From the NCBI RefSeq assembly GCF_033441515.1, contig NZ_JAWQJT010000002.1, forward strand, positions 558,001 to 622,000: a stretch of 64,000 bases of DNA, given 5' to 3'. Below are positions 1 to 64,000 of this stretch, in pieces. The position numbers and the translations under genes are program-made. This stretch comes from Amycolatopsis solani (GTDB taxonomy: Bacteria > Actinomycetota > Actinomycetes > Mycobacteriales > Pseudonocardiaceae). How positions within the stretch are numbered: position 1 is the stretch's first letter; every line of letters starts with the position of its first letter. The notes beneath the pieces are model-generated. The model had not been told where the DNA came from. It did no database searches and worked only from the letters and a program-made list of their open reading frames with translations.

Positions 1-175
1 TGCTGCCGGTGAAGTGCTGGAACATGAGCTTCGGCAGGAGCAGGGCCCGTTGACGGGAGCCTTCGTCACCACCGAGCCCACCCCACCACCGATCGAGGAC
101 GGCGAGCACGGGCAGGTGGTCATCCGGCCCGGGGCGGCGGACGCGGTGGCCGAGGATCGGGTCGAGGTCGCTCAT
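1..175 (-). CDS. GNAT-like N-acetyltransferase, N-terminal part (cut by window edge)
   Basis: The reading frame begins at ATG 173-175 and runs off the left edge, so only 58 residues are visible. It reads MSDLDPILGHRVRRPGPDDH, followed by a segment with LDRWWGG and LLPKLMFQHFTGS. That spacing (a WWGG turn, then LLP.L.FQHF) is typical of the first helix and strand of actinobacterial GNAT acetyltransferases; the acetyl-CoA loop would lie outside the window. A Shine-Dalgarno-like AAGGTGG lies just upstream on the minus strand. The same frame stays open through part of the upstream repeat as far as a TAG at 446-448, so a low-complexity N-terminal extension is possible. Substrate unknown. Confidence 0.55.
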   Translation of the reverse strand, partial: MSDLDPILGHRVRRPGPDDHLPVLAVLDRWWGGLGGDEGSRQRALLLPKLMFQHFTGS

Positions 176-189
176 GGCGGCCACCTTGC

Positions 190-775
190 CCGGCGGGGTG
201 GGCGGGCGCGACCGGGTTTCGCCGCGGCCCACGGTGGTGACGGGGTCGCAGCGGCTCGCGGTGGTGGCCTGGCCGGTGGCTCGCCCGGCGGTGTTCTGGC
301 CGCGGCTCGCGGTGGTGGTGTCGCGGCGGCACGCGGTGGTGGCCCGCCTGGCGGCAAGTCGCCCGTTGCTGGTGCTGGTGCTGGCATGGGTGGCACGGGC
401 CGTGGCTCGACTGGCGGTGGTCTCACTGTGGCTCGCGGTGGTGGCCTAGGTGGCGGTGGTGTCGCGATGGCTCGCGGTGGCGGCCCGGGCGGTGCCTCGC
501 CCGGCGGGGGTCTCGCCGCGGCTCGCAGTGGTGGTGTTGCGATGGCTCGCGGTGGCGGTCCGGCCGATTGCTCGCGCGGCGGTGGTCTCGCCGCTGCTCG
601 CGGTAGTGGTGTTGCGGCGGCTCGTGACGGTGGCCGGGGCTGTGGCTCGCCGGGCACTGGTGGCCGCGCAGTTCGTCGTGCTGGCCGCGCTCGTGGTGGG
701 GACCCGGCGCGCGGTGGTGTGGCCGCGGCTCGCGGTGGCGGCCACCTCGGCGTCGACTCACCCGGTGCCGGTGCC
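190..775. repeat. Degenerate GC-rich tandem repeat region (Gly/Ala/Arg or Thr/Ala/Ser/Arg coding capacity)
   Basis: About 580 bp are built from diverged copies of a GCTCGCGGTGGTGG-type unit, recurring every 30-60 bp with linkers such as GTCGCGATG and GTCTCGCC. Both strands stay open over long distances. The plus strand gives Gly/Ala/Arg-rich text. On the minus strand one frame gives Pro/Ala/Arg-rich text (172-810) and another gives Thr/Ala/Ser/Arg-rich text (446-745) with high GC at third positions. The 172-810 frame begins inside a palindrome and its TGA overlaps the GNAT start codon. I see no recognisable protein and treat the region as expanded, degenerating repeat DNA lying between the GNAT gene and the sugar-binding lipoprotein gene. 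Confidence 0.6.
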
Positions 776-778
776 GCC

Positions 779-829
779 AATGACTCATTCGCGACCTCCC
801 AGGTCCCCAATGAGTCATTCGCGACCCCG
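779..829. repeat. Family A palindrome (GAATGACTCATT core), degenerate copy
   Basis: AATGACTCATT (779-789) and AATGAGTCATT (809-819) flank a short spacer, each followed by CGCGACC. The cores are complementary, but the outer arms are direct rather than inverted repeats, so this copy is less perfect than those at 18.0, 43.7 and 53.8 kb. It lies 28 bp past the end of the sugar-binding lipoprotein gene, where a terminator would be expected. Confidence 0.65.
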
Positions 830-856
830 CCCGCCCGGCCCGCCCCCGCCCCCGGC

Positions 857-2128
857 TCACTTCACGAGCTGGTGCACCCCGATCAGCACCTGCTGCCAGA
901 CCGCGGCCGGGTCGGCGCCCTGCTCCACCGACTTGAGCGCCGGCGCCACCACCGTCTCCTGGATCTTGCCGTCGCCCGGGCCCTTGTACTGCGGTTTGCC
1001 GACCTTCTGCGCCTGTGCGACGAAAACCTGCCCGCTCAGCGCGCCGCCGAAGTAGCCGTTCATCTCGCTGAGCAGGTCGGGGGAGGTGAAGGCGTCGACC
1101 TGGCTGGGGAAGTTGCCGCTCACCCGGAACGCGTGCAGCTGCTGCTCGGGCGCGGTCAGCCAGGCGGCGAGCGCGGCGGCCTCCTTCGGGTGCGCGCTCT
1201 TGGCGGGGACGGTCAGGTACGAGCCGCCCCAGTTGCCGCCGCCGTTGGGGAAGGCGTCGGTGATCGCCCACTTGCCCGCGTTGCCCAGCCCGGCCTGCTG
1301 TTCGATGACGCCCAGCATCCAGGACGGGCAGACCTTCGTCGCGAACGCGCCCTGGCGCAGGCCGTTGTTGCCGTCGTCGGCGAACGCCGTGAGCCCCGCC
1401 GACTGGCCCTGCTTCACCGCCGTGGTGACCTGGTTCCAGGCGTCGTGCAGGGCGGCGTTGGTCTCCAGCGTCGACCGGTCGTCGCGGTCCAGGTAGCCGA
1501 CCGGGAGCTGGTTGACCATGGCGTTGAAGTTCTGCGCCGCGGAGTCGAACCACGCCTTGCCCTTCGAGCGCTTGACGTACCGCGCGCCCGCTTCGAAGTA
1601 GCTGTCCCAGGACGCGAACATCGTCTTCACCGAGCCCGGATCGGTGGGCAGGCCCGCGGTTTCGAGCAGGTCCTTGCGGTAGCACATGGCGAGCGGGCCG
1701 ATGTCGGTGCCGTAGCCGATGAGCTTGCCGTCCTTGCTGCGGCCCGCTTCGTACTTCCACTCCAGCCACCGGCCGGGCCGGACGTCGGCGGGCCCGGCCT
1801 TCGCCAGGTCGGTGAACTTGCCCGCCTGCGCGAGCACGTCGGAGAGGTGGCCTTCCTCGACGGCCTGGATGTCCGCGAGGTCCTGGCCGCTCTGCAGCTT
1901 GGCCAGCAGGTCCTGGTGGTAGGGCCCGCCCTGCTCGGTGCGGACCTGCCGCACGGTGAGGCCGGGGTGGGTGAATTCGTAGCCGGGGATCAGGTCCTCG
2001 TAGCCGAACTGCCCGAACGTCGCCAGCGTCAGCGTGATCCGCTCGGGCGTGGCCGGCCCGCAGCCGGCGAGCACGACCATCAGGACCAGCGTGACGGCGT
2101 GGGCCAGCCGTCTTCGAATCTGCTTCAT
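857..2128 (-). CDS. Extracellular sugar-binding lipoprotein (ABC transporter, family 1 type)
   Basis: This is a predicted lipid-anchored solute-binding protein of a carbohydrate ABC importer, acting on the outer face of the membrane. The chosen start at 2128 (MKQIRRRLAH) gives a short basic N-terminus, a hydrophobic stretch and a lipobox LAGC with Cys23; an in-frame ATG seven codons upstream is possible. The mature part (about 400 residues) has the SBP_bac_1 pattern: TLATFGQFGYEDLIPGYE, then ADIQAVEEGH, a central GNAGKWAITDAFPNGGGNWG and a C-terminal helix set ending in IGVHQLVK. No permease or ATPase gene is adjacent, so the rest of the importer must lie elsewhere. It is divergent from a LacI-type regulator, and the shared intergenic region carries a perfect GGGAGCGCTCCC operator. 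The ligand is inferred to be a beta-glucan oligosaccharide from that context only. Confidence 0.9.
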   Translation of the reverse strand: MKQIRRRLAHAVTLVLMVVLAGCGPATPERITLTLATFGQFGYEDLIPGYEFTHPGLTVRQVRTEQGGPYHQDLLAKLQSGQDLADIQAVEEGHLSDVLAQAGKFTDLAKAGPADVRPGRWLEWKYEAGRSKDGKLIGYGTDIGPLAMCYRKDLLETAGLPTDPGSVKTMFASWDSYFEAGARYVKRSKGKAWFDSAAQNFNAMVNQLPVGYLDRDDRSTLETNAALHDAWNQVTTAVKQGQSAGLTAFADDGNNGLRQGAFATKVCPSWMLGVIEQQAGLGNAGKWAITDAFPNGGGNWGGSYLTVPAKSAHPKEAAALAAWLTAPEQQLHAFRVSGNFPSQVDAFTSPDLLSEMNGYFGGALSGQVFVAQAQKVGKPQYKGPGDGKIQETVVAPALKSVEQGADPAAVWQQVLIGVHQLVK

Positions 2129-2168
2129 GTGCGCGCACTCCCCGTCCACGACTCACTCCCTCGTGATT

Positions 2169-2180
2169 GGGAGCGCTCCC
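2169..2180. promoter_or_regulatory. CebR/CelR-type operator, perfect palindrome
   Basis: GGGAGCGCTCCC is a perfect 12-bp palindrome (context TT-GGGAGCGCTCCC-GG) between the divergent lipoprotein and LacI genes, 41 bp upstream of the lipoprotein start. It matches the core of the known TGGGAGCGCTCCCA box bound by CebR of Streptomyces and CelR of Thermobifida. Confidence 0.85.
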
Positions 2181-2267
2181 GGATGGGAGTCTCGTTCCGG
2201 CTGGGGCGGGTGTCAAGGTGCGCGACGGCGGGTGTCCGGACGGACACCGGGCGAACGGAGGAGCGCG

Positions 2268-3221
2268 GTGAAGCGGCCGACGATCACTGACATCGCGCGG
2301 GAAGCGGGGGTGTCGAAGGGTGCGGTTTCCTACGCGCTCAACGGCCGCCCGGGCGTCTCCGAAGCGACGCGGGAGCGGATCACGGAGATCGCCCGTCGCC
2401 TCGGCTGGTCCCCGAGCAGCTCGGCGCGGGCGCTGGCCGGCGGCCGGACGGGGGCGATCGGCCTGGTCCTCGACCACGCCCCGGACGTGCTCGGCGTCGA
2501 GCCGTTCCTGGTCGCGCTGCTGGAGGGGGTCGAGCGCGAGCTGGGTCCGGTGTCGTTGCTGCTGCCCGTCCACGGCGCGGGCCCCCGCAAGGTGGACGGG
2601 CTGCTGCTGGCCGGGCCGCGGTGCGCGTTGACGGCGCCCGGCGTACCGGCGGTCCTGCTGGGCGGCCCACCCGGACCGCCGGGCGTCCCGTCGGTGTGGG
2701 TGGACGACGCGGCGGCGGCGGGCGAGGTGCTCGGCTACCTGGCCGCGCTCGGGCACCGCCGGGTGGTCCGGATCGCGGGGCCGGCGGTGTTCGCCGACCC
2801 ACGGGCCCGCGCGGCCGCGTTCACCGCGGCGGCCGGCCGGCTGGGTTTCGTGGAGACGGCCACGGTCGACGCGGGCACGGCGGAAGCGGGCGCCGGGGTG
2901 GCCCACCGCCTGCTGTCGGTTCCCCGGCCACCGACGGCGCTGGTGTGCGACACGGACGTGCTGGCGGTGGCCGCACTGGTGGCGGCCCGCGAGCTGGGAC
3001 TGGCGGTCCCGGGCGACGTTTCGGTGGTGTCGTGGGACGACTCGCCGCTGTGCCGGCTGGTCCGCCCGGCCCTGTCGGCGGTCCGGCGCCCGTTGGCCGA
3101 GCTGGGCGCCCTGGCGGCGGCGCTGCTGCGAGACCTGCTGGTGGGTGAGACGGCGACCGACGTGTGCGCCCCGCGGCCGACGCTGGTGACGCGGGGGAGT
3201 ACCGGCCCCGTGCGGGCGTGA
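2268..3221 (+). CDS. LacI-family transcriptional regulator, probable CebR/CelR-like
   Basis: The start is GTG 2268 behind GGAGGA, giving 317 residues, the usual LacI-family size. Residues 4-50 form the DNA-binding headpiece (TITDIAREAGVSKGAVSYAL, then NGRPGVSEATRERI); a hinge with SSSARALAGGRTGAIGLV follows, then a periplasmic-binding-protein-like effector domain ending in VVSWDDSPLCRLVRPALSAV. Members of this family repress sugar-utilisation genes and release DNA on binding a sugar. The divergent sugar-binding gene, the perfect palindrome between them, and four more copies of the box near glycan-degrading genes in this window make it the obvious candidate for the shared regulator. The inducer (cellobiose or xyloglucan oligosaccharide) is inferred. 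Confidence 0.9.
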   Translation: MKRPTITDIAREAGVSKGAVSYALNGRPGVSEATRERITEIARRLGWSPSSSARALAGGRTGAIGLVLDHAPDVLGVEPFLVALLEGVERELGPVSLLLPVHGAGPRKVDGLLLAGPRCALTAPGVPAVLLGGPPGPPGVPSVWVDDAAAAGEVLGYLAALGHRRVVRIAGPAVFADPRARAAAFTAAAGRLGFVETATVDAGTAEAGAGVAHRLLSVPRPPTALVCDTDVLAVAALVAARELGLAVPGDVSVVSWDDSPLCRLVRPALSAVRRPLAELGALAAALLRDLLVGETATDVCAPRPTLVTRGSTGPVRA

Positions 3222-3227
3222 GTCCGA

Positions 3228-3309
3228 GCGCCCCAATGTGGCGTTGGTTGCGTCCAGCGCACCCAATGTGGCGTTCGGTGCGTCAGACGCACCGAACGCC
3301 ACATTGGGG
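3228..3309. repeat. Family B palindrome (CCAATGTGGCGTT), probable bidirectional terminator
   Basis: The arm at 3262-3284 (CCCAATGTGGCGTTCGGTGC...) is perfectly complementary to 3286-3308, giving a 23-bp stem with a one-base loop. A further direct copy of the left arm, CCCCAATGTGGCGTTGGTTG, lies at 3231-3250. It sits between the converging ends of the LacI gene (3221) and the LPMO gene (3336). A second family B copy is at 18286-18331. Confidence 0.85.
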
Positions 3310-3335
3310 CGTTTGGAACTGTCCACACCAGACGG

Positions 3336-4406
3336 TCAGCTTCCTTGGCAGGACGGGGAAGGCTGCGCCGGGTTGCTCCCCGGCGAGTTGACCACCAGAC
3401 CGAACGTCGTCTGCCCGTCCGGGGCGATCCGGCCGTTCCAGTCGGCGTTGCGGACCGTCACCGCCGACCCGGACTGACTCACCGTCCCGTTCCAGACGCT
3501 GCCGATCGTCTGGCCCGAAGGCAGCGTCCACCCGGTTTGCCAGCCGTTGTACGCGGTCGTGCCGTGGTTCATCACCGTCACCGTCGCCTGGTAGCCGCCG
3601 CTCCACGCGTTGGTGATCTCGTACATCGCCATGCACGAGCCCGGCGGCGTCGTGGTCGTGGTCGTCGGGGTTGTCGTCGGCGTCGTTGTCGGAGTGTTGC
3701 CCGGGTCCTTCACCCCGGTGACTTCGCCGTGGCCGCCGTCGAAGGTCACGTCCGAGCAGCCGTAGAACGTCTCCGCGCTGTCGGAGCGCTTCCACACCGA
3801 ATAGATGATGTGCCGGCCGGTCTTGTTCGACGGCAGCGCGCCGGACCACTGGTACTGGCCCTCGACCGTGCCCACCTGGCCGGTCACCGGGGGGTGGTCG
3901 ATCGTCAGGAACGGCTGATCCTCCAGGGAGTCCCAGGTCAGCGGCTGGTTCGGGTTCCAGCCGTCCTTCGTGACGTAGGTGTAGAACCAGCCCGGGTGCG
4001 CGGCCCACGCGTTGTAGGAGAAGTCGAACTTCGCGCCGGACGTCAGGTGGGTCAGGGGCCAGTTGCCGACCTGGTCGAAGCCGGCGTAGCCCGCGTTGCC
4101 GCCGGAACAGAGCTTGCCGTCCGGGATGAAGCCGCGCGTGCGCCCGGCGCCGTCGGAGCGCAGCACGGCGAACCAGTTGTACAGCGAGTTGGCGCCGCTG
4201 GTGTTCACCGCGGCCGAGCAGGCCGGGTTCTGGGGGATGATCTGCCCGGTCGAGCTGAGCCCGTCCTGCCAGCACAGGAAGGTCCGGCTGCCCGGTTTCA
4301 TCATGGCGCCGTGCGCCTCGGCCGTGCCGGTGTTGAGGAGAATGGCGGTCAGGCTCGCCAGCAGCACGGTGACGGCGGCGAGGATGGTACTTCGTCTCCT
4401 GGTCAC
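3336..4406 (-). CDS. Secreted AA10 lytic polysaccharide monooxygenase with C-terminal CBM2
   Basis: 356 residues. Residues 1-31 are a signal peptide ending AEA, so the mature protein starts at His32 (HGAMMKPGSRTFLCW). That N-terminal His is half of the copper histidine brace; the second His is probably in NAWAAHPGWFYTYV. The AA10 domain spans about 32-235, with the typical SVWKRSDSAETFYGCSDVTF end. A Thr/Pro linker (about 240-255) leads to a CBM2 (CMAMYEITNAWSGGYQATVT to the end), with the paired Trp residues expected of cellulose-binding type. Such enzymes oxidatively cleave crystalline cellulose or chitin; CBM2 and the regulon context favour cellulose. A TGGGAGCGCTCTCA box lies 36 bp upstream of the start. 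Confidence 0.95.
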   Translation of the reverse strand: MTRRRSTILAAVTVLLASLTAILLNTGTAEAHGAMMKPGSRTFLCWQDGLSSTGQIIPQNPACSAAVNTSGANSLYNWFAVLRSDGAGRTRGFIPDGKLCSGGNAGYAGFDQVGNWPLTHLTSGAKFDFSYNAWAAHPGWFYTYVTKDGWNPNQPLTWDSLEDQPFLTIDHPPVTGQVGTVEGQYQWSGALPSNKTGRHIIYSVWKRSDSAETFYGCSDVTFDGGHGEVTGVKDPGNTPTTTPTTTPTTTTTTPPGSCMAMYEITNAWSGGYQATVTVMNHGTTAYNGWQTGWTLPSGQTIGSVWNGTVSQSGSAVTVRNADWNGRIAPDGQTTFGLVVNSPGSNPAQPSPSCQGS

Positions 4407-4441
4407 GTCTGTCCCTTCGTCGGGTAGCGTGCGTCGAAGAC

Positions 4442-4455
4442 TGGGAGCGCTCTCA
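4442..4455. promoter_or_regulatory. CebR/CelR-type operator
   Basis: TGGGAGCGCTCTCA differs from the perfect TGGGAGCGCTCCCA box at one position. It lies between the divergent LPMO gene (start 4406) and the AGE-family isomerase gene (start 4563) and could serve both. Confidence 0.75.
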
Positions 4456-4562
4456 AGGTCAGCTTACGCGGCGGCGGTCACTTCCGGAACAGCCCGCGGT
4501 GACCTGGACGGCGGCCTTGGCCTACGTTGGCGGAGGTCGTCGATCACCGAGAAAGGCACAGC

Positions 4563-5756
4563 GTGGAAAGTCCGTCTCCGGTCCCCGCCTGGGTGCGGGC
4601 CGAACCCCTCCGGCTGCTCGGATTCGCCGCGCGCGCGGCGCACCCCGGCGGCGGGTTCGCCTGGCTCGACGACACCGGGCGGCCGGTGCTCGACCGGCCC
4701 GTCGAAACCTGGATCACCTGCCGGATGACGCACGTCTTCGCGCTGGCGCAGCTGCAGGGCGCGCCGGCCGAGGCGCAGGTCGCGCACGGCGTCGAGGCGC
4801 TGACCGGCGTGCTCCGCGATCCCGACCACGGTGGCTGGTACGCGACGACAACGTTGTCAGAAAAGCGCGCCTACGAGCACGCCTTCGTCGTACTGGCCGC
4901 CTCCAGTGCGGCCGCCGCGGGGGCGGCCGGTGCGGAGAAACTGCTGGCCGAGGCCCTGGACGTCGTCGAACGCCGCTTCTGGGAACCGGGGCCGGGGCGG
5001 GTCGCCGACGTCTGGGACCGCGGCTGGACGCGGCTGGAGGACTACCGCGGGGCCAACGCGAACATGCACACCGTCGAGGCGTTCCTGGCCGCCGCCGACG
5101 TCACCGGCGACCGCGTCTGGGCCGGCCGCGCGCTGTCCATTGTGGACCACCTGGTGCACGGCGAAGCCCGCGCGCACGGCTGGCTGCTGCCCGAGCACTA
5201 CGACGCGGACTGGCGGGTGCGCCTCGAGTTCAACCGGGCCGAGCCGGCCCACCCGTTCCGCCCGTTCGGGGCGACGATCGGGCACCTCTTCGAGTGGGCG
5301 CGCCTCGCCGTGCACCTCAAGCGGGCGCTCGGCGCCGACGCGCCGGACTGGCTGGTCCCGGACGCCGCGGCGCTGTTCGAAACCGCCACCCGGACCGGCT
5401 GGGCCGTCGACGGGCACCCCGGCTTCGTCTACACCACCGACTTCGCCGGGACGCCGGTCGTGCGCACCCGGCTGCACTGGGTCGTGGCGGAGGCGATCGC
5501 CGCCGCGTGGACGCTGCACCAGGAAACCGGCGAGCCGGCGTACCTCGAGCGGTTCCAGGAGTGGTGCGCCCACGCCGAGGCCTGCTTCGCCGACCGGGAA
5601 CGCGGGTCGTGGCACCACGAACTCGACCCGGAAAACCGCCCCGCCGCGACCGTGTGGGCGGGCAAGCCGGACATCTACCACGCCTACCAGGCGACGCTGC
5701 TGCCCGCACTGCCGCCGGCCGCGTCGTTCGCCGGCGCGCTCGCCCCGCGTCGCTAA
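4563..5756 (+). CDS. AGE-family sugar isomerase/epimerase (D-mannose isomerase-like)
   Basis: 397 residues from GTG 4563 (VESPSPVPAWVRAEPL); an upstream in-frame ATG at 4527 would add 12 residues without better signals. The protein has the alpha6/alpha6-barrel signatures of the N-acylglucosamine 2-epimerase family: ETWITCRMTHVFALAQL near the start, YEHAFVVLAAS, NANMHTVEAFLAA, HYDADWRVRLEFNRAEPAHP, and a late GSWHHELDPEN and GKPDIYHAYQA. The conserved Arg, His and Glu residues needed for aldose-ketose interconversion appear present. Related members isomerise mannose/fructose or sulfoquinovose; I cannot tell which from sequence alone. It precedes an aldo-keto reductase gene by 27 bp, so the two probably form an operon, and it shares an operator region with the LPMO. 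Confidence 0.85.
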   Translation: MESPSPVPAWVRAEPLRLLGFAARAAHPGGGFAWLDDTGRPVLDRPVETWITCRMTHVFALAQLQGAPAEAQVAHGVEALTGVLRDPDHGGWYATTTLSEKRAYEHAFVVLAASSAAAAGAAGAEKLLAEALDVVERRFWEPGPGRVADVWDRGWTRLEDYRGANANMHTVEAFLAAADVTGDRVWAGRALSIVDHLVHGEARAHGWLLPEHYDADWRVRLEFNRAEPAHPFRPFGATIGHLFEWARLAVHLKRALGADAPDWLVPDAAALFETATRTGWAVDGHPGFVYTTDFAGTPVVRTRLHWVVAEAIAAAWTLHQETGEPAYLERFQEWCAHAEACFADRERGSWHHELDPENRPAATVWAGKPDIYHAYQATLLPALPPAASFAGALAPRR

Positions 5757-5783
5757 GCTGCCCGTGATCGACTGAGGAGGACC

Positions 5784-6779
5784 ATGTCGCCTTTCGCCGC
5801 CCACGCGGACCGGTACTCGGACATGCCGTACCGGCGGGCCGGGCGCAGCGGGCTGAAGCTGCCCGCCGTGTCGCTCGGCCTGTGGCACAACTTCGGGGAC
5901 GACAAGCCCCTCGACGTCCAGCGCGCGGTGCTGCGCCGGGCGTTCGACCTCGGCGTGACGCACTTCGACCTGGCCAACAACTACGGCCCGCCGCCCGGCG
6001 CGGCCGAGGCGAACTTCGGGCGGCACTACGCGGCCGACTTCCGGCCCTACCGCGACGAGATCCTGGTGTCGTCCAAGGCGGGTTACCTGATGTGGGACGG
6101 CCCGTACGGCGAATGGGGCTCCCGCAAGAACCTCCTCGCCAGCCTGGACCAGAGCCTCGCCCGCACCGGCCTGGACCACTTCGACGTCTTCTACTCCCAC
6201 CGCCCGGACCCGGAGACGCCGATCGAGGAGACCATGGGTGCCCTCGACACCGCGGTCCGGTCCGGCAAGGCGCTCTACGCCGGCATCTCGAACTACTCGC
6301 CCGAGCAGACCGAGGCCGCGATCCGGGTGCTCCGCGAGCTGGGCACGCCGCTGCTGCTGCACCAGCCGTCGTACTCGATCCTCAACCGGTGGGTCGAGGA
6401 CGGCCTCCTCGACACCCTCGACGAGCACGGCGTCGGCTCCATCGCGTACTCGCCGCTCAGTCAGGGCCTGCTGACCGACCGCTACCTCGACGGCGTCCCG
6501 GCCGGCTCGCGGGCCGCGGGCGCGAGCCCGTTCCTCACCCGTGCCCGGCTCACCGAGGAGACGCTGGGCACCATCCGCGCGCTGAACGACGTCGCCAAGC
6601 GGCGTGGGCAGACGCTGGCCCAGCTCGCCATCGCCTGGGTGCTGCGCCACGGGCGCGTCACGTCCGCGCTGATCGGCGCCAGCAGCGTCGCGCAGCTGGA
6701 GAACACCGTCGCGGCCACGGCGAACCTGGAGTTCACCGACGAGGAGCTGGCCGAGATCGACCGGATCGCCGCCCGGTAG
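5784..6779 (+). CDS. Aldo/keto reductase, YghZ/Kv-beta-like
   Basis: 331 residues, starting at ATG 5784 after GAGGAGGACC. It has the complete aldo-keto reductase tetrad pattern: Asp and Tyr in THFDLANNYGPPPGAAEANF, Lys in VSSKAGYLMWDGPYGEWGSR, and His in DVFYSHRPDPETPIEETMGA. The C-terminal IGASSVAQLENTVAA is the NADPH-phosphate-binding region. The GPPPGAAE and SRKNLLASLDQSLARTGLD stretches are those of the YghZ (L-glyceraldehyde 3-phosphate reductase) branch. It acts in the cytoplasm; its true substrate is unknown, and as the partner of a sugar isomerase it may reduce a sugar or detoxify an aldehyde. Its stop is separated by one base from the converging stop of the CBM2/Cip1-like gene. Confidence 0.9.
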   Translation: MSPFAAHADRYSDMPYRRAGRSGLKLPAVSLGLWHNFGDDKPLDVQRAVLRRAFDLGVTHFDLANNYGPPPGAAEANFGRHYAADFRPYRDEILVSSKAGYLMWDGPYGEWGSRKNLLASLDQSLARTGLDHFDVFYSHRPDPETPIEETMGALDTAVRSGKALYAGISNYSPEQTEAAIRVLRELGTPLLLHQPSYSILNRWVEDGLLDTLDEHGVGSIAYSPLSQGLLTDRYLDGVPAGSRAAGASPFLTRARLTEETLGTIRALNDVAKRRGQTLAQLAIAWVLRHGRVTSALIGASSVAQLENTVAATANLEFTDEELAEIDRIAAR

Positions 6780-6780
6780 C

Positions 6781-7926
6781 TCAGCAGCCGATCCGCGAGG
6801 AGCCGACGGCGACGTCGTCGAACCACAGCGTGTCGGCGTCCCCGGCGTAGCTCTCCCAGCCGAGGCGCAGGTCGGTCACGGCCGGGTGCCAGGCCCGGGC
6901 GAGCCACTGCTGGTCGACGTCGGCGGTCGGGACGCCGTCGACGACGAGCCCGGCCACTTCGGTCCCGCCCAGCCACGTCCGGAGCTGCCCGGCCGCGCCG
7001 TCGAGCCGGAACTCGAAGCAGGACCAGGTGCCGGTCGGCAGCGGGACGCTCTGGGCGACGCCGGCCGGGCTCTGCGCGGGCAGGGTGGCGTCGTCGGACT
7101 CGCGGTTCCACTGCAGCGCGCGGTTCTGGCCGCCGGCCCGCAGGTCCCGGCCGTCGGTGCTGTCGCGCATCGCCAGGAAGGTGACGTGCCCGGTGGGCAG
7201 CGCCGTGGTGTGCCGGACCCAGAACCGCCCGTACAGCACGCCGGAGCCGGTCACGGGCGTGCCGAGGAACGCGTGGTTGCAGTAGCCGCCCTGGCCGGTG
7301 ACCTTGACCGACCGGCTGCCCGAGTGCGCCACCGAGCCGTCGACGGTCACCGTGCCGGTGCCCTGGCAGTTCGCGGCGCCGACGGTCCAGCGGCCGCCCG
7401 GGGTGCCGCCGGCCTGCTGCTCGAAGTCGTCGCAAAGGGCGGCACTGTCGCAACCCTGCGGCGGCGGCGTGGACGTCGTCGTGGTGGGCGTGGTGGGTGT
7501 GGTGGTGGTCGTCGTCGGAGGGGGAGCGGAGTCGCCGCAGGAGACGCCGTTGAGCGCGAAGTCCGTGGGATCGGGGCCGCTGCCGGTGCCCTGCAGGCCG
7601 AACGACACCGAACCGCCGGCGGGCAGGGTCGCGTTGTAGGGCAGGCTTTGCGCGGTGACGGCCGTCCCGGACTGGCGGACGGTGGCGTTCCAGGCCGACG
7701 TCACGGCCTGGCTCCCGGAGTAGGTCCAGCCGAGGGTCCAGGAAGAGAGCGCGGTCGCGCCGTTGGTCAGGGTGAGGTCGGCGGTGTAGCCGCCCTGCCA
7801 CTGGTTGACCCGGTAGGCGACCGAGCAGGCGGGCGCCGCGGCGGCCGGCCCGGCGGCGAGGACCGCGGTGGTGCCCGCCGCGGCGAGGCAGAGTGCGGCG
7901 AGGGCGCCGGCGAACCTGCTGGGCAT
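6781..7926 (-). CDS. Secreted CBM2 protein with Cip1-like C-terminal domain
   Basis: 381 residues from the ATG at 7926. A longer frame exists, but its extension would run through both operator boxes. Residues 1-31 are a signal peptide (AAGPAAAA). An N-terminal CBM2 follows (CSVAYRVNQWQGGYTADLTL to NGVSCGDS, about 32-135), then a Thr-rich linker, then a beta-rich domain starting CDSAALCDDFEQQ. The C-terminal half contains LPTGHVTFLAMRDSTDGRDL, GGQNRALQWNRESDDATLP and LPTGTWSCFEFRLDG, resembling the Trichoderma Cip1 family, a cellulose-induced secreted protein related to polysaccharide lyases. That assignment is from memory of the motif pattern and is only moderately sure. Two CebR-type boxes lie upstream. 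Confidence 0.75.
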   Translation of the reverse strand: MPSRFAGALAALCLAAAGTTAVLAAGPAAAAPACSVAYRVNQWQGGYTADLTLTNGATALSSWTLGWTYSGSQAVTSAWNATVRQSGTAVTAQSLPYNATLPAGGSVSFGLQGTGSGPDPTDFALNGVSCGDSAPPPTTTTTTPTTPTTTTSTPPPQGCDSAALCDDFEQQAGGTPGGRWTVGAANCQGTGTVTVDGSVAHSGSRSVKVTGQGGYCNHAFLGTPVTGSGVLYGRFWVRHTTALPTGHVTFLAMRDSTDGRDLRAGGQNRALQWNRESDDATLPAQSPAGVAQSVPLPTGTWSCFEFRLDGAAGQLRTWLGGTEVAGLVVDGVPTADVDQQWLARAWHPAVTDLRLGWESYAGDADTLWFDDVAVGSSRIGC

Positions 7927-8016
7927 CGGGGTCCTCCCGGGACGCGGACAGGGGCGCCGTGGCCTGCACCACGACGCCCCTGGGTGGTGGCCGCGTTCTG
8001 GCGAGGCGACCTGGCA

Positions 8017-8030
8017 TGGGAGCGCTTCCA
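8017..8030. promoter_or_regulatory. CebR/CelR-type operator
   Basis: TGGGAGCGCTTCCA matches the TGGGAGCGCTCCCA consensus at 13 of 14 positions. It lies 90 bp upstream of the CBM2/Cip1-like start. The xyloglucanase promoter carries the identical 14-mer. Confidence 0.8.
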
Positions 8031-8294
8031 GCCGCCGAAAAAGTAACCCCGGGATGTCGGTCTTGTAAAGCGGGACCCGGACGCACCTCGGTCCCGCGGT
8101 CCGGTTTCCGGCGGCGCCGCGCCCCGGCGCGTCCACTGAACCGTACTGAACAGCCGAATGCGTTGTCCGGCAACGGGTGTGGTGATCGCGCTGCGCTACC
8201 GCGGCGCGCCGGTCGATGCCGCCGTTGGGGTGGATTCCGTGAATCCCGTTCAAGATCGCCCCGGCGGCTCGGCGGGTGCATGGCCAAGTGACTA

Positions 8295-8308
8295 TGGGAG
8301 CGCTCTCA
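8295..8308. promoter_or_regulatory. CebR/CelR-type operator, distal copy
   Basis: TGGGAGCGCTCTCA is identical to the LPMO/AGE box. It is 369 bp from the CBM2/Cip1-like start and 247 bp from the start of the AfsA-containing operon, so it may be a looping partner of the proximal box or may act on the plus-strand operon. Confidence 0.65.
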
Positions 8309-8554
8309 ACCACTGTCGAGGCCGAGTTCGAGTCCTCTGTGGAACGGATGGGCGCGTGCCCGCGTCGAAGGCCTCGTGGCCGAAACCCCAGCCGGACCCC
8401 CGGCGATGCGCCCGGCGCGGCGGAAACCCTTGTTGCGGGCTCAACATCTCGGAAATCACACGGTCCCGGCACCGGTGACGCCCTGGGCCCCCGCCGTCAC
8501 GCTGGGGTACTGTCTTCCGTGTGCACCAGTACTCCGAACCGCACTGGGTGAACG

Positions 8555-10003
8555 ATGAGCCGACAGGTCAAGCCAGGGAGTAAGCCGTACCGTGCACAAC
8601 TGCGCGACCGGCTGGCCGCCTTGGGTTTCCCCGAAGCGGAGATCCCGGCCCGGGTGGCGGAGAACCTGGTGGTCGAATGCGGGATTCCGCCGCGCACCGC
8701 GTGGCGGCTGGCGTCCGAGCTTTCGCTCGACGTCGCGGCGCACCACTACAACGCCGCGACCGGCGATCCCCGCGCGGGCATGCGCGGCACCCGCATCTGG
8801 GAGTACGAGCAGTGGCCCGAACGCGGTGTCCGGCCGACGGTCGCGGCCCTGCGGGTGCTGGCCGGGGTGTACGGCACCAGCTGGAAATCGCTGCTGGGCC
8901 TGCGAGATCTCGAGCAACTGCCGGCCAAGGACCTCGCCGAGTACCACGCCGGCGAGGAACCGGCGGTGCCGCCGCCCGTGCCCGCGCCGCCCGCTCTCGC
9001 CGTCCCGCGTGGCGAAGCCCGGCCCGACGAGGAAATCGGGGCAAGCGCACTCGATGACGCGATTCTGCTCACGAGCACCAACGTCGACGACGTCCAGCTC
9101 GACGACCTGTGGGCGGACCTGGACTTCCTCGGCGGCGCCTACACCCGCACCGCGCCCGACGCGATCCTCGGCCAGCTCTCGGTCATCGACGAGCGGACTT
9201 CGGCGCTGCTGAAGGGCAGGCAGCGGCCGAAGCAGACACAGGACCTGCTGCTCGTCGGAGCGAAGTGCGCGGCGATGATGGCGTGGATCGCCGGCGACCT
9301 CGGCCGGTACCGCCTCTCCCGCCAGCTGAACTCCGCGGCCTGGCTCTACACCCAGTACGCCGACGACTTCCTGGCCCGGCGCTGGGTGCGCACGTCGCAG
9401 GCCCGCGTGGCGTTCTGGTCGGGCAACGGCATCGAGTCCGCGCGGCTGGCCGCCGACGGGCTGAACTACCAGGCAGGCGGGCGCCTCACCGACGCGCCGC
9501 TGATCCTCGCCGAAGCCCGCGGCTGGTCGTCGGTGCAGGCCGAGCCGCAGGTGCTGGAGGCGATCGCGCGCTGGACCAGCATCGAGGACCCCGACGTCGG
9601 GGCCGGCGGTGAGGACCAGTTCTTCAACATCACGAAGGACCGGCGGCACTACATGGCCGGGACGTCGCTGCTGTCGGTCGGGCAGGCGTCCGCCGCGCTG
9701 CGCGAGTTCACGACCGCCCGCGAGGCCTACGAGAAGCTTTCACTGGAACACCGCTGGGAGGCCATGGACCCGATGATCCGGATCGACACGGGCCGCGCGC
9801 ACCTGAGGCTCGGCGACCTCGACGGCGCCGCCGCGCAGGTGGAGCCGGTGCTGGCCGCGAACGTCGGCAAGCAGCCGGACATGGTGCACGCGATGCTGAA
9901 GGTGCTGGCGACCGAACTGACCGACCCACGCTGGCGCGCGACGGCGACCGCGCGGAACCTCGCCGAGTCGGTCCTGGACGCCCACGCTTCGGCGCGGCCG
10001 TGA
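8555..10003 (+). CDS. TPR-containing regulator-like protein, first gene of the AfsA operon
   Basis: 482 residues from ATG 8555. The N-terminal about 110 residues are helical and Arg-rich (LRDRLAALGFPEAEIPARVA, then LASELSLDVAAHHYNAATGD) and resemble the degenerate HTH region of actinobacterial regulator-like proteins. A Pro/Ala linker (about 140-160) follows, then a long helical region with repeated Ala-rich pairs (LLLVGAKCAAMMAWIAGDLG, SVGQASAALREFTTAREAYE, GRAHLRLGDLDGAAAQVEPV) typical of TPR-type signalling domains. I infer a pathway-specific regulator, perhaps sensing a small molecule or peptide, but no ligand can be named. Its stop overlaps the GTG start of the AfsA-like gene (GTGA), so the two are translationally coupled. 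Confidence 0.65.
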   Translation: MSRQVKPGSKPYRAQLRDRLAALGFPEAEIPARVAENLVVECGIPPRTAWRLASELSLDVAAHHYNAATGDPRAGMRGTRIWEYEQWPERGVRPTVAALRVLAGVYGTSWKSLLGLRDLEQLPAKDLAEYHAGEEPAVPPPVPAPPALAVPRGEARPDEEIGASALDDAILLTSTNVDDVQLDDLWADLDFLGGAYTRTAPDAILGQLSVIDERTSALLKGRQRPKQTQDLLLVGAKCAAMMAWIAGDLGRYRLSRQLNSAAWLYTQYADDFLARRWVRTSQARVAFWSGNGIESARLAADGLNYQAGGRLTDAPLILAEARGWSSVQAEPQVLEAIARWTSIEDPDVGAGGEDQFFNITKDRRHYMAGTSLLSVGQASAALREFTTAREAYEKLSLEHRWEAMDPMIRIDTGRAHLRLGDLDGAAAQVEPVLAANVGKQPDMVHAMLKVLATELTDPRWRATATARNLAESVLDAHASARP

Positions 10004-10833
10004 CGGGCGACCCGACGCGGGCGGAGGTGTCCCCGGTGGTCCCGGGCACCGCGAACGAGGAAACCTGGGCCCGTGACGGCCACACCCGCCGGGACGTGGT
10101 GGTGGTCGCCGACCGCTTCGCGCGGTTCGCCCGCGGCGACCGCGTGCTTACCGTGTCCGGCCTGCTGGCCCTGCTCGCCGCGGGCGACCCCGGCGACGGC
10201 CCCGAAGCCGACGGCGGCCACTGGGTCGTCCACCTCGGCCAGGGCATCGACGCGACCGACCACGACCTGCTCGAAGCGGCGCGTGAGAAGAGCGGGGTCA
10301 CCGTGACCTTCGCCGACCCGGAGGCGTTCCGGCGCGTCCGGGAGCGCTCGGTGCTCGTGCACAAGGACCGGTCCGAGAACGTCCTGCTGGCGGGCGTGCA
10401 CAGCCCGTCGGCCGGGCACTGCCGGGCCGAGCTGCGGATCCACCGCGACAACGAGCTCATCCTCGACCACCACACCGGCGAGCACGTGCAGGGCATCGTG
10501 ATCGTCGAGGCGATGCGCCAGATCTGCATCGCCCAGTTCGAGACCGCGATCCGGCCCGGCCTGGCGACCGCCGCGTACGCGGGCGTCTGGAAGCGGATCG
10601 ACCTGTCCTTCCAGGACTTCCTGTTCCCGCTCCCGGCCACCGTCGAGTCGCTCATCGAGGAGTCCGACCTCGGCCGGGAGACCAACCTGAAGTTCCGCGC
10701 CACCACGGCGGTGCGCCAGCAGGGGCGCACCGTGGCCACCGCCGGCATCGAGTACTCGATGATCGCGCAGGGGCGCATCGACACGCTGGAACGCCGCAAG
10801 GCCGACCAGGCCACGCGCACCTACCTCGGCTGA
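10000..10833 (+). CDS. AfsA-type hotdog-domain protein (A-factor biosynthesis family)
   Basis: 277 residues from GTG 10000, overlapping the upstream stop by 4 bp. The C-terminal part (about 110-270) has the AfsA hotdog signature: SVLVHKDRSENVLLAGV, then RIHRDNELILDHHTGEHVQG, IVIVEAMRQICIAQFE and LSFQDFLFPLPATVE. The first 100 residues are not clearly a second hotdog domain, whereas classical AfsA has two, so this is a single-domain variant. AfsA joins a beta-ketoacyl chain from ACP to dihydroxyacetone phosphate to start gamma-butyrolactone signals. The HAD phosphatase-like and reductase genes immediately downstream fit the later dephosphorylation and reduction steps. Whether this protein is catalytic is not proven by sequence. 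Confidence 0.8.
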   Translation: MTGDPTRAEVSPVVPGTANEETWARDGHTRRDVVVVADRFARFARGDRVLTVSGLLALLAAGDPGDGPEADGGHWVVHLGQGIDATDHDLLEAAREKSGVTVTFADPEAFRRVRERSVLVHKDRSENVLLAGVHSPSAGHCRAELRIHRDNELILDHHTGEHVQGIVIVEAMRQICIAQFETAIRPGLATAAYAGVWKRIDLSFQDFLFPLPATVESLIEESDLGRETNLKFRATTAVRQQGRTVATAGIEYSMIAQGRIDTLERRKADQATRTYLG

Positions 10834-10868
10834 GCCGAAACCCACTCCGGAAGGGAAACCACACCACG

Positions 10869-11672
10869 ATGTCCGAAGAGCCGGACCGTTCGGCGTCCTT
10901 CGCCCAGGGACTGAAACTCATCCAGCAGCTCGGCGGGGTGGACCGGCCGGCCGTGCTGGACCTGTTCGAGAGCATCGGCGAGGCCGAGTTCGGCGAGCAG
11001 TGCGTCGGGTTCATCTACGGCGACGTCTACCACCGGCCCGGTCTCGAGCTCCCGGAGCGGCAGCTGACGACCGTCGCCGCGCTGACCGCGCTCGGCTACG
11101 CCGGCTCGCAGCTGCAGTTCCACGCCAAGGCCGCGCTCAACGTCGGCTGCACCCGCCGTCAGCTGGTCGAGGCGGTCATCCACGTCAGCTCGTTCGCCGG
11201 GTTCCCCGCCACGCTCAACGCGCTCACGGCGCTCAAGGCGGCGTTCGAGGGCCTGCCGGCCGACGAGCCGTCGCCCGAGCCCGCCGACGTGCCGTGGGCG
11301 GGCATCGAAGACCGCTACGAGCGCGGCCTGGCCGCGATGAAGGCGGTCGACGGCGAAGCGGGCGAGAAGGTCGCGGTCGCGCTGGCCGACATCGCGCCCG
11401 ACCTGGCCACCTACATCATCGAGTTCACCTTCGGCGAGGTCTACACCCGGCCGGGCCTGAGCCTGCGCCACCGCGAGCTCGTCACGATCGCCGCGTGCGT
11501 CGCGCTGGGCACCGCGCTGCCGCAGCTGAAGGTGCACATCCACGGGCTGCTGAACGTCGGCGGCACCGAGAAGGAGGCCGTCGAGACCGTGCTGCACCTG
11601 GCGTTCTACTGCGGCTTCCCGGCCGCGCTCAACGCGATCGGCGCCGCGCGGGAAGTGTTCGCCCAGCGATGA
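10869..11672 (+). CDS. Duplicated carboxymuconolactone decarboxylase (CMD/AhpD-like) family protein
   Basis: 267 residues, start ATG 10869 after GGAAGGGAAACC. Two tandem CMD domains are visible. The first (about 45-125) has IYGDVYHRPGLELPERQLTT and NVGCTRRQLVEAVIHVSSFA; the second (about 165-265) has FTFGEVYTRPGLSLRHRELV and NVGGTEKEAVETVLHLAFYC. The CxxC pair of peroxidase-active AhpD proteins is absent, so a decarboxylase-, lactonase- or tautomerase-like role is more likely than peroxide reduction. The gene lies third in the AfsA-containing operon, and its stop overlaps the next ATG. A role on a lactone or butenolide intermediate is a reasonable inference only. Confidence 0.85.
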   Translation: MSEEPDRSASFAQGLKLIQQLGGVDRPAVLDLFESIGEAEFGEQCVGFIYGDVYHRPGLELPERQLTTVAALTALGYAGSQLQFHAKAALNVGCTRRQLVEAVIHVSSFAGFPATLNALTALKAAFEGLPADEPSPEPADVPWAGIEDRYERGLAAMKAVDGEAGEKVAVALADIAPDLATYIIEFTFGEVYTRPGLSLRHRELVTIAACVALGTALPQLKVHIHGLLNVGGTEKEAVETVLHLAFYCGFPAALNAIGAAREVFAQR

Positions 11673-12367
11673 CCTTCGAAAAGCTGCGCGTCGTCGCGCT
11701 CGACTGCGACGGCGTGCTCATCGACGACACCTACCTGGCCATGATCGCCCGGTTCGTCACCGACCACGGCGGGGTCTACGACGCCGCGGCCGAGCGGGAC
11801 GTGATCGGGCTGCGCGACATCGTCGTCGCCGAGAAGGTCACCGCGCTCTGCGGCCTCGACCAGCCGGCCGAGGAAACGCTCAAGCAGCTGTGGGCGGCGC
11901 GGCAGGAGTACCTGGCCGAGCACCCGATCCGCGTCGCCGAAGGAGCGCGGGACGGCCTGGAAGCGCTCTCAAAACTCCCCGTGCGGCTGGTCTGCTACGG
12001 CGGCCGGACCCGCGAGCACACCTTCGACCGGTACCTCGGCGACTTCGTCGACCTGCTCGACCCCGCCGTGCCGTACGTGAGCATCAACGAGCACCGCCCC
12101 GGCGTCGACCACATCACCCGGACCGTCCTCGGGGTGGGCTTCGACGAGATCGTGTTCGTCGACGACGTCAGCCGCGTGGCCGAGGACGCCCGCGCGCACG
12201 GCGCCGGGTTCATCGGGTTCCCGTCGAGTCCCGCGCACGCGCGGCAGCGGGAGTTCATGGCGGGCCACGGGGTCCGGCACTTCGCGGCGTCACTCGCCGA
12301 ATTGACGCCCGAACTCGTGGAGATCGTCGACGCGGAGCTCGCGACTTCGACACACTGGCTTCGTTGA
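11669..12367 (+). CDS. HAD-superfamily hydrolase (predicted phosphatase)
   Basis: 232 residues, ATG 11669 overlapping the upstream TGA. HAD motif I is LDCDGVLIDDTYL (nucleophile Asp and acid Asp spaced DxD), a motif II-like turn is VCYGGRTREHTFDRY, and motif IV is EIVFVDDVSRVAEDARAHG; a helical cap lies between motifs I and II (about 25-90). The protein is of phosphoglycolate-phosphatase size. In this operon it is positioned to remove the phosphate from a DHAP-derived AfsA product, which is inference. The gene contains an intragenic TGGAAGCGCTCTCA at 11958-11971 that resembles the nearby CebR box but is probably fortuitous. Confidence 0.85.
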   Translation: MTFEKLRVVALDCDGVLIDDTYLAMIARFVTDHGGVYDAAAERDVIGLRDIVVAEKVTALCGLDQPAEETLKQLWAARQEYLAEHPIRVAEGARDGLEALSKLPVRLVCYGGRTREHTFDRYLGDFVDLLDPAVPYVSINEHRPGVDHITRTVLGVGFDEIVFVDDVSRVAEDARAHGAGFIGFPSSPAHARQREFMAGHGVRHFAASLAELTPELVEIVDAELATSTHWLR

Positions 12368-12393
12368 GGAGTCCCCGCACCCTTGGAGCCGCC

Positions 12394-13395
12394 GTGAAGT
12401 ACTTTTCCCTGCCCCGTCCCGGCGCCGGGCTCGTCCTGGGCGAGCGCGACGTGCCCGAGCCCGGCCCCGGGCAGGTCCTGGTCCGGCTGCGCGGGTGGGC
12501 GGTCAACGCCCGCGACCTGATGATCGTCAAGGGGTTCTACCCGAAGCCGGTGAAGCCGGACGTCGTGCCGCTGTCCGACGGCGCGGGCGAGGTCGTCGCG
12601 GTCGGCGACGGCGTGCGCGCCTGGACCACCGGCGACCGCGTGGCCGCGACCTACTTCCCGGACTGGCTGTCCGGGCCCGGCACACCCGAGAAGACCGCCG
12701 ACGACCTGGCGGGCACGCTCGACGGTGTGCTCGCCGAGTACGCCGTCTTCGCCGAGGACGCGCTCGTCGGCGTCCCGGCGCACCTCGACTACGCCGAAGC
12801 CGCGACGCTGCCCAGCGCCGGCGTCACGGCGTGGCGCGCGGTCGTCGAAGAAGGCGGGCTCGTGCCCGGCCAGACCGTGCTCACCCTGGGCAGCGGCGGC
12901 CTGTCGACGTTCGCGCTGCAGTTCGCCGCGCTCGGCGGCGCGCACGTCGTGTCGACGTCCAGCTCGGACGAGAAGCTCGAGCGGCTGCGCGAGCTGGGTG
13001 CCGCCCGGACGCTCAACCACGCGACGACGCCGGAGTGGGGCGCCGCGGTGGCCGAGCTGACCGGCGGCGGCGTCGACCACGTCGTCGACGTGGGCGGCGG
13101 CGGCACGATCGGCCAGTCGATGATCGCCGCCCGCTACGGCGGGCACGTCAGCGTCGCCGGCGTCCTGACCCACGAGGGCGGGGCCGACCCGATCCTCGTG
13201 CTGGTCAAGCAGCTGACCCTGCGCGGCCTCACCAACGCTTCCCGCGAGACGTTCCAGGCGATGAACCGGGCGATCGAGCACACCGGGCTCCGGCCCGTGA
13301 TCGACCGCCGGTACGCCTTCGACGAGGTCGAAGAGGCGCTCAAGCACCTCGAGTCCGGCAGCCACGTCGGGAAGGTCGTGCTCGAAAGCGCCTGA
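12394..13395 (+). CDS. NAD(P)-dependent alcohol dehydrogenase/quinone-reductase-like oxidoreductase
   Basis: 333 residues from GTG 12394 behind a TTGGAG motif, 26 bp after the HAD gene. It is a medium-chain dehydrogenase/reductase: an N-terminal GroES-like part (VLVRLRGWAVNARDLMIVKG, VPLSDGAGEVVAVGDGVRAW), a Rossmann motif VLTLGSGGLSTFALQFAA, and a cofactor region VVSTSSSDEKLERLRELGAA. The GVDHVVDVGGGGTIGQSM and LRGLTNASRETFQAMNRAIE stretches are typical of the zinc-free, NADPH-using branch. In the AfsA operon it could reduce an enone or keto intermediate, as BprA does in the A-factor pathway although BprA belongs to a different family. It ends the operon; a long hairpin follows at 13605. Confidence 0.88.
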   Translation: MKYFSLPRPGAGLVLGERDVPEPGPGQVLVRLRGWAVNARDLMIVKGFYPKPVKPDVVPLSDGAGEVVAVGDGVRAWTTGDRVAATYFPDWLSGPGTPEKTADDLAGTLDGVLAEYAVFAEDALVGVPAHLDYAEAATLPSAGVTAWRAVVEEGGLVPGQTVLTLGSGGLSTFALQFAALGGAHVVSTSSSDEKLERLRELGAARTLNHATTPEWGAAVAELTGGGVDHVVDVGGGGTIGQSMIAARYGGHVSVAGVLTHEGGADPILVLVKQLTLRGLTNASRETFQAMNRAIEHTGLRPVIDRRYAFDEVEEALKHLESGSHVGKVVLESA

Positions 13396-13604
13396 GCGGC
13401 CCTCGGTCCCGGGTAACTTTTGCCGTCCCGGCTGGGTATATCCGTACCCCGTCCGCTCCTTTTCGCAGGTCAGCGGGGGTGGGTTCGGGGGAAAAAGTCG
13501 CTTTTCGACAGGAATGGCGGCCGCTGACGGCACCGGGGAGAGTGGTGGATACCAGGACATCGCTCGAGCAGGCTGCGGCTGCTCGGGCGGACCGTCCGGG
13601 ACTG

Positions 13605-13669
13605 GGGGCGCGGGGAGGGGGTTTCAACCGCCTGGGGGTGGGTTGAAACCCCCTTCCCGCCCGCGCCCC
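13605..13669. terminator. Long GC-rich hairpin between converging genes
   Basis: GGGGGTTTCAACC at 13617-13629 pairs with GGTTGAAACCCCC at 13641-13653. Outside it, GGGGCGCGGGGA pairs with CCCGCCCGCGCCCC through small bulges. The combined stem is roughly 25 bp with a loop of about 11 nt. It lies 15 bp before the end of the xyloglucanase gene, in the 288-bp gap between it and the converging oxidoreductase gene, so it probably terminates both; there is no U-tract. I see nothing else recognisable in 13396-13604. Confidence 0.75.
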
Positions 13670-13683
13670 GCACCGGCCCGAAG

Positions 13684-16395
13684 TCACGTCGTGCAGGCCC
13701 GCCCGTTGAGCGAGATCGTGGCCGGGGCGCGGTTGGCCGTGCCGGAGCTGCCGGTGAAGCCGAACTCGGCGCTGCCGCCCGCGGGGATCGTCTTGTTCCA
13801 GCCCGCGTCCACCGCCGTGACCGCCGCGCCGGTCTGGGTGACCTGAGCGTTCCACGCCTGTGTCACGCGCTGGCCGTCCGCGAACGTCCACGCCACCGTC
13901 CAGCCCGTGACCGCCGCGGCGCCGGTGTTGCCCACCTTCACCGAGGCCTGGAACCCGCCCTGCCACTGGTTCGTGACGGTGTAGGCCGCCGTGCAGGAGC
14001 CGGACGGCACCGGCGTGGTCGTCGTCGGGGGAGTGGTGGTCGTGGGAGTGGTCGTGGTGGTCGGCGGCGGCTCGGTGCCGCCGGAGTCGCCCACGATCAC
14101 GCCGCGCCCGTTCGTGCCCACGTAGACCCGCCCGTACACCCGCGGATCGCCGCTGAGCGCCGCCCCGATGTTGCCGTACTGGTGCCGGTCGTCGTTGATC
14201 CGCGTCCACGACGCGCCCGCGTCGTCCGAGCGGAAGATCCCGCGCACCCCGCCGATCTTCGCAATGGTGTATAACGACGCATACGTCCGGCCGGAGGCGG
14301 CCTTGCCGAACCCGATGTTGTCGGCTTCGGCGACCCCGCTCAGCTTCGTGAAGGACGCACCGGAGTCGGTCGAGTGCCAGAGGCCGTACGCCGTGCCGGA
14401 GCCGCCGGCGAGCCAGACGTCGCCCGCCACCCCCGGCATCGCCTTGAAGTGCGCGGAGCCGGCGGGCAGCCCGGTGGCCGCGGTCGCGGTGAAGCTCGCG
14501 CCGCCGTCGGTGCTGAAGTAGAACTTCCCGGCGGCGAACCCGTAGAACCGCTTGGGGTCGACGCGGTCGGACTCCACGACCGCGCCGGCCGGGATGCCCG
14601 CGGACGCCGTCCAGGACGAGCCGAAGCCCGCCGAGTAGCTCACCGCGGTGCCGTCCGGGCTCCACACGAACCGGCTGCCGTCGGCGGCCGCGGCCACGGT
14701 GCCGCCGCTCGCGCCGCCGGCGGGCTCCGCGCCCTGGAACCAGTTCTTGCCGCCGTCGGTGGAGAAGGCGATCCGGTTGTCGTTCGGCCGGGCGCTCCGG
14801 TCCAGTGTGCCGGCGCGGACGATCGTCGCCGGGTTCAGCTCGGCGTAGTCGAGGCTGGTGGTCGTGGTGAAGACCGGCTGGGTGTACATGGTGGCCGGGA
14901 CGGCGTCGAGGCTGTCGTGCCGGAACCCGCCGATGTCGCCGAGCCCGGACAGCAGGGGAGCGCCCGACGGCGGGCTGATCAGGTCGAGCACCGCGGTCTC
15001 TTCGAGGCCGCCGACGACCGGCTTCAGCGTGATCTTCCCGCCGCTGTCCCACTTCGTGAGGTCGCTCGTCCCGTAGATCGTCGCGCCGGTCCCGTAGAGG
15101 AAGTGGTTCGAGTCGAAGGGATCGATCTCGGCGGACTCGGTCATCCAGCCGAGCTTCGGTGACGGCACCGGGGGAGCGGGCTGGACGCCGAAGGTCAGCC
15201 ACGGCACCGCGGAGATGTCCTGCGTGTACCGCAGCGACCGGTCGGGGTAGCTCGTGAAGTCCCAGATCCGCGTCCAGGTGGCGCCGCCGTCGGTGCTGCG
15301 GAAGAAGATCACGTCCGGCCACCACGACACCTGCGTGGCGACCATGAGGGTGCCCGGGTGCTGCCGGTCGATCGTGAGGCCGCTGTAGCCGAAGTAGTCG
15401 TCGGTGCTGTCGGACGGGATCGGGCTGATCCGCGTCCAGGTGCCGGTCTTGGTGGCGTACTTCCAGACGTCGCCCTTCGCACCGTCGTACGGGCCGCCGG
15501 TGTCGCTGGTCGCGAGGTAGAGGTAGCCGCCGACCGGGTCGAGGACACCCTTGTGCGCCAGGTATCCCGTGGGCTGGCCGGCCGGCCGGGCCCAGGTCGC
15601 GCCGCCGTCGGTGCTGCGGTAGACGGTGTTCTGCTTGTCCGCGACGCCGGCGTAGATCGTCTGCGTGGTGCTGCCGCGCGTGCCGGTCGTGGGGTCGAAC
15701 GTCACCCAGGTGACGCCCTCGTTGTCGCTGGAGTAGCCCGACGGGTCGCTCGGGTCGGGCGCGTAGTTGCCGGGGTTGGGGAAGCTGGTCACCTTCGCCC
15801 AGGTGACGCCGGAGTCGGTGCTGCGCCAGAGCCCGTTGCCGCTGGGGGCGCCGAGGTACAGGACGCTGTCGCGGTTCGGGTCGATCGCCAGCCGCTCGCC
15901 CATGCCGCGCCCGGGCATGTTGCCGCCGAGCTTGAACGGCAGCGCCGCCGCCTGCCACGTGGCGCCGCGGTCGGCCGAGCGCAGGACGGCGCCGTTGTTC
16001 GGGTCCCAGCTGTTGGTGTACATGCCCGCGGCGACGTACACCCGGTTCGGGTCGACGGCATCGGTGGCGAGGCTGACGACGCCGTTGTGGCCCCAGTCGG
16101 TCCAGCCGACCGAGTCCAGCAGCGGGAGCCAGCGGCCGGTCGAGGGGTTCCAGCGGTACGCGCCGCCGATGTCGGTGCGGGCGTAGACGAGCCCGGGCTC
16201 GGTCTGGTTGAAGACGATGCCGGGGACGAACCCGCCGCCGCCGATCTCGGCGTTGCGCCAGGTGTAGGCCGCCGCCGCGGCGGGGGCGGCCGGCACGCCC
16301 GCGGTGATCGCGACGGCGGTGGGCAGGAGCAAGGCCAGCGCGGCCGCGAGGACCCGGCTTGCCCTGGGTGCACTGGGGGAACGCAGTCGTCTCAC
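13684..16395 (-). CDS. Secreted GH74 xyloglucanase with C-terminal CBM2
   Basis: 903 residues from the GTG at 16395, preceded by GGAGG with a 5-nt spacer; a longer frame exists but would translate through the operator. A signal peptide (VRRLRSPSAPRASRVLAAAL to APAAAAA) precedes a two-lobed seven-bladed beta-propeller with many Asp-box-like repeats (STDGGATWTRIW, STDSGASFTKL, SDDAGASWTRI). The candidate catalytic Asp residues lie in VYARTDIGGAYRWNPSTGRW and in ESAEIDPFDSNHFLYGTGAT, as in GH74. A Thr/Pro linker and a CBM2 (CTAAYTVTNQWQGGFQASVK to the end) follow. The enzyme cleaves the beta-1,4-glucan backbone of xyloglucan outside the cell. The operator TGGGAGCGCTTCCA is 18 bp upstream of the start. 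Confidence 0.95.
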   Translation of the reverse strand: MRRLRSPSAPRASRVLAAALALLLPTAVAITAGVPAAPAAAAAYTWRNAEIGGGGFVPGIVFNQTEPGLVYARTDIGGAYRWNPSTGRWLPLLDSVGWTDWGHNGVVSLATDAVDPNRVYVAAGMYTNSWDPNNGAVLRSADRGATWQAAALPFKLGGNMPGRGMGERLAIDPNRDSVLYLGAPSGNGLWRSTDSGVTWAKVTSFPNPGNYAPDPSDPSGYSSDNEGVTWVTFDPTTGTRGSTTQTIYAGVADKQNTVYRSTDGGATWARPAGQPTGYLAHKGVLDPVGGYLYLATSDTGGPYDGAKGDVWKYATKTGTWTRISPIPSDSTDDYFGYSGLTIDRQHPGTLMVATQVSWWPDVIFFRSTDGGATWTRIWDFTSYPDRSLRYTQDISAVPWLTFGVQPAPPVPSPKLGWMTESAEIDPFDSNHFLYGTGATIYGTSDLTKWDSGGKITLKPVVGGLEETAVLDLISPPSGAPLLSGLGDIGGFRHDSLDAVPATMYTQPVFTTTTSLDYAELNPATIVRAGTLDRSARPNDNRIAFSTDGGKNWFQGAEPAGGASGGTVAAAADGSRFVWSPDGTAVSYSAGFGSSWTASAGIPAGAVVESDRVDPKRFYGFAAGKFYFSTDGGASFTATAATGLPAGSAHFKAMPGVAGDVWLAGGSGTAYGLWHSTDSGASFTKLSGVAEADNIGFGKAASGRTYASLYTIAKIGGVRGIFRSDDAGASWTRINDDRHQYGNIGAALSGDPRVYGRVYVGTNGRGVIVGDSGGTEPPPTTTTTPTTTTPPTTTTPVPSGSCTAAYTVTNQWQGGFQASVKVGNTGAAAVTGWTVAWTFADGQRVTQAWNAQVTQTGAAVTAVDAGWNKTIPAGGSAEFGFTGSSGTANRAPATISLNGRACTT

Positions 16396-16412
16396 GTCGG
16401 CCTCCACCACTC

Positions 16413-16426
16413 TGGGAGCGCTTCCA
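16413..16426. promoter_or_regulatory. CebR/CelR-type operator
   Basis: TGGGAGCGCTTCCA lies 18 bp upstream of the GTG start of the GH74 gene, identical to the box near the CBM2/Cip1-like gene. Its closeness to the start codon fits a repressor that blocks transcription elongation or initiation. Confidence 0.8.
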
Positions 16427-16646
16427 GGTGGAAGGTAAACGAGCCGCCGGAACGTTGTAAAGCGTTCGATGATTTCTTCGCCCGCGACTGTCCACAGTGG
16501 ATTTGAGAGCACTTTGAGCGTGTCACGTATGTGAACGTCGATCAGGTTTCTGAATTGTTATCGGTCAGCGTCTTGTCGGGCTTTTTCCGGCGTGTGAGTG
16601 TGGTGCCCGCTGGCTGGACTGGACCTACGAAAGAGGCGACCCGGCA

Positions 16647-18032
16647 ATGACGCAGACAGCCCCGGCGCGGCACATCAGCCGGACCACCTTGTACTTCTTC
16701 GGTGCGCTCGGCGGCATCCTCTTCGGCTACGACCTCGGCGTGATCTCCGGGGTGCTCCCGTTCATCGGGAAACTGTGGGCGCTGACCAGCTGGGACAAGG
16801 GCGTGATCACCGCCAGCCTGTCGGTCGGTGCCATCGTCGGCGCGCTGTTCTCCAGCCGCACCAACGAAGCGCTCGGCCGGCGCCGCACGATCATGGTCGC
16901 CGCGGCGATCGTCATCGTGGGCACCCTGGCGGCGACCTTCTCGCCGACGTTCACGCTGCTCGTGCTTTCCCGCCTGATCATCGGGCTGGGCATCGGGCTT
17001 TCGTCGTCGACGGTTCCGACGTACTTGTCCGAATTGGCGCCGGCGCGGCTGCGCGGCGCGATGGGTGCGCTGAACCAGATCTTCATCGTCAGCGGCATCC
17101 TGATCGCGTTCCTGGTCAGCTACTGGCTCGGCCCGGTTTCGGCGTGGCGCTGGATGTTCGCCGGCGCGATCGTGCCCGCGGCGATCCTGCTCGTCGGGCT
17201 GGCGTTCCTGCCCGAGACGCCCCGCTGGCTGGTCAAGAACGGCCGCGAGGAGGAGGCCCGGCGCGTTCTGGCCAGCGCGCACGGCAACTCGGTGAACCTC
17301 GACGAGGAGATCTCGACGATCCGCGACGTCATCCGGATGGACACCGAAGAGAAGCCGCGGTTCCGCGACCTGTTCGCCGGCTGGGTGCGGCCGATGCTGT
17401 TCGTCGCCGTGCTGCTCGCGGTCGGCCAGCAGTTCAGCGGCGTCAACGCGATCAACGCCTACTTCCCGACGATGCTCATCGGGCTCGGCTTCGCCACGCA
17501 GGCCGCGCTGCTGTCGGGCGTGCTGCTGGGCGTGACGAAGTTCCTGTTCACCGCGTGGGTCGTGTTCGTGGTGGACCGCTGGGGCCGCAAGCCGCTGCTG
17601 CTCATCGGCAACGTGATCATGGTGCTGACGCTCACCGCGGCGGGACTGGTCGTGCTCAACGTCCACGACACCGGCCTGCGCGGCATCCTGATGCTGGTGA
17701 TGATGGTGCTCTACCTGGTCGGCTACGAACTCGGCTGGGGCGCGGTCGTGTGGGTGATGATGTCCGAGGTCTTCCCGCTCAAGGTCCGCGCGGCCGGCAT
17801 GGGCGTGAGCAGCGTGGTCCTCTGGGCGGCGACGGGCATCGTGAGCGCGGTGTTCCCGATCATCTCCGACCCGAAGTCCCTCGGCATCGGCGGCTCGATG
17901 TTCCTGTTCGCGGGGATCAACGTGGTGCTGTTCGTGCTCACGAAGTGGCTGGTGCCGGAGACGAAGGGCCGCTCGCTGGAGCAGATCGAGCTCGACCTCC
18001 GTGCGCGCCAAGGGGTGGCGGTCAAGAGCTGA
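16647..18032 (+). CDS. Sugar:proton symporter (MFS sugar porter family)
   Basis: 461 residues, ATG 16647 after AAGAGGCGACCCGGCA. Twelve membrane segments are predicted. All sugar-porter signatures are visible: GALGGILFGYDLGVISGVLP in helix 1, NEALGRRRTI between helices 2 and 3, FLPETPRWLVKNGREEEARR before the central loop, GQQFSGVNAINAYFP in helix 7, DRWGRKPLL between helices 8 and 9, and VPETKGRSLEQIE at the end. Related proteins (XylE, GlcP, AraE) import monosaccharides with protons. It lies next to the xyloglucanase gene, so xylose or glucose are attractive substrates, but no CebR box was found in its 250-bp upstream region. A family A hairpin begins 5 bp after its stop. Confidence 0.93.
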   Translation: MTQTAPARHISRTTLYFFGALGGILFGYDLGVISGVLPFIGKLWALTSWDKGVITASLSVGAIVGALFSSRTNEALGRRRTIMVAAAIVIVGTLAATFSPTFTLLVLSRLIIGLGIGLSSSTVPTYLSELAPARLRGAMGALNQIFIVSGILIAFLVSYWLGPVSAWRWMFAGAIVPAAILLVGLAFLPETPRWLVKNGREEEARRVLASAHGNSVNLDEEISTIRDVIRMDTEEKPRFRDLFAGWVRPMLFVAVLLAVGQQFSGVNAINAYFPTMLIGLGFATQAALLSGVLLGVTKFLFTAWVVFVVDRWGRKPLLLIGNVIMVLTLTAAGLVVLNVHDTGLRGILMLVMMVLYLVGYELGWGAVVWVMMSEVFPLKVRAAGMGVSSVVLWAATGIVSAVFPIISDPKSLGIGGSMFLFAGINVVLFVLTKWLVPETKGRSLEQIELDLRARQGVAVKS

Positions 18033-18036
18033 AACG

Positions 18037-18083
18037 CCGTGAATGACTCATTCCTGTCGTCCGGCGACAGGAATGAGTCATTC
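18037..18083. terminator. Family A palindrome (GTGAATGACTCATTCCTGTC), probable terminator
   Basis: The arm at 18037-18057 is perfectly complementary to 18063-18083, giving a 21-bp stem with a 5-nt loop starting 5 bp after the symporter stop. The same sequence with one mismatch recurs at 53778-53826. Confidence 0.85.
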
Positions 18084-18136
18084 ACTACACCCGGGCGGGG
18101 CGCGCTCAGCCGACCGGCGCGGCCAGGCCCGGTGGT

Positions 18137-18189
18137 GTCTTGAATGAGTCATTCAGGTCTCGCGAGGTCCTGAATGACTCATTCAAGAC
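18137..18189. repeat. Family A palindrome, GTCTTGAATGAGTCATTCAGG variant
   Basis: A 21-bp perfect stem (18137-18157 with 18169-18189) and an 11-nt loop. The core is the same ATGAGTCAT as in the neighbouring copy but the arms differ; the 43657-43715 element has the same arms. Three palindromes are stacked in the 330-bp gap 18033-18362, which otherwise holds no gene. Confidence 0.85.
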
Positions 18190-18285
18190 CCTTCGCCGAC
18201 CGCCTCGGCTTGCGCGAAGTCGTGTCCGGGCGCGCGCGGCGGGGCCGATGTGGCTGCTGGGTCTGGTGTTCTGACCCCGGACGCA

Positions 18286-18331
18286 CCCAATGTGGCGTTC
18301 GGTGCGTCCAACGCACCCAACGCCACATTGG
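18286..18331. terminator. Family B palindrome, second copy
   Basis: CCCAATGTGGCGTTCGGTGC at 18286-18305 pairs with its complement up to 18331 with one mismatch and a 2-nt loop. It lies 31 bp past the end of the LLM oxidoreductase gene on the minus strand. Confidence 0.8.
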
Positions 18332-18362
18332 GGCGCATGCATCGGCCGCGTCCGACCGTGTG

Positions 18363-19223
18363 TCAGTGTGCCGCGGCGGTGGCGAGGCTCAGCTTGACGG
18401 CGAGGCGGCCGACCCACGCTTCCACTTCCTCCGGGGCGCGGTCCGGCAGCCCGAAGATCGTCTCGGTCACCCCGAGTGCGTCCAGGTGGGCCAGCCGCTC
18501 CGAATCGGGCCGCTCGCCGAGCGCGCAGATCCGCGGCCGCCCGTCGCGGCCTTCCTCGGCCCAGATCCGGTGGAGCAGTGCCACGTGCCCGTCCAGGTCG
18601 CTGTCCGCCGGGGTCGTGATCCAGCCGTCGGCGTGGCGGGCGATCCAGCGGAACGTCTTCTCCGTCGGGCCCGCGCCGAGCAGCACCGGGATGTGCGCCT
18701 GGACCGGCTTCGGCCACGCCCAGCTCGGCCCGAACGACACGAACTCGCCGTCGTAGGCCGCTTCCTCTTTCGTCCACAGTGCACTCATGGCCTCGAGGTA
18801 CTCCCGCAGCGCGGTGCGGCGGCGGTTGCCGGGCACGCCGTGGTCGTTCAGCTCGTCGACGTTCCAGCCGAAGCCCGTGCCGAGCGTGACGCGCCCGCCC
18901 GACAGGTGGTCGAGGCTCGCGATCGTCTTGGCCAGCGTGATCGGGTCGCTCTCCACCGGCAGGGCGACCGCCGTGGACAGCCTGATCCGCGACGTCACCG
19001 CGGCCGCGGTCGCCAGCGCGACCCACGGGTCGAGGGTGCGGCTGTAGCGGTCGTCGGGCAGGGACGCGTCGCCGGTGCGCGGGTGCGGCGACTCCCGCTT
19101 CACCGGGATGTGCGTGTGCTCGGGTACGTAGAAGGTGGCGAACCCGGCGGCCTCCGCGACGCGCGCGGCGGCCGCCGGGGTGATGCCCCGGTCGCTGGTG
19201 AACAGCACGATTCCGTAGTCCAC
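18363..19223 (-). CDS. LLM-class (luciferase-like) F420-dependent oxidoreductase
   Basis: 286 residues from GTG 19223. It has the TIM-barrel pattern of the luciferase-like family: MDYGIVLFTSDRGITPAAAA, then FATFYVPEHTHIPVKRES, then RTLDPWVALATAAAVTSRIR, SLDHLSGGRVTLGTGFGWNV (the phosphate/cofactor loop) and HIPVLLGAGPTEKTFRWIAR. Actinobacterial relatives with an early EHTHIP motif use reduced F420 to act on unknown substrates, and I assign this gene to that branch by pattern. It is divergent from the SAH-riboswitch/metH unit and stands alone, with family A and B palindromes downstream. No specific substrate can be proposed. Confidence 0.9.
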   Translation of the reverse strand: MDYGIVLFTSDRGITPAAAARVAEAAGFATFYVPEHTHIPVKRESPHPRTGDASLPDDRYSRTLDPWVALATAAAVTSRIRLSTAVALPVESDPITLAKTIASLDHLSGGRVTLGTGFGWNVDELNDHGVPGNRRRTALREYLEAMSALWTKEEAAYDGEFVSFGPSWAWPKPVQAHIPVLLGAGPTEKTFRWIARHADGWITTPADSDLDGHVALLHRIWAEEGRDGRPRICALGERPDSERLAHLDALGVTETIFGLPDRAPEEVEAWVGRLAVKLSLATAAAH

Positions 19224-19521
19224 TCGGCGAGCGTATTAGAACGTGTTTCAGTTTTCAAGGTCGGCCGGGTGCTGCGGAGGGTTGCTGGTCGAGTACCCTT
19301 GGTGACCCTGTCGAGCGGCGGTCGAGCCCCGCTGGACGGGGTGCGGGTAGGCAGGCGGGGAGCAGAGCGACGGGCCGGGCCGCGGGCACGGTGGAGGGGC
19401 CCGCGACCGAACGGGGAGGCGACGTGTCAATCCTTTGTGGACGGATGGTGTCCCAGCCAGTGGACGCCGGGGTGGGGCGGGATGGCGTGCGCGGCCCGGG
19501 ATCCGATACCGTGGACCACGA
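19224..19521. other. Gene-free leader upstream of the metH riboswitch
   Basis: No gene is supported in this stretch. It carries short GC-rich inverted repeats (for example GAGCCCCGCTGGACGGGGTGC near 19325) and the AT-richer TATTAGAACGTGTTTCAGTT at 19232-19251, a plausible location for divergent promoters of the LLM gene and metH. I looked for a cobalamin riboswitch and found only a weak B12-box-like AGCCAGTGGACGCC at 19456-19469, which I do not accept. Confidence 0.5.
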
Positions 19522-19605
19522 GCCGAGAGGCGCTGCAACGGACCACCGGGTCCGCCACGCTCGGCCGGGATTGACCAACCAAGGGCGCCTCCCGACCAAG
19601 GGAGG
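19522..19605 (+). ncRNA. SAH (S-adenosylhomocysteine) riboswitch controlling metH
   Basis: The conserved core GAGGCGCTGCAACGG (19527-19541) matches the SAH riboswitch. Stem P1 is GCCGAG (19522-19527) with CTCGGC (19560-19565); P2 is CGGACC (19539-19544) with GGTCCG (19549-19554); the pseudoknot P4 is GAGGCGC (19527-19533) with GCGCCTC (19585-19591), seven perfect pairs. The 3' strand of P4 overlaps CCTCCC (19588-19593), which can instead pair with GGGAGG (19600-19605), the metH ribosome-binding site. SAH binding should therefore free the ribosome-binding site and switch translation on, which is the known logic of this class. Confidence 0.92.
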
Positions 19606-19611
19606 CTGCCG

Positions 19612-23237
<3,626 letters not shown>

Positions 23238-23256
<19 letters not shown>

Positions 23257-24389
23257 TCCGTCAGCTCGATGTCCGTGGCGAACTTGTCGGTCGCCTTGAG
23301 CATCAGGCCGAGCAGGAAGCGGGACTTGAACGTCCAGTCCCGCAGCTTGATCCGCAGCGGGGACGGCGGCGCGAGGAACGGGCCCGCGCTGCCTCGCTGG
23401 GAAATCTTGGCGTAGCCGCGGAACTGCTCTTCGTAGCGGGCGAAGGCCACTCGGTGGTCGCCGTCCGCCGCGAGGAGCTCCCCGGCGAGGACGTACGCGC
23501 CGACGACCGCCAGCCCGGTCCCGAACCCGCCGAGGGTGTTGCCGTAGGCGGCGTCGCCCAGCAGCACCACGTGGCCGCGGGAGTAGTGGTCGACCGTGAC
23601 GCGGGCGAGCTGGTCGAGGTAGAACTCCCGGGCTTGGGGGACTTTGGCCATCAGCTCGGGCACCCGCCAGCCGGCTCCGCGGTAGGCGTCGACCAGCAGT
23701 TTCCGCTGCTGCTGGGGGTCGTCGCGGTCGTAGTCCGGCTCCGGCGAGGCGAACACGAAGAACGCCGAAGCCTTGGGTCCGCCGACGGCGGCCATCCGGC
23801 CCGGCTCGTTGTACATCACCGCGTCGCCGCCGGCGACGTCTTCGCCGAGTTCGGCCAGTGCGTAGTGGTAGCCGAGGTACTGGACGTAGTCGCGTTCCGG
23901 GCCGAACGCCAGCCGCCGGACGTTCGAGTGGATCCCGTCGGCGCCGACGACGAGGTCGAACCGGCGCGGCCCGGTGTGGGCGAAGGTGACGTCGACGCCG
24001 TCCGCGGTCTCGGTCAGCGCGGTGACGGTGTCGCCGAACAGGTACTCGCAGTCCGTGTGCGCGTAAAGGATTTCCGCCAGGTCGCCGCGGCGGATCTCGA
24101 TCTCGCCGCCGGTGAACTCGCCGGGGATGACGGCGCGCGGCCGGCCGTCGGCGTCGACGATCGTCTGGTCCTGGCCGCCGGTCTGGCGCGCGAGGACGTC
24201 GTCGAGGATGCCCGTGCGCTCGAGCACGGTCCGGTGGGTGGCGCCCTTGAAGTCGACGGCCTGCCCGCCCGGCCGCACCGCCGGCGCGCGTTCGACGACG
24301 GTGACGGTGCAGCCGTAGCGGGTCAGCCAGTGGGCGAGCGCGGGGCCGGCGATGCCGGCGCCGGAGATCAGGACGGTGAGGTGCTTCAT
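23238..24389 (-). CDS. FAD-dependent aromatic-hydroxylase-type monooxygenase
   Basis: 383 residues from ATG 24389. It shows the three flavoprotein monooxygenase fingerprints: [16 protein letters not shown] (ADP-binding GxGxxG, residues 8-22), [18 protein letters not shown] (the DG motif) and [20 protein letters not shown] (the GD motif). The middle region, [20 protein letters not shown], is that of the PHBH/TetX-like branch found in antibiotic tailoring and xenobiotic-modifying enzymes. The C-terminal stretch [20 protein letters not shown] is amphipathic. The enzyme should hydroxylate an unknown, probably hydrophobic substrate using NAD(P)H. It is monocistronic, and its 3' end overlaps metH by 19 bp tail-to-tail. 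Confidence 0.9.
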
Positions 24390-24446
24390 GCCGCAGAGCT
24401 TCGCCAGGGACGCTTACCGGTCCCTGACGAAGCGCTGACGGTGCCC

Positions 24447-24494
24447 GGTCGTGAGTGTTCAGTCGGGTTAGAACCCGACTGAACACTCACGACC
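24447..24494. terminator. Family C palindrome (GTGAGTGTTCAGTCGGGTT), 23-bp perfect stem
   Basis: Bases 24447-24469 are exactly complementary to 24472-24494 with only AG between them. The right arm ends on the last base of the stop codon of the PI-PLC-like gene, so the hairpin forms as that gene's transcript ends. Only one copy of this sequence is in the window. Confidence 0.85.
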
Positions 24495-25891
24495 TACTCG
24501 GCGGCGCCGGTCAGCAGCGACTGGTACCAGGCGTCGTACGGGTGGTTCGTCGCCGGGTAGTTCGCCAACGGCGTGGTCGCCTGGCTCGCCGAGTCGAAGT
24601 CCCAGCCGCGGACCAGCTTGCCCGACTGCCGGGCCGAGGTGATGAACGCCGACTCCGTCGCGGGGGCGCCGTAGAACAGCGCGCCCTGCTGGAGTTCGGC
24701 GCTGTCGCCCTTCTGGAACTCGTCGAACGCGACCTGCCGGTAGCGGATCCGGTCGCCGCCGACGCTCGCGGTGTCCGCGCGCAGGGTGTTCGACGGCGTC
24801 GGGCCGTCGGCACCCGTCCACACCTTCACCCGCTGGGTGCCGCTGGTCGCGGTGTCCTTCGCGAAGCGCGCGTCCGACGTCTTGGCGTTGCCGGTCCAGG
24901 AGACCGTCGTGGCCGACAGCGTGCCGTTCCACGTCCAGTTCTGGCTGCCGCTCTGGCTCTGGTGGATCTCCCGCAGGTGCGTGCCGTCGGTGAACGCGAC
25001 GGTCGGCTGCACGCCGTTGTCGTACTGGTGCGACGCCTGCCAGGTGATCTCGCCGTCCGCGCCGAGCTTGCCGACGTGGTACCAGAGCGTGCTCGCGCTC
25101 TGCGACTGGTGCACCTCGACGAGGTCGCCGTTGTCGTTGAGCGCGACGGCCGGCGTCTGCCCGCTGTCGTACTTGCCGTGCCGCAGCCAGGTGACCCGCC
25201 CGTCGGCACCGTAGGTCCCGGTCCAGTACCAGAGTGCGCCGCCGCCGGAGTCGTGCACCTCGACGAGCTGGCCGCGGCCGTTCAAGGCGACCGCGGGGTG
25301 GTAGCCGACGTCGCGCTTGTATTCCGCGCGGCTCCCGGCGTGCCCGGACAGCAGCGGCAGCACGCGCCCGCGCAGCGCGTCCACCGACGGCTGCCCGGCG
25401 GGGTAGTCCGGCGCGCGCAGCAGCCGGCCGCCGAACACCGACTCCAGCTCCTGGTTGACGGCGGTGAGGTTGCCGGCCGCGAACGAGGGGGTGTCGGTGA
25501 GGTCGTCCTTGAGGTCGAGCATGACGACGATCGGGGCGGCGGCCGGGTGCTGCGCCGACCACGTGTTCACCGCGGCCAGCCAGTCGCGGAGGTTGTTCGA
25601 GGCCGGGTTGCCGCCGCTGTGGTCGACGAGGTTGCCGGGGGAGTCGTGGCCGACGCCGTAGTCGTGGGTGGTCGCGTAGCCGTTGTCGTGGACGTCGAGC
25701 TCGATGAACCGGACGCCGTGGTCGAGCTGGTAGGCGATCGAGTTCTTGGCGCCGTCGACGTTGCCCGAATAGCTGTTGTGCGTCGCCCGGAACACCGACT
25801 CGGTGAACGGCGGGCTCGCGGCGGCGGCCGTCCCGGTCAGCAACGCGGAAGCGCTGAGCGCGGCGACGGCCAATGCGGGCAGGCGGATCAT
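24494..25891 (-). CDS. Secreted phosphatidylinositol-phospholipase C-like protein with internal repeats
   Basis: 465 residues from the ATG at 25891; a longer frame adds 30 residues before a clear signal peptide (MIRLPALAVAALSASALLTG, ending TAAAA). The N-terminal half has the PI-PLC X-domain pattern: SVFRATHNSYSGNVDG with candidate catalytic His38, GVRFIELDVHDN, TTHDYGVGHDSPGNLVDHSG with a second His near 82, and VVMLDLKDDLTDTP. Three tandem repeats of about 50 residues follow (about 195-345), each with (A/T)L(N/T)..G.LVEVH.S.....LWY... text, an unusual insertion resembling beta-propeller or lectin blades. The C-terminal part returns to the PLC fold (GALFYGAPATESAF, RGWDFDSAS). It probably hydrolyses a phospholipid or related phosphodiester outside the cell. 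Confidence 0.85.
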   Translation of the reverse strand: MIRLPALAVAALSASALLTGTAAAASPPFTESVFRATHNSYSGNVDGAKNSIAYQLDHGVRFIELDVHDNGYATTHDYGVGHDSPGNLVDHSGGNPASNNLRDWLAAVNTWSAQHPAAAPIVVMLDLKDDLTDTPSFAAGNLTAVNQELESVFGGRLLRAPDYPAGQPSVDALRGRVLPLLSGHAGSRAEYKRDVGYHPAVALNGRGQLVEVHDSGGGALWYWTGTYGADGRVTWLRHGKYDSGQTPAVALNDNGDLVEVHQSQSASTLWYHVGKLGADGEITWQASHQYDNGVQPTVAFTDGTHLREIHQSQSGSQNWTWNGTLSATTVSWTGNAKTSDARFAKDTATSGTQRVKVWTGADGPTPSNTLRADTASVGGDRIRYRQVAFDEFQKGDSAELQQGALFYGAPATESAFITSARQSGKLVRGWDFDSASQATTPLANYPATNHPYDAWYQSLLTGAAE

Positions 25892-26160
25892 CCTCGGGTC
25901 CTCACTTCGGGGAACGGGGCGAGGCCCATCCTCGCGGTCCCGCGAGGAGTTGTCTTGAATTCCGCGAAAACGGTTGATCACGGTGCCGCGAGAATGGCCG
26001 GAAAATGCTCACGGAATGCCAGATCAAGTGTCCGTTATGTCGTTTTTGTCGCACCGCTTGAAGAATTATGCCAAATCGCTGCGCGGATTCGGTACTTCGA
26101 AGACCCCTCCGTTGTCATTATCCGGAGAAGAGCTGTGCGCAGGCAGGGGAGGCAGTGGGT

Positions 26161-28740
26161 GTGGCGAACGACTGGCCGCTGGTGGGCCGCGAACAGGAGC
26201 TGGCGTTCGCGCGCCGGGCACTGGCCGACGCCGAGGTGTGCGGCCTGCTGCTGACCGGGCGCGCCGGGGCCGGCAAGACCCGCCTGGCCAAGGTGCTGCT
26301 GACCGAGCTGGCCGCCGGCGGGGCGCGCACGCACTGGGTGCGCGCGATGTCGTCGGCGTCCACGATCCCGTTCGGTGCCTTCGCCCACCTCCTGCCGGGC
26401 AGCGCGGACGGCACGGCCGACCGCGCGCACCGGCTCAACCAGGTCGCCGGGCACCTCACGCGGGGCGCGGAAGGACGGCGGCTGGTGCTCTGCGTCGACG
26501 ACGCGCACCTGCTCGACGACCTGTCCGCGACCCTGGTGCACCAGCTGGCCGCGACAGCGTCGGCGTTCGTCATCGTGATCGCGCCGCACGGCGTGAGCGT
26601 GCCCGACCCGGTGTTCGCGATGTGGAAGGACCGCGTCGCCGAGCGGCTCGACGTCGGCGAGCTGAGCCGCGCGCAGACCATCGAGCTCATCACCGCGGCG
26701 CTGGGCGGACGGCTCGAGGACGGCGCGGAGCACCGGCTGTGGCACCTGACCCTCGGGAACCCGCTGTTCCTGCGCGAACTCGTCCAGGGCGGCCTCGACA
26801 GCGGCTCGCTGTCGGCCGCGGACGGCCTGTGGCGGTGGAGCGGCGCCCTCACCGCGACCCCGCGGCTGGTCGAGCTGATCGAAACCCGCACCGACCGCGT
26901 CGACGCCGACGAGCGGCGGCTGCTGGAACTGCTGGCCTTCGGGGAGCCGCTGGGCAGCGAGCCGCTGGTCCGGCTGGGCGCGGCGAGCGTGCTCGCGTCC
27001 ACCGAGCAGGCCGGGCTCGTCGTGTCCGAGCGCACCGGGCGGCGGCTGAACGTCCGCCTGGCGCACCCGCTCTACGCCGAGGTGATCCGGCGCCGGACGT
27101 CGCCGCTGCGGCAGCGCGACACCTACCGGATCCTCGCCCGGACGCTGGACATGACCGGCGCGCGGCGGGCCGAGGACAAGCCGCGGCTGGTCCGCTGGCG
27201 GCTCGCCGCCGGCCTGCCGACCGACCCGCAGCTGGTCCGTGCCGCGGCCGAGACGTTGCTGCGCAAAGACTTCCCGCAGGCCGAGCAGCTGGCCGCGGAA
27301 GCCGTCCGGCTGGGTGGCGGGTTCGCCGCGAAGTACCTGCTGGCCCAGGTCCGGATCGCGGGCGGGCGGCACGCCGACGCCGACGCGCTGCTGGCGGAGC
27401 TCGCCGGCGAGACGGTGTCGGACGCCCAGCACGCGCGCGTGGCCGGGACGCGCGCGCGGAACCTGGCGTTCGGCCTGAACCGCTTCGAAGAGGCGGAGTC
27501 CGTGCTCGACACGGCCGAGACGGCGGTGTCCGGGACGGCCGACGAACTGGTGGTCGCCCGCGCGGCCCTGCGTGCGGCGGAGGGCTCGTGCCGCGCGGCG
27601 CTGGACCTGCTCGGCCCGGTGCTGGACCGCAACCGCCGCGGTGACGTGCTGCGCCTCGGGGCGCTGGTGGTCGCGGCCGGGGCGCTGGCCGAGGCCGGCC
27701 GCACGGAGGCGTGCCTCGGCGTCGTCGAAGAGGGACTGGCGATCGCGGTGTCCGACGCGTCGGTGCCGGGTTCGCGGATCCGGCTGGAGCACGCGCGGGT
27801 GGTGGCGCTGTGCCGCGCCGGTCGTCTGGAAGAGGCCGAGGACCTGGCGGGCGACGACTACCGCGACGCGGTCGGCGACCGCTGGGGCCCGGCACTGGCG
27901 AGCGCGGCGGCGTCCCTCGGCACGGTCGCGCTGGCGTACGGCAACGTCCGGGCGGCGATCCGGCGGCTGCGCGAAGCCCTGACGGTCGAGGGCCACGACC
28001 AGCCCCACGAGTTCCGCCCCGCGGTACTGGGCGCGCTGGCCCGGGCGTGCGCGATGACCGGCCAGGTCCCGGAGGCGGACCTGCCCGGCCCGCTCGGCCG
28101 CTGGGCCGCGGCCTGGGCGTGCGCGGCCGGGGGCGAGCTGACCCGCGCGGTGTCACTGGCCTCGGAAGCGGCGTCGGCAGCGGAGTCGACGGGCCGGGCG
28201 GCGATCGCGGCCGAGATCCGGCACGACCTCGTCCGCTTCGGCGTCCCCGAGTTCTCGTCGGATTTGGCCGGTCCACTGGTGTCGTCGTACGCGGCGCACG
28301 CACGGGCCCTGTCCGCCGGTGACGCGGCCGCCCTGGACGCGGCCGCGACGGCGTTCGCCGACGTGGGCGCGCGCTTGCTCGCCGCGGAGGCGGCGGCGGA
28401 GGCATCCCGAGCCCACCGCGCGGCGGGAAAACTGGGCAGCGCGGTCGGTTCGGCCCAGCGGGCCCAGACGTGGCTGGCGTCCTGTGAGGACGCCGCGACG
28501 CCGGCGCTGGCGCTGCTGGACACGCCCCTCGATTTGACGGTCCGCGAGCTGGAGATCGCCCGCCTGGTCGCAACGGGCCTGACCAGCCGAGCCGTCGCGG
28601 ACCGGCTCGTGGTGTCGGTCCGAACGGTGGACAACGTGCTGCACGGCGTCTACGCGAAGCTGGGTATCTCGGGGCGCCGGGAGCTGGCGTCGGTGGTGGG
28701 CCGTCCGGAGCCGGGGAGTAGCGCGGACGACGGCCCGTAG
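26161..28740 (+). CDS. LAL-type LuxR regulator with N-terminal ATPase domain
   Basis: 859 residues, start GTG 26161 behind AGGGGAGG. It is a large ATP-binding regulator of the LuxR family. An AAA/STAND module is at 5-300, with LVGREQELAFARRAL, Walker A GRAGAGKT at 33-40 and Walker B VLCVDDAHLLDD near 110-120. A long Ala/Leu-rich TPR-like region (about 330-770) follows, and a LuxR HTH is at the end (LDLTVRELEIARLVATGLTS, then VSVRTVDNVLHGVYAKLGIS). Such LAL proteins often activate sugar or secondary-metabolite genes after binding a ligand in the TPR region. It lies alone, divergent from the PI-PLC-like gene and 130 bp before the repeat-protein operon, which could be a target; that is inference. 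Confidence 0.92.
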   Translation: MANDWPLVGREQELAFARRALADAEVCGLLLTGRAGAGKTRLAKVLLTELAAGGARTHWVRAMSSASTIPFGAFAHLLPGSADGTADRAHRLNQVAGHLTRGAEGRRLVLCVDDAHLLDDLSATLVHQLAATASAFVIVIAPHGVSVPDPVFAMWKDRVAERLDVGELSRAQTIELITAALGGRLEDGAEHRLWHLTLGNPLFLRELVQGGLDSGSLSAADGLWRWSGALTATPRLVELIETRTDRVDADERRLLELLAFGEPLGSEPLVRLGAASVLASTEQAGLVVSERTGRRLNVRLAHPLYAEVIRRRTSPLRQRDTYRILARTLDMTGARRAEDKPRLVRWRLAAGLPTDPQLVRAAAETLLRKDFPQAEQLAAEAVRLGGGFAAKYLLAQVRIAGGRHADADALLAELAGETVSDAQHARVAGTRARNLAFGLNRFEEAESVLDTAETAVSGTADELVVARAALRAAEGSCRAALDLLGPVLDRNRRGDVLRLGALVVAAGALAEAGRTEACLGVVEEGLAIAVSDASVPGSRIRLEHARVVALCRAGRLEEAEDLAGDDYRDAVGDRWGPALASAAASLGTVALAYGNVRAAIRRLREALTVEGHDQPHEFRPAVLGALARACAMTGQVPEADLPGPLGRWAAAWACAAGGELTRAVSLASEAASAAESTGRAAIAAEIRHDLVRFGVPEFSSDLAGPLVSSYAAHARALSAGDAAALDAAATAFADVGARLLAAEAAAEASRAHRAAGKLGSAVGSAQRAQTWLASCEDAATPALALLDTPLDLTVRELEIARLVATGLTSRAVADRLVVSVRTVDNVLHGVYAKLGISGRRELASVVGRPEPGSSADDGP

Positions 28741-28870
28741 GTAGCCGGCGGTGTGAGCCAGGGAGAAGCCGAGTAGAGCGCTACTCATGACCGAGGCGGT
28801 TGTCGGTTCGACACTGGATGACAACGGAGGGGCACGGGCTTCACCGATCCGAATGTCAGGAGTGCACAGG

Positions 28871-30037
28871 ATGACGACTTCATCGGGCGACGTTTTCCAG
28901 AACGAGCAGGGTTCGGGTGGTTCCGGGGGGAACCAGTTCAACGAGCAGGCTTCCACGGGTGGCTCGGGGAACATTTTCCAGAACGAGCAGGGTTCCGGTG
29001 GTTCCGGTGGGAACCAGTTCAACGAGCAGGCCTCGACGGGTGGTGGTTCGGGGAGCATCTTCCAGAACCAGCAGGGTTCCGGTGGCCACGGGGGGAACCA
29101 GTTCAACGAGCAGGCGTCGACCGGCGGCCGTGGCGGCGACATCTTCCAGAACGAGCAGGGCTCGGGTGGCCACGGGGGCAACCAGTTCAACGAGCAGGCC
29201 TCGGCCGGCCACCACGGTGACGTGTTCCAGAACGAGCAGGGCTCGGGCGGTCACGGTGGCAACCAGTTCAACGAGCAGGCCTCCACGGGTGGCGGCGTTG
29301 GCAACATCTTCCAGAACGAGCAGGGCTCGGGTGGCCACGGTGGCAACCAGTTCAACGAGCAGGCCTCCACGGGTGGCGGCGTTGGCAACATCTTCCAGAA
29401 CGAGCAGGGCTCGGGTGGCCACGGTGGCAACCAGTTCAACGAGCAGGCCTCGACCGGCGGCCACGGTGGCGACATCTTCCAGAACCAGCAGGGCTCGGGT
29501 GGCCACGGTGGCAACCAGTTCAACGAGCAGGCTTCAACGGGTGGCCGCGGCGGCGACATCTTCCAGAACCAGCAGGGTTCGGGCGGTCACGGTGGGAACC
29601 AGTTCAACGAGCAGGCCTCGACCGGCGGTCACGGGAGCATCTTCCAGAACGAGCAGGGTTCTGGCGGACACGGCAACCAGTTCAACGAGCAGGCCTCCAC
29701 GGGCGGCCACGGGAGCATCTTCCAGAACGAGCAGGGCTCGGGCGGGCACGGTGGCAACCAGTTCAACGAGCAGGCCTCGACCGGCGGCCACGGCAACATC
29801 TTCCAGAACCAGCAGGGTTCTGGCGGACACGGCAACCAGTTCAACGAGCAGGCCTCCACGGGCGGCCACGGCAACATCTTCCAGAACGAGCAGGCCCAGG
29901 GCCACCACGGCGGCAACCAGTTCAACGAACAGGCTGCCACCGAGCACCACGGCGGCCACGAGCACGAGCACCACGAGCACCACCACGGCGGCCACGACCA
30001 CGACCACGGCCACCACCACGACGTCGAGCACTACTGA
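28871..30037 (+). CDS. Gly/Asn/Gln repeat protein with His-rich tail, first gene of an iniBAC-like operon
   Basis: 388 residues from ATG 28871, with AGGAG 8 nt upstream; in-frame starts upstream would add 28 residues of ordinary sequence. After MTTSSGD the protein consists of 13 tandem units of about 27 residues, each containing (I/V)FQN(E/Q)QGSGG, then GNQFNEQAS, then TGG. The last 30 residues switch to a His/Asp/Glu-rich tail (EHHGGHEHEHHEHHHGGHDH and on to DVEHY) that should bind divalent metals. There is no signal peptide or membrane helix. By position before two dynamin-like GTPase genes it corresponds to the Gly-rich IniB of mycobacteria, although the repeat sequence itself is not one I recognise. 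A structural, phase-separating or adhesive role is a guess. Confidence 0.8.
   Translation: MTTSSGDVFQNEQGSGGSGGNQFNEQASTGGSGNIFQNEQGSGGSGGNQFNEQASTGGGSGSIFQNQQGSGGHGGNQFNEQASTGGRGGDIFQNEQGSGGHGGNQFNEQASAGHHGDVFQNEQGSGGHGGNQFNEQASTGGGVGNIFQNEQGSGGHGGNQFNEQASTGGGVGNIFQNEQGSGGHGGNQFNEQASTGGHGGDIFQNQQGSGGHGGNQFNEQASTGGRGGDIFQNQQGSGGHGGNQFNEQASTGGHGSIFQNEQGSGGHGNQFNEQASTGGHGSIFQNEQGSGGHGGNQFNEQASTGGHGNIFQNQQGSGGHGNQFNEQASTGGHGNIFQNEQAQGHHGGNQFNEQAATEHHGGHEHEHHEHHHGGHDHDHGHHHDVEHY
28890..29935 (+). repeat. About 81-bp coding tandem repeat, 13 units
   Basis: The DNA unit is marked by ATCTTCCAGAACGAGCAGGG and, half a unit later, CAACCAGTTCAACGAGCAGG; 72-84 bp separate successive copies. Units at about 29270-29430 are identical over long stretches, which suggests recent duplication, while the first and last units are more diverged. 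Unit lengths vary by whole codons only, so the array evolves under coding constraint. Confidence 0.85.
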
Positions 30038-30096
30038 GCAGCACGACTGAACAGCACGACTGAGCAGTAGCACGACTGACCAGCACCACTGAGCCC
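30036..30096 (+). repeat. 13-bp repeats duplicating the stop-codon region
   Basis: After the natural end GAGCACTACTGA the sequence continues GCAGCACGACTGA, ACAGCACGACTGA, GCAGTAGCACGACTGA and CCAGCACCACTGA. Each unit carries a TGA; because two of the copies are 13 bp long, the stops fall in different frames. It fills most of the 82-bp gap before the next gene. Confidence 0.75.
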
Positions 30097-30119
30097 GGCG
30101 CAAAGAACGAGGAGCGGTC

Positions 30120-31958
30120 ATGCAGGAGCCGAGTGGCGGGGGGCGCGTCGCCCTCGACACCCTCGACCTCGCGGTCAAGGGGGCGAAGGCCTACGGGCGG
30201 GACGATCTCGTCCAGCGCCTCACCGACGCCCGGCGCCTGCTGTCCGAACCGGACGTCACCGTCTACGTCGTCGGGGAATTCAAGCAGGGCAAGAGTTCGC
30301 TCATCAACGCCCTGCTGACCGCCAAGATCTGCCCGGTCGACGACGACATCGCGACCGCGGTGCCGACCGTTGTCCGGTACGCGCCGGAGTCCGGGGCTCT
30401 GGCGACCTACGAGCCGGCCGATCCGTCGTCGCCGCCGTGGACCGAGCGGATCTCCCTCGAAGACCTGCCGAACCACGTCAGTGAAGCCGGGAATCCCGGC
30501 AACCTGCGGAAACTGAAGTCGGTCACCGCGTCGATCAGCCGCCAGCTGCTGTCCGGTGGGCTGGTGCTGGTCGACACCCCCGGCGTCGGCGGGCTCGGCT
30601 CGCTGCACAACGCCGTCACCGTGAGCTCGCTCCCGCGGGCGCACGCCGTCCTGTTCCTCTCGGACGCTTCCCAGGAACTCACCGGCGCCGAACTGCGGTT
30701 CCTCCGGACGGTCAAAGAACTCTGCCCGAGTGTCTTCTTCGTCCTCACCAAGATCGACCTCTACCCGCAGTGGCGGCGCATCCTCGAACTGAACGCCGGC
30801 CACCTCGAAGCGTGCGGCATCGTCATCGACACCGTCGCCGTCTCCTCGGAGCTGCGGACCATCGCGGCCCGGTCGGCCGACCAGGAGATGAACGTCGAGT
30901 CCGGCTTCCCGCAGCTGGTCAAGCGCCTGCAGGGCGTGGTCGGCGACGCCGAGCGGTCCGCGCTCAACGCCGTCGGCCTGCACGTCGGGTCCGCGGTCGG
31001 GCAGCTGCACGCCGGCCTGCGCGCCCGCCGGACCGCGCTCGCGCACCCCGAACAGTCCGCCGCGCTCGTCGCGGAACTCAGCCGCGTCAACGACCGCGTC
31101 GACGCGCTGCGCAGCCAGTCCGCCAAGTGGCAGCAGCTGCTCTTCGACGGCTTCGCCGACATTTCGTCCGATGTGGACTACGACCTGCGCGCCCGCTCGC
31201 GAGGGGTGCTGCACGAGGCCGAAGAGGCCATCGAGGACGGTGACCCGGCCAAGAACTGGGCCGAGTTCGAGAAGTGGCTGCGGCAGCGCCTGGCGAACGA
31301 GACCCTCGAGAACTACACGACGTTCGTCAAGCAGGCCAGGGGACTGGCCGGCCGGGTCGCCGACCACTTCGAGCTCGCCGAGTCCCAGGCCGTGCTGCCG
31401 CGCGAGGTCCAGGCGCCGGTGAAAGTCGTCGAGGAGATCGACATCGACGCGTCCTTCACCGGCGTCAAGACCCGCGGCGCCACCGGGATGGCCGCGTTCC
31501 AGAAGGCCTACAGCGGGTTCCTGATGTTCTCCATGCTCACCAAGATGGCCGCGCTGGCCATCCCCACGCCGTTCGGGGTCGCGGCCGGCCTGCTGATGGG
31601 CCGCTCCGGGTTCCTCGACGAACGCAAGCGGCAGCTGGAAAAGCGCCGCGGCCTGGCCAAGACGGCGGTGCGCCGGTTCGTCGACGAGTTCAACCTCCAG
31701 GTCGGGAAGGACTCCCGCGACGCGATGCGGACCGTCCAAAGAGAACTCCGCGACGCCTACAGCGCGCGCGTCGAAGAACTCCAGCGGTCCCTCACCGAGG
31801 CGCTGGCCAACGCGAAGAAGGCGGTCGTCGACGACGACGCCGAGGCGGCCGAGCTCAAGCGGCTCGAAGCCGACATCGAAGCCCTCGAGGTGCTCGGCCG
31901 GCGCGCCGACGAGCTCACCGTCCGCAGCGCGCCCAAGTCACTGGCGGTGACCGGATGA
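30120..31958 (+). CDS. Dynamin-like GTPase, IniA-like
   Basis: 612 residues, ATG 30120 behind GAGGAGCGGTC. The GTPase elements are complete: G1 GEFKQGKS (52-59), a switch Thr in the PVDDDIATAVPTVVRY stretch, G3 DTPG (152-155) and G4 TKID (210-213). A long helical region follows, then a hydrophobic hairpin (SGFLMFSMLTKMAALAIPTP to AAGLLMG, about 462-493) that should insert into membranes, and a C-terminal coiled coil with Glu/Ala/Lys-rich text (about 540-600). This is the bacterial dynamin-like layout, closest to IniA, which in mycobacteria is induced by cell-wall inhibitors and promotes membrane fission. Its TGA overlaps the next ATG, so the second GTPase is co-translated and probably a partner. 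Confidence 0.9.
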   Translation: MQEPSGGGRVALDTLDLAVKGAKAYGRDDLVQRLTDARRLLSEPDVTVYVVGEFKQGKSSLINALLTAKICPVDDDIATAVPTVVRYAPESGALATYEPADPSSPPWTERISLEDLPNHVSEAGNPGNLRKLKSVTASISRQLLSGGLVLVDTPGVGGLGSLHNAVTVSSLPRAHAVLFLSDASQELTGAELRFLRTVKELCPSVFFVLTKIDLYPQWRRILELNAGHLEACGIVIDTVAVSSELRTIAARSADQEMNVESGFPQLVKRLQGVVGDAERSALNAVGLHVGSAVGQLHAGLRARRTALAHPEQSAALVAELSRVNDRVDALRSQSAKWQQLLFDGFADISSDVDYDLRARSRGVLHEAEEAIEDGDPAKNWAEFEKWLRQRLANETLENYTTFVKQARGLAGRVADHFELAESQAVLPREVQAPVKVVEEIDIDASFTGVKTRGATGMAAFQKAYSGFLMFSMLTKMAALAIPTPFGVAAGLLMGRSGFLDERKRQLEKRRGLAKTAVRRFVDEFNLQVGKDSRDAMRTVQRELRDAYSARVEELQRSLTEALANAKKAVVDDDAEAAELKRLEADIEALEVLGRRADELTVRSAPKSLAVTG

Positions 31959-33430
31959 TCCCGCTCTACGTCCAGGTCCGCGGGTTCGTCGCCCGCGCGT
32001 GCGCCGGTTACGCGGGCACGCCCGCCGAGCCGCAGCTGCGGCAGATCGCCGGCCGGCTCGCCGAGCCGCTGCGCGTCGCGATCGCCGGCCGCGTCAAGGC
32101 CGGGAAGTCCACGCTGCTCAACGCCCTCGTCGGCCAGGAGCTCGCGGCGACCGACGCGGGGGAGTGCACCCGGGTCGTCACCTGGTACCGCAACGGCCCG
32201 ACCTACCGGATCATGCTGCACCCCGTCCGCGGCATCCCGCGGCAGCTGCCCTTCGGCAGGCTGTCGGGCACCCTCGGCCTCGAACTCGGCATGGCGCCCG
32301 ACGACGTCGACCGGCTCGTCGTCGACTGGCCGTCGCCCGCCCTGCGCGTGCTGACGCTGATCGACACGCCCGGGCTGGGGTCGGCGCGGGCGGAGGTCTC
32401 CGGCCGCACGGAAGCGGCGCTGGTCCCCGAGGGCGACGGCGTGAGCACCGCGGACGCCGTGGTGTACCTGATGCGGCACGTGCACGGCGACGACGTCCGC
32501 TTCCTCGACGCCTTCCACGACGACCCGGCGCAGCGGCGCCCGGTGAACACGATCGGCGTGCTGGCGAAGGCCGACGAGGTCGGGCACGCCCGGGTCGACG
32601 CGCTCGATTCGGCGGCGAAGATCGCCACCCGCTACGCCCGCGATCCGCGGGTCCGCGGGCTCTGCCAGACCGTGGTGCCGGTGGCCGGGCTGCTGGCCAG
32701 TTCCGCGGCGTCGCTCAAGGAATCGGAATTCCGCGCGTTCCGGCGGCTCGCGGCCGCGCCGGAGAGCGAAGTGGCAAGGCTGCTGACGTCGGCCGACCGG
32801 TTCGCCGCCGGTGAGTCCGATGTGGACGTCCCGGCGGCCGAACGGGCCGAACTGCTCGCCCGCTACGGCCTTTTCGGCGTGCGGCTGGCGGCCGAGCTGG
32901 TCCGCGGCGAGCTGGTGACGGGCGCGCGGGCGTTGTCGGGCGAGCTGCTGGCCCGCAGCGGCCTGCACCGCCTCCGGTCGCTGCTGACGACGCAGTTCGC
33001 CGCGCGGGCCGACGTGCTCAAGGCCCGCTCGGCGCTGGAGGCGGTGGAACTGGTGCTGCGCTCCTACCCGGATCGCACCGGCGGGCTGCTGCACGAGTGG
33101 GAGCGGATCGTCGCCGGGGCGCACGAGTTCGCGGAGATCCAGCTGATCGACTCGATCCGGCTCGGCGTCGTGCTGTTCACCACCGACGAGGCCCGCGACG
33201 CGGAACGGCTGCTCGGCGCGACCGGGGTGGACGTGCCGAGCCGGCTGGGCCTGCCGGGGGGCGCGGGCCGCGGCGCGATCCGGCAGGCGCTCGGCGCGCA
33301 GCTGCTGAGGTGGCAGCGGCGCGCCGAGCACCCCGCGTCCCCGCGCGACGTCCGCGACGCGGCGCGCGTGTTGGTCCGCACGTGCGAAGGCATCCTGCTC
33401 AGCGAAGCCAGGGCGGAGGTCCTGTCGTGA
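31955..33430 (+). CDS. Dynamin-like GTPase, IniC-like partner
   Basis: 491 residues, ATG 31955 overlapping the upstream stop. G1 is GRVKAGKS (45-52) in a RVAIAGRVKAGKSTLLNALV context, G3 is LIDTPGLGS and the G4-like motif is VLAKAD. The rest is helical and Arg/Leu-rich, without the membrane hairpin seen in the first GTPase. In mycobacteria iniA and iniC are adjacent in the same way. The pair suggests a hetero-oligomeric membrane-remodelling machine. Downstream its stop overlaps the GTG of the acidic repeat protein gene. Confidence 0.88.
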   Translation: MIPLYVQVRGFVARACAGYAGTPAEPQLRQIAGRLAEPLRVAIAGRVKAGKSTLLNALVGQELAATDAGECTRVVTWYRNGPTYRIMLHPVRGIPRQLPFGRLSGTLGLELGMAPDDVDRLVVDWPSPALRVLTLIDTPGLGSARAEVSGRTEAALVPEGDGVSTADAVVYLMRHVHGDDVRFLDAFHDDPAQRRPVNTIGVLAKADEVGHARVDALDSAAKIATRYARDPRVRGLCQTVVPVAGLLASSAASLKESEFRAFRRLAAAPESEVARLLTSADRFAAGESDVDVPAAERAELLARYGLFGVRLAAELVRGELVTGARALSGELLARSGLHRLRSLLTTQFAARADVLKARSALEAVELVLRSYPDRTGGLLHEWERIVAGAHEFAEIQLIDSIRLGVVLFTTDEARDAERLLGATGVDVPSRLGLPGGAGRGAIRQALGAQLLRWQRRAEHPASPRDVRDAARVLVRTCEGILLSEARAEVLS

Positions 33431-34707
33431 CCGACCAGCCGAAGGGCAAGATCAGGAAGGCCGTCACGGCGGCCGCCGGCGCCGTCGCGTCGGAACTGGT
33501 GGGCAACGCGCTCACGCCGGGCGCGACCCCGCCCCCGCCCCCGCCACAGCCGGAGCCCGTCGCCGCGGAGACCGCGCACGACGTGCCCGAGCACGAGTAC
33601 GTCCCCGAAGTCGAGACCAGCACGGTCACCCGCGGCGAGGACGGTTCGGTGGCGGCGCAGACCGGCACCGTGTGGCACCCCGAGACCGTCGACGGCCTGC
33701 CGCTGAAGGACCTGCCCACCGTCGAGGAGTTCGAGCAGATCGAGGTCCGCGAAGACGAGTTCGGCAACTTCATCATCGACGCGACCGAGCGGTTCGTGGT
33801 GCACACCAACGGCCACGACGAGGTCTACACCGACCACCAGCACATCGTCGTGCCCGGCGACGGGACACCCGGCGACACCGACATCGACATCGTGCAGGAC
33901 GCCGACATCGTCATCCACGAGAACCCGGACGGCACGATCACCGTGGAGCACCAGGGTTCGCTGACCTACGAGCTCACCCCGGACGCGCCGGGGCACGGCG
34001 ACATCGAGATCTTCCAGGAGGAGACGGTCCTGCTCGACGAGGCCGAGACCGGGCCGCCCGGGATCGACGTCGCGGTGACCGTGGACGAGCAGGCGAAGGC
34101 CGACGACCCGTTCGGCGAGCCGGCCGGGCCGGCCATCCACCAGACCGAGGTGATCGCCGACAAGGGCCGCGGGGCCACGGTGACTGCGCAGGTCACCGCC
34201 CCCGCGCCGGCGCTGCCCGGGGCACCGCCACCGGCGGTCGTCACGTTCACCCGCACGCCGTCCACAGTGGACGCCGCGCCGGTGGCCGTCGAGACGACGA
34301 CGCTGGCGGCGTCGGCGTCGCTGGCCGAGCACCCGGTGCCGCGGCACAGCTTCGCCACCGAACGCGAGCCGGCGCACCACGACGCCGGCGAGGTCACCGG
34401 AAGCCGCCCGCATCCGTTCGAGCCGCCGCGGCACGACGCCGGTGAGGTCACCGGGAGCGAGCCGCCGCCGGGGGAGCACCCGTTCGAGCCGCCGCGGCAC
34501 GACAACGGGACCCAGCCGTCCCCGGAGGAGCACCCGTTCGAGCCGCCGCGCGACCACGAGCCAGGCCCCGGGCCGGCGTCGGACCACGTGCCGGGCGACC
34601 CGCCACCGCAGCGGCACGAGCCGCACGAAGACCACCTGGCGGAACCGGAGCCGGTTCCCGAAGACCACCCGATTCTCGACCACGCGCACGCTGACGGCGG
34701 AGGCTGA
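33427..34707 (+). CDS. Acidic, proline-rich protein of unknown function in the dynamin/Hsp70 operon
   Basis: 426 residues from GTG 33427 (GTGA overlap). The first 28 residues (VTDQPKGKIRKAVTAAAGAV, then ASELVGNA) form a basic amphipathic helix. A strongly acidic middle region follows (about 60-230: VEEFEQIEVREDEFGNFIID and IDIVQDADIVIHENPDGT), looking like stacked short beta strands, then Ala/Pro-rich linkers. The C-terminal 130 residues contain imperfect repeats of HPFEPPRHDAGEVTGS and end DHPILDHAHADGGG. No signal peptide or known domain is visible. Being encoded between an IniC-like GTPase and an Hsp70, it may be a scaffold or client of one of them. Confidence 0.8.
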   Translation: MTDQPKGKIRKAVTAAAGAVASELVGNALTPGATPPPPPPQPEPVAAETAHDVPEHEYVPEVETSTVTRGEDGSVAAQTGTVWHPETVDGLPLKDLPTVEEFEQIEVREDEFGNFIIDATERFVVHTNGHDEVYTDHQHIVVPGDGTPGDTDIDIVQDADIVIHENPDGTITVEHQGSLTYELTPDAPGHGDIEIFQEETVLLDEAETGPPGIDVAVTVDEQAKADDPFGEPAGPAIHQTEVIADKGRGATVTAQVTAPAPALPGAPPPAVVTFTRTPSTVDAAPVAVETTTLAASASLAEHPVPRHSFATEREPAHHDAGEVTGSRPHPFEPPRHDAGEVTGSEPPPGEHPFEPPRHDNGTQPSPEEHPFEPPRDHEPGPGPASDHVPGDPPPQRHEPHEDHLAEPEPVPEDHPILDHAHADGGG

Positions 34708-34708
34708 C

Positions 34709-36304
34709 ATGGGCTACGGACTGGGCATCGACCTCGGCACGACCTTCACGGCCGCCGCCGTCGACCGGGCCGGCCACGTCGAAATGGTGTCGCTCGGCGA
34801 CCGCACGGCGGCCATCCCGTCGGTGGTGCTGCTGCGGCCCGACGGCAGCGTGCTGGTCGGGGACGCGGCGAGCCGGCGCGCGACCGTCGAGCCGGACCGC
34901 GTCACGCGGGAGTTCAAGCGGCGCCTGGGCGACCCGACGCCGGTGCTGCTCGGCGGCGCGCCGCACTCGGTGGCGTCGCTGATGGCCCACCTGCTCGGGT
35001 ACGTGGTCCGGACGGTCGCCGGGCAGCAGGGCGGGCGTCCGGACCGGATCACGCTGACCCACCCGGCGAACTGGGGGCCGTACAAGCGGGAGCTGTTCGA
35101 ACAGGTGCCGAAGCTGACCGGGATCGACCGCGTCGGCCTGATCACCGAGCCCGAAGCCGCGGCCGCGCACTACGCGGCGCAGGAGCGGCTCGACGAGGGT
35201 GCCGTCGTCGCGGTGTACGACCTCGGCGGCGGCACGTTCGACGCGACCGTGCTGCGCAAGCGCAACGGCGGCTTCGAGATCCTCGGCACGCCGGAGGGCA
35301 TCGAGGGCCTGGGCGGGGTCGACTTCGACGAGGCCGTGTTCGGGCACGTCGACCGGATGCTGGACGGCAAGCTGTCGCAGATCGACCCCGACGACCCGGG
35401 CGCGGTGGCGGCGGTCGTCCGGCTGCGCCAGGAATGCGTGCTGGCGAAGGAAGCTTTGTCGGCGGACACGGAGGTGGCCGTCCCGGTCCTGCTGCCCTCG
35501 GTCCAGACCGAGGTGCGGCTGACGCGTGGCGAATTCGAGGAGATGATCCGCCCTTCGATCACGGCGACGCTGGGTTCACTGCACCGCGCGCTGAGGTCGG
35601 CCAACCTCCGCCCGGCCGACCTGGGAGCGGTGCTGCTGGTCGGCGGCTCGTCCCGGATCCCCCTGGTGTCCCAGCTGGTCTCGGCCGAGCTGGGCCGCCC
35701 GACGGCGGTCGACATCCACCCGAAGTACGGCGTCGCACTGGGAGCGGCGGCGCTGGCTTCGGGCCGGTCGGGCTTGGTGCAGGCGACGGAGGCGCGGCCG
35801 ATGACCCCGCCGCCGGTGCCCTTGCCGCTGGTGCCGTCGCCGCGGGAGGAGACGCGCGTGCCGGTGTCCCGCGGGCCGGCGCCCCGCGAGGAGACGCGCG
35901 CGATGGCGGCGCCCGAGTTCGGCGCGGGCGCCCCGCCGCCGTCCCTGGGCCGCCCGAAGTCGGACACCCCAGGCCGCCGAGCGTCCCGGCGCGGCGTGGT
36001 GGTGGGCTTGTGCGCGGTGGCGGTGGTGGCGATCGGCGGCGTGGCGGTAGCGGTGAGCAGCTCCGGCGGCGGCCCCTCGGGCAACACCCCACCGGCGACG
36101 AGTTCGGCGAGCGAGACACCGGAATTGGTGACGCTGCCGCCACCGGAGACACCGCAGACAACACACGCGACGGTGGTGCCCCCGCACACGAACGCGCCGG
36201 TCACCACGCGACGCAAGACGCCACCGAAGACGACGACCCCGACGAAGACGACCACGCCGACGACGACCACCACGCCGACGACAACCACGACCCCGACCAC
36301 CTGA
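34709..36304 (+). CDS. Membrane-anchored Hsp70-type ATPase lacking the substrate-binding domain
   Basis: 531 residues from ATG 34709, one base after the previous stop. Residues 1-365 form a complete actin-like Hsp70 ATPase: LGIDLGTTFTAAAVD (phosphate 1), AVYDLGGGTFDATVL (phosphate 2) and LLVGGSSRIPLVSQLV (adenosine motif), with GLITEPEAAAAHYAAQ in between. The peptide-binding domain is missing. In its place come a Pro/Arg linker (about 370-425), one membrane helix (GVVVGLCAVAVVAIGGVAVA, about 431-450) and a Thr/Pro-rich tail of about 80 residues, predicted outside. It looks like a sensor or nucleotide-driven regulator that couples cytoplasm to envelope rather than a general chaperone. It ends the operon. 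Confidence 0.92.
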   Translation: MGYGLGIDLGTTFTAAAVDRAGHVEMVSLGDRTAAIPSVVLLRPDGSVLVGDAASRRATVEPDRVTREFKRRLGDPTPVLLGGAPHSVASLMAHLLGYVVRTVAGQQGGRPDRITLTHPANWGPYKRELFEQVPKLTGIDRVGLITEPEAAAAHYAAQERLDEGAVVAVYDLGGGTFDATVLRKRNGGFEILGTPEGIEGLGGVDFDEAVFGHVDRMLDGKLSQIDPDDPGAVAAVVRLRQECVLAKEALSADTEVAVPVLLPSVQTEVRLTRGEFEEMIRPSITATLGSLHRALRSANLRPADLGAVLLVGGSSRIPLVSQLVSAELGRPTAVDIHPKYGVALGAAALASGRSGLVQATEARPMTPPPVPLPLVPSPREETRVPVSRGPAPREETRAMAAPEFGAGAPPPSLGRPKSDTPGRRASRRGVVVGLCAVAVVAIGGVAVAVSSSGGGPSGNTPPATSSASETPELVTLPPPETPQTTHATVVPPHTNAPVTTRRKTPPKTTTPTKTTTPTTTTTPTTTTTPTT

Positions 36305-36663
36305 TCTGAGCGATCCGGCTCCGGCCGCCCACGCACCCGGCTCCTGTGGCCCGGCCCGGCGACCTGACCGGTTGGGCGACTGGCGGTGGCGTGGCTCCCG
36401 CCCGGCCCCACCGGCGGCTCGCCGCCAGCGGCCCGGGCCGGCGAGCAAACCCCAGCGGCCCACCCCAACGCCCGGAAAGTCCCCTTCACCAAATCCAACG
36501 CCATGAAGGGGACCTTCCTGCCATCACACGCCAGCAAAGTCCCCTTCACGACACCCCGCCAGCCCGACCGCAAGCCCAGTATGTGAGAGATTTTCCAGCC
36601 CAAGGAGTGAAGCCGCGCGACCTGCCGTTGACCAGCGCCGTTCGCCACCCGCAAGTAGAGTCG
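36305..36663. other. Gene-free interval with family D repeats
   Basis: 359 bp after the Hsp70 gene. The only recognisable content is three arms of an AAAGTCCCCTTCA repeat (36473-36550). The AT-richer stretch AGTATGTGAGAGATTTTCCA near 36578-36597 could hold the transporter promoter, but no confident -10/-35 pair was found. Confidence 0.55.
36473..36550. repeat. Family D repeat (GGAAAGTCCCCTTCA)
   Basis: GGAAAGTCCCCTTCA (36473-36487) pairs with TGAAGGGGACCTTCC (36504-36518) with one mismatch, and a third, direct arm AAAGTCCCCTTCACG follows at 36536-36550. It lies about 170 bp past the dynamin/Hsp70 operon. Confidence 0.75.
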
Positions 36664-37827
36664 GTGATCTTCCTCCGCTCCGCCCCGGTGCGGCCCACCA
36701 CCGCCGCCCGGCAGCTTGCGTTGCTCGCCGTCGTGCAGGTGGGGGCCATGAGCGTCTGGTTCTCCGCCTCCGCCGTCGTTCCCGCCCTGCGCGCCGAATG
36801 GGGGCTTTCGCGCGAGTACGGCATCCTCCTGACCGTCGCCGTGCAGGTCGGGTTCGCCTGTGGTGCCGTCGTTTCGGCCGCCTTCACCCTCGCCGACCGG
36901 ATCCGCCCGCGGACGCTCATTGCCGCCGGTGCGCTGCTCGCCGCGGTCGTCACCGCCGTCCTGCCGTGGTGCGGGCAAGCGTTCGTCGTCCCGCTCCGGT
37001 TCGCCACCGGCTTCGCGCTCGCCGGCGTCTACCCGGTCGGGATGAAGGTCGTCGTGTCGTGGTTCCCCCGCAAACGCGGGATCGCGCTGGGCACCCTGCT
37101 CGCGGCCCTGACGCTCGGCTCGGCCCTGCCCAGCCTCCTGGCGCCACTGGACTGGCAAGCCGTCCTGCTCTGCGCCGCCGTCCTCGCCACGATCGGGGCC
37201 GCCGTGTCGGCGCTCTTCGTCCGCGAAGGGCCGGATCGGGTGCCTTCGCCGCCGTGGCAGCCGCGGTACGTACTGCGGATGGTGGCCGACCGGCGGCAGC
37301 GGCTCGTGTGCCTCGGCTACTTCGGGCACATGTGGGAGCTCTACGCCCTCTGGGCCTGGCTGCCCGCCTACCTCGCCGAAACCGGAACCGAAACCGGAGC
37401 GGGCGGAGTGACCGCCTTCGCCGTCATCGGGATCTGCGGCGCGGCCGGGTGCCTGCTCGGCGGCGCGCTCTCGGACCGCTGCGGCCGGGCCGTCGTCGCG
37501 ATGACGGCCATGCTCGTCAGCGGGGGCTGCGCCGTGCTGTCCTCCGCCGTCTCCGGCACTTTCCTGCTGCTGCCCGTGCTGCTGGTCTGGGGCGTGGCCG
37601 TGATCGCCGACTCCGGGCAGTTCTCCGCCGCGCTCGCCGAGGCCGCCGATCCGCGGTACGTCGGCACCGCGCTCACCGCCATGACGGCGTTCGGCTTCCT
37701 GCTCAGCGCCACCACGATCCAGCTGCTGCCGCTCCTGGCCGACGCCGTCGGCTGGCGGGCCGCCGTGCCCGTGCTCGCCGTGGGGCCCGCGCTCGGCGCT
37801 GCCGCGATGCACCACCTGCGCCGGTAG
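36664..37827 (+). CDS. Major facilitator superfamily transporter
   Basis: 387 residues from GTG 36664; a GTG nine codons later is an alternative and neither has a strong ribosome-binding site. About 11-12 membrane helices are predicted. The first half has MSVWFSASAVVPALRAEWGL and GFALAGVYPVGMKVVVSWFP, typical of the CynX/nitrate-like MFS branch; the second half has GGALSDRCGRAVVAMT. The cytoplasmic loop FVREGPDRVPSPPWQPRYVL joins the halves. The substrate is unknown. Its stop is 9 bp before cutA, so the genes may be co-transcribed, but no functional link is obvious. Confidence 0.85.
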   Translation: MIFLRSAPVRPTTAARQLALLAVVQVGAMSVWFSASAVVPALRAEWGLSREYGILLTVAVQVGFACGAVVSAAFTLADRIRPRTLIAAGALLAAVVTAVLPWCGQAFVVPLRFATGFALAGVYPVGMKVVVSWFPRKRGIALGTLLAALTLGSALPSLLAPLDWQAVLLCAAVLATIGAAVSALFVREGPDRVPSPPWQPRYVLRMVADRRQRLVCLGYFGHMWELYALWAWLPAYLAETGTETGAGGVTAFAVIGICGAAGCLLGGALSDRCGRAVVAMTAMLVSGGCAVLSSAVSGTFLLLPVLLVWGVAVIADSGQFSAALAEAADPRYVGTALTAMTAFGFLLSATTIQLLPLLADAVGWRAAVPVLAVGPALGAAAMHHLRR

Positions 37828-37836
37828 CCTCTCGGC

Positions 37837-38154
37837 ATGGCGGAGCACGTGATCGTGACGTCCACGACGGACTCGGAAGCCGCAGCGCGGGAGCTGGCCA
37901 CCCAGGCGGTGGCGGAACGGCTGGGGGCCTGCGCCCAGGTGGTCGGCCCGATCACCAGCGTCTACCGCTGGGACGGCGCGGTCCAGGCCGACCAGGAGTG
38001 GCGGGTCGAGATCAAGACGACCACCGGCCGCGTACCGGCACTGACCGCACGCCTGAGACAGCTGCACAGCTACGACCTCCCCGAGGTCGTGGCCACGCCG
38101 ATCGTCGGCGGCAGCGCCGACTACCTCGCCTGGGTGAGCGCCGAAACTGACTAA
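37837..38154 (+). CDS. cutA: CutA-family protein (periplasmic divalent cation tolerance family)
   Basis: 105 residues, full length for CutA. The ferredoxin-like fold signatures are all present: VIVTSTTDSEAAARELATQA at the start, RLGACAQVVGPITSVYRWDG with the conserved Cys and YRW, EEWR-type EWRVEIKTT, LHSYDLPEVVATPI and the terminal YLAWV. CutA forms very stable trimers; its role in copper tolerance is disputed. The gene is followed after 9 bp by the RraA-like gene. Confidence 0.95.
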   Translation: MAEHVIVTSTTDSEAAARELATQAVAERLGACAQVVGPITSVYRWDGAVQADQEWRVEIKTTTGRVPALTARLRQLHSYDLPEVVATPIVGGSADYLAWVSAETD

Positions 38155-38163
38155 GGTCAGGGA

Positions 38164-38871
38164 ATGGAGCTCGAAGGACTCAGACAGCGCTTCGCGACGC
38201 TGACCACCGCCCACGTCGCCGACGCGTGCATCCGCGCCGGCCTCCCCGTGCGGTGCGCCCCGGCGCCGACGCGCGCGGTGGTACCCGGGGGACGGCTGTT
38301 CGGCCCGGCGGTCCCGGCCCGGCACGTCGGCAGCGTCGACGTCTTCCTGGAAGCGTTCGAAACCGCGGCCGAGGGCGGGGTGCTGGTCGTCGACAACGGC
38401 GGACGTCTCGACGAAGCCTGCGTCGGCGACCTCGTCGTGCTCGAGGCGCGCGCCGCCGGGCTTTCCGGCGTGCTGATCTGGGGCCTGCACCGCGACACCG
38501 CGGACATCCGGGCCATCGGGCTCCCCGTGTTCAGCCTCGGGTCCCTCCCGACCGGCCCGCTCACCCTCGGCCCCCGCGTCGACGGCGGCCTCGCCGAAGC
38601 GATCGTCGGCTCCTGGCGGGTCGGGCCGTCGGACCTCGTGCTCGGCGACGACGACGGTGTCCTCTTCGTCCCGCTCGCCCGCGCCGGGGAGCTGTTCGCG
38701 CTCGCCGAGGCGATCCGCGACACCGAACGCCGTCAGGCCGACCGGATCCGGGCCGGCGAGCCGCTGCGGGAGCAGGTGCGCTTCGCCGACTTCCTCACCG
38801 CCCGGGAAGCGGATCCCGGCCTGACCTTCCGCGCGTACCTGCGGGCCGTCGGCGGGGCCATCGAAGAATGA
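38164..38871 (+). CDS. RraA-like family protein (possible HMG/oxaloacetate-type aldolase)
   Basis: 235 residues from ATG 38164. The RraA fold is recognised by TTAHVADACIRAGLPVRCAP, GGVLVVDNGGRLDEACVGDL, GLSGVLIWGLHRDTADIRAI and DLVLGDDDGVLFVPLARAGE, including the Asp and Arg (HRD) residues that bind the metal and pyruvate-type substrates in HMG aldolases. Such proteins are often misnamed menaquinone methyltransferases. True RraA inhibits RNase E in enterobacteria, which is unlikely here. The protein is about 50 residues longer than E. coli RraA, with a C-terminal helical extension (READPGLTFRAYLRAVGG). Confidence 0.85.
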   Translation: MELEGLRQRFATLTTAHVADACIRAGLPVRCAPAPTRAVVPGGRLFGPAVPARHVGSVDVFLEAFETAAEGGVLVVDNGGRLDEACVGDLVVLEARAAGLSGVLIWGLHRDTADIRAIGLPVFSLGSLPTGPLTLGPRVDGGLAEAIVGSWRVGPSDLVLGDDDGVLFVPLARAGELFALAEAIRDTERRQADRIRAGEPLREQVRFADFLTAREADPGLTFRAYLRAVGGAIEE

Positions 38872-38925
38872 CCACGGAAGTGTGATCGTTCACCCGGCGG
38901 GGTATACCGCGCCGGGAGGCGGGAC

Positions 38926-39387
38926 ATGAATGCGCTCATCGGCTTCGGCCTGGACATCGAATACCACTTCGCCCGGGGGCTGCGGGCCTACCTGGCCCGG
39001 GTCGCCCGCGCGGTCGGCGTCGGGTTCGAGTCGTGTTCGCTCGACCTCGACGTGCCCAGCTCCGGGTACGTGGCGCTCGACCGCACGCTCCCGGACCGGC
39101 CCGCACACGACCTGGCCCTGATCTGGGACGAGGTGCACGGCTGGTCGGCGGTGGTCGAACCGGCGAGCGGTGGCGCGGCGAAGGTGCTCGGCTACCTCGG
39201 GGGCGCCGAAGTCGTGCCGCCCCCGGGCGCGGTCGCCGGGTTCGTCGACGCGCTGCGGGTCACCGCGTCCGCCGGCGCCTGCCCGCCACCGGTGTTCCGG
39301 CGGGCGGGACACCACGAGGACCTGGTCGACCGGCTGCCGGTCACCGGCCCGGAAGGCCTGCTGCGGCCGAGCTCCGGCGCCTGGTGA
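38926..39387 (+). CDS. DUF6292-type protein of unknown function
   Basis: 153 residues from ATG 38926, with CGGGAGGCGGGAC upstream. It contains GLRAYLARVARAVGVGFESC, ALIWDEVHGWSAVVE and LGYLGGAEVVPPPGAVAGFV, matching the small actinobacterial DUF6292 family, which is common in Pseudonocardiaceae. The single WDE.HGW motif is distinctive. No signal peptide or membrane helix is seen. The preceding GGGGTATACC at 38899-38908 resembles a stress-sigma -10 element, but no matching -35 is present. Confidence 0.75.
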   Translation: MNALIGFGLDIEYHFARGLRAYLARVARAVGVGFESCSLDLDVPSSGYVALDRTLPDRPAHDLALIWDEVHGWSAVVEPASGGAAKVLGYLGGAEVVPPPGAVAGFVDALRVTASAGACPPPVFRRAGHHEDLVDRLPVTGPEGLLRPSSGAW

Positions 39388-39444
39388 TCACCGGACGGGC
39401 ACCTAGGATGAGCGGACCGCTCCCCGTTCCCCCGAAGGAAGCCC

Positions 39445-40089
39445 GTGACCGCCGATGAGCCCGACCCCGTCCGCGTCCTCGTCGTGGAGGACCACGACAT
39501 GGTGGCGGAGGCGTTGCAGCAGGCCCTCGACCGCGCCGACGGGATCACCGTGGTCGGCCGCGCCCGCTCCCGGGCGGAAGCCGTCGCGGACGCGCGCGAG
39601 CACCGCCCGGACGTCGTCCTGCTGGACCGGCGGCTGTCCGACGGCGACGCGCTGGGCGTCATCGCCGACCTCGCGGCCGGCGGCGCCCGCGTGCTGGTGC
39701 TGACCGGCGACGCGACCCCGGCGATCGCCGCGCAGGTGGCGCAGGCCGGTGGCGCGGGCCTGCTGTTGAAGTCGTCGCGGCTGGGCGCGCTGGAGTCCGC
39801 CGTCCGGGACGTGGCCGCCGGCGGCGTGGTCTTCGAGCCGGAACTGCTGCCCGGCGTCTTCGACCGGCTCACCGGCCGCGTTCCCGCGGTCGGAACGGCG
39901 CTGACCGCGCGCGAGCGCGAAACCCTCGACCTGCTCGGCGAAGGCGCGACCACCGACGAGATCGCCCTGCGGCTCGGCGTGTCACGCAACACCACCCGCA
40001 ACCACGTGCAGCGCGTGCTGGAAAAGCTCGGCGCGCGCTCGAAGCTCGAAGCCGTCGCCGTGGCCCGCCGGGAGGGCCTGATCAGCTGA
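39445..40089 (+). CDS. NarL/FixJ-type response regulator with LuxR DNA-binding domain
   Basis: 214 residues, GTG 39445 behind CGAAGGAAG. The receiver domain (about 8-125) has VLVVEDHD at the start, the phosphoacceptor Asp in DVVLLDRRLSDGDALG, and Lys in GAGLLLKSSRLGALESAV. The output domain (about 148-210) has LTARERETLDLLGEGATTDE and VSRNTTRNHVQRVLEKLGAR, a LuxR-type HTH. It is followed after 220 bp by the PAS histidine kinase gene and is a natural candidate for its DNA-binding output partner. Confidence 0.94.
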   Translation: MTADEPDPVRVLVVEDHDMVAEALQQALDRADGITVVGRARSRAEAVADAREHRPDVVLLDRRLSDGDALGVIADLAAGGARVLVLTGDATPAIAAQVAQAGGAGLLLKSSRLGALESAVRDVAAGGVVFEPELLPGVFDRLTGRVPAVGTALTARERETLDLLGEGATTDEIALRLGVSRNTTRNHVQRVLEKLGARSKLEAVAVARREGLIS

Positions 40090-40168
40090 TGCAGCTGCAC
40101 CAGCCGTAGCCGGGCGGTTGCATCTCGTGCGGCCCCGTGAGCTCGACGAGGCTGGGCGCCGTGGACAT
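40082..40168 (-). CDS. Possible 28-residue Cys-containing peptide gene
   Basis: ATG 40166-40168 is preceded by a near-ideal ribosome-binding site (GCGGAGGAGAG) and the frame ends at TGA 40082-40084, overlapping the response-regulator 3' end by 8 bp on the opposite strand. The peptide begins MSTAPSLVELTGPHEM and ends QPPGYGWCSCIS. An N-terminal acidic or amphipathic part followed by a short Gly/Trp/Cys core is the layout of a ribosomally made peptide precursor, but no modifying enzyme is encoded next to it. Alternatives are a small regulatory peptide, or chance, since short frames are easily produced. Confidence 0.4.
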   Translation of the reverse strand: MSTAPSLVELTGPHEMQPPGYGWCSCIS

Positions 40169-40310
40169 CTCTCCTCCGCGTGGGGGACCGCAAGGCACGG
40201 TCGCTGGGAAGCGGTCCGCCGTGCGCTGCCTGCGATTTCGGCCCGGGTCGCGGGGTGAGCGGCCGGGCGCACGCCGTGCCGGGCGGGCGGCGATCCGGCA
40301 CAGTTGCCGG

Positions 40311-41732
40311 ATGGACGACGACCGGTTCCGCCTCCTGGTGCAGGGGGTGCTCGACTACGCGATCTTCATGTTGGACCGGCAGGGGCGGATTTCGAGCTGG
40401 AACGCCGGTGCGGAGCGGATCAAGGGTTACCCGGCGGAGGAGATCATCGGGCAGCACTTTTCGGTGTTCTACCCGCCGGAGGACGTCGCGGCCGGGAAAC
40501 CGGCCTGGGAGCTGGAGGTGGCGGCCGCGGAGGGGCGGCTGGAGGACGAGGGGTGGCGGGTGCGCAAGGACGGCACCCGGTTCTGGGCGAACGTGGTGAT
40601 CACGGCGCTGTACGACGATCGGGGTCTCTTGAAGGGTTTCGGGAAGGTCACCCGCGACGTGACGGACCGCCGGGCGGCCGAAGTCGCGCTGCGGGAAAGC
40701 GAAGAACGGTTCCGCCTGCTGGTGCAGAGCGTGGTCGACTACGCGATTTTCGTGCTGGACCCGGCGGGCCGGATTTCGAGCTGGAACGCGGGTGCGGAGC
40801 GGATCAAGGGTTACTCGGCGGAGGAGATCATCGGGCAGCACTTTTCGGTCTTCTACCCCGCCGAAGACGTGGCCGCCGGGAAACCGGCCTGGGAACTGGA
40901 AGTCGCGGCCGCGGAGGGGCGGCTGGAGGACGAAGGGTGGCGGGTCCGGAAGGACGGCACCCGGTTCTGGGCGAACGTCGTCATCACGGCGCTGTACGAC
41001 GACCGGGGCCGGCTGCAGGGCTTCGGCAAGGTCACCCGCGACATGACCGAGCGCCGCAACGCCGAGCGGGCCCTGCGGGACCGCGGCCGGCTGGTCGGGC
41101 ACCTCGTGGAGGCCCAGGAGGTGGAGCGGCGCCGGATCGCCTGGGACGTCCACGACGAGTCCATCCAGTCCATGGTCGCCGTCGGCATGCGCCTGCAGCT
41201 GCTCGCTTCCCGGCTGCCGGAACCGGAAGCGGCCGCCGTCGAGGGGCTCGACGAGTCGGTGCGGGCCGCCATCGCGCGGCTGCGCGGCCTGGTGTCCCGG
41301 CTGCGGCCGCCCGCGCTGGACCACCACGGTCTCGTGGAAGCGGTTTCCGCTTACGTCGACGACGTCGCGGGCCAATGGGAACTGGCGCACTCGGTGCGCG
41401 ACGAGCTCACCACCGAGCCGTCCCCGGAGGCGGCGACCACGGTCTACCGGATCTGCCAGGAAGCGCTCAGCAACGTCCACAAGCACGCGCGGGCCACGCG
41501 GGTCGACGTTCTTTTGTCCACAATGGACAACGGGACCCTGGTGCGGGTCTCCGACGACGGCGTCGGCATCGCCGGCGACGAAGCCGGGACGGATCACTTC
41601 GGGCTGGTCGAGATGCACGAACGGGCCGAAGCGGCGCACGGCTGGCTCTCCGTGACGAGCACGCCCGGCGTGGGCACGACCGTGGAGTTCTGGCTGCCGA
41701 ACCTGCCCGACGTGACGGGACTCGAACCATGA
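40311..41732 (+). CDS. PAS-PAS sensor histidine kinase (HisKA_3 type)
   Basis: 473 residues from ATG 40311. Two PAS domains (about 5-120 and 133-250) are nearly identical in protein and DNA; both contain RISSWNAGAERIKGY and EEIIGQHFSVFYP. The kinase core has the H-box EVERRRIAWDVHDESIQSMV with the phosphorylated His, an N-box CQEALSNVHKHARATRVDVL, and VSDDGVGIAG with FGLVEMHERAEAAHGW. No membrane helix is present, so it is a cytoplasmic sensor; the PAS sequence is of the type that may bind haem or flavin, which cannot be decided here. Its stop overlaps the start of a single-domain receiver. Confidence 0.93.
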   Translation: MDDDRFRLLVQGVLDYAIFMLDRQGRISSWNAGAERIKGYPAEEIIGQHFSVFYPPEDVAAGKPAWELEVAAAEGRLEDEGWRVRKDGTRFWANVVITALYDDRGLLKGFGKVTRDVTDRRAAEVALRESEERFRLLVQSVVDYAIFVLDPAGRISSWNAGAERIKGYSAEEIIGQHFSVFYPAEDVAAGKPAWELEVAAAEGRLEDEGWRVRKDGTRFWANVVITALYDDRGRLQGFGKVTRDMTERRNAERALRDRGRLVGHLVEAQEVERRRIAWDVHDESIQSMVAVGMRLQLLASRLPEPEAAAVEGLDESVRAAIARLRGLVSRLRPPALDHHGLVEAVSAYVDDVAGQWELAHSVRDELTTEPSPEAATTVYRICQEALSNVHKHARATRVDVLLSTMDNGTLVRVSDDGVGIAGDEAGTDHFGLVEMHERAEAAHGWLSVTSTPGVGTTVEFWLPNLPDVTGLEP

Positions 41733-42109
41733 CCGAGCTGAGCGTGCTGATCTCCGACGACGACGTGATGATCCGCGAAGTCCTGAAGGAAGTGCTCGAG
41801 GAGGAGCCGGACATCGCCGTGGTGGCGGTGGCCGGCGACGCCGACGAGGCCATCCGGCTGGCCGAGCGGCACCGGCCCGCGGTCGCCGTCCTCGACGTCC
41901 GGATGCCCGGTGGTGGCGGCGCGCGGGCGGCGCGGGAGATCGCCCGGTGCAGCCCGGGCACCGCGATCCTGGCCTTCTCCGCCTACGCCGACCGGGCGTC
42001 GGTCGCCGGGCTCGCGGCGGCCGGCGTCACCGAGTACCTGGTGAAGGGCGCACCCAACACGGCGATCGTCGAAGCCGTCCGGCGGCTGGGCGGTCAGCCC
42101 GCCCGGTAG
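41729..42109 (+). CDS. Single-domain response regulator (receiver only)
   Basis: 126 residues, ATG 41729 overlapping the kinase stop. It is a receiver with LISDDDVMIREVL, the phosphoacceptor Asp in VAVLDVRMPGGGGARAAREI, Ser in ILAFSAYAD and Lys in TEYLVKGAPNTAIVEAV. There is no output domain; it ends ten residues after the receiver. It may act as a phosphate sink or as a protein-protein switch for the upstream kinase. Confidence 0.93.
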   Translation: MTELSVLISDDDVMIREVLKEVLEEEPDIAVVAVAGDADEAIRLAERHRPAVAVLDVRMPGGGGARAAREIARCSPGTAILAFSAYADRASVAGLAAAGVTEYLVKGAPNTAIVEAVRRLGGQPAR

Positions 42110-42112
42110 TGG

Positions 42113-42496
42113 TCACGGCCGGACGTTCGCCGCGACGCTGTCGAAGTCCGCCGGGAGCAGCTTGAACAGCCGCCGCACCGAACGCGACCGCCCGGGCGCC
42201 ACGCTCAGGTGCGCGCCGGTCGAGTCGGCGAGCAGTTGAGCCCGCAGCAGCGAGTTCAGCCCGGCGACGGAGAAGAACGTGACGCCGGAGAGGTCGACGA
42301 CGACCTCCTCGAGCGGTCGGCGGATGCGGGTCTGGAGGACGGCGTCCAGTCCGCGGGCGGTGTCGAGGTCGACTTCGCCGGACACTTCGACCAGCACGGT
42401 GTGCGGGCCGGGGTGGCACACACGCAGGGACATGTGGCCGCCGGCGGTCAGCAGGCCGGCGAGCTCGTGGTCGGCCGAGCGCGGTTCGGGAACCAT
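42113..42496 (-). CDS. STAS-domain protein with non-canonical phosphorylation site
   Basis: 127 residues from the ATG at 42496, behind AGGAAAGGGTG; longer frames lack a signal. The STAS fold is visible in HTVLVEVSGEVDLDTARGLD and EEVVVDLSGVTFFSVAGLNS, then LLRAQLLADSTGAHLSVAPG. In ordinary anti-sigma-factor antagonists this region reads DSSGL or DSTGL, with a phosphorylated Ser; here it reads FSVAGL, so both the Asp and the phosphorylatable Ser are replaced. It may be a constitutively active antagonist or may have lost partner-switching control. It converges on the receiver gene with a 3-bp gap. Confidence 0.85.
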   Translation of the reverse strand: MVPEPRSADHELAGLLTAGGHMSLRVCHPGPHTVLVEVSGEVDLDTARGLDAVLQTRIRRPLEEVVVDLSGVTFFSVAGLNSLLRAQLLADSTGAHLSVAPGRSRSVRRLFKLLPADFDSVAANVRP

Positions 42497-42732
42497 CGCG
42501 GCACACCCTTTCCTCGGGCAGCGGGGAGCGAACCGGACGTTCGGGACGGATGCCGCGGGAGGCAGCCTGCCTGCCCGCGACGTGGGAACGTCCGGCGGCG
42601 GCTGACGGTTCAACCGTGAGCCGTCAGCATAGTGCATCTGCACTAGGCCGACCATCGGGCGTAAACCGGTGGACACCGCGGCCGTCACCCGGTGTGATGA
42701 GCCGCGACTCAACGCCGACGTGGGGGAGTGCC

Positions 42733-43632
42733 TTGGTCACGGGTGACCTGTCGTCCGCCGAAGCGACCATCACGGTGCCGGTCGTCCGGCGCCTGGTCGA
42801 CACGCAGTTCCCGCACTGGGCGGGCCTCCCGGTCGAGCCGGCGCCGTCGCAGGGGGTGGACAACGCGACGTACCGCCTGGGCCCGGACCTGTCGGTGCGG
42901 CTGCCGCGGTACGCGCGCTGGGCCGGGCAGGTCGGGCGGGAACAGGAGTGGCTGCCGAAGCTGGCGCCGCACCTGCCGCTGCCGATCCCGGTCCCGGTGG
43001 CGGCGGGGGAACCGGGCGAGGGGTACCCGTTCCCGTGGTCGGTCCTGCGCTGGCTGCCCGGGACCGCGGTGGCCCCGGACGCCGTGGACGCGTCCGGCCT
43101 GGCGGAGTTCTTCGCGGCGCTGCGGCGGATCGACGCCACCGGCGGCCCGCCGCCGCAGTGGAGCAACGGCTTCCGCGGCGTGGCCATGACGGACGAGCGC
43201 GATTCGGCGATCGCCCCGGCCCGCCTCGCCCCGCGGATCGAGGCGCTGGCCGGGGTGATCGACCTCGACGCGGTGGCATCGGTCTGGGAAGCGGCCCGCG
43301 CGGCCCCGCCGTGGCCCGGCCCGCCGGTGTGGATCCACGGCGACCCGGCCCCGGGCAACCTGCTCGCCCGCGAAGGCCGGATCAGCGCGGTGCTCGACTT
43401 CGGCACCCTGGCGGTCGGCGACCCGGCGTGCGACCTGATCGTGGCGTGGTCGGTGCTGTCCTCGGCGGAGCGCCGGGCGTTCCGCGCGGAGCTGGACATC
43501 GACGACGACACGTGGACCCGCGGCCGCGGCTGGGGACTGACGGCGGTGCTGCCTTCCCGCGCGGAGCTGACCGGCCCGCACCGGGCGCGGGCCCGCCGCC
43601 GGCTGGACGAGCTGGTGGCGGACCACCGGTAG
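42733..43632 (+). CDS. Aminoglycoside phosphotransferase-family kinase
   Basis: 299 residues if started at TTG 42733, which has GGGGGAG with good spacing; ATG 42697 is an alternative adding 12 residues. The APH/choline-kinase fold is shown by QGVDNATYRLGPDLSVRLPR (ATP-binding loop), the catalytic loop WIHGDPAPGNLLAREGRISA and VLDFGTLAVGDPACDLIVAW (DFG-like). Family members phosphorylate antibiotics, sugars or other small molecules; the substrate is unknown. A family A hairpin begins 24 bp after its stop. Confidence 0.88.
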   Translation: MVTGDLSSAEATITVPVVRRLVDTQFPHWAGLPVEPAPSQGVDNATYRLGPDLSVRLPRYARWAGQVGREQEWLPKLAPHLPLPIPVPVAAGEPGEGYPFPWSVLRWLPGTAVAPDAVDASGLAEFFAALRRIDATGGPPPQWSNGFRGVAMTDERDSAIAPARLAPRIEALAGVIDLDAVASVWEAARAAPPWPGPPVWIHGDPAPGNLLAREGRISAVLDFGTLAVGDPACDLIVAWSVLSSAERRAFRAELDIDDDTWTRGRGWGLTAVLPSRAELTGPHRARARRRLDELVADHR

Positions 43633-43656
43633 GCCACGCCGCCGGACCCGCGCGGG

Positions 43657-43715
43657 AACGTCTTGAATGAGTCATTCAGGACTTCCGACGACCTGAATGA
43701 CTCATTCAAGACGTT
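43657..43715. terminator. Family A palindrome, 24-bp perfect stem
   Basis: AACGTCTTGAATGAGTCATT and four further bases (43657-43680) are exactly complementary to 43692-43715, with an 11-nt loop. The arms match the 18137-18189 copy. The right arm abuts the coding remnant of a DUF4326 gene. Confidence 0.88.
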
Positions 43716-43903
43716 CGGCGGGCCCGACGCGCCCGGACGGCTCGCGCGAGGCGGTCGTCGCCAAGTACCGCGAACACCTGCTGTCGCGGCCGGATGTGCT
43801 CGCCCTGCTGCCTGCGCTCCGCGGCCGCCGTCTCGGGTGCTGGTGCGATCCCGAAGCCTGTCACGCCCAGGTCATCGCCGAACTTGCAGATCACGGGCGG
43901 TAA
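43697..43903 (+). pseudogene. C-terminal remnant of a DUF4326-family gene
   Basis: The frame ending at 43903 contains REAVVAKYREHLLSRPDVLA, LRGRRLGCWCDPEACHAQVI and AELADHGR, the conserved C-terminal half of the DUF4326 family, including GCWC and CH. The usual N-terminal half (a conserved start with WGNPF) is missing; directly upstream is the family A palindrome, and the only ATG in frame, at 43697, lies inside its right arm. The simplest reading is that a deletion or insertion of the element replaced the 5' half. It might still be translated from that ATG as a 68-residue protein. Confidence 0.65.
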
Positions 43904-43949
43904 CGAAACGCACCCCCTCCGCGAGTAACCTGACACGAGGGGGTGATCG

Positions 43950-46517
43950 ATGGTGTCCGCGCGGCGACACGGGGGCTTCGACGAAGCCGAACTGCCCGGG
44001 ACGCACCGGATCCGGTGGTGGCTGGCGGCCGGGGCGGCGGGGCTCGTCGCCGCCGGGTTCGCCGTCGTGCCGTACCTGCCGTTCTTCCAGAACTGGACCT
44101 TCGTCCGGGATCCGAAGGTCGCGAGCGTCATCACGTGGACCGTCCTGCAGACCTCGGTCGTGCTCGTCTCGGTCGTCCTGACGCTGTACTTCGTCGGCAA
44201 AGCACGCCTCGAAGCCGCCGCCTACCGGGCCAACCAGATCGACATCCGGCTCTTCGCCGACGAACGGCCCGAAGGCAGCCACGACCGCGAGATCGACTCC
44301 GCCGTCGAACTGACCGCCACCTTCAAGCGGTTCCTCAACGACTCCCGCCTCTACACACCCACCCCGGTCCCCGGCGTCGGCAGCTCGTACGACTTCATCC
44401 AGATCGTCGAGCACGCCGGCGATTCCGCCGACGGCTGGTGGAAGGCCGCCACCAAGCTGATCCGGCTCGCGCAGCCGCCCGCCGCGTTCACCGTCAGCGG
44501 CACCATCCGGCCGGGCAACACGAGCGGCCGCTACCAGCTCATCCTGGAGCTCGTGCGCGTCCCGCGCTTCGCCGCCGGCCCGCTCGTCATCGAAGACGAG
44601 AACTGGGCGCGCGTGCTGCACCGCGCGGCGAACGCGGTGGCGGCGCTGGTCATCCCGCGCAGCGCGTACGTCCGCACGAACATCCACTGGGCCGCCTGGC
44701 GCGACGCGAAGATCCCCTACGAACTCTTCGACGCCTACCAGCGCGCCAACCACTTCATCACCTACCGCCGCTACGACGAAGCCCTCGCCGAGTACTACCG
44801 GGCGCTCAGCCTCGACCCGGCCAACGTCTACATCAGACTCGAGATCGCCGCCCTCCAGGAGCAGCTCGACCTCCACCTCGACGCGCTCGCCACCTACGAC
44901 GACGTGATCACCCTCTGCAGCCGCGGCCACCCCACCCTCGCCCGGTGGTGGATCGGCCCCGATTTCGCGCAGCAGCCCCGCGGCGACACGCGCTGGCGCG
45001 ACGTCGCCCTGCTGATCGCCCGCTACCGCCACGCGCTCGTGCTCGGCCACGGCGATTCGGTGGCCGGGTCCTGGTGGGTGCGGCGCACCACCGCGGGCGC
45101 CCCGGGCGACGCGCGGGCGCAGCGCCGCGCCGAACTGCGGGCCGCCATCGAGCTGCGCTTCCGCCGCTACGTCGACCTCGACGTCCGGACGCAGCGGCAC
45201 GCGGTCCCGCGCGCGAAACGGCTGGAGCTGCACCGGCGCGTGCTCCGCGTGCCGGTGCCGGAACTCGTCGTCCAGGAAGCGACGCCGGAGCAGCTGGCCG
45301 AGTACAACCAGCGCGCCGCGGAGATGCGCTCCTACTTCTGCGCGCTGTCGCAGTACGAGATCGAACGGCTCGTCGAGGACTACCGCCGGTTCGGCAGGCG
45401 CTGGCGCAGCAGCTGGCGGCAGCTGACCAACCGCGCGCTCGACCTGTCGCTGGTCTGGGCGGTGCTGCGGCGGGCGATGGCGGACGTCGAGCCGGTCACC
45501 GGCGCCGTCCCCGAACCGCAGCCCGCCTACCCCGGCAGCCGCGTGCGGCTGGCCGACGTCTGCCCGGACCGGCACTGGCCGCCGGACCCGCGGGCGCTCG
45601 ACGAGACCGTCGAAGCCGCCGGACCGCGCAGTTCGTGGGAGGAGTGCTACAACGCGGCGAGCGTGTACGCGGTCGCGATGCTCGAAGTCGGTCCGCGCGG
45701 CGAACGCGATCTGCGCGACCGCGCCCGCAATCCCCGCCTGAGCGGCGAAGCGCGCGACGATGTGGCCCGCCGCGCGGTCCGCGAGCTCTACCACGCGGCG
45801 ACGATCAGCCACAGCGGCCGGCTCCCGGAGCGCCGCTCGTGGGTGATGGGCGAGGACCCCGACCTCGCCGCGCTGCGCGGGCACGAGCTGTTCCGCGTCT
45901 TCGAGATGGTCACCTTCTCCCCGGACCGCGCGGCGCCGCTGCGGCCGCAACGGGCCCACGTGTGGGAACAGGTCAGCTACGTGCGGCAGCTCGTCGCCGA
46001 GATCGCCGGCTGCCGCGCGCACTTCTGGCGGACCCGGCCCGTCGAGCCGTCGCCGGACAGTCGGACCGTCGACCGCTGGCGCGCCGCCGACCGCGACGCC
46101 TGGCGCAAGCTGTCCGCGTTGGCCACCGGCAAGCAGGACTGGTACACGCGCTACCAGGCGATCTGCGCGTTCCGCGAGTGGTCGGCCGAATCCGGCTACC
46201 CGGGGTCGATCTCCGGGTTCCCGCTCTACCGCGAGGAAGACCTGCACGCCCAGCTGCGCGGCGCGGCGGGACGGCACGGGAAGACGGGCCTCGACCCGAA
46301 CGTCGTCGTCCGCGAGTACGTGCGGCTGTGCGACCAGCGGCTCGACCAGCTGGTCGCCGACATCGCGGAGCTCGAGCACACCCTGGTCGCGGAGGACGAC
46401 TACGCGGCACGCGCCCAGCTGTGGGCGGCGTTGTGCTCGTGGTTCGAGGACGACATCGCCGACGGCTCGTCCGCCGGCGAGCGGCGCGAACGGTTCCGGA
46501 AACTCGCCCGGACCTAG
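43950..46517 (+). CDS. Large membrane-anchored protein with TPR-like segment, unknown function
   Basis: 855 residues from GTG or ATG near 43950 (GTGATCGATGGTG context; ATG 43950 used). Two membrane helices lie near the N-terminus (IRWWLAAGAAGLVAAGFAVV at about 20-40 and VITWTVLQTSVVLVSVVLTL at about 60-82). The remainder is cytoplasmic, very Arg/Trp-rich and helical. One stretch resembles TPR pairs (FITYRRYDEALAEYYRALSL, DPANVYIRLEIAALQEQLDL). I recognise no catalytic motif. It shares a 4-bp tail-to-tail overlap (CTAG) with the converging ligase gene and has no operon partner. A scaffold or signalling role is possible but unsupported. Confidence 0.75.
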   Translation: MVSARRHGGFDEAELPGTHRIRWWLAAGAAGLVAAGFAVVPYLPFFQNWTFVRDPKVASVITWTVLQTSVVLVSVVLTLYFVGKARLEAAAYRANQIDIRLFADERPEGSHDREIDSAVELTATFKRFLNDSRLYTPTPVPGVGSSYDFIQIVEHAGDSADGWWKAATKLIRLAQPPAAFTVSGTIRPGNTSGRYQLILELVRVPRFAAGPLVIEDENWARVLHRAANAVAALVIPRSAYVRTNIHWAAWRDAKIPYELFDAYQRANHFITYRRYDEALAEYYRALSLDPANVYIRLEIAALQEQLDLHLDALATYDDVITLCSRGHPTLARWWIGPDFAQQPRGDTRWRDVALLIARYRHALVLGHGDSVAGSWWVRRTTAGAPGDARAQRRAELRAAIELRFRRYVDLDVRTQRHAVPRAKRLELHRRVLRVPVPELVVQEATPEQLAEYNQRAAEMRSYFCALSQYEIERLVEDYRRFGRRWRSSWRQLTNRALDLSLVWAVLRRAMADVEPVTGAVPEPQPAYPGSRVRLADVCPDRHWPPDPRALDETVEAAGPRSSWEECYNAASVYAVAMLEVGPRGERDLRDRARNPRLSGEARDDVARRAVRELYHAATISHSGRLPERRSWVMGEDPDLAALRGHELFRVFEMVTFSPDRAAPLRPQRAHVWEQVSYVRQLVAEIAGCRAHFWRTRPVEPSPDSRTVDRWRAADRDAWRKLSALATGKQDWYTRYQAICAFREWSAESGYPGSISGFPLYREEDLHAQLRGAAGRHGKTGLDPNVVVREYVRLCDQRLDQLVADIAELEHTLVAEDDYAARAQLWAALCSWFEDDIADGSSAGERRERFRKLART

Positions 46518-47959
46518 GACGGGCGCGTGTAGCGGTGCTTCACCCCGACCGGGAAGTACTCGGGGTCGCCCGCCGGGCGCAGGACGACGTCGGGCAGCTG
46601 CCGCTCCGCCGGGACGTAGTGCGCGAACTCGCTGTTGAGCCGCACCAGCTGCGCGCGCACGGACTCCGCGATCCGGCCGGCGTCGGCGCTCGCGCCCGGC
46701 GCCGTCTCGACGGTGATGCGCAGCCGCCGGTCGCGGTCGGCGTCTTCGTGCGCCTCGATGACGAACTTGCCGGTGACGGTGTCGCTGATGCCGGGCTGCT
46801 CCAGGCCGACCGTGACGTTCTCCGGGTAGACGTTCGCGCCGAAGAACGACACCGTGAACAGCGACCGGCCGAACACGTACACGAACGGCAGCTCCGGCCC
46901 GGGCGGCGGCGTGAACCCGTGGCGGGCGCAATAGGCGAGCAGCTCGGCGTGCGGCAGGACGCCGCCGTCGTCGGCGATGTGGTAGCGGATCAGCGGGATC
47001 CCGCCGTCCGCGGTGAAGACGAGCGTGCCGTCGTGCACCTCGAAGAAGCGGCTCGCCGGGTCGTACTGCACGAGGGTGGGGAGCCGGGCGTCGCCGAAGA
47101 CCTCGCGCGCGAGGTCCGGGCGGCCGGCGAAGAACCGGCGGATGCCCACGGACACCGGGGTTTCGGTGCCGAGCACGCCCGCGTCCGCCGTCCCGTAGAG
47201 CGACGCGATGTGGCGGACCGGATCGGCGACGCCGGCCCGCCGGGCGACGAGGTCGCGCCACTGCTCGCTGAAGACCTCGCCGGCGAGGACGAGCTTGATG
47301 GCGTAGGCGGGCCAGTCGACGCCCTCGGCCAGTCCGGTGTCGACGACGTCCTTGACGAACGGCGGGTAGCCCAGCAGCACGACCTGCTCGAAGTGCGGCG
47401 CGAGTTCGGGGAGCACGCGCAGGATCTCGGCCTTGTTGTTGCCGGGCGCGACGACGGTGATCGGGCAGCCCTTGGCGGCGAGGTGCCGCACGCAGGCCGT
47501 CGTGAAGAGGCCGCCGACCCAGGTCCCGAGCGGGAAGCAGACGACGGCGAGCGTCCGTTTGCGGTCGGCTTCGAACGCGTTCACCAGCACCTGTTCGAAG
47601 CGGCGGGCGACGTGCAGCTCGTCTTCGAGCGCCCGCGGCCAGATGGTCGGGTGGCCGCTGGAGCCGGAGGAGACGGCGATCATGTCGAGCTCGTCGAAGG
47701 TGCCGCCGCGGCACAGCTCGGGCAGCGGGTACTTCCGGTGGTAGCCGGCCTTGTCGACGAGCGGCAGCGACTCGAAGTCGGCCATCGTCGTGACGTCTTT
47801 CGCGTCGATCCCGTGTTCGCCGAGGAACTTCCGGTACGCGGGCACGGTTTCCGCGGTGCGGCGGAAGAGGTCGAGGACGTGCGGCGCGGAGGCGGGTTCC
47901 GGGGGAGCGAAGAAGGTGCCGAACGCCTGCCGCACGCGGGTCTGCCGGCCGAGGTCCAT
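46514..47959 (-). CDS. Phenylacetate-CoA ligase-like adenylate-forming enzyme
   Basis: 481 residues from ATG 47959. It belongs to the PaaK-like branch of the acyl-adenylate superfamily: FESLPLVDKAGYHRKYPLPE, the P-loop MIAVSSGSSGHPTIWPR, LYGTADAGVLGTET in the adenylate-binding region, GGIPLIRYHIADDGG and YVFGRSLFTVSFFGANVYPE (adenylation to thioesterification hinge). It should activate a carboxylic acid as an acyl adenylate or CoA thioester. It is divergent from a MarR gene with a 39-bp gap, suggesting that regulator controls it in response to an aromatic or fatty acid; this link is inferred. Confidence 0.88.
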   Translation of the reverse strand: MDLGRQTRVRQAFGTFFAPPEPASAPHVLDLFRRTAETVPAYRKFLGEHGIDAKDVTTMADFESLPLVDKAGYHRKYPLPELCRGGTFDELDMIAVSSGSSGHPTIWPRALEDELHVARRFEQVLVNAFEADRKRTLAVVCFPLGTWVGGLFTTACVRHLAAKGCPITVVAPGNNKAEILRVLPELAPHFEQVVLLGYPPFVKDVVDTGLAEGVDWPAYAIKLVLAGEVFSEQWRDLVARRAGVADPVRHIASLYGTADAGVLGTETPVSVGIRRFFAGRPDLAREVFGDARLPTLVQYDPASRFFEVHDGTLVFTADGGIPLIRYHIADDGGVLPHAELLAYCARHGFTPPPGPELPFVYVFGRSLFTVSFFGANVYPENVTVGLEQPGISDTVTGKFVIEAHEDADRDRRLRITVETAPGASADAGRIAESVRAQLVRLNSEFAHYVPAERQLPDVVLRPAGDPEYFPVGVKHRYTRPS

Positions 47960-47998
47960 GACCGGAGCATAGCGGCCACCGCGTGTCATGATGGGCGC

Positions 47999-48475
47999 GT
48001 GAGCACCTCCGCGGAGCCGCACGCCGCCGGCGCGCCGTTGACCCTTTACCTGGTCAAACGGCTCGAGCTGGTGATCAGGGCGCTGCTCGACGACGCGCTG
48101 CGCCCGCTCGGGCTCACGACGCTGCAGTACACGGCGCTGACGGTGCTGCAGGCCAGCGGCCCGCTGTCCTCGGCCCAGCTGGCCCGGCGGTCGTTCCTGC
48201 GGCCGCAGACGATGCACGAGATGGTGCTGGCGCTGGAGAACCGCGGGCTGATCGCGCGGACCCCCAAGGCGGGCAACAAGCGCGTGCTGCTGGCCGGCCT
48301 GACGGACGCCGGCCAGGCCGTGCTGGCCGGCTGCGCCCCGGCGGTGGCGGAGGTGGAGCACGCCCTGCTGGCCGACCTCAGCCCCGGCCAGCGCGCGACG
48401 TTCCGCGAAGGTCTCCAGCACGGGGTGACGGCGCTGGGAGCGCTGTCGGAGCTGCGACGCTCTCAGGAATCCTGA
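47999..48475 (+). CDS. MarR-family transcriptional regulator
   Basis: 158 residues from GTG 47999. The winged helix is visible in LGLTTLQYTALTVLQASGPL, SSAQLARRSFLRPQTMHEMV (recognition helix) and LENRGLIARTPKAGNKRVLL (wing). A C-terminal dimerisation helix follows. It is divergent from the PaaK-like ligase gene; the 39-bp spacer contains CATGAC (47957-47962) and GTCATG (47986-47991), a possible weak operator. Confidence 0.9.
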   Translation: MSTSAEPHAAGAPLTLYLVKRLELVIRALLDDALRPLGLTTLQYTALTVLQASGPLSSAQLARRSFLRPQTMHEMVLALENRGLIARTPKAGNKRVLLAGLTDAGQAVLAGCAPAVAEVEHALLADLSPGQRATFREGLQHGVTALGALSELRRSQES

Positions 48476-48670
48476 CTTCTGGCGGACGCACGCTTCTTGT
48501 GGCGACTGGTCGATCAGTGTCGGCCGACTGGAGTCTTTACTCAGGCTTGCTGATACCCGCGGATTAGCCCGGACGAGTGGAAGCGGCAGGCGGCGCGTAG
48601 CACGGGTGTGGTGCCGGACGTTGGAGGGTACGTCCCAGTCCTCGCACTGTGAACTTGGAGGTTCGCCGAC

Positions 48671-50107
48671 GTGACCCGGGCTCGCGACGTGGCCGGCACC
48701 GCGGTCACCGCGCGCCGGCTACTGCTGGTGGCCGGCGCGGCAGCGGGCATGTGGCTGACCCTGTGGCTGACTTCCGGCGACGCGGATGCGGCCACGGCGG
48801 GTGATCCCGGCGCGCAGGTTGTGCACGGGGTCGGGCCTGTGGTGCCGCCGGTTGCCGCGGGTGCGCGCTCGGTGGGACCGGAGGCGCAGGCTGTGCGCTC
48901 GGCCAGGCCGGCGACCACCGTGGCCGCCGCTGTGGTGGGGCCGGTTGCCAAGACCGTTGCACCAGTGGTCGGGCCCGCAGCGCAGGTCATGCGTTCGGCC
49001 GGGCCCGTGGCCAGCGTGGCCGCCGCTGTGGTGGCGCCGGGTGCGGCGATCGGCGGGCCGGTGGCGGGGGGCGTGCGTTCGGCCGTGCCGGTGGCCAAGG
49101 CGGCTGCTGCCGTGGTGGGACCGGTTGCCCCGGTGGTGGGGACCGCAGCGCAGGTTGTGCGTTCGGCCGAGCCGGTGACCAACGCCGCCGCCGCTGTAGT
49201 GGGGCCGGTTGCCAAGACCGTTGCACCAGTGGGCGGGCCGGTGGCGGGCGGCGTGCGTTCGGCCGTGCCGGTGGCGAAGGTGGCCGCCGCTGTGGTGGCG
49301 CCGGTTGCCCCGGTGGTGGGGACCGCAGCGCAGGTCGTGCGTTCGGCCGTGCCGGTCACCAAAACCGCCGCCGCCGTGGTGGCGCCTGCCGCCGCGATCG
49401 GTGGGCCCGTCGTGAACTCCGTGGTGCGAGTCATCGAGCCGGTGACCAAGACGGCTGGTGCCGCCCTCACCCCTGTCCTCGAGCCGATCGTGACAGTCGC
49501 GAAGCCGATCACCAGCGCCGCCGCTGCGGTGGTGCGGCCCGTCGGCCCGGTCGTGGCGCCGCTGACCGCCGTGGTGCGGCCGATCGTGCGTGCCGTCGAG
49601 CCCGTGCTGGCGCCCGTCGCCAAGACCGCCGGCACCGTCCTCACGCCGGTGACCGATGTCGTGGGGGCGGCGGCGAAGCCGATCGTCGACACCCCCGAGC
49701 CCGTCGCGCGTACCGTCGAGCCGCGGCACAGCGCCGCCAAGGGAGTCGAGTTCGTCACCAACGCAGCCAAGCCGCAGGCGAAAAGCGTGCTGCCGGAGGG
49801 GAAAGCCCTCCGACCGTCACCCGCGCGAGCTACAAAGACGGATCCCGCCCGTCCGTCCCGAGTGGACGTCCAGCGCACGGCACACAAACCACACCAAGCC
49901 CGCCGCGCACCGGCCAAGGCCCCGCCGGCACCCGCGACCCCGGCCCCGCCTGCGCCGTCCGATCTCGCCGGTGGCTCCGGCAGCAGCATTCCGCCCGCGT
50001 TCCTGACCCCGGACCACGGACGCCGCGACCTGCGGGCCGCCGCGTCACTCTCGCAGGACTTCCGGCCGCTCTTCCGGCCCGACGAACCGGGCACCGGCCC
50101 CGGTTAG
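48671..50107 (+). CDS. Secreted low-complexity Ala/Val/Pro repeat protein
   Basis: 478 residues from GTG 48671 behind TTGGAGG. A signal peptide or single anchor (RRLLLVAGAAAGMWLTLWLT, cut near GDADA) is followed by about 290 residues of imperfect repeats such as VVGPVAKTVAPV, AVVAPVAPVVGTAAQVV and RSAVPVAKVAAAVV. The C-terminal 130 residues are Pro/Ala/Lys/Arg-rich and end in a segment with GSGSSIPPAFLTPDHGRRDL. Cys is absent. The sequence resembles cell-wall-spanning or surface-structural proteins, but no known family fits. The repeats are clear in the DNA as well, with units such as GTGGCCGCCGCTGTGGTGG. Confidence 0.75.
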   Translation: MTRARDVAGTAVTARRLLLVAGAAAGMWLTLWLTSGDADAATAGDPGAQVVHGVGPVVPPVAAGARSVGPEAQAVRSARPATTVAAAVVGPVAKTVAPVVGPAAQVMRSAGPVASVAAAVVAPGAAIGGPVAGGVRSAVPVAKAAAAVVGPVAPVVGTAAQVVRSAEPVTNAAAAVVGPVAKTVAPVGGPVAGGVRSAVPVAKVAAAVVAPVAPVVGTAAQVVRSAVPVTKTAAAVVAPAAAIGGPVVNSVVRVIEPVTKTAGAALTPVLEPIVTVAKPITSAAAAVVRPVGPVVAPLTAVVRPIVRAVEPVLAPVAKTAGTVLTPVTDVVGAAAKPIVDTPEPVARTVEPRHSAAKGVEFVTNAAKPQAKSVLPEGKALRPSPARATKTDPARPSRVDVQRTAHKPHQARRAPAKAPPAPATPAPPAPSDLAGGSGSSIPPAFLTPDHGRRDLRAAASLSQDFRPLFRPDEPGTGPG

Positions 50108-50208
50108 ACGCGTCCCGATCTTCCCTTCGTCGTGTGCTCCGCGGCGCGTTCCGCGCTGCCCGCGACCAGAACTCGAACCGAACCAACCCAGCGTGGAAGA
50201 GGGACGCA

Positions 50209-50514
50209 ATGGAAGCGAACGTGTTCGACCTCGGGAAAGTGCGAAGAGACGCGGTGGTCACCGTCCGCCTGGACGCGATGGCCAACGTCAGGCTCCTGAC
50301 GGAGGTCAACTTCCAGGCATACCGGCGCCGGCAGTACTACCGGATGCACGGCGGGGTGGCCACCGCACCGATGTTCAAGATCCACATCCCCGCCAACGCG
50401 CACTGGTTCCTGGTGCTCGACGTCGAGGGGCTGGAAAACCTGCCCCTGCGCCCCCGGGTGAGCGTCGAACCGGAACCGGCCGCGACGGCGAGGGGACGCA
50501 CCGGTCGGCGGTGA
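50209..50514 (+). CDS. DUF1883-family small protein
   Basis: 101 residues from ATG 50209 behind AAGAGGGAC. It contains VVTVRLDAMANVRLLTEVNF, YRRRQYYRMHGGVATAPMFK and IPANAHWFLVLDVEGLEN, the pattern of the DUF1883 family, a small beta-rich domain sometimes linked to TIR or toxin systems. Here it stands alone. The C-terminal 20 residues are basic and disordered. Function unknown. Confidence 0.8.
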   Translation: MEANVFDLGKVRRDAVVTVRLDAMANVRLLTEVNFQAYRRRQYYRMHGGVATAPMFKIHIPANAHWFLVLDVEGLENLPLRPRVSVEPEPAATARGRTGRR

Positions 50515-50598
50515 CCCCACGTCCCTCCGCGGCCTCCGGGTCGCGGAGGGACGGCGACCGCCGGGGGTTCGCCGCACTCCGTTTGCGACACTGGCGGC

Positions 50599-51741
50599 GT
50601 GCGTGCCGACCCCCTTCGCCGGTTCCTCGACGAGCAGAACCCGCCGACGCCGTGCCTGGTCGTCGACACCGACGTCGTCGCCGCCCGGGCGCGGGACGTG
50701 CGCGCGGCCTTCCCCGGCGCGCTGATCCGGTACGCCGTCAAGGCCAACCCGGCGCCGCCGGTGCTCGACGCACTGGTGGCGGCCGGCATCGGCTTCGACG
50801 TGGCCGGGCCCGCCGAACTGGCGCTGTGCCTCGCGCGCGGCGCCGCGCCGGCCGACGTCGCCTACGGCAACCCGATCAAGAAGCCGCGGGACATCGCGGA
50901 CGCCTTCGAGCTCGGGGTCCGGGAGTTCACTTCGGACACTCCGGACGACGTCGACCACCTGGGCCGGTACGCGCCCGGCTCGGCCGTGTCGATCCGGGTC
51001 GTGCTCGACGCGCCGGACTCGGTGACGCCGTTCGGCCGCAAGTTCGGCTGCGAGCCGGCCGAGGCGCTGGACCTGGTGCTGCGCGCCGCCGCGCTCGAGC
51101 TGCGGCCCGGCATCGCCTTCCACGTGGGCTCGCAGCAGCCGGACGTCGCCGCCTGGGAGATCGGGATCGCCACGGCGGCGAAGCTGTTCGCCGAAGCCGG
51201 CGCGCAGGGGGTCGCGATGACGCGGCTGAACCTCGGTGGCGGCTTCGCGACCGCGCACCGGAGCGCCGTCCCCTCGCTGGCCGCGTACGCGCAGGCGATC
51301 GCGAACGCCCTCGACGCGCACTTCCCGGGGGAACGGCCCGAGCTGCTGCTGGAACCGGGCCGGGTGCTCGTCGCGGACGCGGGCCTGCTGCGGACCGAGG
51401 TCGTGCTCGTCGCGCACCGGGGCGAACGGCGCTGGGTGTACCTCGACATCGGCCGCTACAACGGCCTCGCCGAGGCCGAGAACGAGGCGATCGCCTACCG
51501 GTTCGAGCCGGTGGACGCGGCCGGCGGGCCGAGCGGCCCGGCGGTGCTCGCCGGGCCGACGTGCGACGGTGACGACGTGCTCTACCAGCGGACGCCGTAC
51601 GAGCTGCCGCTGGGCCTGCGGACCGGCGACCGGCTCGACGTGCCGGGCACCGGGGCCTACACCGCCAGTTACGCGTCGGTGGGCTTCAACGGGATCGAGC
51701 CGCTGCGCACGTACTGCCTCGGGAGGTGGGGGGATGCCTGA
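50599..51741 (+). CDS. Group IV (alanine-racemase-fold) ornithine/lysine decarboxylase
   Basis: 380 residues from GTG 50599. The PLP-binding Lys48 is in RYAVKANPAPPVLDALVAAG. Other fold-type III signatures are FDVAGPAELALCLARGAAPA, HVGSQQPDVAAWEI, the glycine loop NLGGGFATAHR, the EPGR motif in LLLEPGRVLVADAG and CDGDDVLYQRTPY, which supplies the second-subunit Cys/Asp at the active site. Such enzymes decarboxylate ornithine (or lysine, or diaminopimelate). The speD and speE genes immediately downstream make ornithine decarboxylation to putrescine by far the likeliest role. Its last 8 bases overlap speD. Confidence 0.92.
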   Translation: MRADPLRRFLDEQNPPTPCLVVDTDVVAARARDVRAAFPGALIRYAVKANPAPPVLDALVAAGIGFDVAGPAELALCLARGAAPADVAYGNPIKKPRDIADAFELGVREFTSDTPDDVDHLGRYAPGSAVSIRVVLDAPDSVTPFGRKFGCEPAEALDLVLRAAALELRPGIAFHVGSQQPDVAAWEIGIATAAKLFAEAGAQGVAMTRLNLGGGFATAHRSAVPSLAAYAQAIANALDAHFPGERPELLLEPGRVLVADAGLLRTEVVLVAHRGERRWVYLDIGRYNGLAEAENEAIAYRFEPVDAAGGPSGPAVLAGPTCDGDDVLYQRTPYELPLGLRTGDRLDVPGTGAYTASYASVGFNGIEPLRTYCLGRWGDA

Positions 51742-52093
51742 GGTCGGCCGGTTCACCGGGCGGCACGTCCTGGCCGAGCTGCACGGCGTCGACCCGGGCC
51801 TGCTCGACGACCCCGTGCGGCTGGGGGAGCTGCTGCGGGCCGCCGTGACCGAGGCGGGCGCGACCGTCGTCGACGTCGTGGCCAAGCGGTTCGCGCCGCA
51901 GGGCGCCACCGTGATCGCGCTGCTGGCGGAGTCGCACGCGTCCGTGCACACCTACCCCGAGCACGGCTCGCTGTTCGCGGACGTGTTCACCTGCGGCGAG
52001 CGCGCCGATCCCGAGCACGCGCTGCGGCTGCTGGCGAAGTCGCTCGACGCCGCTTCGGTCCACCTGTCCGTCCTGCACCGCGGAGAACGCTGA
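51734..52093 (+). CDS. speD: S-adenosylmethionine decarboxylase proenzyme
   Basis: 119 residues from ATG 51734, preceded by GGGAGGTGGGGGG; prokaryotic class 1B size. The self-cleavage and pyruvoyl-forming site is in LLAESHASVHTYPEHG, where the Ser after Glu becomes the pyruvoyl group, and the conserved FTCGERADPEHAL follows. It makes decarboxylated AdoMet, the aminopropyl donor for spermidine. It overlaps the decarboxylase gene upstream and speE downstream (TGATG). Confidence 0.95.
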   Translation: MPEVGRFTGRHVLAELHGVDPGLLDDPVRLGELLRAAVTEAGATVVDVVAKRFAPQGATVIALLAESHASVHTYPEHGSLFADVFTCGERADPEHALRLLAKSLDAASVHLSVLHRGER

Positions 52094-52956
52094 TGCCCCA
52101 GATCACCGAACCGGTCGGCCCCGGCCTCACCCGCGTGTGGGAGGTCGGTGACGTCGTGTTCGACGAGCGCACGCCGTACCAGCACGTGCTGATCGGCAAG
52201 ACCGCCCAGGGGGTTTCGCTGTTCTGCGACGGCGAGCGCCAGAGCACCGAGGCGAGCCAGCTCGTCTACCACGAGGCCTTGATGGTGCCCGCGCTGCTGC
52301 TGGCCGAGCGGGTGCGCCGGGTGCTCGTCATCGGGTCCAGCGAGGGGGTGGCGTCGCAGCTGGCGGTGGCCGCCGGGGCGGCCCGCGTCGACCACGTCGA
52401 CATCGACGAAGCGGCCGTGCGCGCCTGCGCCGAGCACCTGCCCTACGGCTACACCCCGGCGGACCTCGCGCGCGGCGACGGCCCGATCCGGGTGTCCTTC
52501 GAGGACGGCTGGGCCTTCCTGGCCGCGGCCGAAGCCCGCGGCGACACCTACGACGTCGTCGTGATCGACCTGCCGGACGAGAACGAAGACCCGGACGCGC
52601 AGCACAACCGCCTGTACGGCAAGGACTTCCTCGCCCGCTGCGTGCGGGTGCTGGCGCCGGGCGGGGTCGTGAGCTGCCAGGCGGGCTGCCCGACGCTGTG
52701 GCGCAACGAAACGCTGCGGACGTCGTGGCGCCGGTTCCGCGAAGTGTTCGGCACGGTGCTGTACTTCGGGTCCGACGAACACGAGTGGGCGTTCCTGTCC
52801 GGCCGCGTGGACCACGTCGACGACCCGGCCGCGCTGGTGGCGCGGCGGTTCGCGGAGCGGGGGAGCAGGGCTTCGGCCCTGGACGCCGAGGCGCTGCTCG
52901 GCGGCGCCACCCCGCCGTATTCGCTGCGGCACGGCAGTGGTCCGGACCAGTCTTGA
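52093..52956 (+). CDS. speE: Spermidine synthase-like aminopropyltransferase
   Basis: 287 residues, ATG 52093 sharing one base with the speD stop. The class I methyltransferase-like fold has RRVLVIGSSEGVASQLAVAA for AdoMet-derivative binding and VDHVDIDEAAVRACAEHL. The catalytic loop reads VVVIDLPDENEDPDAQHNRL, with the DLPD expected of aminopropyltransferases but with an insertion in place of the usual GPA. It should transfer aminopropyl to putrescine; a different diamine or a longer polyamine is possible given that loop. It closes the operon. Confidence 0.88.
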   Translation: MPQITEPVGPGLTRVWEVGDVVFDERTPYQHVLIGKTAQGVSLFCDGERQSTEASQLVYHEALMVPALLLAERVRRVLVIGSSEGVASQLAVAAGAARVDHVDIDEAAVRACAEHLPYGYTPADLARGDGPIRVSFEDGWAFLAAAEARGDTYDVVVIDLPDENEDPDAQHNRLYGKDFLARCVRVLAPGGVVSCQAGCPTLWRNETLRTSWRRFREVFGTVLYFGSDEHEWAFLSGRVDHVDDPAALVARRFAERGSRASALDAEALLGGATPPYSLRHGSGPDQS

Positions 52957-53139
52957 CCTTCGATTATCCGAATATCCCACCCCGGCGAACGTGAAATTGC
53001 GGGAAATGGATTTCCCGTACTCTTCGCTGTCGTGTTACTCCGTTCAGTGGCCGTCGGAAAGGTTGCGATCGCGCTACGATCTGCTCCGCGCGCGATCATC
53101 ATGACCACCAGGCACCGTGGCCCCGTTTGGAGGAGCGTC

Positions 53140-53766
53140 ATGCTCGTTATGCCGATCGTCGCCGGAATGATTCTGTCCGCTCTCGCCGCCCCCGTCGATT
53201 CCCCGGCCACCTCGGCTCCGACCGAAAAGATCACGCTCGACATCAAGACCATCAACGGCTCGGGCTGCCCGGCCGGCACGGCCACGGCGTCCGCCGACGT
53301 CGCGTCCGACAACACGTCCTTCACGGTGCGCTACACGAACTTCACCGCCAAGGCCGGTGGTGGCGCGCCGGCGCTCGACGCCCGGAAGAACTGCCAGATC
53401 AACGTGCTCGTCCATGTACCGCAAGGATTCACGTACGCGATCGCCGAGGCCGAGTACCGCGGCTACGCGCACATCGAGAGCGGTGCGAGCGCGCTCGAGC
53501 AGGCCAACTACTACTTCGCCGGAACGTCGCCGACCGCGCGGGTCCGCCACACCTTCCCCGGCCCGTTCCACGGCGTGTGGCGGGCCTCGGACGTGACCGA
53601 AGTCGCGGAGCTGGTGTTCGCCCCGTGCGGCGAGAGCCGGAACCTGAACATCAACGCGGAACTGCGGGCCGACGCGGGTAGTGCGGCCGGCACGACTTTC
53701 ATCGAAATGGATTCGGAACACGCGAGCGTGGACACGATTTACCACTTCGCGTGGAAGACCTGCTGA
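53140..53766 (+). CDS. DUF4360-family secreted protein
   Basis: 208 residues from ATG 53140, placed by GGAGGAGCGTC; an upstream ATG at 53032 would add 36 residues before the signal peptide MLVMPIVAGMILSALAAPVD. The mature part has GSGCPAGTATASADVASDNT, CQINVLVHVPQGFTYAIAEA and the C-terminal FAPCGESRNLNINAELRADA with EMDSEHAS, the pattern of the DUF4360 family of secreted proteins in actinomycetes and fungi. Four Cys residues probably form two disulfides. Function unknown. Confidence 0.85.
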   Translation: MLVMPIVAGMILSALAAPVDSPATSAPTEKITLDIKTINGSGCPAGTATASADVASDNTSFTVRYTNFTAKAGGGAPALDARKNCQINVLVHVPQGFTYAIAEAEYRGYAHIESGASALEQANYYFAGTSPTARVRHTFPGPFHGVWRASDVTEVAELVFAPCGESRNLNINAELRADAGSAAGTTFIEMDSEHASVDTIYHFAWKTC

Positions 53767-53777
53767 ATCCGCGATGC

Positions 53778-53826
53778 CGTGAATGACTTATTCCTGTCGC
53801 CGGACGACAGGAATGAGTCATTCACG
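53778..53826. terminator. Family A palindrome between converging genes
   Basis: GTGAATGACTTATTCCTGTC at 53779-53798 pairs with its complement at 53805-53826 with one mismatch and a 5-nt loop. It fits exactly between the DUF4360 gene end (53766) and the secreted-protein gene end (53840) and is nearly identical to the 18037-18083 copy. Confidence 0.85.
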
Positions 53827-53839
53827 TCATCCGGGCCGC

Positions 53840-54271
53840 TCAGACGTGGGTGACCAGCAACGTCACACCCGCTTCGCCGCCGCAGTCCACGAAGACCGGG
53901 CCGACCCCGTTGCCGATGGTCTGGACCAGGTTCGCCTTGGCGACGAAGTGGTCCGGGCCGGCCGACAGGATCCGGATGTTCTCCAGTGCCGGCCGCTCCG
54001 GGAAGCCGCCGAGCACGGACTTCAGGCCGGTGCCGCCGCTGCAGTTCCCGGTGATCGTCACCTCTTGGCCGCGCTGGGTGGTCGGGTTGGGGCTCACCTG
54101 TACGGTGGCCCGCGCCCCCTTCGGGGGCTGGTTCGCGTTCGTCATCGTCCCCTCCGTGTCGCCCGGCTGCGCTGTCGCGCCACCGGCCATCCCGATGCTC
54201 GCCGCCGTGACCAAGCCGGCCGCGAGGGCCAGGCCGAGCACGGTGCGGGTGGTTTTCGGGTTGCCGCGCAT
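53840..54271 (-). CDS. Small secreted protein of unknown function
   Basis: 143 residues from ATG 54271 behind an ideal GGGAGGAGAACACC. A signal peptide (TVLGLALAAGLVTAASIGMA, ending TAQP) is followed by about 105 residues: ARATVQVSPNPTTQRGQEVT, ITGNCSGGTGLKSVLG and VFVDCGGEAGVTLLVTHV, an Ig-like beta-sandwich with two Cys. The sequence resembles small surface proteins in actinomycetes, but I cannot name a family. Confidence 0.8.
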   Translation of the reverse strand: MRGNPKTTRTVLGLALAAGLVTAASIGMAGGATAQPGDTEGTMTNANQPPKGARATVQVSPNPTTQRGQEVTITGNCSGGTGLKSVLGGFPERPALENIRILSAGPDHFVAKANLVQTIGNGVGPVFVDCGGEAGVTLLVTHV

Positions 54272-54387
54272 GGTGTTCTCCTCCCTGGAACCCGGTCTCG
54301 GTCCGCCGGATCCGATCAGTCAGTCGCCGGGAGGAAGGCGCGGGGTTCTCACTGGAGGAGAGTGAGACGTGGATCACATGCGATGAG

Positions 54388-54510
54388 CTACCGCGCGACG
54401 GGGGCGGGTTCGGTCTCGGCGGACGGCCTCAGCTCACATCGTCGTTCGAACCGCTCCATCAGGACGGTAGCGATCAGGACGGCCACTGGGGTGCTCACCG
54501 CGATCCACAT
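54388..54510 (-). CDS. Probable 40-residue single-pass membrane protein
   Basis: A short frame from ATG 54508-54510 to TAG 54388-54390 encodes MWIAVSTPVAVLIATVLMER followed by FERRCELRPSAE and TEPAPVAR. One membrane helix at the very N-terminus followed by a basic/acidic tail is the layout of the many 35-45-residue membrane proteins of Streptomyces and relatives. Third codon positions are GC-rich as in neighbouring genes. No strong ribosome-binding site is visible, so it remains a candidate. Confidence 0.45.
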   Translation of the reverse strand: MWIAVSTPVAVLIATVLMERFERRCELRPSAETEPAPVAR

Positions 54511-54540
54511 GCCAGAAAAGCTACCCAGACCGGCGCGGTC

Positions 54541-54984
54541 TCAATCGCCCGCCGACAGGCCGGCGATCAGCGTCAGCAGCCGGGCGCGAAACGCGTCGTC
54601 GTCGCCGAGCCCGCCGAGCAGGCCGGGATCTTCGCGCTCGGCGCGCACCGCCCGGTCGAGGACCGCACGGCCGGGTGGAGTCAACGCCGTCAGGTGACGG
54701 CGGGCGTCCGCCGGGTCCGGCGTGCGCGTCACGAAACCCGCCTTCGCGAGGCGGTCGAGCGTGCGGCTCATCGTCTGGTCGGTCACCTGGCAGTGCTGGG
54801 CGAGCGTCCGCTGGGAGAGCGGCCCGTCGCGCAAGGAGTGCAGCGCGATGAGTCCCGCGTGGGTGAGCCCCAGGCCGGCGAGGACGGTCACCCAGCGTTG
54901 CTCCACCAGGCGGGCGGCCACGGCCAGCAGCCGCCCGGTGGGCCACGTGCTCAGGTCGGGTTCGGGGGCTGTGCTCACCGTCAC
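54541..54984 (-). CDS. MarR-family regulator of the divergent MMPL transporter
   Basis: 147 residues from GTG 54984; a second GTG two codons later is possible. The winged helix reads LGLTHAGLIALHSLRDGPLS, QRTLAQHCQVTDQTMSRTLD (recognition helix) and RLAKAGFVTRTPDPADARRH (wing). It is divergent from the MMPL gene, and the spacer contains a 7-bp inverted repeat (55004-55021), a likely autoregulatory and target operator. Such pairs usually respond to a lipophilic or antibiotic compound. Confidence 0.92.
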   Translation of the reverse strand: MTVSTAPEPDLSTWPTGRLLAVAARLVEQRWVTVLAGLGLTHAGLIALHSLRDGPLSQRTLAQHCQVTDQTMSRTLDRLAKAGFVTRTPDPADARRHLTALTPPGRAVLDRAVRAEREDPGLLGGLGDDDAFRARLLTLIAGLSAGD

Positions 54985-55003
54985 TCCGGGTCGTCGTGCA
55001 AAA

Positions 55004-55021
55004 TGTTCAGCCTGCTGAACA
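55004..55021. promoter_or_regulatory. MarR-type operator
   Basis: TGTTCAG-CCTG-CTGAACA is a perfect 7-bp inverted repeat with a 4-bp spacer, 20 bp from the MarR start and 38 bp from the MMPL start; the flanks AAA and ATA extend the AT-rich operator typical for MarR sites. Confidence 0.75.
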
Positions 55022-55058
55022 ATAGGGCGTGTTCGCCCTCGAAAGGACCTTAGCGACC

Positions 55059-57122
55059 ATGAACGAGACCCCGCGCCGGCTCCGCTGGCTGCTCCCCGCC
55101 CTGCTCGTGGTCGCCTGGCTCGGCCTGGGCGGGTTCGGCGGCCCGTTCGCCGGCAAGCTCAGCGAGGTCGCGAAGAACGACAACGCCGCTTTCCTGCCGA
55201 GCTCGGCCGAAGCCACCGCGGTCTCGAACGAGCAGAAGGCCTTCAGCTCGCGCCAGGTGCTGCCCGCGACCGTCGTCGCCGAGCGCCCGGCCGGCCTGAC
55301 CGCCGCCGACCGGCAGTTCCTCGACGCCAAAGCGCGGGAGCTCGGCGGCGTGCCCGGCGTCGTCGGCCCGCTCGGGGCACCGGAGAAGGCGCCCCGCGAC
55401 GACCAGGCCGTGCAGCTCAGCGTGCCGATCCTCGCCGACGGCAACCCCGGCGAGGTCGTCAAGGAGGTCCGCGCGAAGCTCACCGGCGCCCCCGACGGGC
55501 TCACCGTGCTCGTCACCGGGCCCGCCGGGCAGATCGCCGACCTGGTGAAGGCGTTCGGCGGCATCGACGGCATCCTCCTGCTCGTCGCGGGCGGGGTGGT
55601 CGCGCTGATCCTGCTCGCCGTCTACCGCAGCCCGCTGCTGCCGTTCCTGGTCCTGCTGTCGGCGGTGTTCGCGCTCGGGCTCGCCAGCCTCGTCGTCTAC
55701 CTGCTGGCGAAGCACGACGTCCTCGCGCTCAACGGCCAGAGCCAGGGCATCCTCTCGATCCTCGTCTTCGGCGCGGCCACCGACTACGCGCTCCTGCTCG
55801 TCGCGCGGTTCCGCGAACAGCTGCGGGACACCGAAAGCCGCTTCGACGCGCTGAAACTGGCCTGGCGCGCGACGCTCGAACCGATCGCCGCGTCGGCGGG
55901 GACCGTCGTGCTCGGCGTGCTGTGCCTGCTCTTCAGCGACCTCAACTCCAACAAGGGGCTGGGCCCGGTCGCGGCGATCGGCATCGGTGCCGCGCTGCTC
56001 GCGTCGACCACGTTCCTGCCCGCCGCGCTGGCGCTGTGCGGCCGCGGCGCGTTCTGGCCGTTCAAGCCCGCGTTCGGCTCGCCACACCCGGAGACGGCGG
56101 GCGTCTGGGGTCGCGTGGCGCGGCTGGTCGGGCGCCGGCCGCGGGCGGTCTGGGTGGTGACGGCGCTCGTGCTCGGCGTCGGCGTCGCGTTCCTGCCGCA
56201 GCTCAAGGCATCCGGCACCGCGCAGTCCGACGTCTTCCTCACCGAAGTCGAATCCGGGGCGGGGCAAGAGGTCCTCGGCCGTCACTTCCCGGGCGGCCTC
56301 GGCGCGCCCGCCATCACGATCGCCGACGCCGGCGCGCTGCCCGCGGTGCTGAAAGCGTCCACAATGGACGGCGTGGCGCAGTCGTTCCCGTTGCCGGGCC
56401 CGGACGGGCGGCCGAAGGTGGTCAACGGGCGGGTGCAGGTCCTGTCCGTGCTCGACGATCCCGCGGACTCCGAGACGGCGGTCGCGACCGTCGCCAAGCT
56501 GCGCGACGCCGTCCACGCGGTGCCCGGCGCGAACGCGAAGGTCGGCGGCCCGACCGCGATCCAGTTGGACACGCAGCAGACGTCGAAGCACGACCGCGCG
56601 CTGATCATCCCGATCGTGCTGCTGGTGATCTTCCTGGTGCTGGCCCTGCTGCTGCGGTCGCTGCTCGCGCCGCTGCTGCTCATCGCCACGGTGGTGCTGT
56701 CGTTCGCGGCGACGATGGGCGTGTCGGCGCTGGTGTTCAACCACATCTTCGGCTTCCCCGGCGCGGACCCGGTCGTGCCGCTGTTCGGGTTCGTGTTCCT
56801 CGTGGCGCTGGGGATCGACTACAACATCTTCCTGATGACCCGGGTCCGCGAAGAGGCGCTGACCCGCGGGACGCGCGACGGCACCCTGCGCGGGCTTTCC
56901 CTGACCGGCGGGGTGATCACGTCGGCCGGGGTGGTGCTCGCGGCGACGTTCTCCGCGCTCGCGGTCATCCCGATCCTGTTCCTCGCCCAGATCGCGTTCA
57001 TCGTGGCGTTCGGCGTCCTGCTCGACACGCTGCTGGTGCGGTCGCTGCTGGTGCCGGCGTTGACGGTGGACGTCGGTCGCCGCATCTGGTGGCCGTCGAA
57101 GCTGGCGCGGGCGCAGGACTAG
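55059..57122 (+). CDS. MMPL-family RND transporter
   Basis: 687 residues from ATG 55059 behind GAAAGGACC; an upstream GTG at 55029 would add ten residues. The two-times-six membrane layout is clear: helix 1 LRWLLPALLVVAWLGLGGFG, an external domain (about 40-165), helices 2-6 with VFGAATDYALLLVARFRE (the proton-relay GxxTDY motif), a central loop, helix 7 VWVVTALVLGVGVAFLPQLK, a second external domain, and helices 8-12 with GFVFLVALGIDYNIFLMTRV (second relay motif). MMPL proteins export lipids, peptides or drugs using the proton gradient. Its last bases overlap the converging STAS gene (CTAG). Confidence 0.94.
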   Translation: MNETPRRLRWLLPALLVVAWLGLGGFGGPFAGKLSEVAKNDNAAFLPSSAEATAVSNEQKAFSSRQVLPATVVAERPAGLTAADRQFLDAKARELGGVPGVVGPLGAPEKAPRDDQAVQLSVPILADGNPGEVVKEVRAKLTGAPDGLTVLVTGPAGQIADLVKAFGGIDGILLLVAGGVVALILLAVYRSPLLPFLVLLSAVFALGLASLVVYLLAKHDVLALNGQSQGILSILVFGAATDYALLLVARFREQLRDTESRFDALKLAWRATLEPIAASAGTVVLGVLCLLFSDLNSNKGLGPVAAIGIGAALLASTTFLPAALALCGRGAFWPFKPAFGSPHPETAGVWGRVARLVGRRPRAVWVVTALVLGVGVAFLPQLKASGTAQSDVFLTEVESGAGQEVLGRHFPGGLGAPAITIADAGALPAVLKASTMDGVAQSFPLPGPDGRPKVVNGRVQVLSVLDDPADSETAVATVAKLRDAVHAVPGANAKVGGPTAIQLDTQQTSKHDRALIIPIVLLVIFLVLALLLRSLLAPLLLIATVVLSFAATMGVSALVFNHIFGFPGADPVVPLFGFVFLVALGIDYNIFLMTRVREEALTRGTRDGTLRGLSLTGGVITSAGVVLAATFSALAVIPILFLAQIAFIVAFGVLLDTLLVRSLLVPALTVDVGRRIWWPSKLARAQD

Positions 57123-57472
57123 GAGTCGCGGAGGGCTCGGGAGTCCGCGGCCTCGCCGGTCAGGTAGCGCGCCGTGCCGGTGAGGATGAGGAGGCGGTCG
57201 AGTGCGGGCTGCCGGTTGTCCAGGTGCAGCCGGCGGCCCGTGCCGACGACCGCGCGGTGCACCTTCACCAGTTCCGAGAGGCCCGAGGAGTCGCAGAAGC
57301 CGATCTCGCCGCAGTCGAGGCGCACCTCGCGCACGCCCGGGTGGCCGGCCAGCCGGTCGATGATCAGGCGCAGGAGCACGCCCGCGGTGGCGAACTCGAG
57401 GTCGCCGACGATCGCGACGCCTGCCGTGCTCTCGTCCAGGGGGCGCCAGGTGCAGGTCAAGCCGTTGGTCAT
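57119..57472 (-). CDS. STAS-domain anti-sigma-factor antagonist
   Basis: 117 residues from ATG 57472. A STAS fold with TAGVAIVGDLEFATAGVLLR, REVRLDCGEIGFCDSSGLSE and LVKVHRAVVGTGRRLHLDNR; the phosphorylatable Ser lies in CDSSGL, so this one can be controlled by a kinase and phosphatase. It is the last of five genes in the partner-switching operon; its ATG overlaps the stop of the B12-binding protein gene. Confidence 0.93.
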   Translation of the reverse strand: MTNGLTCTWRPLDESTAGVAIVGDLEFATAGVLLRLIIDRLAGHPGVREVRLDCGEIGFCDSSGLSELVKVHRAVVGTGRRLHLDNRQPALDRLLILTGTARYLTGEAADSRALRDS

Positions 57473-58539
57473 GCCGAGAGCTCCGATCCGGTGGCCGCTT
57501 CGGCCAGGTGCGTGCGCGCGGCGCGGAGCAGGCCGGTGGCCCGCGGGAAGTCGCGCAGCTCCGCCTCGAGCAGGTCGAGGGCGGGCACCAGCGAGGCGGC
57601 CGGGACGCCTCGTGCGGTCAGGATCCCGGCGGTCCAGGTCAGGAACCCGGTGAACAGCTCTTCGTCGCCGACGTACAGCGCCGTCGCCAGGTACTCGACG
57701 GTGTGCGCGAGGTCCTCGGCGGTGTACTGGCGCTGCAGGTCGGTGTAGTTCCGCATGGCCGGGATCCGCTCCTCCAGCCCGGCCAGCACCGCCTTCACGA
57801 GCCGGCCGGAGCTGCGCGTGACCAGCGTGTACTCCTGGTCGGCCAGGTGCGGCAGGTCGTCGAGCGGCTGGTGCGCGGCCTGCGGGCGGGGGAGCGGCCG
57901 GGTCAGCCGGTCGGCCGCCGTCCGCGCGTCCGGCGCCCACGCTTCGGCACCCAGCAGCCGGGCGTACCGGCCGTCGGGACCGAAAGCGGCGCCGCCCGCG
58001 ATGACCGGGGTCGCCGCGGCCTGGCACGCCGTGATCGTGGCGTGCGCGGTCGGCAGGCGCGTCGCCAGCGAGCCGGACAGCGCGACCGCGTCCGGGCCGG
58101 TCCGGTGCAGGTGGGCCACCAGGTGCGGGGCGGGCACCTGCGCGCCGAGGTAGTCGACCTGGAAGCCGCGCAGGCGCAGCACCTCGCTGAGCAACCGCGC
58201 CGGCATCGCGTGCCATTCGCCGTCGACGCACGCGACCGTGACGCGGCCGAGGTGCGGCTCCGGGCGCGCCAGCACGTAGCCGAAGGTGGCGATGACGCGG
58301 TCGTTGATCGCGGTCGCCGCGTGCTCCTGCGCCACGGTCAGGCGGTTGGCCGCCCACTCCTGCCCGACCCGCCGCTGCACCGCGCCGATCACGTCGAGCA
58401 GCACGCTCTCCGGGTCGGTCCCGTCGCCCAGCGCCTGGACGACGACGTCGCCGGCGGTGTACTCGTCGCCGGTCGTGACGGCGTCCCACAGCCGCTCGGC
58501 GTGCTCGGCCACCGCGGTGCTCCGGGTAGCGGTGCTCAT
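57469..58539 (-). CDS. Cobalamin-binding sensor protein (CarH-like domain) in a partner-switching operon
   Basis: 356 residues from ATG 58539. Residues 15-95 form the helical cap seen before B12 domains, including RVGQEWAANRLTVAQEHAAT with Trp62 in the position of the cap Trp of CarH. Residues 97-215 form the Rossmann B12 domain with VDGEWHAMPARLLSEVLRLR, the Glu-x-His motif (Glu108, His110) that ligates cobalt in CarH-type photoreceptors, and YLGAQVPAPHLVAHL. There is no MerR DNA-binding domain. The C-terminal 130 residues are helical and novel (LQRQYTAEDLAHTVEYLATA), related to regulatory domains of phosphatase modules. Light- or B12-dependent control of the neighbouring phosphatase or STAS proteins is inferred. 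Confidence 0.85.
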   Translation of the reverse strand: MSTATRSTAVAEHAERLWDAVTTGDEYTAGDVVVQALGDGTDPESVLLDVIGAVQRRVGQEWAANRLTVAQEHAATAINDRVIATFGYVLARPEPHLGRVTVACVDGEWHAMPARLLSEVLRLRGFQVDYLGAQVPAPHLVAHLHRTGPDAVALSGSLATRLPTAHATITACQAAATPVIAGGAAFGPDGRYARLLGAEAWAPDARTAADRLTRPLPRPQAAHQPLDDLPHLADQEYTLVTRSSGRLVKAVLAGLEERIPAMRNYTDLQRQYTAEDLAHTVEYLATALYVGDEELFTGFLTWTAGILTARGVPAASLVPALDLLEAELRDFPRATGLLRAARTHLAEAATGSELSA

Positions 58540-60158
58540 GCGGTGTACCTCCCGCGCCCGTGACCGCCGACGGCGGCGAGGTGCTGCCCGCGCGGCGCGG
58601 TGATCGCCAGCACGGCCATGTCGTCGTGGGTGCCGCGCCCGATCCACTGCGAGGCGAGCATCTGCACCCGCTCGACGACGGCGTCGGCGGGCATGCTGGC
58701 GCACTCGGCGACGGCCTGGTGGAGCCGTTCCTCGCCGAACATGGCGTCCCCGAGCGGGCCGCCCCGCGCCTCGACGATCCCGTCGGTGTAGAGCAGGCAG
58801 GTCTCGCCGGGGTTGAGCGTGACGTCCGCGCTCACCGACTCGATCTCGGGCAGGACGCCGATCAGGCTGCCCCGCGTGTCGGCCTCCTCGACCCGGCCGT
58901 CGGCCCGCACGATCAGCGGCGGCGGGTGGCCCGCGCTGGTGACGCGGAGCCGGACGGTCGCACCCTCGCGGCGCGCCGACGCCAGCACGAGCGTGACGAA
59001 ACGGGCGTCTTCGTTGTGCCCGAGCGTGCGGTTCAGCAGGTCGAGCAGCCGGTGGTGGTCGCCGGCCATCGGCAGCAGCGCCCGCAGCGTCGTGCGGATC
59101 TTGCCGGTCAGCACGGCGGCGTCGAGGCCCTTGCCGCAGACGTCGCCGAGCACGGCCAGCGACTCGCCGGAGTCGGCGGTGATCGCCGAGTGGACGTCGT
59201 AGAAGTCGCCGCCGATCCGCTCGCCGTCGCGGGCCGGGCGGTAGCGGCCGGCGAACTCGACCCCGCCGAGCTGCTCGAGGGTGGGCGGCAGCAGCTCGCG
59301 CATCAGCGTGTCGGTGATGGACGCCTGCAGCGCGAACACCCGCGCCGCCGACATCGCCGCGCCCGCGCGGGCCGCGAACAGCCGCGCGAAGAGCTCTTCC
59401 TGGTCGGTGAACGACTCCCGGTCGCCGCGGCGCAGCAGCACCAGCGCGCCGGCGGGGACGCCGTGGCCGGGCAACGGCGTCACGACGATCGACCCGACCG
59501 GCCCGAAGCCGGCCGGCAGGACCCAGCGGGGTGCCGCGTCCGGGTCGAGCCAGCGCGACGGCACCGGCGGGAAGCCCTGCAGGGCCTCGCCGAGCCCGGG
59601 CAGCTCGTCCGGGTCGATCTCCAGCCGGGACCGGGTGGGCTCGCCGCCGCGCACGCAGGTGACGGCCGGGAACGTCCCGCCGTGGGTGGGGGCCAGGACC
59701 AGCGCGGCGTCGGCGAGGTGCTCCGCGGCCAGCCGGGCGGCGACCTCCATGCAGCGTTCGAGGTTGAGCGAGCCCAGCAGGGCGGCCGACGCGTCGCTCA
59801 GGAAAGCGGTCCGCTCCTGCTCGCGGGCGAGCGCCTCGCGGGCCGAGCGGGCGTCGGTCTCGTCGACGAGCCACCACGTCACGGCGTCGCCGTGCGGGAT
59901 GGGGTGCGCCGCGAAGGACTGGGCGCCGACCTCTCCGCGGGCGACGCCGTCGGGGCCGTGGGCGGCGGCGAGCCAGTCCGCCACCGTGCCCGCCAGCGGG
60001 CGGCCGGGCTCGGCGGCCGGGAAGAGCAGGCGAGCGGCCTCGTTGAGCGACCGGATCACGCCGGACCCGTCGGCCACCAGCGCCGCGATGGGGGCGGCGG
60101 CCCACTCCCGGCCGCCGTCGACCGGGGTGGCTCGCGCGGTGCGCGCGCGGTCAGCCAC
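58536..60158 (-). CDS. PAS-GAF-PP2C phosphatase (RsbU/RsbP-like)
   Basis: 540 residues from GTG 60158, overlapping the upstream gene by 8 bp. A PAS domain (about 20-115, with VADGSGVIRSLNEAARLLFP) and a GAF-like domain (about 125-290, LLGSLNLERCMEVAARLAAE) lead to a SpoIIE/PP2C catalytic domain (about 320-525). Metal-binding residues are in GERIGGDFYDVHSA, LGDVCGKGLDAAVLTGKIRT, LLYTDGIVEARGG and RGTHDDMAVLAI. Such proteins dephosphorylate STAS antagonists to free them for binding an anti-sigma factor. The adjacent anti-sigma kinase and two STAS genes fit that role. Confidence 0.94.
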   Translation of the reverse strand: MADRARTARATPVDGGREWAAAPIAALVADGSGVIRSLNEAARLLFPAAEPGRPLAGTVADWLAAAHGPDGVARGEVGAQSFAAHPIPHGDAVTWWLVDETDARSAREALAREQERTAFLSDASAALLGSLNLERCMEVAARLAAEHLADAALVLAPTHGGTFPAVTCVRGGEPTRSRLEIDPDELPGLGEALQGFPPVPSRWLDPDAAPRWVLPAGFGPVGSIVVTPLPGHGVPAGALVLLRRGDRESFTDQEELFARLFAARAGAAMSAARVFALQASITDTLMRELLPPTLEQLGGVEFAGRYRPARDGERIGGDFYDVHSAITADSGESLAVLGDVCGKGLDAAVLTGKIRTTLRALLPMAGDHHRLLDLLNRTLGHNEDARFVTLVLASARREGATVRLRVTSAGHPPPLIVRADGRVEEADTRGSLIGVLPEIESVSADVTLNPGETCLLYTDGIVEARGGPLGDAMFGEERLHQAVAECASMPADAVVERVQMLASQWIGRGTHDDMAVLAITAPRGQHLAAVGGHGRGRYTA

Positions 60159-60645
60159 GGGCTCCGGCCGGGTCCGGATCGGTGACCAGCTCGGCCCACA
60201 GGGTCTTGCCGCTGGGCCGGCGCAGCTGGCCCCAGGCCGCCGCGCAGCGCTCGACCAGCAGGAGCCCGCGGCCGCCGTGGTCGGACGGCGCCCGGCGGCG
60301 GGCGGTCTCGCCACCGCCGTCGTCGACCTCGATCCGCAGCTTGGCCGCACCCGGCAGCAGCCGGACGTGGTAGGGCGCGCGGCCGTGGCGCAGCGCGTTG
60401 GACGTCAGCTCGTCCACCACCATGACGGCCGTGCTGACGACGTTGGCCGGCAGGCCGCAGAGGACCGAGCGCACCCAGTGGCGGACCCGGGCCAGTTCGG
60501 ACAGCTCGGCGGAGATGCCGAGCTCGTGCCGCACATCGCGGAGCTTCACAACCGCCTCCTTCGCCGTGGCGGACCCCCCGGAGAGGCCTTCCCCTTCTTC
60601 ATGCCCGGATCCGGGGCCGCCCACACGGGTATCGGAGGTCGTCAT
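60151..60645 (-). CDS. Anti-sigma-factor-type serine kinase (RsbW/HATPase family)
   Basis: 164 residues from ATG 60645. The Bergerat ATP-binding fold has AVMVVDELTSNALRHGRAPY (N-box), IEVDDGGGE (G1) and SDHGGRGLLLVERCAAAWGQ (G2). A sigma factor bound by it is not encoded nearby. The N-terminal 30 residues are Gly/Ser-rich and disordered. It overlaps both neighbours, the upstream STAS and the downstream phosphatase. Confidence 0.93.
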   Translation of the reverse strand: MTTSDTRVGGPGSGHEEGEGLSGGSATAKEAVVKLRDVRHELGISAELSELARVRHWVRSVLCGLPANVVSTAVMVVDELTSNALRHGRAPYHVRLLPGAAKLRIEVDDGGGETARRRAPSDHGGRGLLLVERCAAAWGQLRRPSGKTLWAELVTDPDPAGARG

Positions 60646-61025
60646 GCGTCTTCCCAGGAAGAACGGGCCGCGCCGAGGGTCGGGTGCACCGGCATGACGT
60701 CGCCGAGCCCGAGCAGTTCGATCGGCCGGGTGACTTCTGGCGCGGCCGTCACGACGGCGAAGCGGCCGCCCGCCCGGTGCAGCTGCCGGCCGAGGCGCAG
60801 CAGGACCTGCAGGCAGCTGGAGTCGCAGTAGGTCACGCCGGCCATGTCCACGACGATCCGCGCGGCGCCGGGGTCCGCCGGCACGAAGACCGCGAGCTTG
60901 GGGGACACCGCGAAGTCGAACTCGCCCCGCAGCGTGTAGACGCCCAGGTCCCCGTCTTCGGAGCTTTCCAGGGACCAGCCGTCGCCGGAGAGCCGCTGCC
61001 GGGGCCGCGTTGCGTCGGTGGTCAT
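60642..61025 (-). CDS. STAS-domain anti-sigma-factor antagonist, first gene of the operon
   Basis: 127 residues from ATG 61025 behind TGGAG. Its STAS domain has LGVYTLRGEFDFAVSPKLAV, ARIVVDMAGVTYCDSSCLQV and LLRLGRQLHRAGGRFAVVTA; the phosphorylatable Ser is in CDSSCL. Its stop overlaps the start of the kinase gene (ATGA), so all five genes to 57119 are translationally linked. Confidence 0.93.
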   Translation of the reverse strand: MTTDATRPRQRLSGDGWSLESSEDGDLGVYTLRGEFDFAVSPKLAVFVPADPGAARIVVDMAGVTYCDSSCLQVLLRLGRQLHRAGGRFAVVTAAPEVTRPIELLGLGDVMPVHPTLGAARSSWEDA

Positions 61026-61124
61026 GAAAACTCCAGGCCGGGGGATCGGGACGCGGGCTGGCGGCTCAACCCGTTCTCGACGCAATCTACCAAAGCCGCC
61101 CGCCCCGGACGGCGCCCTGTCCCG

Positions 61125-62297
61125 TCACCGTCCTTTAAGGACTTCCTCGCGGGGGCGCGCGGCGCCGTCCGGTGCGGGCACCTCGGCCCCGGCCGGCACG
61201 ATGGCGGTGTTCACCGTGCGGGTCAGCCGTTCGTAGGGTGCGCGGTGCTCGTCGTCGAGCAGCACCGCCAGCGGGGTCCAGATCCCCGCCACGAACACCG
61301 ACGCGGCCAGCGCGACGGGCAGGAGCAGCTGCTCGGGGTGGGTGCCGAGGTCCCAGTGGTCGAGGTCCAGCACCCACCACGCCAGCCACAGCGGGGAGAG
61401 CAGGACGCCGTTGCGGACCAGCAGCGCGATCGGCCCGGCGCGCCGCCCGCCCCGGCGCGTCACCCGCAGCAGCATGGCGCGCTTGCCCGGGGTCGAGCCG
61501 GTCACGGCGGGCAGCACCACGAACCACACGACGGCGAGGATCACCACCGGCGTGTCGCGGTGGTTCAGGTCCTCGCCGAACAGCGTGAGCAGGCCGAAGA
61601 GGAACCCGAGCAGCGCGGCGAACCCCAGCAGGTCGCTGGCCAGCGCGAAGAGCCGGCGGGTGAAGGTCACCTTCGCGGCGTAGCGGCGCCGGTCGTGCTC
61701 CGGTTCGGGGGTGGGCAGCAAGCGGCCGAGCGGACCGGCGAGCAGCCAGCCGGCGACGACGCCCGCCGTGTTGAGGATGAGGTCGTCGACGCTGAACAGC
61801 CGGTACGGGCACGGGTAGACGAACCACAGGCCGGTCAGCTGCGTCAGCTCGAAGAACAGGGAGACGCCGAAGCCGATCAGGGCCGCCGGCACGAGCCGCA
61901 TCCGCTGCGCGTACCGGACGTAGAAGCCGAGCGGGGCCAGCATCACGACGTTGAGCGCGGTGGTCCAGACCGCCGGGTTGTGCAGCAGCGCGCCGGGGCT
62001 CCAGTGCCCGCGGGCGCGCTGCGAAACCACTTCGACGAAGTAGAACGGCCGCAGCTGCGGAGAACTCGCGTAGGTGTGTCCCGCGCAGTACGCCGGATCG
62101 GCGGGCAGCGGCAGCACCGTCTGCGTCGCGATCGCCAGCAGGTAGAAGAGGAACGTGTAAAAGACGAAAGTCTGCCAGCCGCCGGCGCGGCCGCGACGGC
62201 GGTAGCTGACGAACGCGGCCGGCAACATCACGGCCAGCGCGAGGAGCGGGAAGAGGAGGAGGGCGGTGCGGACGGGGACGAGGTAGGTGGCGACCAC
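61125..62297 (-). CDS. VanZ-RDD fusion membrane protein
   Basis: 390 residues if started at GTG 62297; the start is uncertain because no good ribosome-binding site is present. The N-terminal half (about 15-185) has four to five helices with the VanZ pattern (WTTALNVVMLAPLGFYVRYA, SLFFELTQLTGLWFVYPC, SVDDLILNTAGVVAGW). The C-terminal half (about 205-355) is an RDD domain with an Arg followed by Asp residues (RRLFALASDLLGFAALLGFL, TGSTPGKRAMLLRVTRRGG, NGVLLSPLWLAWWVLD). VanZ proteins confer low-level teicoplanin resistance; RDD proteins act in transport or stress. The fusion occurs in actinomycetes; the function is not established. Confidence 0.88.
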   Translation of the reverse strand: MVATYLVPVRTALLLFPLLALAVMLPAAFVSYRRRGRAGGWQTFVFYTFLFYLLAIATQTVLPLPADPAYCAGHTYASSPQLRPFYFVEVVSQRARGHWSPGALLHNPAVWTTALNVVMLAPLGFYVRYAQRMRLVPAALIGFGVSLFFELTQLTGLWFVYPCPYRLFSVDDLILNTAGVVAGWLLAGPLGRLLPTPEPEHDRRRYAAKVTFTRRLFALASDLLGFAALLGFLFGLLTLFGEDLNHRDTPVVILAVVWFVVLPAVTGSTPGKRAMLLRVTRRGGRRAGPIALLVRNGVLLSPLWLAWWVLDLDHWDLGTHPEQLLLPVALAASVFVAGIWTPLAVLLDDEHRAPYERLTRTVNTAIVPAGAEVPAPDGAARPREEVLKGR

Positions 62298-62371
62298 GGA
62301 GCCGGTGGTACCCAGCCGCGGGGGACGTGAAGCGTGCTTCCCCCGGACGGCTGGGTTTCCCCCGCGCAGGG

Positions 62372-62566
62372 CTACTGCGGCGGCGCGTCCTGCTGCCCGC
62401 CGCCCTGCTTGTGCAGGAAGTCCTTCACCTTGTCGGAGCCCTGGTCGATCTTGTCGGAGTGCTCGCCGAACCGCTGCTTGGCGGCGTCGGCGGCCTTGTC
62501 GACACCCTGGTCGGCCTGCTCCGGGTTCTTCCCGAGCGCTTCCTTGGCCTTGTCGAACAGGTTCAT
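62372..62566 (-). CDS. MT0933-like antitoxin-family small protein
   Basis: 64 residues from ATG 62566 behind GGAGGCACGACGG. MNLFDKAKEALGKNPEQADQ and GVDKAADAAKQRFGEHSDKI resemble the small Lys/Asp-rich helical proteins of the MT0933 antitoxin-like family, which are common, often unpaired, and sometimes named CsbD-like. The C-terminus is Gln/Gly-rich. No toxin gene is adjacent, so a general stress role is as likely as antitoxin. Confidence 0.8.
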   Translation of the reverse strand: MNLFDKAKEALGKNPEQADQGVDKAADAAKQRFGEHSDKIDQGSDKVKDFLHKQGGGQQDAPPQ

Positions 62567-62696
62567 CCGTCGTGCCTCCGTCCGGAATTCGATCTTCGGT
62601 CGTCCTGAGGAGAACACCGGCTCCCGGAGCCCGCAACCACCAGGCACCCGTCGCGGGGATTTCCGGTGTTTTCGCGGGTGAAAGCCGGTGGACGGG

Positions 62697-62720
62697 GTTT
62701 GACGCGGGGGGTTCGGGGTA
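62697..62720 (+). promoter_or_regulatory. Candidate stress-sigma (SigB/SigF-type) promoter
   Basis: GTTT (62697-62700), a 15-bp spacer, then GGGTA (62716-62720) match the GTTT-N15-GGGTA pattern of actinobacterial SigB/SigF/SigH-like promoters. It points to the sulfatase-like gene, whose start is 126 bp downstream. GC-rich DNA gives such matches by chance at a moderate rate. Confidence 0.45.
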
Positions 62721-62846
62721 GCGGCCGCGTCCTTCGCGGGTGGCGCGTGAACCGCGCGGGGCCGCGGCCCGTATACCGGGTGAGGATCGCCGGTCCCGCC
62801 GCACGGGCCGGGTGGTCACCGCCGCGAACGACTACGTGAGGCTCGC

Positions 62847-64000
62847 ATGCTCGGAAGAACCGCCCCGGTCGCGCCCCTGCCGGACTTCGGCCTGCCCCGG
62901 CCCGGCCGTCGGCACGCCGTCGCGAGCGGGGTGCTCACGGTGCTGGCCGCGGTGCTGGTGCTGTTCGGCCTCCTCGCTCCGGACGACCTCACCGCGTTCT
63001 CCGCCGAAGCGCTCGTGCGGGTGCCGGTGGAAGGGGTCGTCGTCGCCGCGTTCGTGCTGGTCCTGCCGCCGCGGGCGCGCCGCGTCGTCGCCGTCCTGTT
63101 CGGTCTGGTGCTGGGGCTCCTGACCTTGATGAAGGCGCTCGACACCGGGTTCTACGCCACCCTCGAGAAGCCGTTCGACCCCGTCTACGACTGGAGTTTC
63201 TTCCACGCCGGCGTCGAGTTCCTGGCCGGTCAGATCGGGGACGCGGCCACCATCGGCGCGCTCGCCGGGGCCGTCGTGCTCGCGGTGGCCGTCGTGGTGC
63301 TGATGGTGCTGGCGGTGCTGCGGCTCTCGCGGGTCGCCGCCGGGCGCCGGACCGCGGCGACGCGGGTCGTGGCGGTGCTCGGGGTCGTCTGGATCGTCTG
63401 CTCGGTGCTCGGCGTCGAGATCGCGCCGGGGCAGCCGGTGGCCGCCCAAAGCGCCGCCGCGCTGGCCTACGGCGATCTGCGGCAGGTGGGCGCCGACCTG
63501 CGGGAGCAGCGCCCGTTCGGCGAGGTGGCCGCGGCCGACGCGTTCCGCGGCACCCCCGGCGACCAGCTGCTGAACGGCCTGCGCGGCAAGGACGTCGTGC
63601 TCACGTTCGTCGAAAGCTACGGCCGCGTCGCGCTCGACGACCCGGCGTTCGGCCCGAAGATCGGCGCGACGCTCGACGCGGGCACCGCCGAGCTGCGCGC
63701 GGCGGGCATCGGCGCGAAGAGCGCGTTCCTGTCCTCCTCGACGTTTGGCGGTGGCAGCTGGCTGGCCCACTCGACGGTGCAGTCGGGCATGTGGATCGAC
63801 AACCAGCAGCGCTACAACGACCTCCTCGCCAGCGACCGGCTCACCCTCGGCGGGGCGTTCCAGCGCGCGGGCTGGCGGACCGTCTGGGACGTGCCCGCGC
63901 ACACCAAGGACTGGCCCGAGGGGCAGAAGTTCTACCACCCGGAGGCCTACTACGACGCCCGCGGCATCGGCTACCACGGCCCCGGTTTCGCCTACGCGAC
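62847..64000 (+). CDS. Membrane sulfatase/phosphoglycerol-transferase-like protein, N-terminal part (cut by window edge)
   Basis: The frame is open from ATG 62847 to the right edge (384 residues). Four or five N-terminal membrane helices (VLTVLAAVLVLFGLLAP, VPVEGVVVAAFVLVLPP, VVAVLFGLVLGLLTLM, ALAGAVVLAVAVVVLMVLAV, VVAVLGVVWIVCSVLG) lead to an extracytoplasmic domain beginning KDVVLTFVESYGRVALDDPA, the metal-binding Glu start of the alkaline-phosphatase/sulfatase superfamily. STFGGGSWLAHSTVQSGMWI follows and should hold the nucleophile Thr or Ser. This is the layout of lipoteichoic-acid-synthase-like and sulfatase proteins of actinomycetes. It could add phosphoglycerol to, or remove sulfate from, an envelope polymer. 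Confidence 0.8.
   Translation, partial: MLGRTAPVAPLPDFGLPRPGRRHAVASGVLTVLAAVLVLFGLLAPDDLTAFSAEALVRVPVEGVVVAAFVLVLPPRARRVVAVLFGLVLGLLTLMKALDTGFYATLEKPFDPVYDWSFFHAGVEFLAGQIGDAATIGALAGAVVLAVAVVVLMVLAVLRLSRVAAGRRTAATRVVAVLGVVWIVCSVLGVEIAPGQPVAAQSAAALAYGDLRQVGADLREQRPFGEVAAADAFRGTPGDQLLNGLRGKDVVLTFVESYGRVALDDPAFGPKIGATLDAGTAELRAAGIGAKSAFLSSSTFGGGSWLAHSTVQSGMWIDNQQRYNDLLASDRLTLGGAFQRAGWRTVWDVPAHTKDWPEGQKFYHPEAYYDARGIGYHGPGFAYA

What the first reader, a model, noticed from the sequence alone, without database searches (positions are those of the whole stretch)
28871..36304. iniBAC-like operon extended with an acidic protein and a membrane-anchored Hsp70
Seen: five consecutive plus-strand genes, a 13-repeat protein, two dynamin-like GTPases with full G1/G3/G4 motifs, an acidic repeat protein and an Hsp70 ATPase with a membrane helix and outside tail. 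The last four overlap or abut, with gaps of 1 base or less. Known: mycobacterial iniB-iniA-iniC is induced by cell-wall inhibitors and IniA remodels membrane. Inference: this is an envelope-stress membrane-remodelling system in which the Hsp70 couples nucleotide state across the membrane to the GTPases. I am not aware of a functional description of the five-gene form.
Basis: partly seen in the sequence, partly recalled or inferred. Interest (0 to 1): 0.8.

Follow-up and report, generated by a model that had tools for sequence, protein, structure and literature searches.

The report
Dynamin-pair envelope operon with Hsp70 partner
A soil actinomycete carries a variant of the tuberculosis-linked iniBAC membrane-remodelling operon, and comparing its relatives shows that a chaperone-like, often membrane-anchored Hsp70 protein is a regular but overlooked partner of these dynamin proteins, probably relaying envelope state to one of them, IniC.

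Summary
Confirmed: repeat protein, IniA, IniC, acidic protein and SBD-less Hsp70 are collinear at 28871-36304. The Hsp70 is not an 'extension': it lies near IniA in 122 of 128 assessable loci from related Actinomycetota, forms its own clade and is inherited with the GTPases. The acidic protein is the local novelty. Ini-type Hsp70s often have a membrane helix; 9 of 13 scanned have propeller, BON or carbohydrate-binding ectodomains. The catalytic core changed state at least six times. The tightest partner is the IniC C-terminal domain: in 20 genomes 36 of 37 strong copies have an ini-type Hsp70 within 12 kb, none of 75 other listed Hsp70s does, and the domain also occurs on histidine kinases beside Hsp70 without IniA. 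It weakly resembles a J-domain but lacks HPD (0 of 170). Best reading: an envelope-sensing Hsp70 switch acting on IniC. Linkage is shown; contact and sensing are inferred. One printed sentence notes a dnaK-like gene beside iniR in M. smegmatis; my searches found no functional account.

The parts
26068..28740 (+). AAA/LuxR (STAND-type) regulator, called WinR here
   Evidence: AAA_16 and GerE domains; homologues accompany the same operon type in other loci at varied positions; only 16.8 bits to the IniR profile
28771..28786 (.). perfect palindrome GAGTAG-N4-CTACTC, predicted regulator-binding site
   Evidence: only copy in the genome; conserved in front of the operon in five Amycolatopsis loci, one with one change; in other loci in front of the acidic gene, Hsp70 or the iniA/iniB slot
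28871..30037 (+). Gly/Gln/Asn-rich 13-repeat protein in the IniB position
   Evidence: no IniB N-terminal domain found
30120..31958 (+). IniA dynamin-like GTPase
   Evidence: Dynamin_N; 6j72 IniA E=5.8e-95
31955..33430 (+). IniC dynamin-like GTPase
   Evidence: Dynamin_N; overlap with iniA of 4 bases; IniC profile hits across relatives
33008..33412 (+). C-terminal domain of IniC (predicted Hsp70 partner)
   Evidence: same domain at the C-terminus of kinase-type proteins beside Hsp70; confident all-helical model, pLDDT 94.8; linkage counts
33427..34707 (+). acidic protein: small-residue N-terminal segment, beta-strand region (about residues 56-258), low-confidence acidic tail
34709..36304 (+). 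Hsp70-type ATPase without substrate-binding domain, with membrane helix and T/P-rich tail
   Evidence: HSP70 Pfam; catalytic residues D8 T11 T12 K70 E147 D171 T176 present; hydrophobic segment
35999..36055 (+). predicted membrane helix of the Hsp70 (residues 431-449)
   Evidence: 19-residue hydropathy mean 2.75

Best explanation
The locus is a regulated envelope-remodelling module. A STAND/LuxR activator (WinR here, IniR in the common form) switches on the operon from a dedicated operator. The products are the dynamin pair IniA/IniC, a repeat protein in the IniB slot, an accessory acidic protein, and a membrane-anchored Hsp70 ATPase domain. The Hsp70 acts as a transmembrane switch: its outside part reads wall or surface state and its cytosolic ATPase domain binds the C-terminal helical domain of IniC, gating assembly or activity of the IniA/IniC pair at damaged membrane. 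Shown: gene content, linkage, co-inheritance, conserved palindrome, domain architectures, IniC-type domains on kinases beside Hsp70. Inferred: that the palindrome is the operator, physical Hsp70-IniC contact, sensing, direction of control, and co-transcription.
For: Hsp70 near IniA in 122/128 assessable loci, regulator in 119/128. Mantel r(Hsp70,IniA)=0.59, r(Hsp70,IniC)=0.74; largest of 1000 permuted values for Hsp70/IniA 0.13. In 6 genomes with two loci, no Hsp70 has its genome-mate among its three nearest relatives. In 20 genomes 36/37 strong IniC C-terminal domains lie within 12 kb of an ini-type Hsp70; 0 of 75 other listed Hsp70s lie near one. Of 7 family regions with an ini-type Hsp70 but no IniA hit, 4 have a protein ending in the IniC C-terminal domain, two of them clear histidine kinases. 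Ectodomains in relatives: propellers, BON, Exop_C. The same palindrome lies in front of Hsp70 or its operon in relatives. IniA fission activity and IniR control: PMC6715688 and PMC5760070 (passages and one section).
Against: No interaction, complex structure or expression data. 63 of 146 ini Hsp70s lack the catalytic core, and many of these lack a membrane helix by my rule, so ATP-driven transmembrane switching cannot be universal. In type-I operons Hsp70 overlaps IniR, not IniC. PMC5760070 mentions the dnaK-like gene only for M. smegmatis, while iniBAC responds in M. tuberculosis and M. marinum, so Hsp70 may be dispensable. The window Hsp70's outside part is only a T/P-rich tail. 6 of 43 ini-type Hsp70s had no strong IniC domain within 12 kb.
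Confidence: 0.5

Rival explanations
1. The Hsp70 controls the STAND/LuxR activator rather than the GTPases: it holds IniR/WinR inactive or assembles it, so the cluster is a sensor-regulator pair plus output genes.
For: In type-I loci Hsp70 and IniR overlap by 4 bases (21 loci show exactly this); regulator and Hsp70 co-occur in 117 of 128 assessable loci; many of these Hsp70s are predicted pseudo-ATPases, as expected of a regulatory scaffold.
Against: Five assessable loci keep Hsp70 with no regulator found nearby (one of them, L032, does have a WinR-type gene); in many type-II and W-type loci the regulator is distant from Hsp70 or on the other strand; in the regions without IniA the recurring element is the IniC domain, and in L216 a two-component regulator stands in for IniR.
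Confidence: 0.2
2. The Hsp70 is an assembly/disassembly machine for the dynamin coat: the IniC C-terminal domain is an HPD-less J-like domain that recruits the ATPase to polymers, as Hsc70 and auxilin do on clathrin (recalled analogy).
For: The three best Foldseek hits of the IniC C-terminal model are xRbj (two chains; a J-domain protein by recall) and a human DnaJ-like domain; J-domains rank 2 and 3 in a PDB sequence-profile search; hhalign score to J-domains above all 51 control windows; a [NSHD]-P-hydrophobic loop between the two long helices.
Confidence: 0.2
3. The module is an anti-phage or conflict system rather than a drug/wall-stress response.
For: GTPases match LeoA/LeoBC defence profiles (best E 2.1e-16); PMC7159879 describes conflict systems pairing GTPases with Hsp70, some without the peptide-binding domain (passages); variable ectodomains and IniB slot.
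Against: The closest solved relative is IniA by a wide margin; some IniA is present in 79 of 80 genus genomes, unlike patchy defence islands.
Confidence: 0.06
4. Hsp70 and acidic gene are unrelated passengers in the same transcription unit.
For: Co-transcription itself is unproven; the acidic gene was seen only in W-type loci.
Against: Hsp70 linkage in 122/128 loci in several arrangements and orientations.
Confidence: 0.04

Closest known systems
Mycobacterial iniBAC operon with IniR (PMC5760070, PMC6715688)
   Same: IniA homology, iniA-iniC pair, Gly-rich protein in the iniB slot, adjacent AAA/LuxR regulator; that paper also notes a dnaK-like gene beside iniR in M. smegmatis
   Different: Here the regulator is not IniR by profile, the promoter palindrome differs from the repeats of IniR-type loci, the IniB N-terminal domain is absent, Hsp70 is last in a collinear operon with catalytic residues intact, and an acidic protein is added
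Type-I ini locus of the same genome (L070, G000:C3:2168777)
   Same: Hsp70, IniA, IniC, IniB, regulator
   Different: Hsp70 degenerate and overlapping an IniR gene, divergent from iniB-iniA-iniC; two [CT]CCCTAA repeats instead of the palindrome
DO-GTPase systems with Hsp70 (PMC7159879, passages)
   Same: One or two GTPases with an Hsp70, some without the peptide-binding domain, some with a DnaJ domain
   Different: That paper calls its GTPases a previously unrecognized TRAFAC family, with GAP1 partner proteins; the words dynamin, IniA and IniC do not occur in it
Bacterial dynamin pairs without Hsp70 (DynA/DynB, CjDLP1/2; recalled)
   Same: Tandem dynamin-like GTPases
   Different: The weak relatives of the IniC domain in the 20 genomes (DynB-like by my guess) have an Hsp70 within 12 kb in only 1 of 15 cases

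Membership tests
iniBAC operon | IniA dynamin-like GTPase | tested here: met
   6j72 M. smegmatis IniA E=5.8e-95 over residues 15-589
iniBAC operon | second GTPase IniC directly downstream | tested here: met
   4-base overlap; Dynamin_N; the IniC profile (built from family loci) also matches the unnamed f8 loci at about 500 bits; no named mycobacterial IniC was compared
iniBAC operon | IniB N-terminal domain in the first gene | tested here: not met
   no NCBIfam hit in the window protein and no sign of the domain in its sequence; found in 51 of 60 family loci with a profile made from 30 of them
iniBAC operon | IniR activator | tested here: not met
   AAA and LuxR domains present but 16.8 bits to the IniR profile against about 970-1250 in type-I loci, many of which built it
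iniBAC operon | induction by wall-synthesis inhibitors | not testable with these tools
   needs expression data
Hsp70 / DnaK | actin-like ATPase domain with catalytic residues | tested here: met
   HSP70 Pfam E=9e-53; D8 T11 T12 K70 E147 D171 T176 (residue roles recalled)
Hsp70 / DnaK | substrate-binding domain | tested here: not met
   best stretch ends at profile position 377 of 599; the rest is linker, helix and T/P-rich sequence
J-domain (IniC C-terminal domain) | HPD motif | tested here: not met
   0 of 170 IniC-type domains; the 30 control J-domains all have it, but they were picked with an HPD pattern
J-domain (IniC C-terminal domain) | J-domain fold | tested here: inconclusive
DO-GTPase conflict systems | DO-GTPase and GAP1 proteins | not tested
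   no profile for them was searched

The most novel reading that the evidence does not exclude
Actinomycetota use a family of membrane-anchored Hsp70 ATPase domains as surface receptors: variable ectodomains (propellers, BON, carbohydrate-binding) outside, and an IniC-type J-like helical domain as the inside adaptor, plugged either into a dynamin GTPase (ini loci) or into a histidine kinase (fusion loci). IniBAC would then be one output of a general Hsp70-receptor signalling architecture.
Probability: 0.35. Interest if true: 0.92.

Novelty: new variant of a known kind. Interest (0 to 1): 0.74.

Why it matters
iniBAC has been a marker of wall-drug stress for over two decades (recalled), yet IniC, IniB and the signal path are poorly understood. 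If an Hsp70 is a standing partner of IniC, it gives IniC a testable role, gives the system a candidate envelope sensor, and places Hsp70 ATPase domains in receptor-like bacterial signalling. It can be tested in harmless actinomycetes and with purified proteins.

Tried and rejected
Chance linkage: rejected for Hsp70. Fusions of Hsp70 with another ini protein: none in the ORFs of L031-L209 at domain E<1e-5 (which left IniA/IniC pairs aside; one such pair, L134, is a single IniA-IniC frame). Sigma-70-type promoters and intrinsic terminators at 28500-36700: none found, uninformative for this GC-rich host. Rfam at 25800-38500: none at gathering cut-offs. The post-ATPase motif RPPV[ED]ITPL of type-I Hsp70s resembles the start of the DnaK substrate domain (recall); a looser pattern of it is in 41 of 146 Hsp70s, not in the window's; not pursued. 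Unrestricted palindrome scan in all loci: only GC-rich words, no better than control. Defence-system reading: only LeoA/LeoBC-type dynamin hits. J-domain reading of IniC: kept as a rival, not as a result. Fold comparison of the acidic-protein model was not run. The repeat protein was not modelled. No complex could be modelled.

Caveats on counts. The 60 family loci were my choice among the rows listed, a list that was cut. For other families 40 of the 42 places listed were fetched; the two left out are second matches in G332 and G384. 'Assessable' means at least 6 kb on both sides: 128 of 172 deduplicated loci, window not counted; 7 duplicates dropped. In all 172, Hsp70 was found in 145 (60/60, 22/25, 10/15, 53/72). 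IniC was counted in 126 of 128; one of the two misses, L134, does have it. For L031-L130 the regulator count used the IniR profile only; the window's regulator was searched in L031-L090 (one hit, L032) and L131-L209, not in L091-L130. The trees used 152 loci with duplicates left in, so L187 and L206, nearest neighbours of L043 and L045, are the same loci again. The 260-bit split for Hsp70 and the 95-bit split for IniC domains were set after seeing the lists; one search's list was cut at about 133 bits, and one search used only its part down to 189 bits (32 other Hsp70s), all listed rows of the 20 genomes (75). Profile A6 includes four seed proteins from L216 and L218-L220, so those match by construction; the 20 genomes were chosen from genomes already seen to have ini loci. 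The [CT]CCCTAA motif was found on 38 type-I loci and then counted on all 172, these included. The proteins scanned for ectodomains were mostly picked for length. The hydropathy rule for membrane helices is crude and misses some (for example L032, probably L140).
Full report
What is there. The window is part of a 10.28-Mb genome. Its closest named relatives at this locus are Amycolatopsis species, A. vancoresmycina at 98% in the best IniA segment. Five plus-strand genes run from 28871 to 36304: a 388-residue repeat protein, IniA (612), IniC (491), an acidic protein (426, pI 4.4) and an Hsp70-type ATPase (531). The last four overlap by 4, overlap by 4 and are 1 base apart. IniA matches the solved M. 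smegmatis IniA at E=5.8e-95. The Hsp70 has the ATPase domain with its catalytic residues, no substrate-binding domain, a membrane helix at 431-449 and a T/P-rich tail.

Is the Hsp70 part of it? I fetched 60 loci around IniA matches in the same family; an Hsp70 is found in 60 of 60. With profiles built from those loci I then scanned 40 loci of other families and 79 named loci. After removing 7 duplicates and loci with less than 6 kb on either side, 122 of 128 have the Hsp70, 119 a STAND/LuxR regulator and 126 IniC as counted. Hsp70 without regulator: 5; neither: 4; regulator without Hsp70: 2. The six loci without Hsp70 are L102, L121, L123, L125, L186 and L199. The named loci include Pseudonocardia, Actinomycetospora, Kutzneria, Lentzea, Actinoplanes, Acidimicrobiia and Nitriliruptorales. 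The ini Hsp70s form a clade (support 0.98) apart from the two DnaKs and three other Hsp70s of this genome. Their tree distances follow those of IniA (r=0.59) and IniC (r=0.74); IniA and IniC follow each other more closely (r=0.91); the largest of 1000 permuted values for Hsp70 and IniA is 0.13. In six genomes with two ini loci, no Hsp70 has its genome-mate among its three nearest relatives, and for 10 of the 12 loci at least two of the three nearest Hsp70 neighbours are also among the three nearest IniA neighbours (duplicates were left in).

Arrangements. In the common form the Hsp70 gene runs into the IniR gene (4-base overlap in 21 loci), and this pair diverges from iniB-iniA-iniC. The same genome has such a locus (L070). 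In a second form the Hsp70 is alone and divergent, or downstream, with IniR elsewhere nearby. The window belongs to a third, W-type, form, seen also in Amycolatopsis (5 named loci), Pseudonocardia and Actinomycetospora: the regulator is not IniR by profile (16.8 bits), and an acidic gene precedes Hsp70 in some. In one of these, L134 (Amycolatopsis sp. 2-2), IniA and IniC are a single frame of 1101 residues. The acidic family was found as 59 proteins including the window's own, the named ones nearly all Amycolatopsis, none with a precomputed Pfam domain; related proteins lie in L031, L032 and L140-L143, but between IniC and Hsp70 of L138 and L144-L147 there is no room for one. A model has beta strands from 56 to 258, at 75-91 pLDDT for residues 61-200 and 54-75 beyond, and a low-confidence tail (mean 60). 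In the genus, 17 of 80 genomes have the W-type IniA, while 79 of 80 have some IniA.

Control DNA. A perfect palindrome GAGTAG-N4-CTACTC lies at 28771-28786, between regulator and operon. It occurs once in the genome and once in the window with one mismatch allowed, against 0.02 expected. It is conserved in five Amycolatopsis loci, with one change in one of them. Over 80 genus genomes it is found in 18; 14 of the 17 W-type genomes have it, each with one copy 1.0 to 1.8 kb before iniA, against 4 of the 63 others (Fisher p=1e-9). The backward control pattern hits 10 of 80. In other W-type loci the palindrome (N3-N5 allowed) sits before the acidic gene, before Hsp70 (L138) or before iniA or the iniB slot, and in Acidimicrobiia L148 between Hsp70 and iniB. 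IniR-type loci instead carry [CT]CCCTAA, often as direct repeats 8 bases apart, between Hsp70 and iniB: 112 in 244 kb of such regions against 52 in 2764 kb elsewhere over 172 loci; the window has none. The motif was picked on 38 of these loci, so part of the enrichment is built in. Both results put Hsp70 in the regulon, by inference.

What the Hsp70 looks like elsewhere. Of 146 ini Hsp70s, 83 keep the catalytic core and 63 do not; parsimony needs at least 6 changes, with an intact root. By a crude rule 106 of 146 have a membrane helix. Ectodomains in the 13 that I scanned, mostly long ones: propeller families in L032, L138, L095, L098, L118 and L216; BON in L160 and L165; a galactose-binding-like Exop_C domain in L220; none by Pfam in L049, L073, L054 and L218. 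This suits a surface-reading part. It also shows that ATP turnover cannot be needed everywhere.

The IniC link. In 30 genomes I looked for ini-type Hsp70s away from known IniA places and fetched nine regions. Of the seven from the window's family none has an IniA profile hit, and four (L216, L218, L219, L220) have a protein whose C-terminus matches the IniC C-terminal domain. L218 and L219 are histidine kinases with only the last 130 or so residues of IniC; L216 carries a whole IniC (391.7 bits) behind a region with a sub-threshold HisKA_3 match, next to a LuxR response regulator; L220's protein has no Pfam hit. L217, L221 and L222 have no such protein. In 20 genomes, 36 of 37 strong IniC C-terminal domains have an ini-type Hsp70 within 12 kb; 37 of 43 ini-type Hsp70s have such a domain within 12 kb; of 75 other listed Hsp70s none does; of 15 weak relatives of the domain 1 has an Hsp70 nearby. 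So the element that the Hsp70 keeps company with, with or without IniA, is this domain.

Mechanism. Established elsewhere: IniA binds membranes and mediates fission, and IniC was too unstable to study (PMC6715688, listing and passages); IniR activates iniBAC in M. marinum and M. tuberculosis and binds its promoter in M. tuberculosis (PMC5760070, abstract, passages and section 11); suppressing the ATP rise caused by wall inhibitors suppresses iniBAC induction in M. bovis BCG (PMC6104191, passages). My reading: the Hsp70 is the module's transmembrane switch acting on IniC. The main rivals are that it controls the regulator or that it is a coat-recycling machine; these could hold in different lineages.

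Novelty. PMC5760070 says in one sentence that M. [quoted passage not shown] Searches of the held open-access library for dynamin/Hsp70/actinobacteria/operon (two unrelated works), IniR/iniBAC/dnaK, isoniazid-inducible with Hsp70 family protein (none), dynamin-like/DnaK-like/actinobacteria (none) and IniA/IniC/Hsp70 (one review) listed no paper that by title or abstract gives a functional account; a 2026 iniBAC paper has neither Hsp70 nor chaperone in its text (PMC13413693). Subscription papers and preprints were not searchable. PMC7159879 (passages) describes analogous GTPase-Hsp70 conflict systems with other GTPases.

Noticed in passing
28787 and 28771-28786: An alternative in-frame ATG at 28787 follows the palindrome without a gap, and most of the 28 extra residues are conserved in close relatives (L131-L133), so the true start of the repeat protein is uncertain.
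   Followed up: partly
L134:9001-12306: In Amycolatopsis sp. 2-2 IniA and IniC form one reading frame of 1101 residues, a natural fusion or a sequence error.
   Followed up: partly
L210, L211, L212: The genome's other Hsp70s without ini context sit beside other genes (by eye): L212 near a 1342-residue EccC-like and a WXG-like protein, L210 near a helix-turn-helix protein and WXG-like genes, L211 near recA/recX-like genes.
   Followed up: no
L140-L142 upstream of IniA: In Actinomycetospora the IniB slot holds a Cys/Tyr/Pro-rich protein instead of the Gln/Asn repeat protein, so this slot is highly variable.
   Followed up: no
L096, L105, L108, L126: Unnamed f8 loci carry two degenerate Hsp70 copies around the ini genes, and in L096 and L126 a DnaK-like one several kb further.
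   Followed up: partly
L058-L090 Hsp70 C-termini: Many type-I Hsp70s share a short motif RPPV[ED]ITPL after the ATPase domain, whether or not they have a membrane helix.
   Followed up: partly
G014:C1:4477695 and 4436499: The only strong IniC-type domain without a near Hsp70 lies 41 kb from an ini-type Hsp70 that itself lacks a near partner, perhaps a split pair.
   Followed up: no
36346-37827: An MFS-type transporter ORF follows the operon on the same strand.
   Followed up: no
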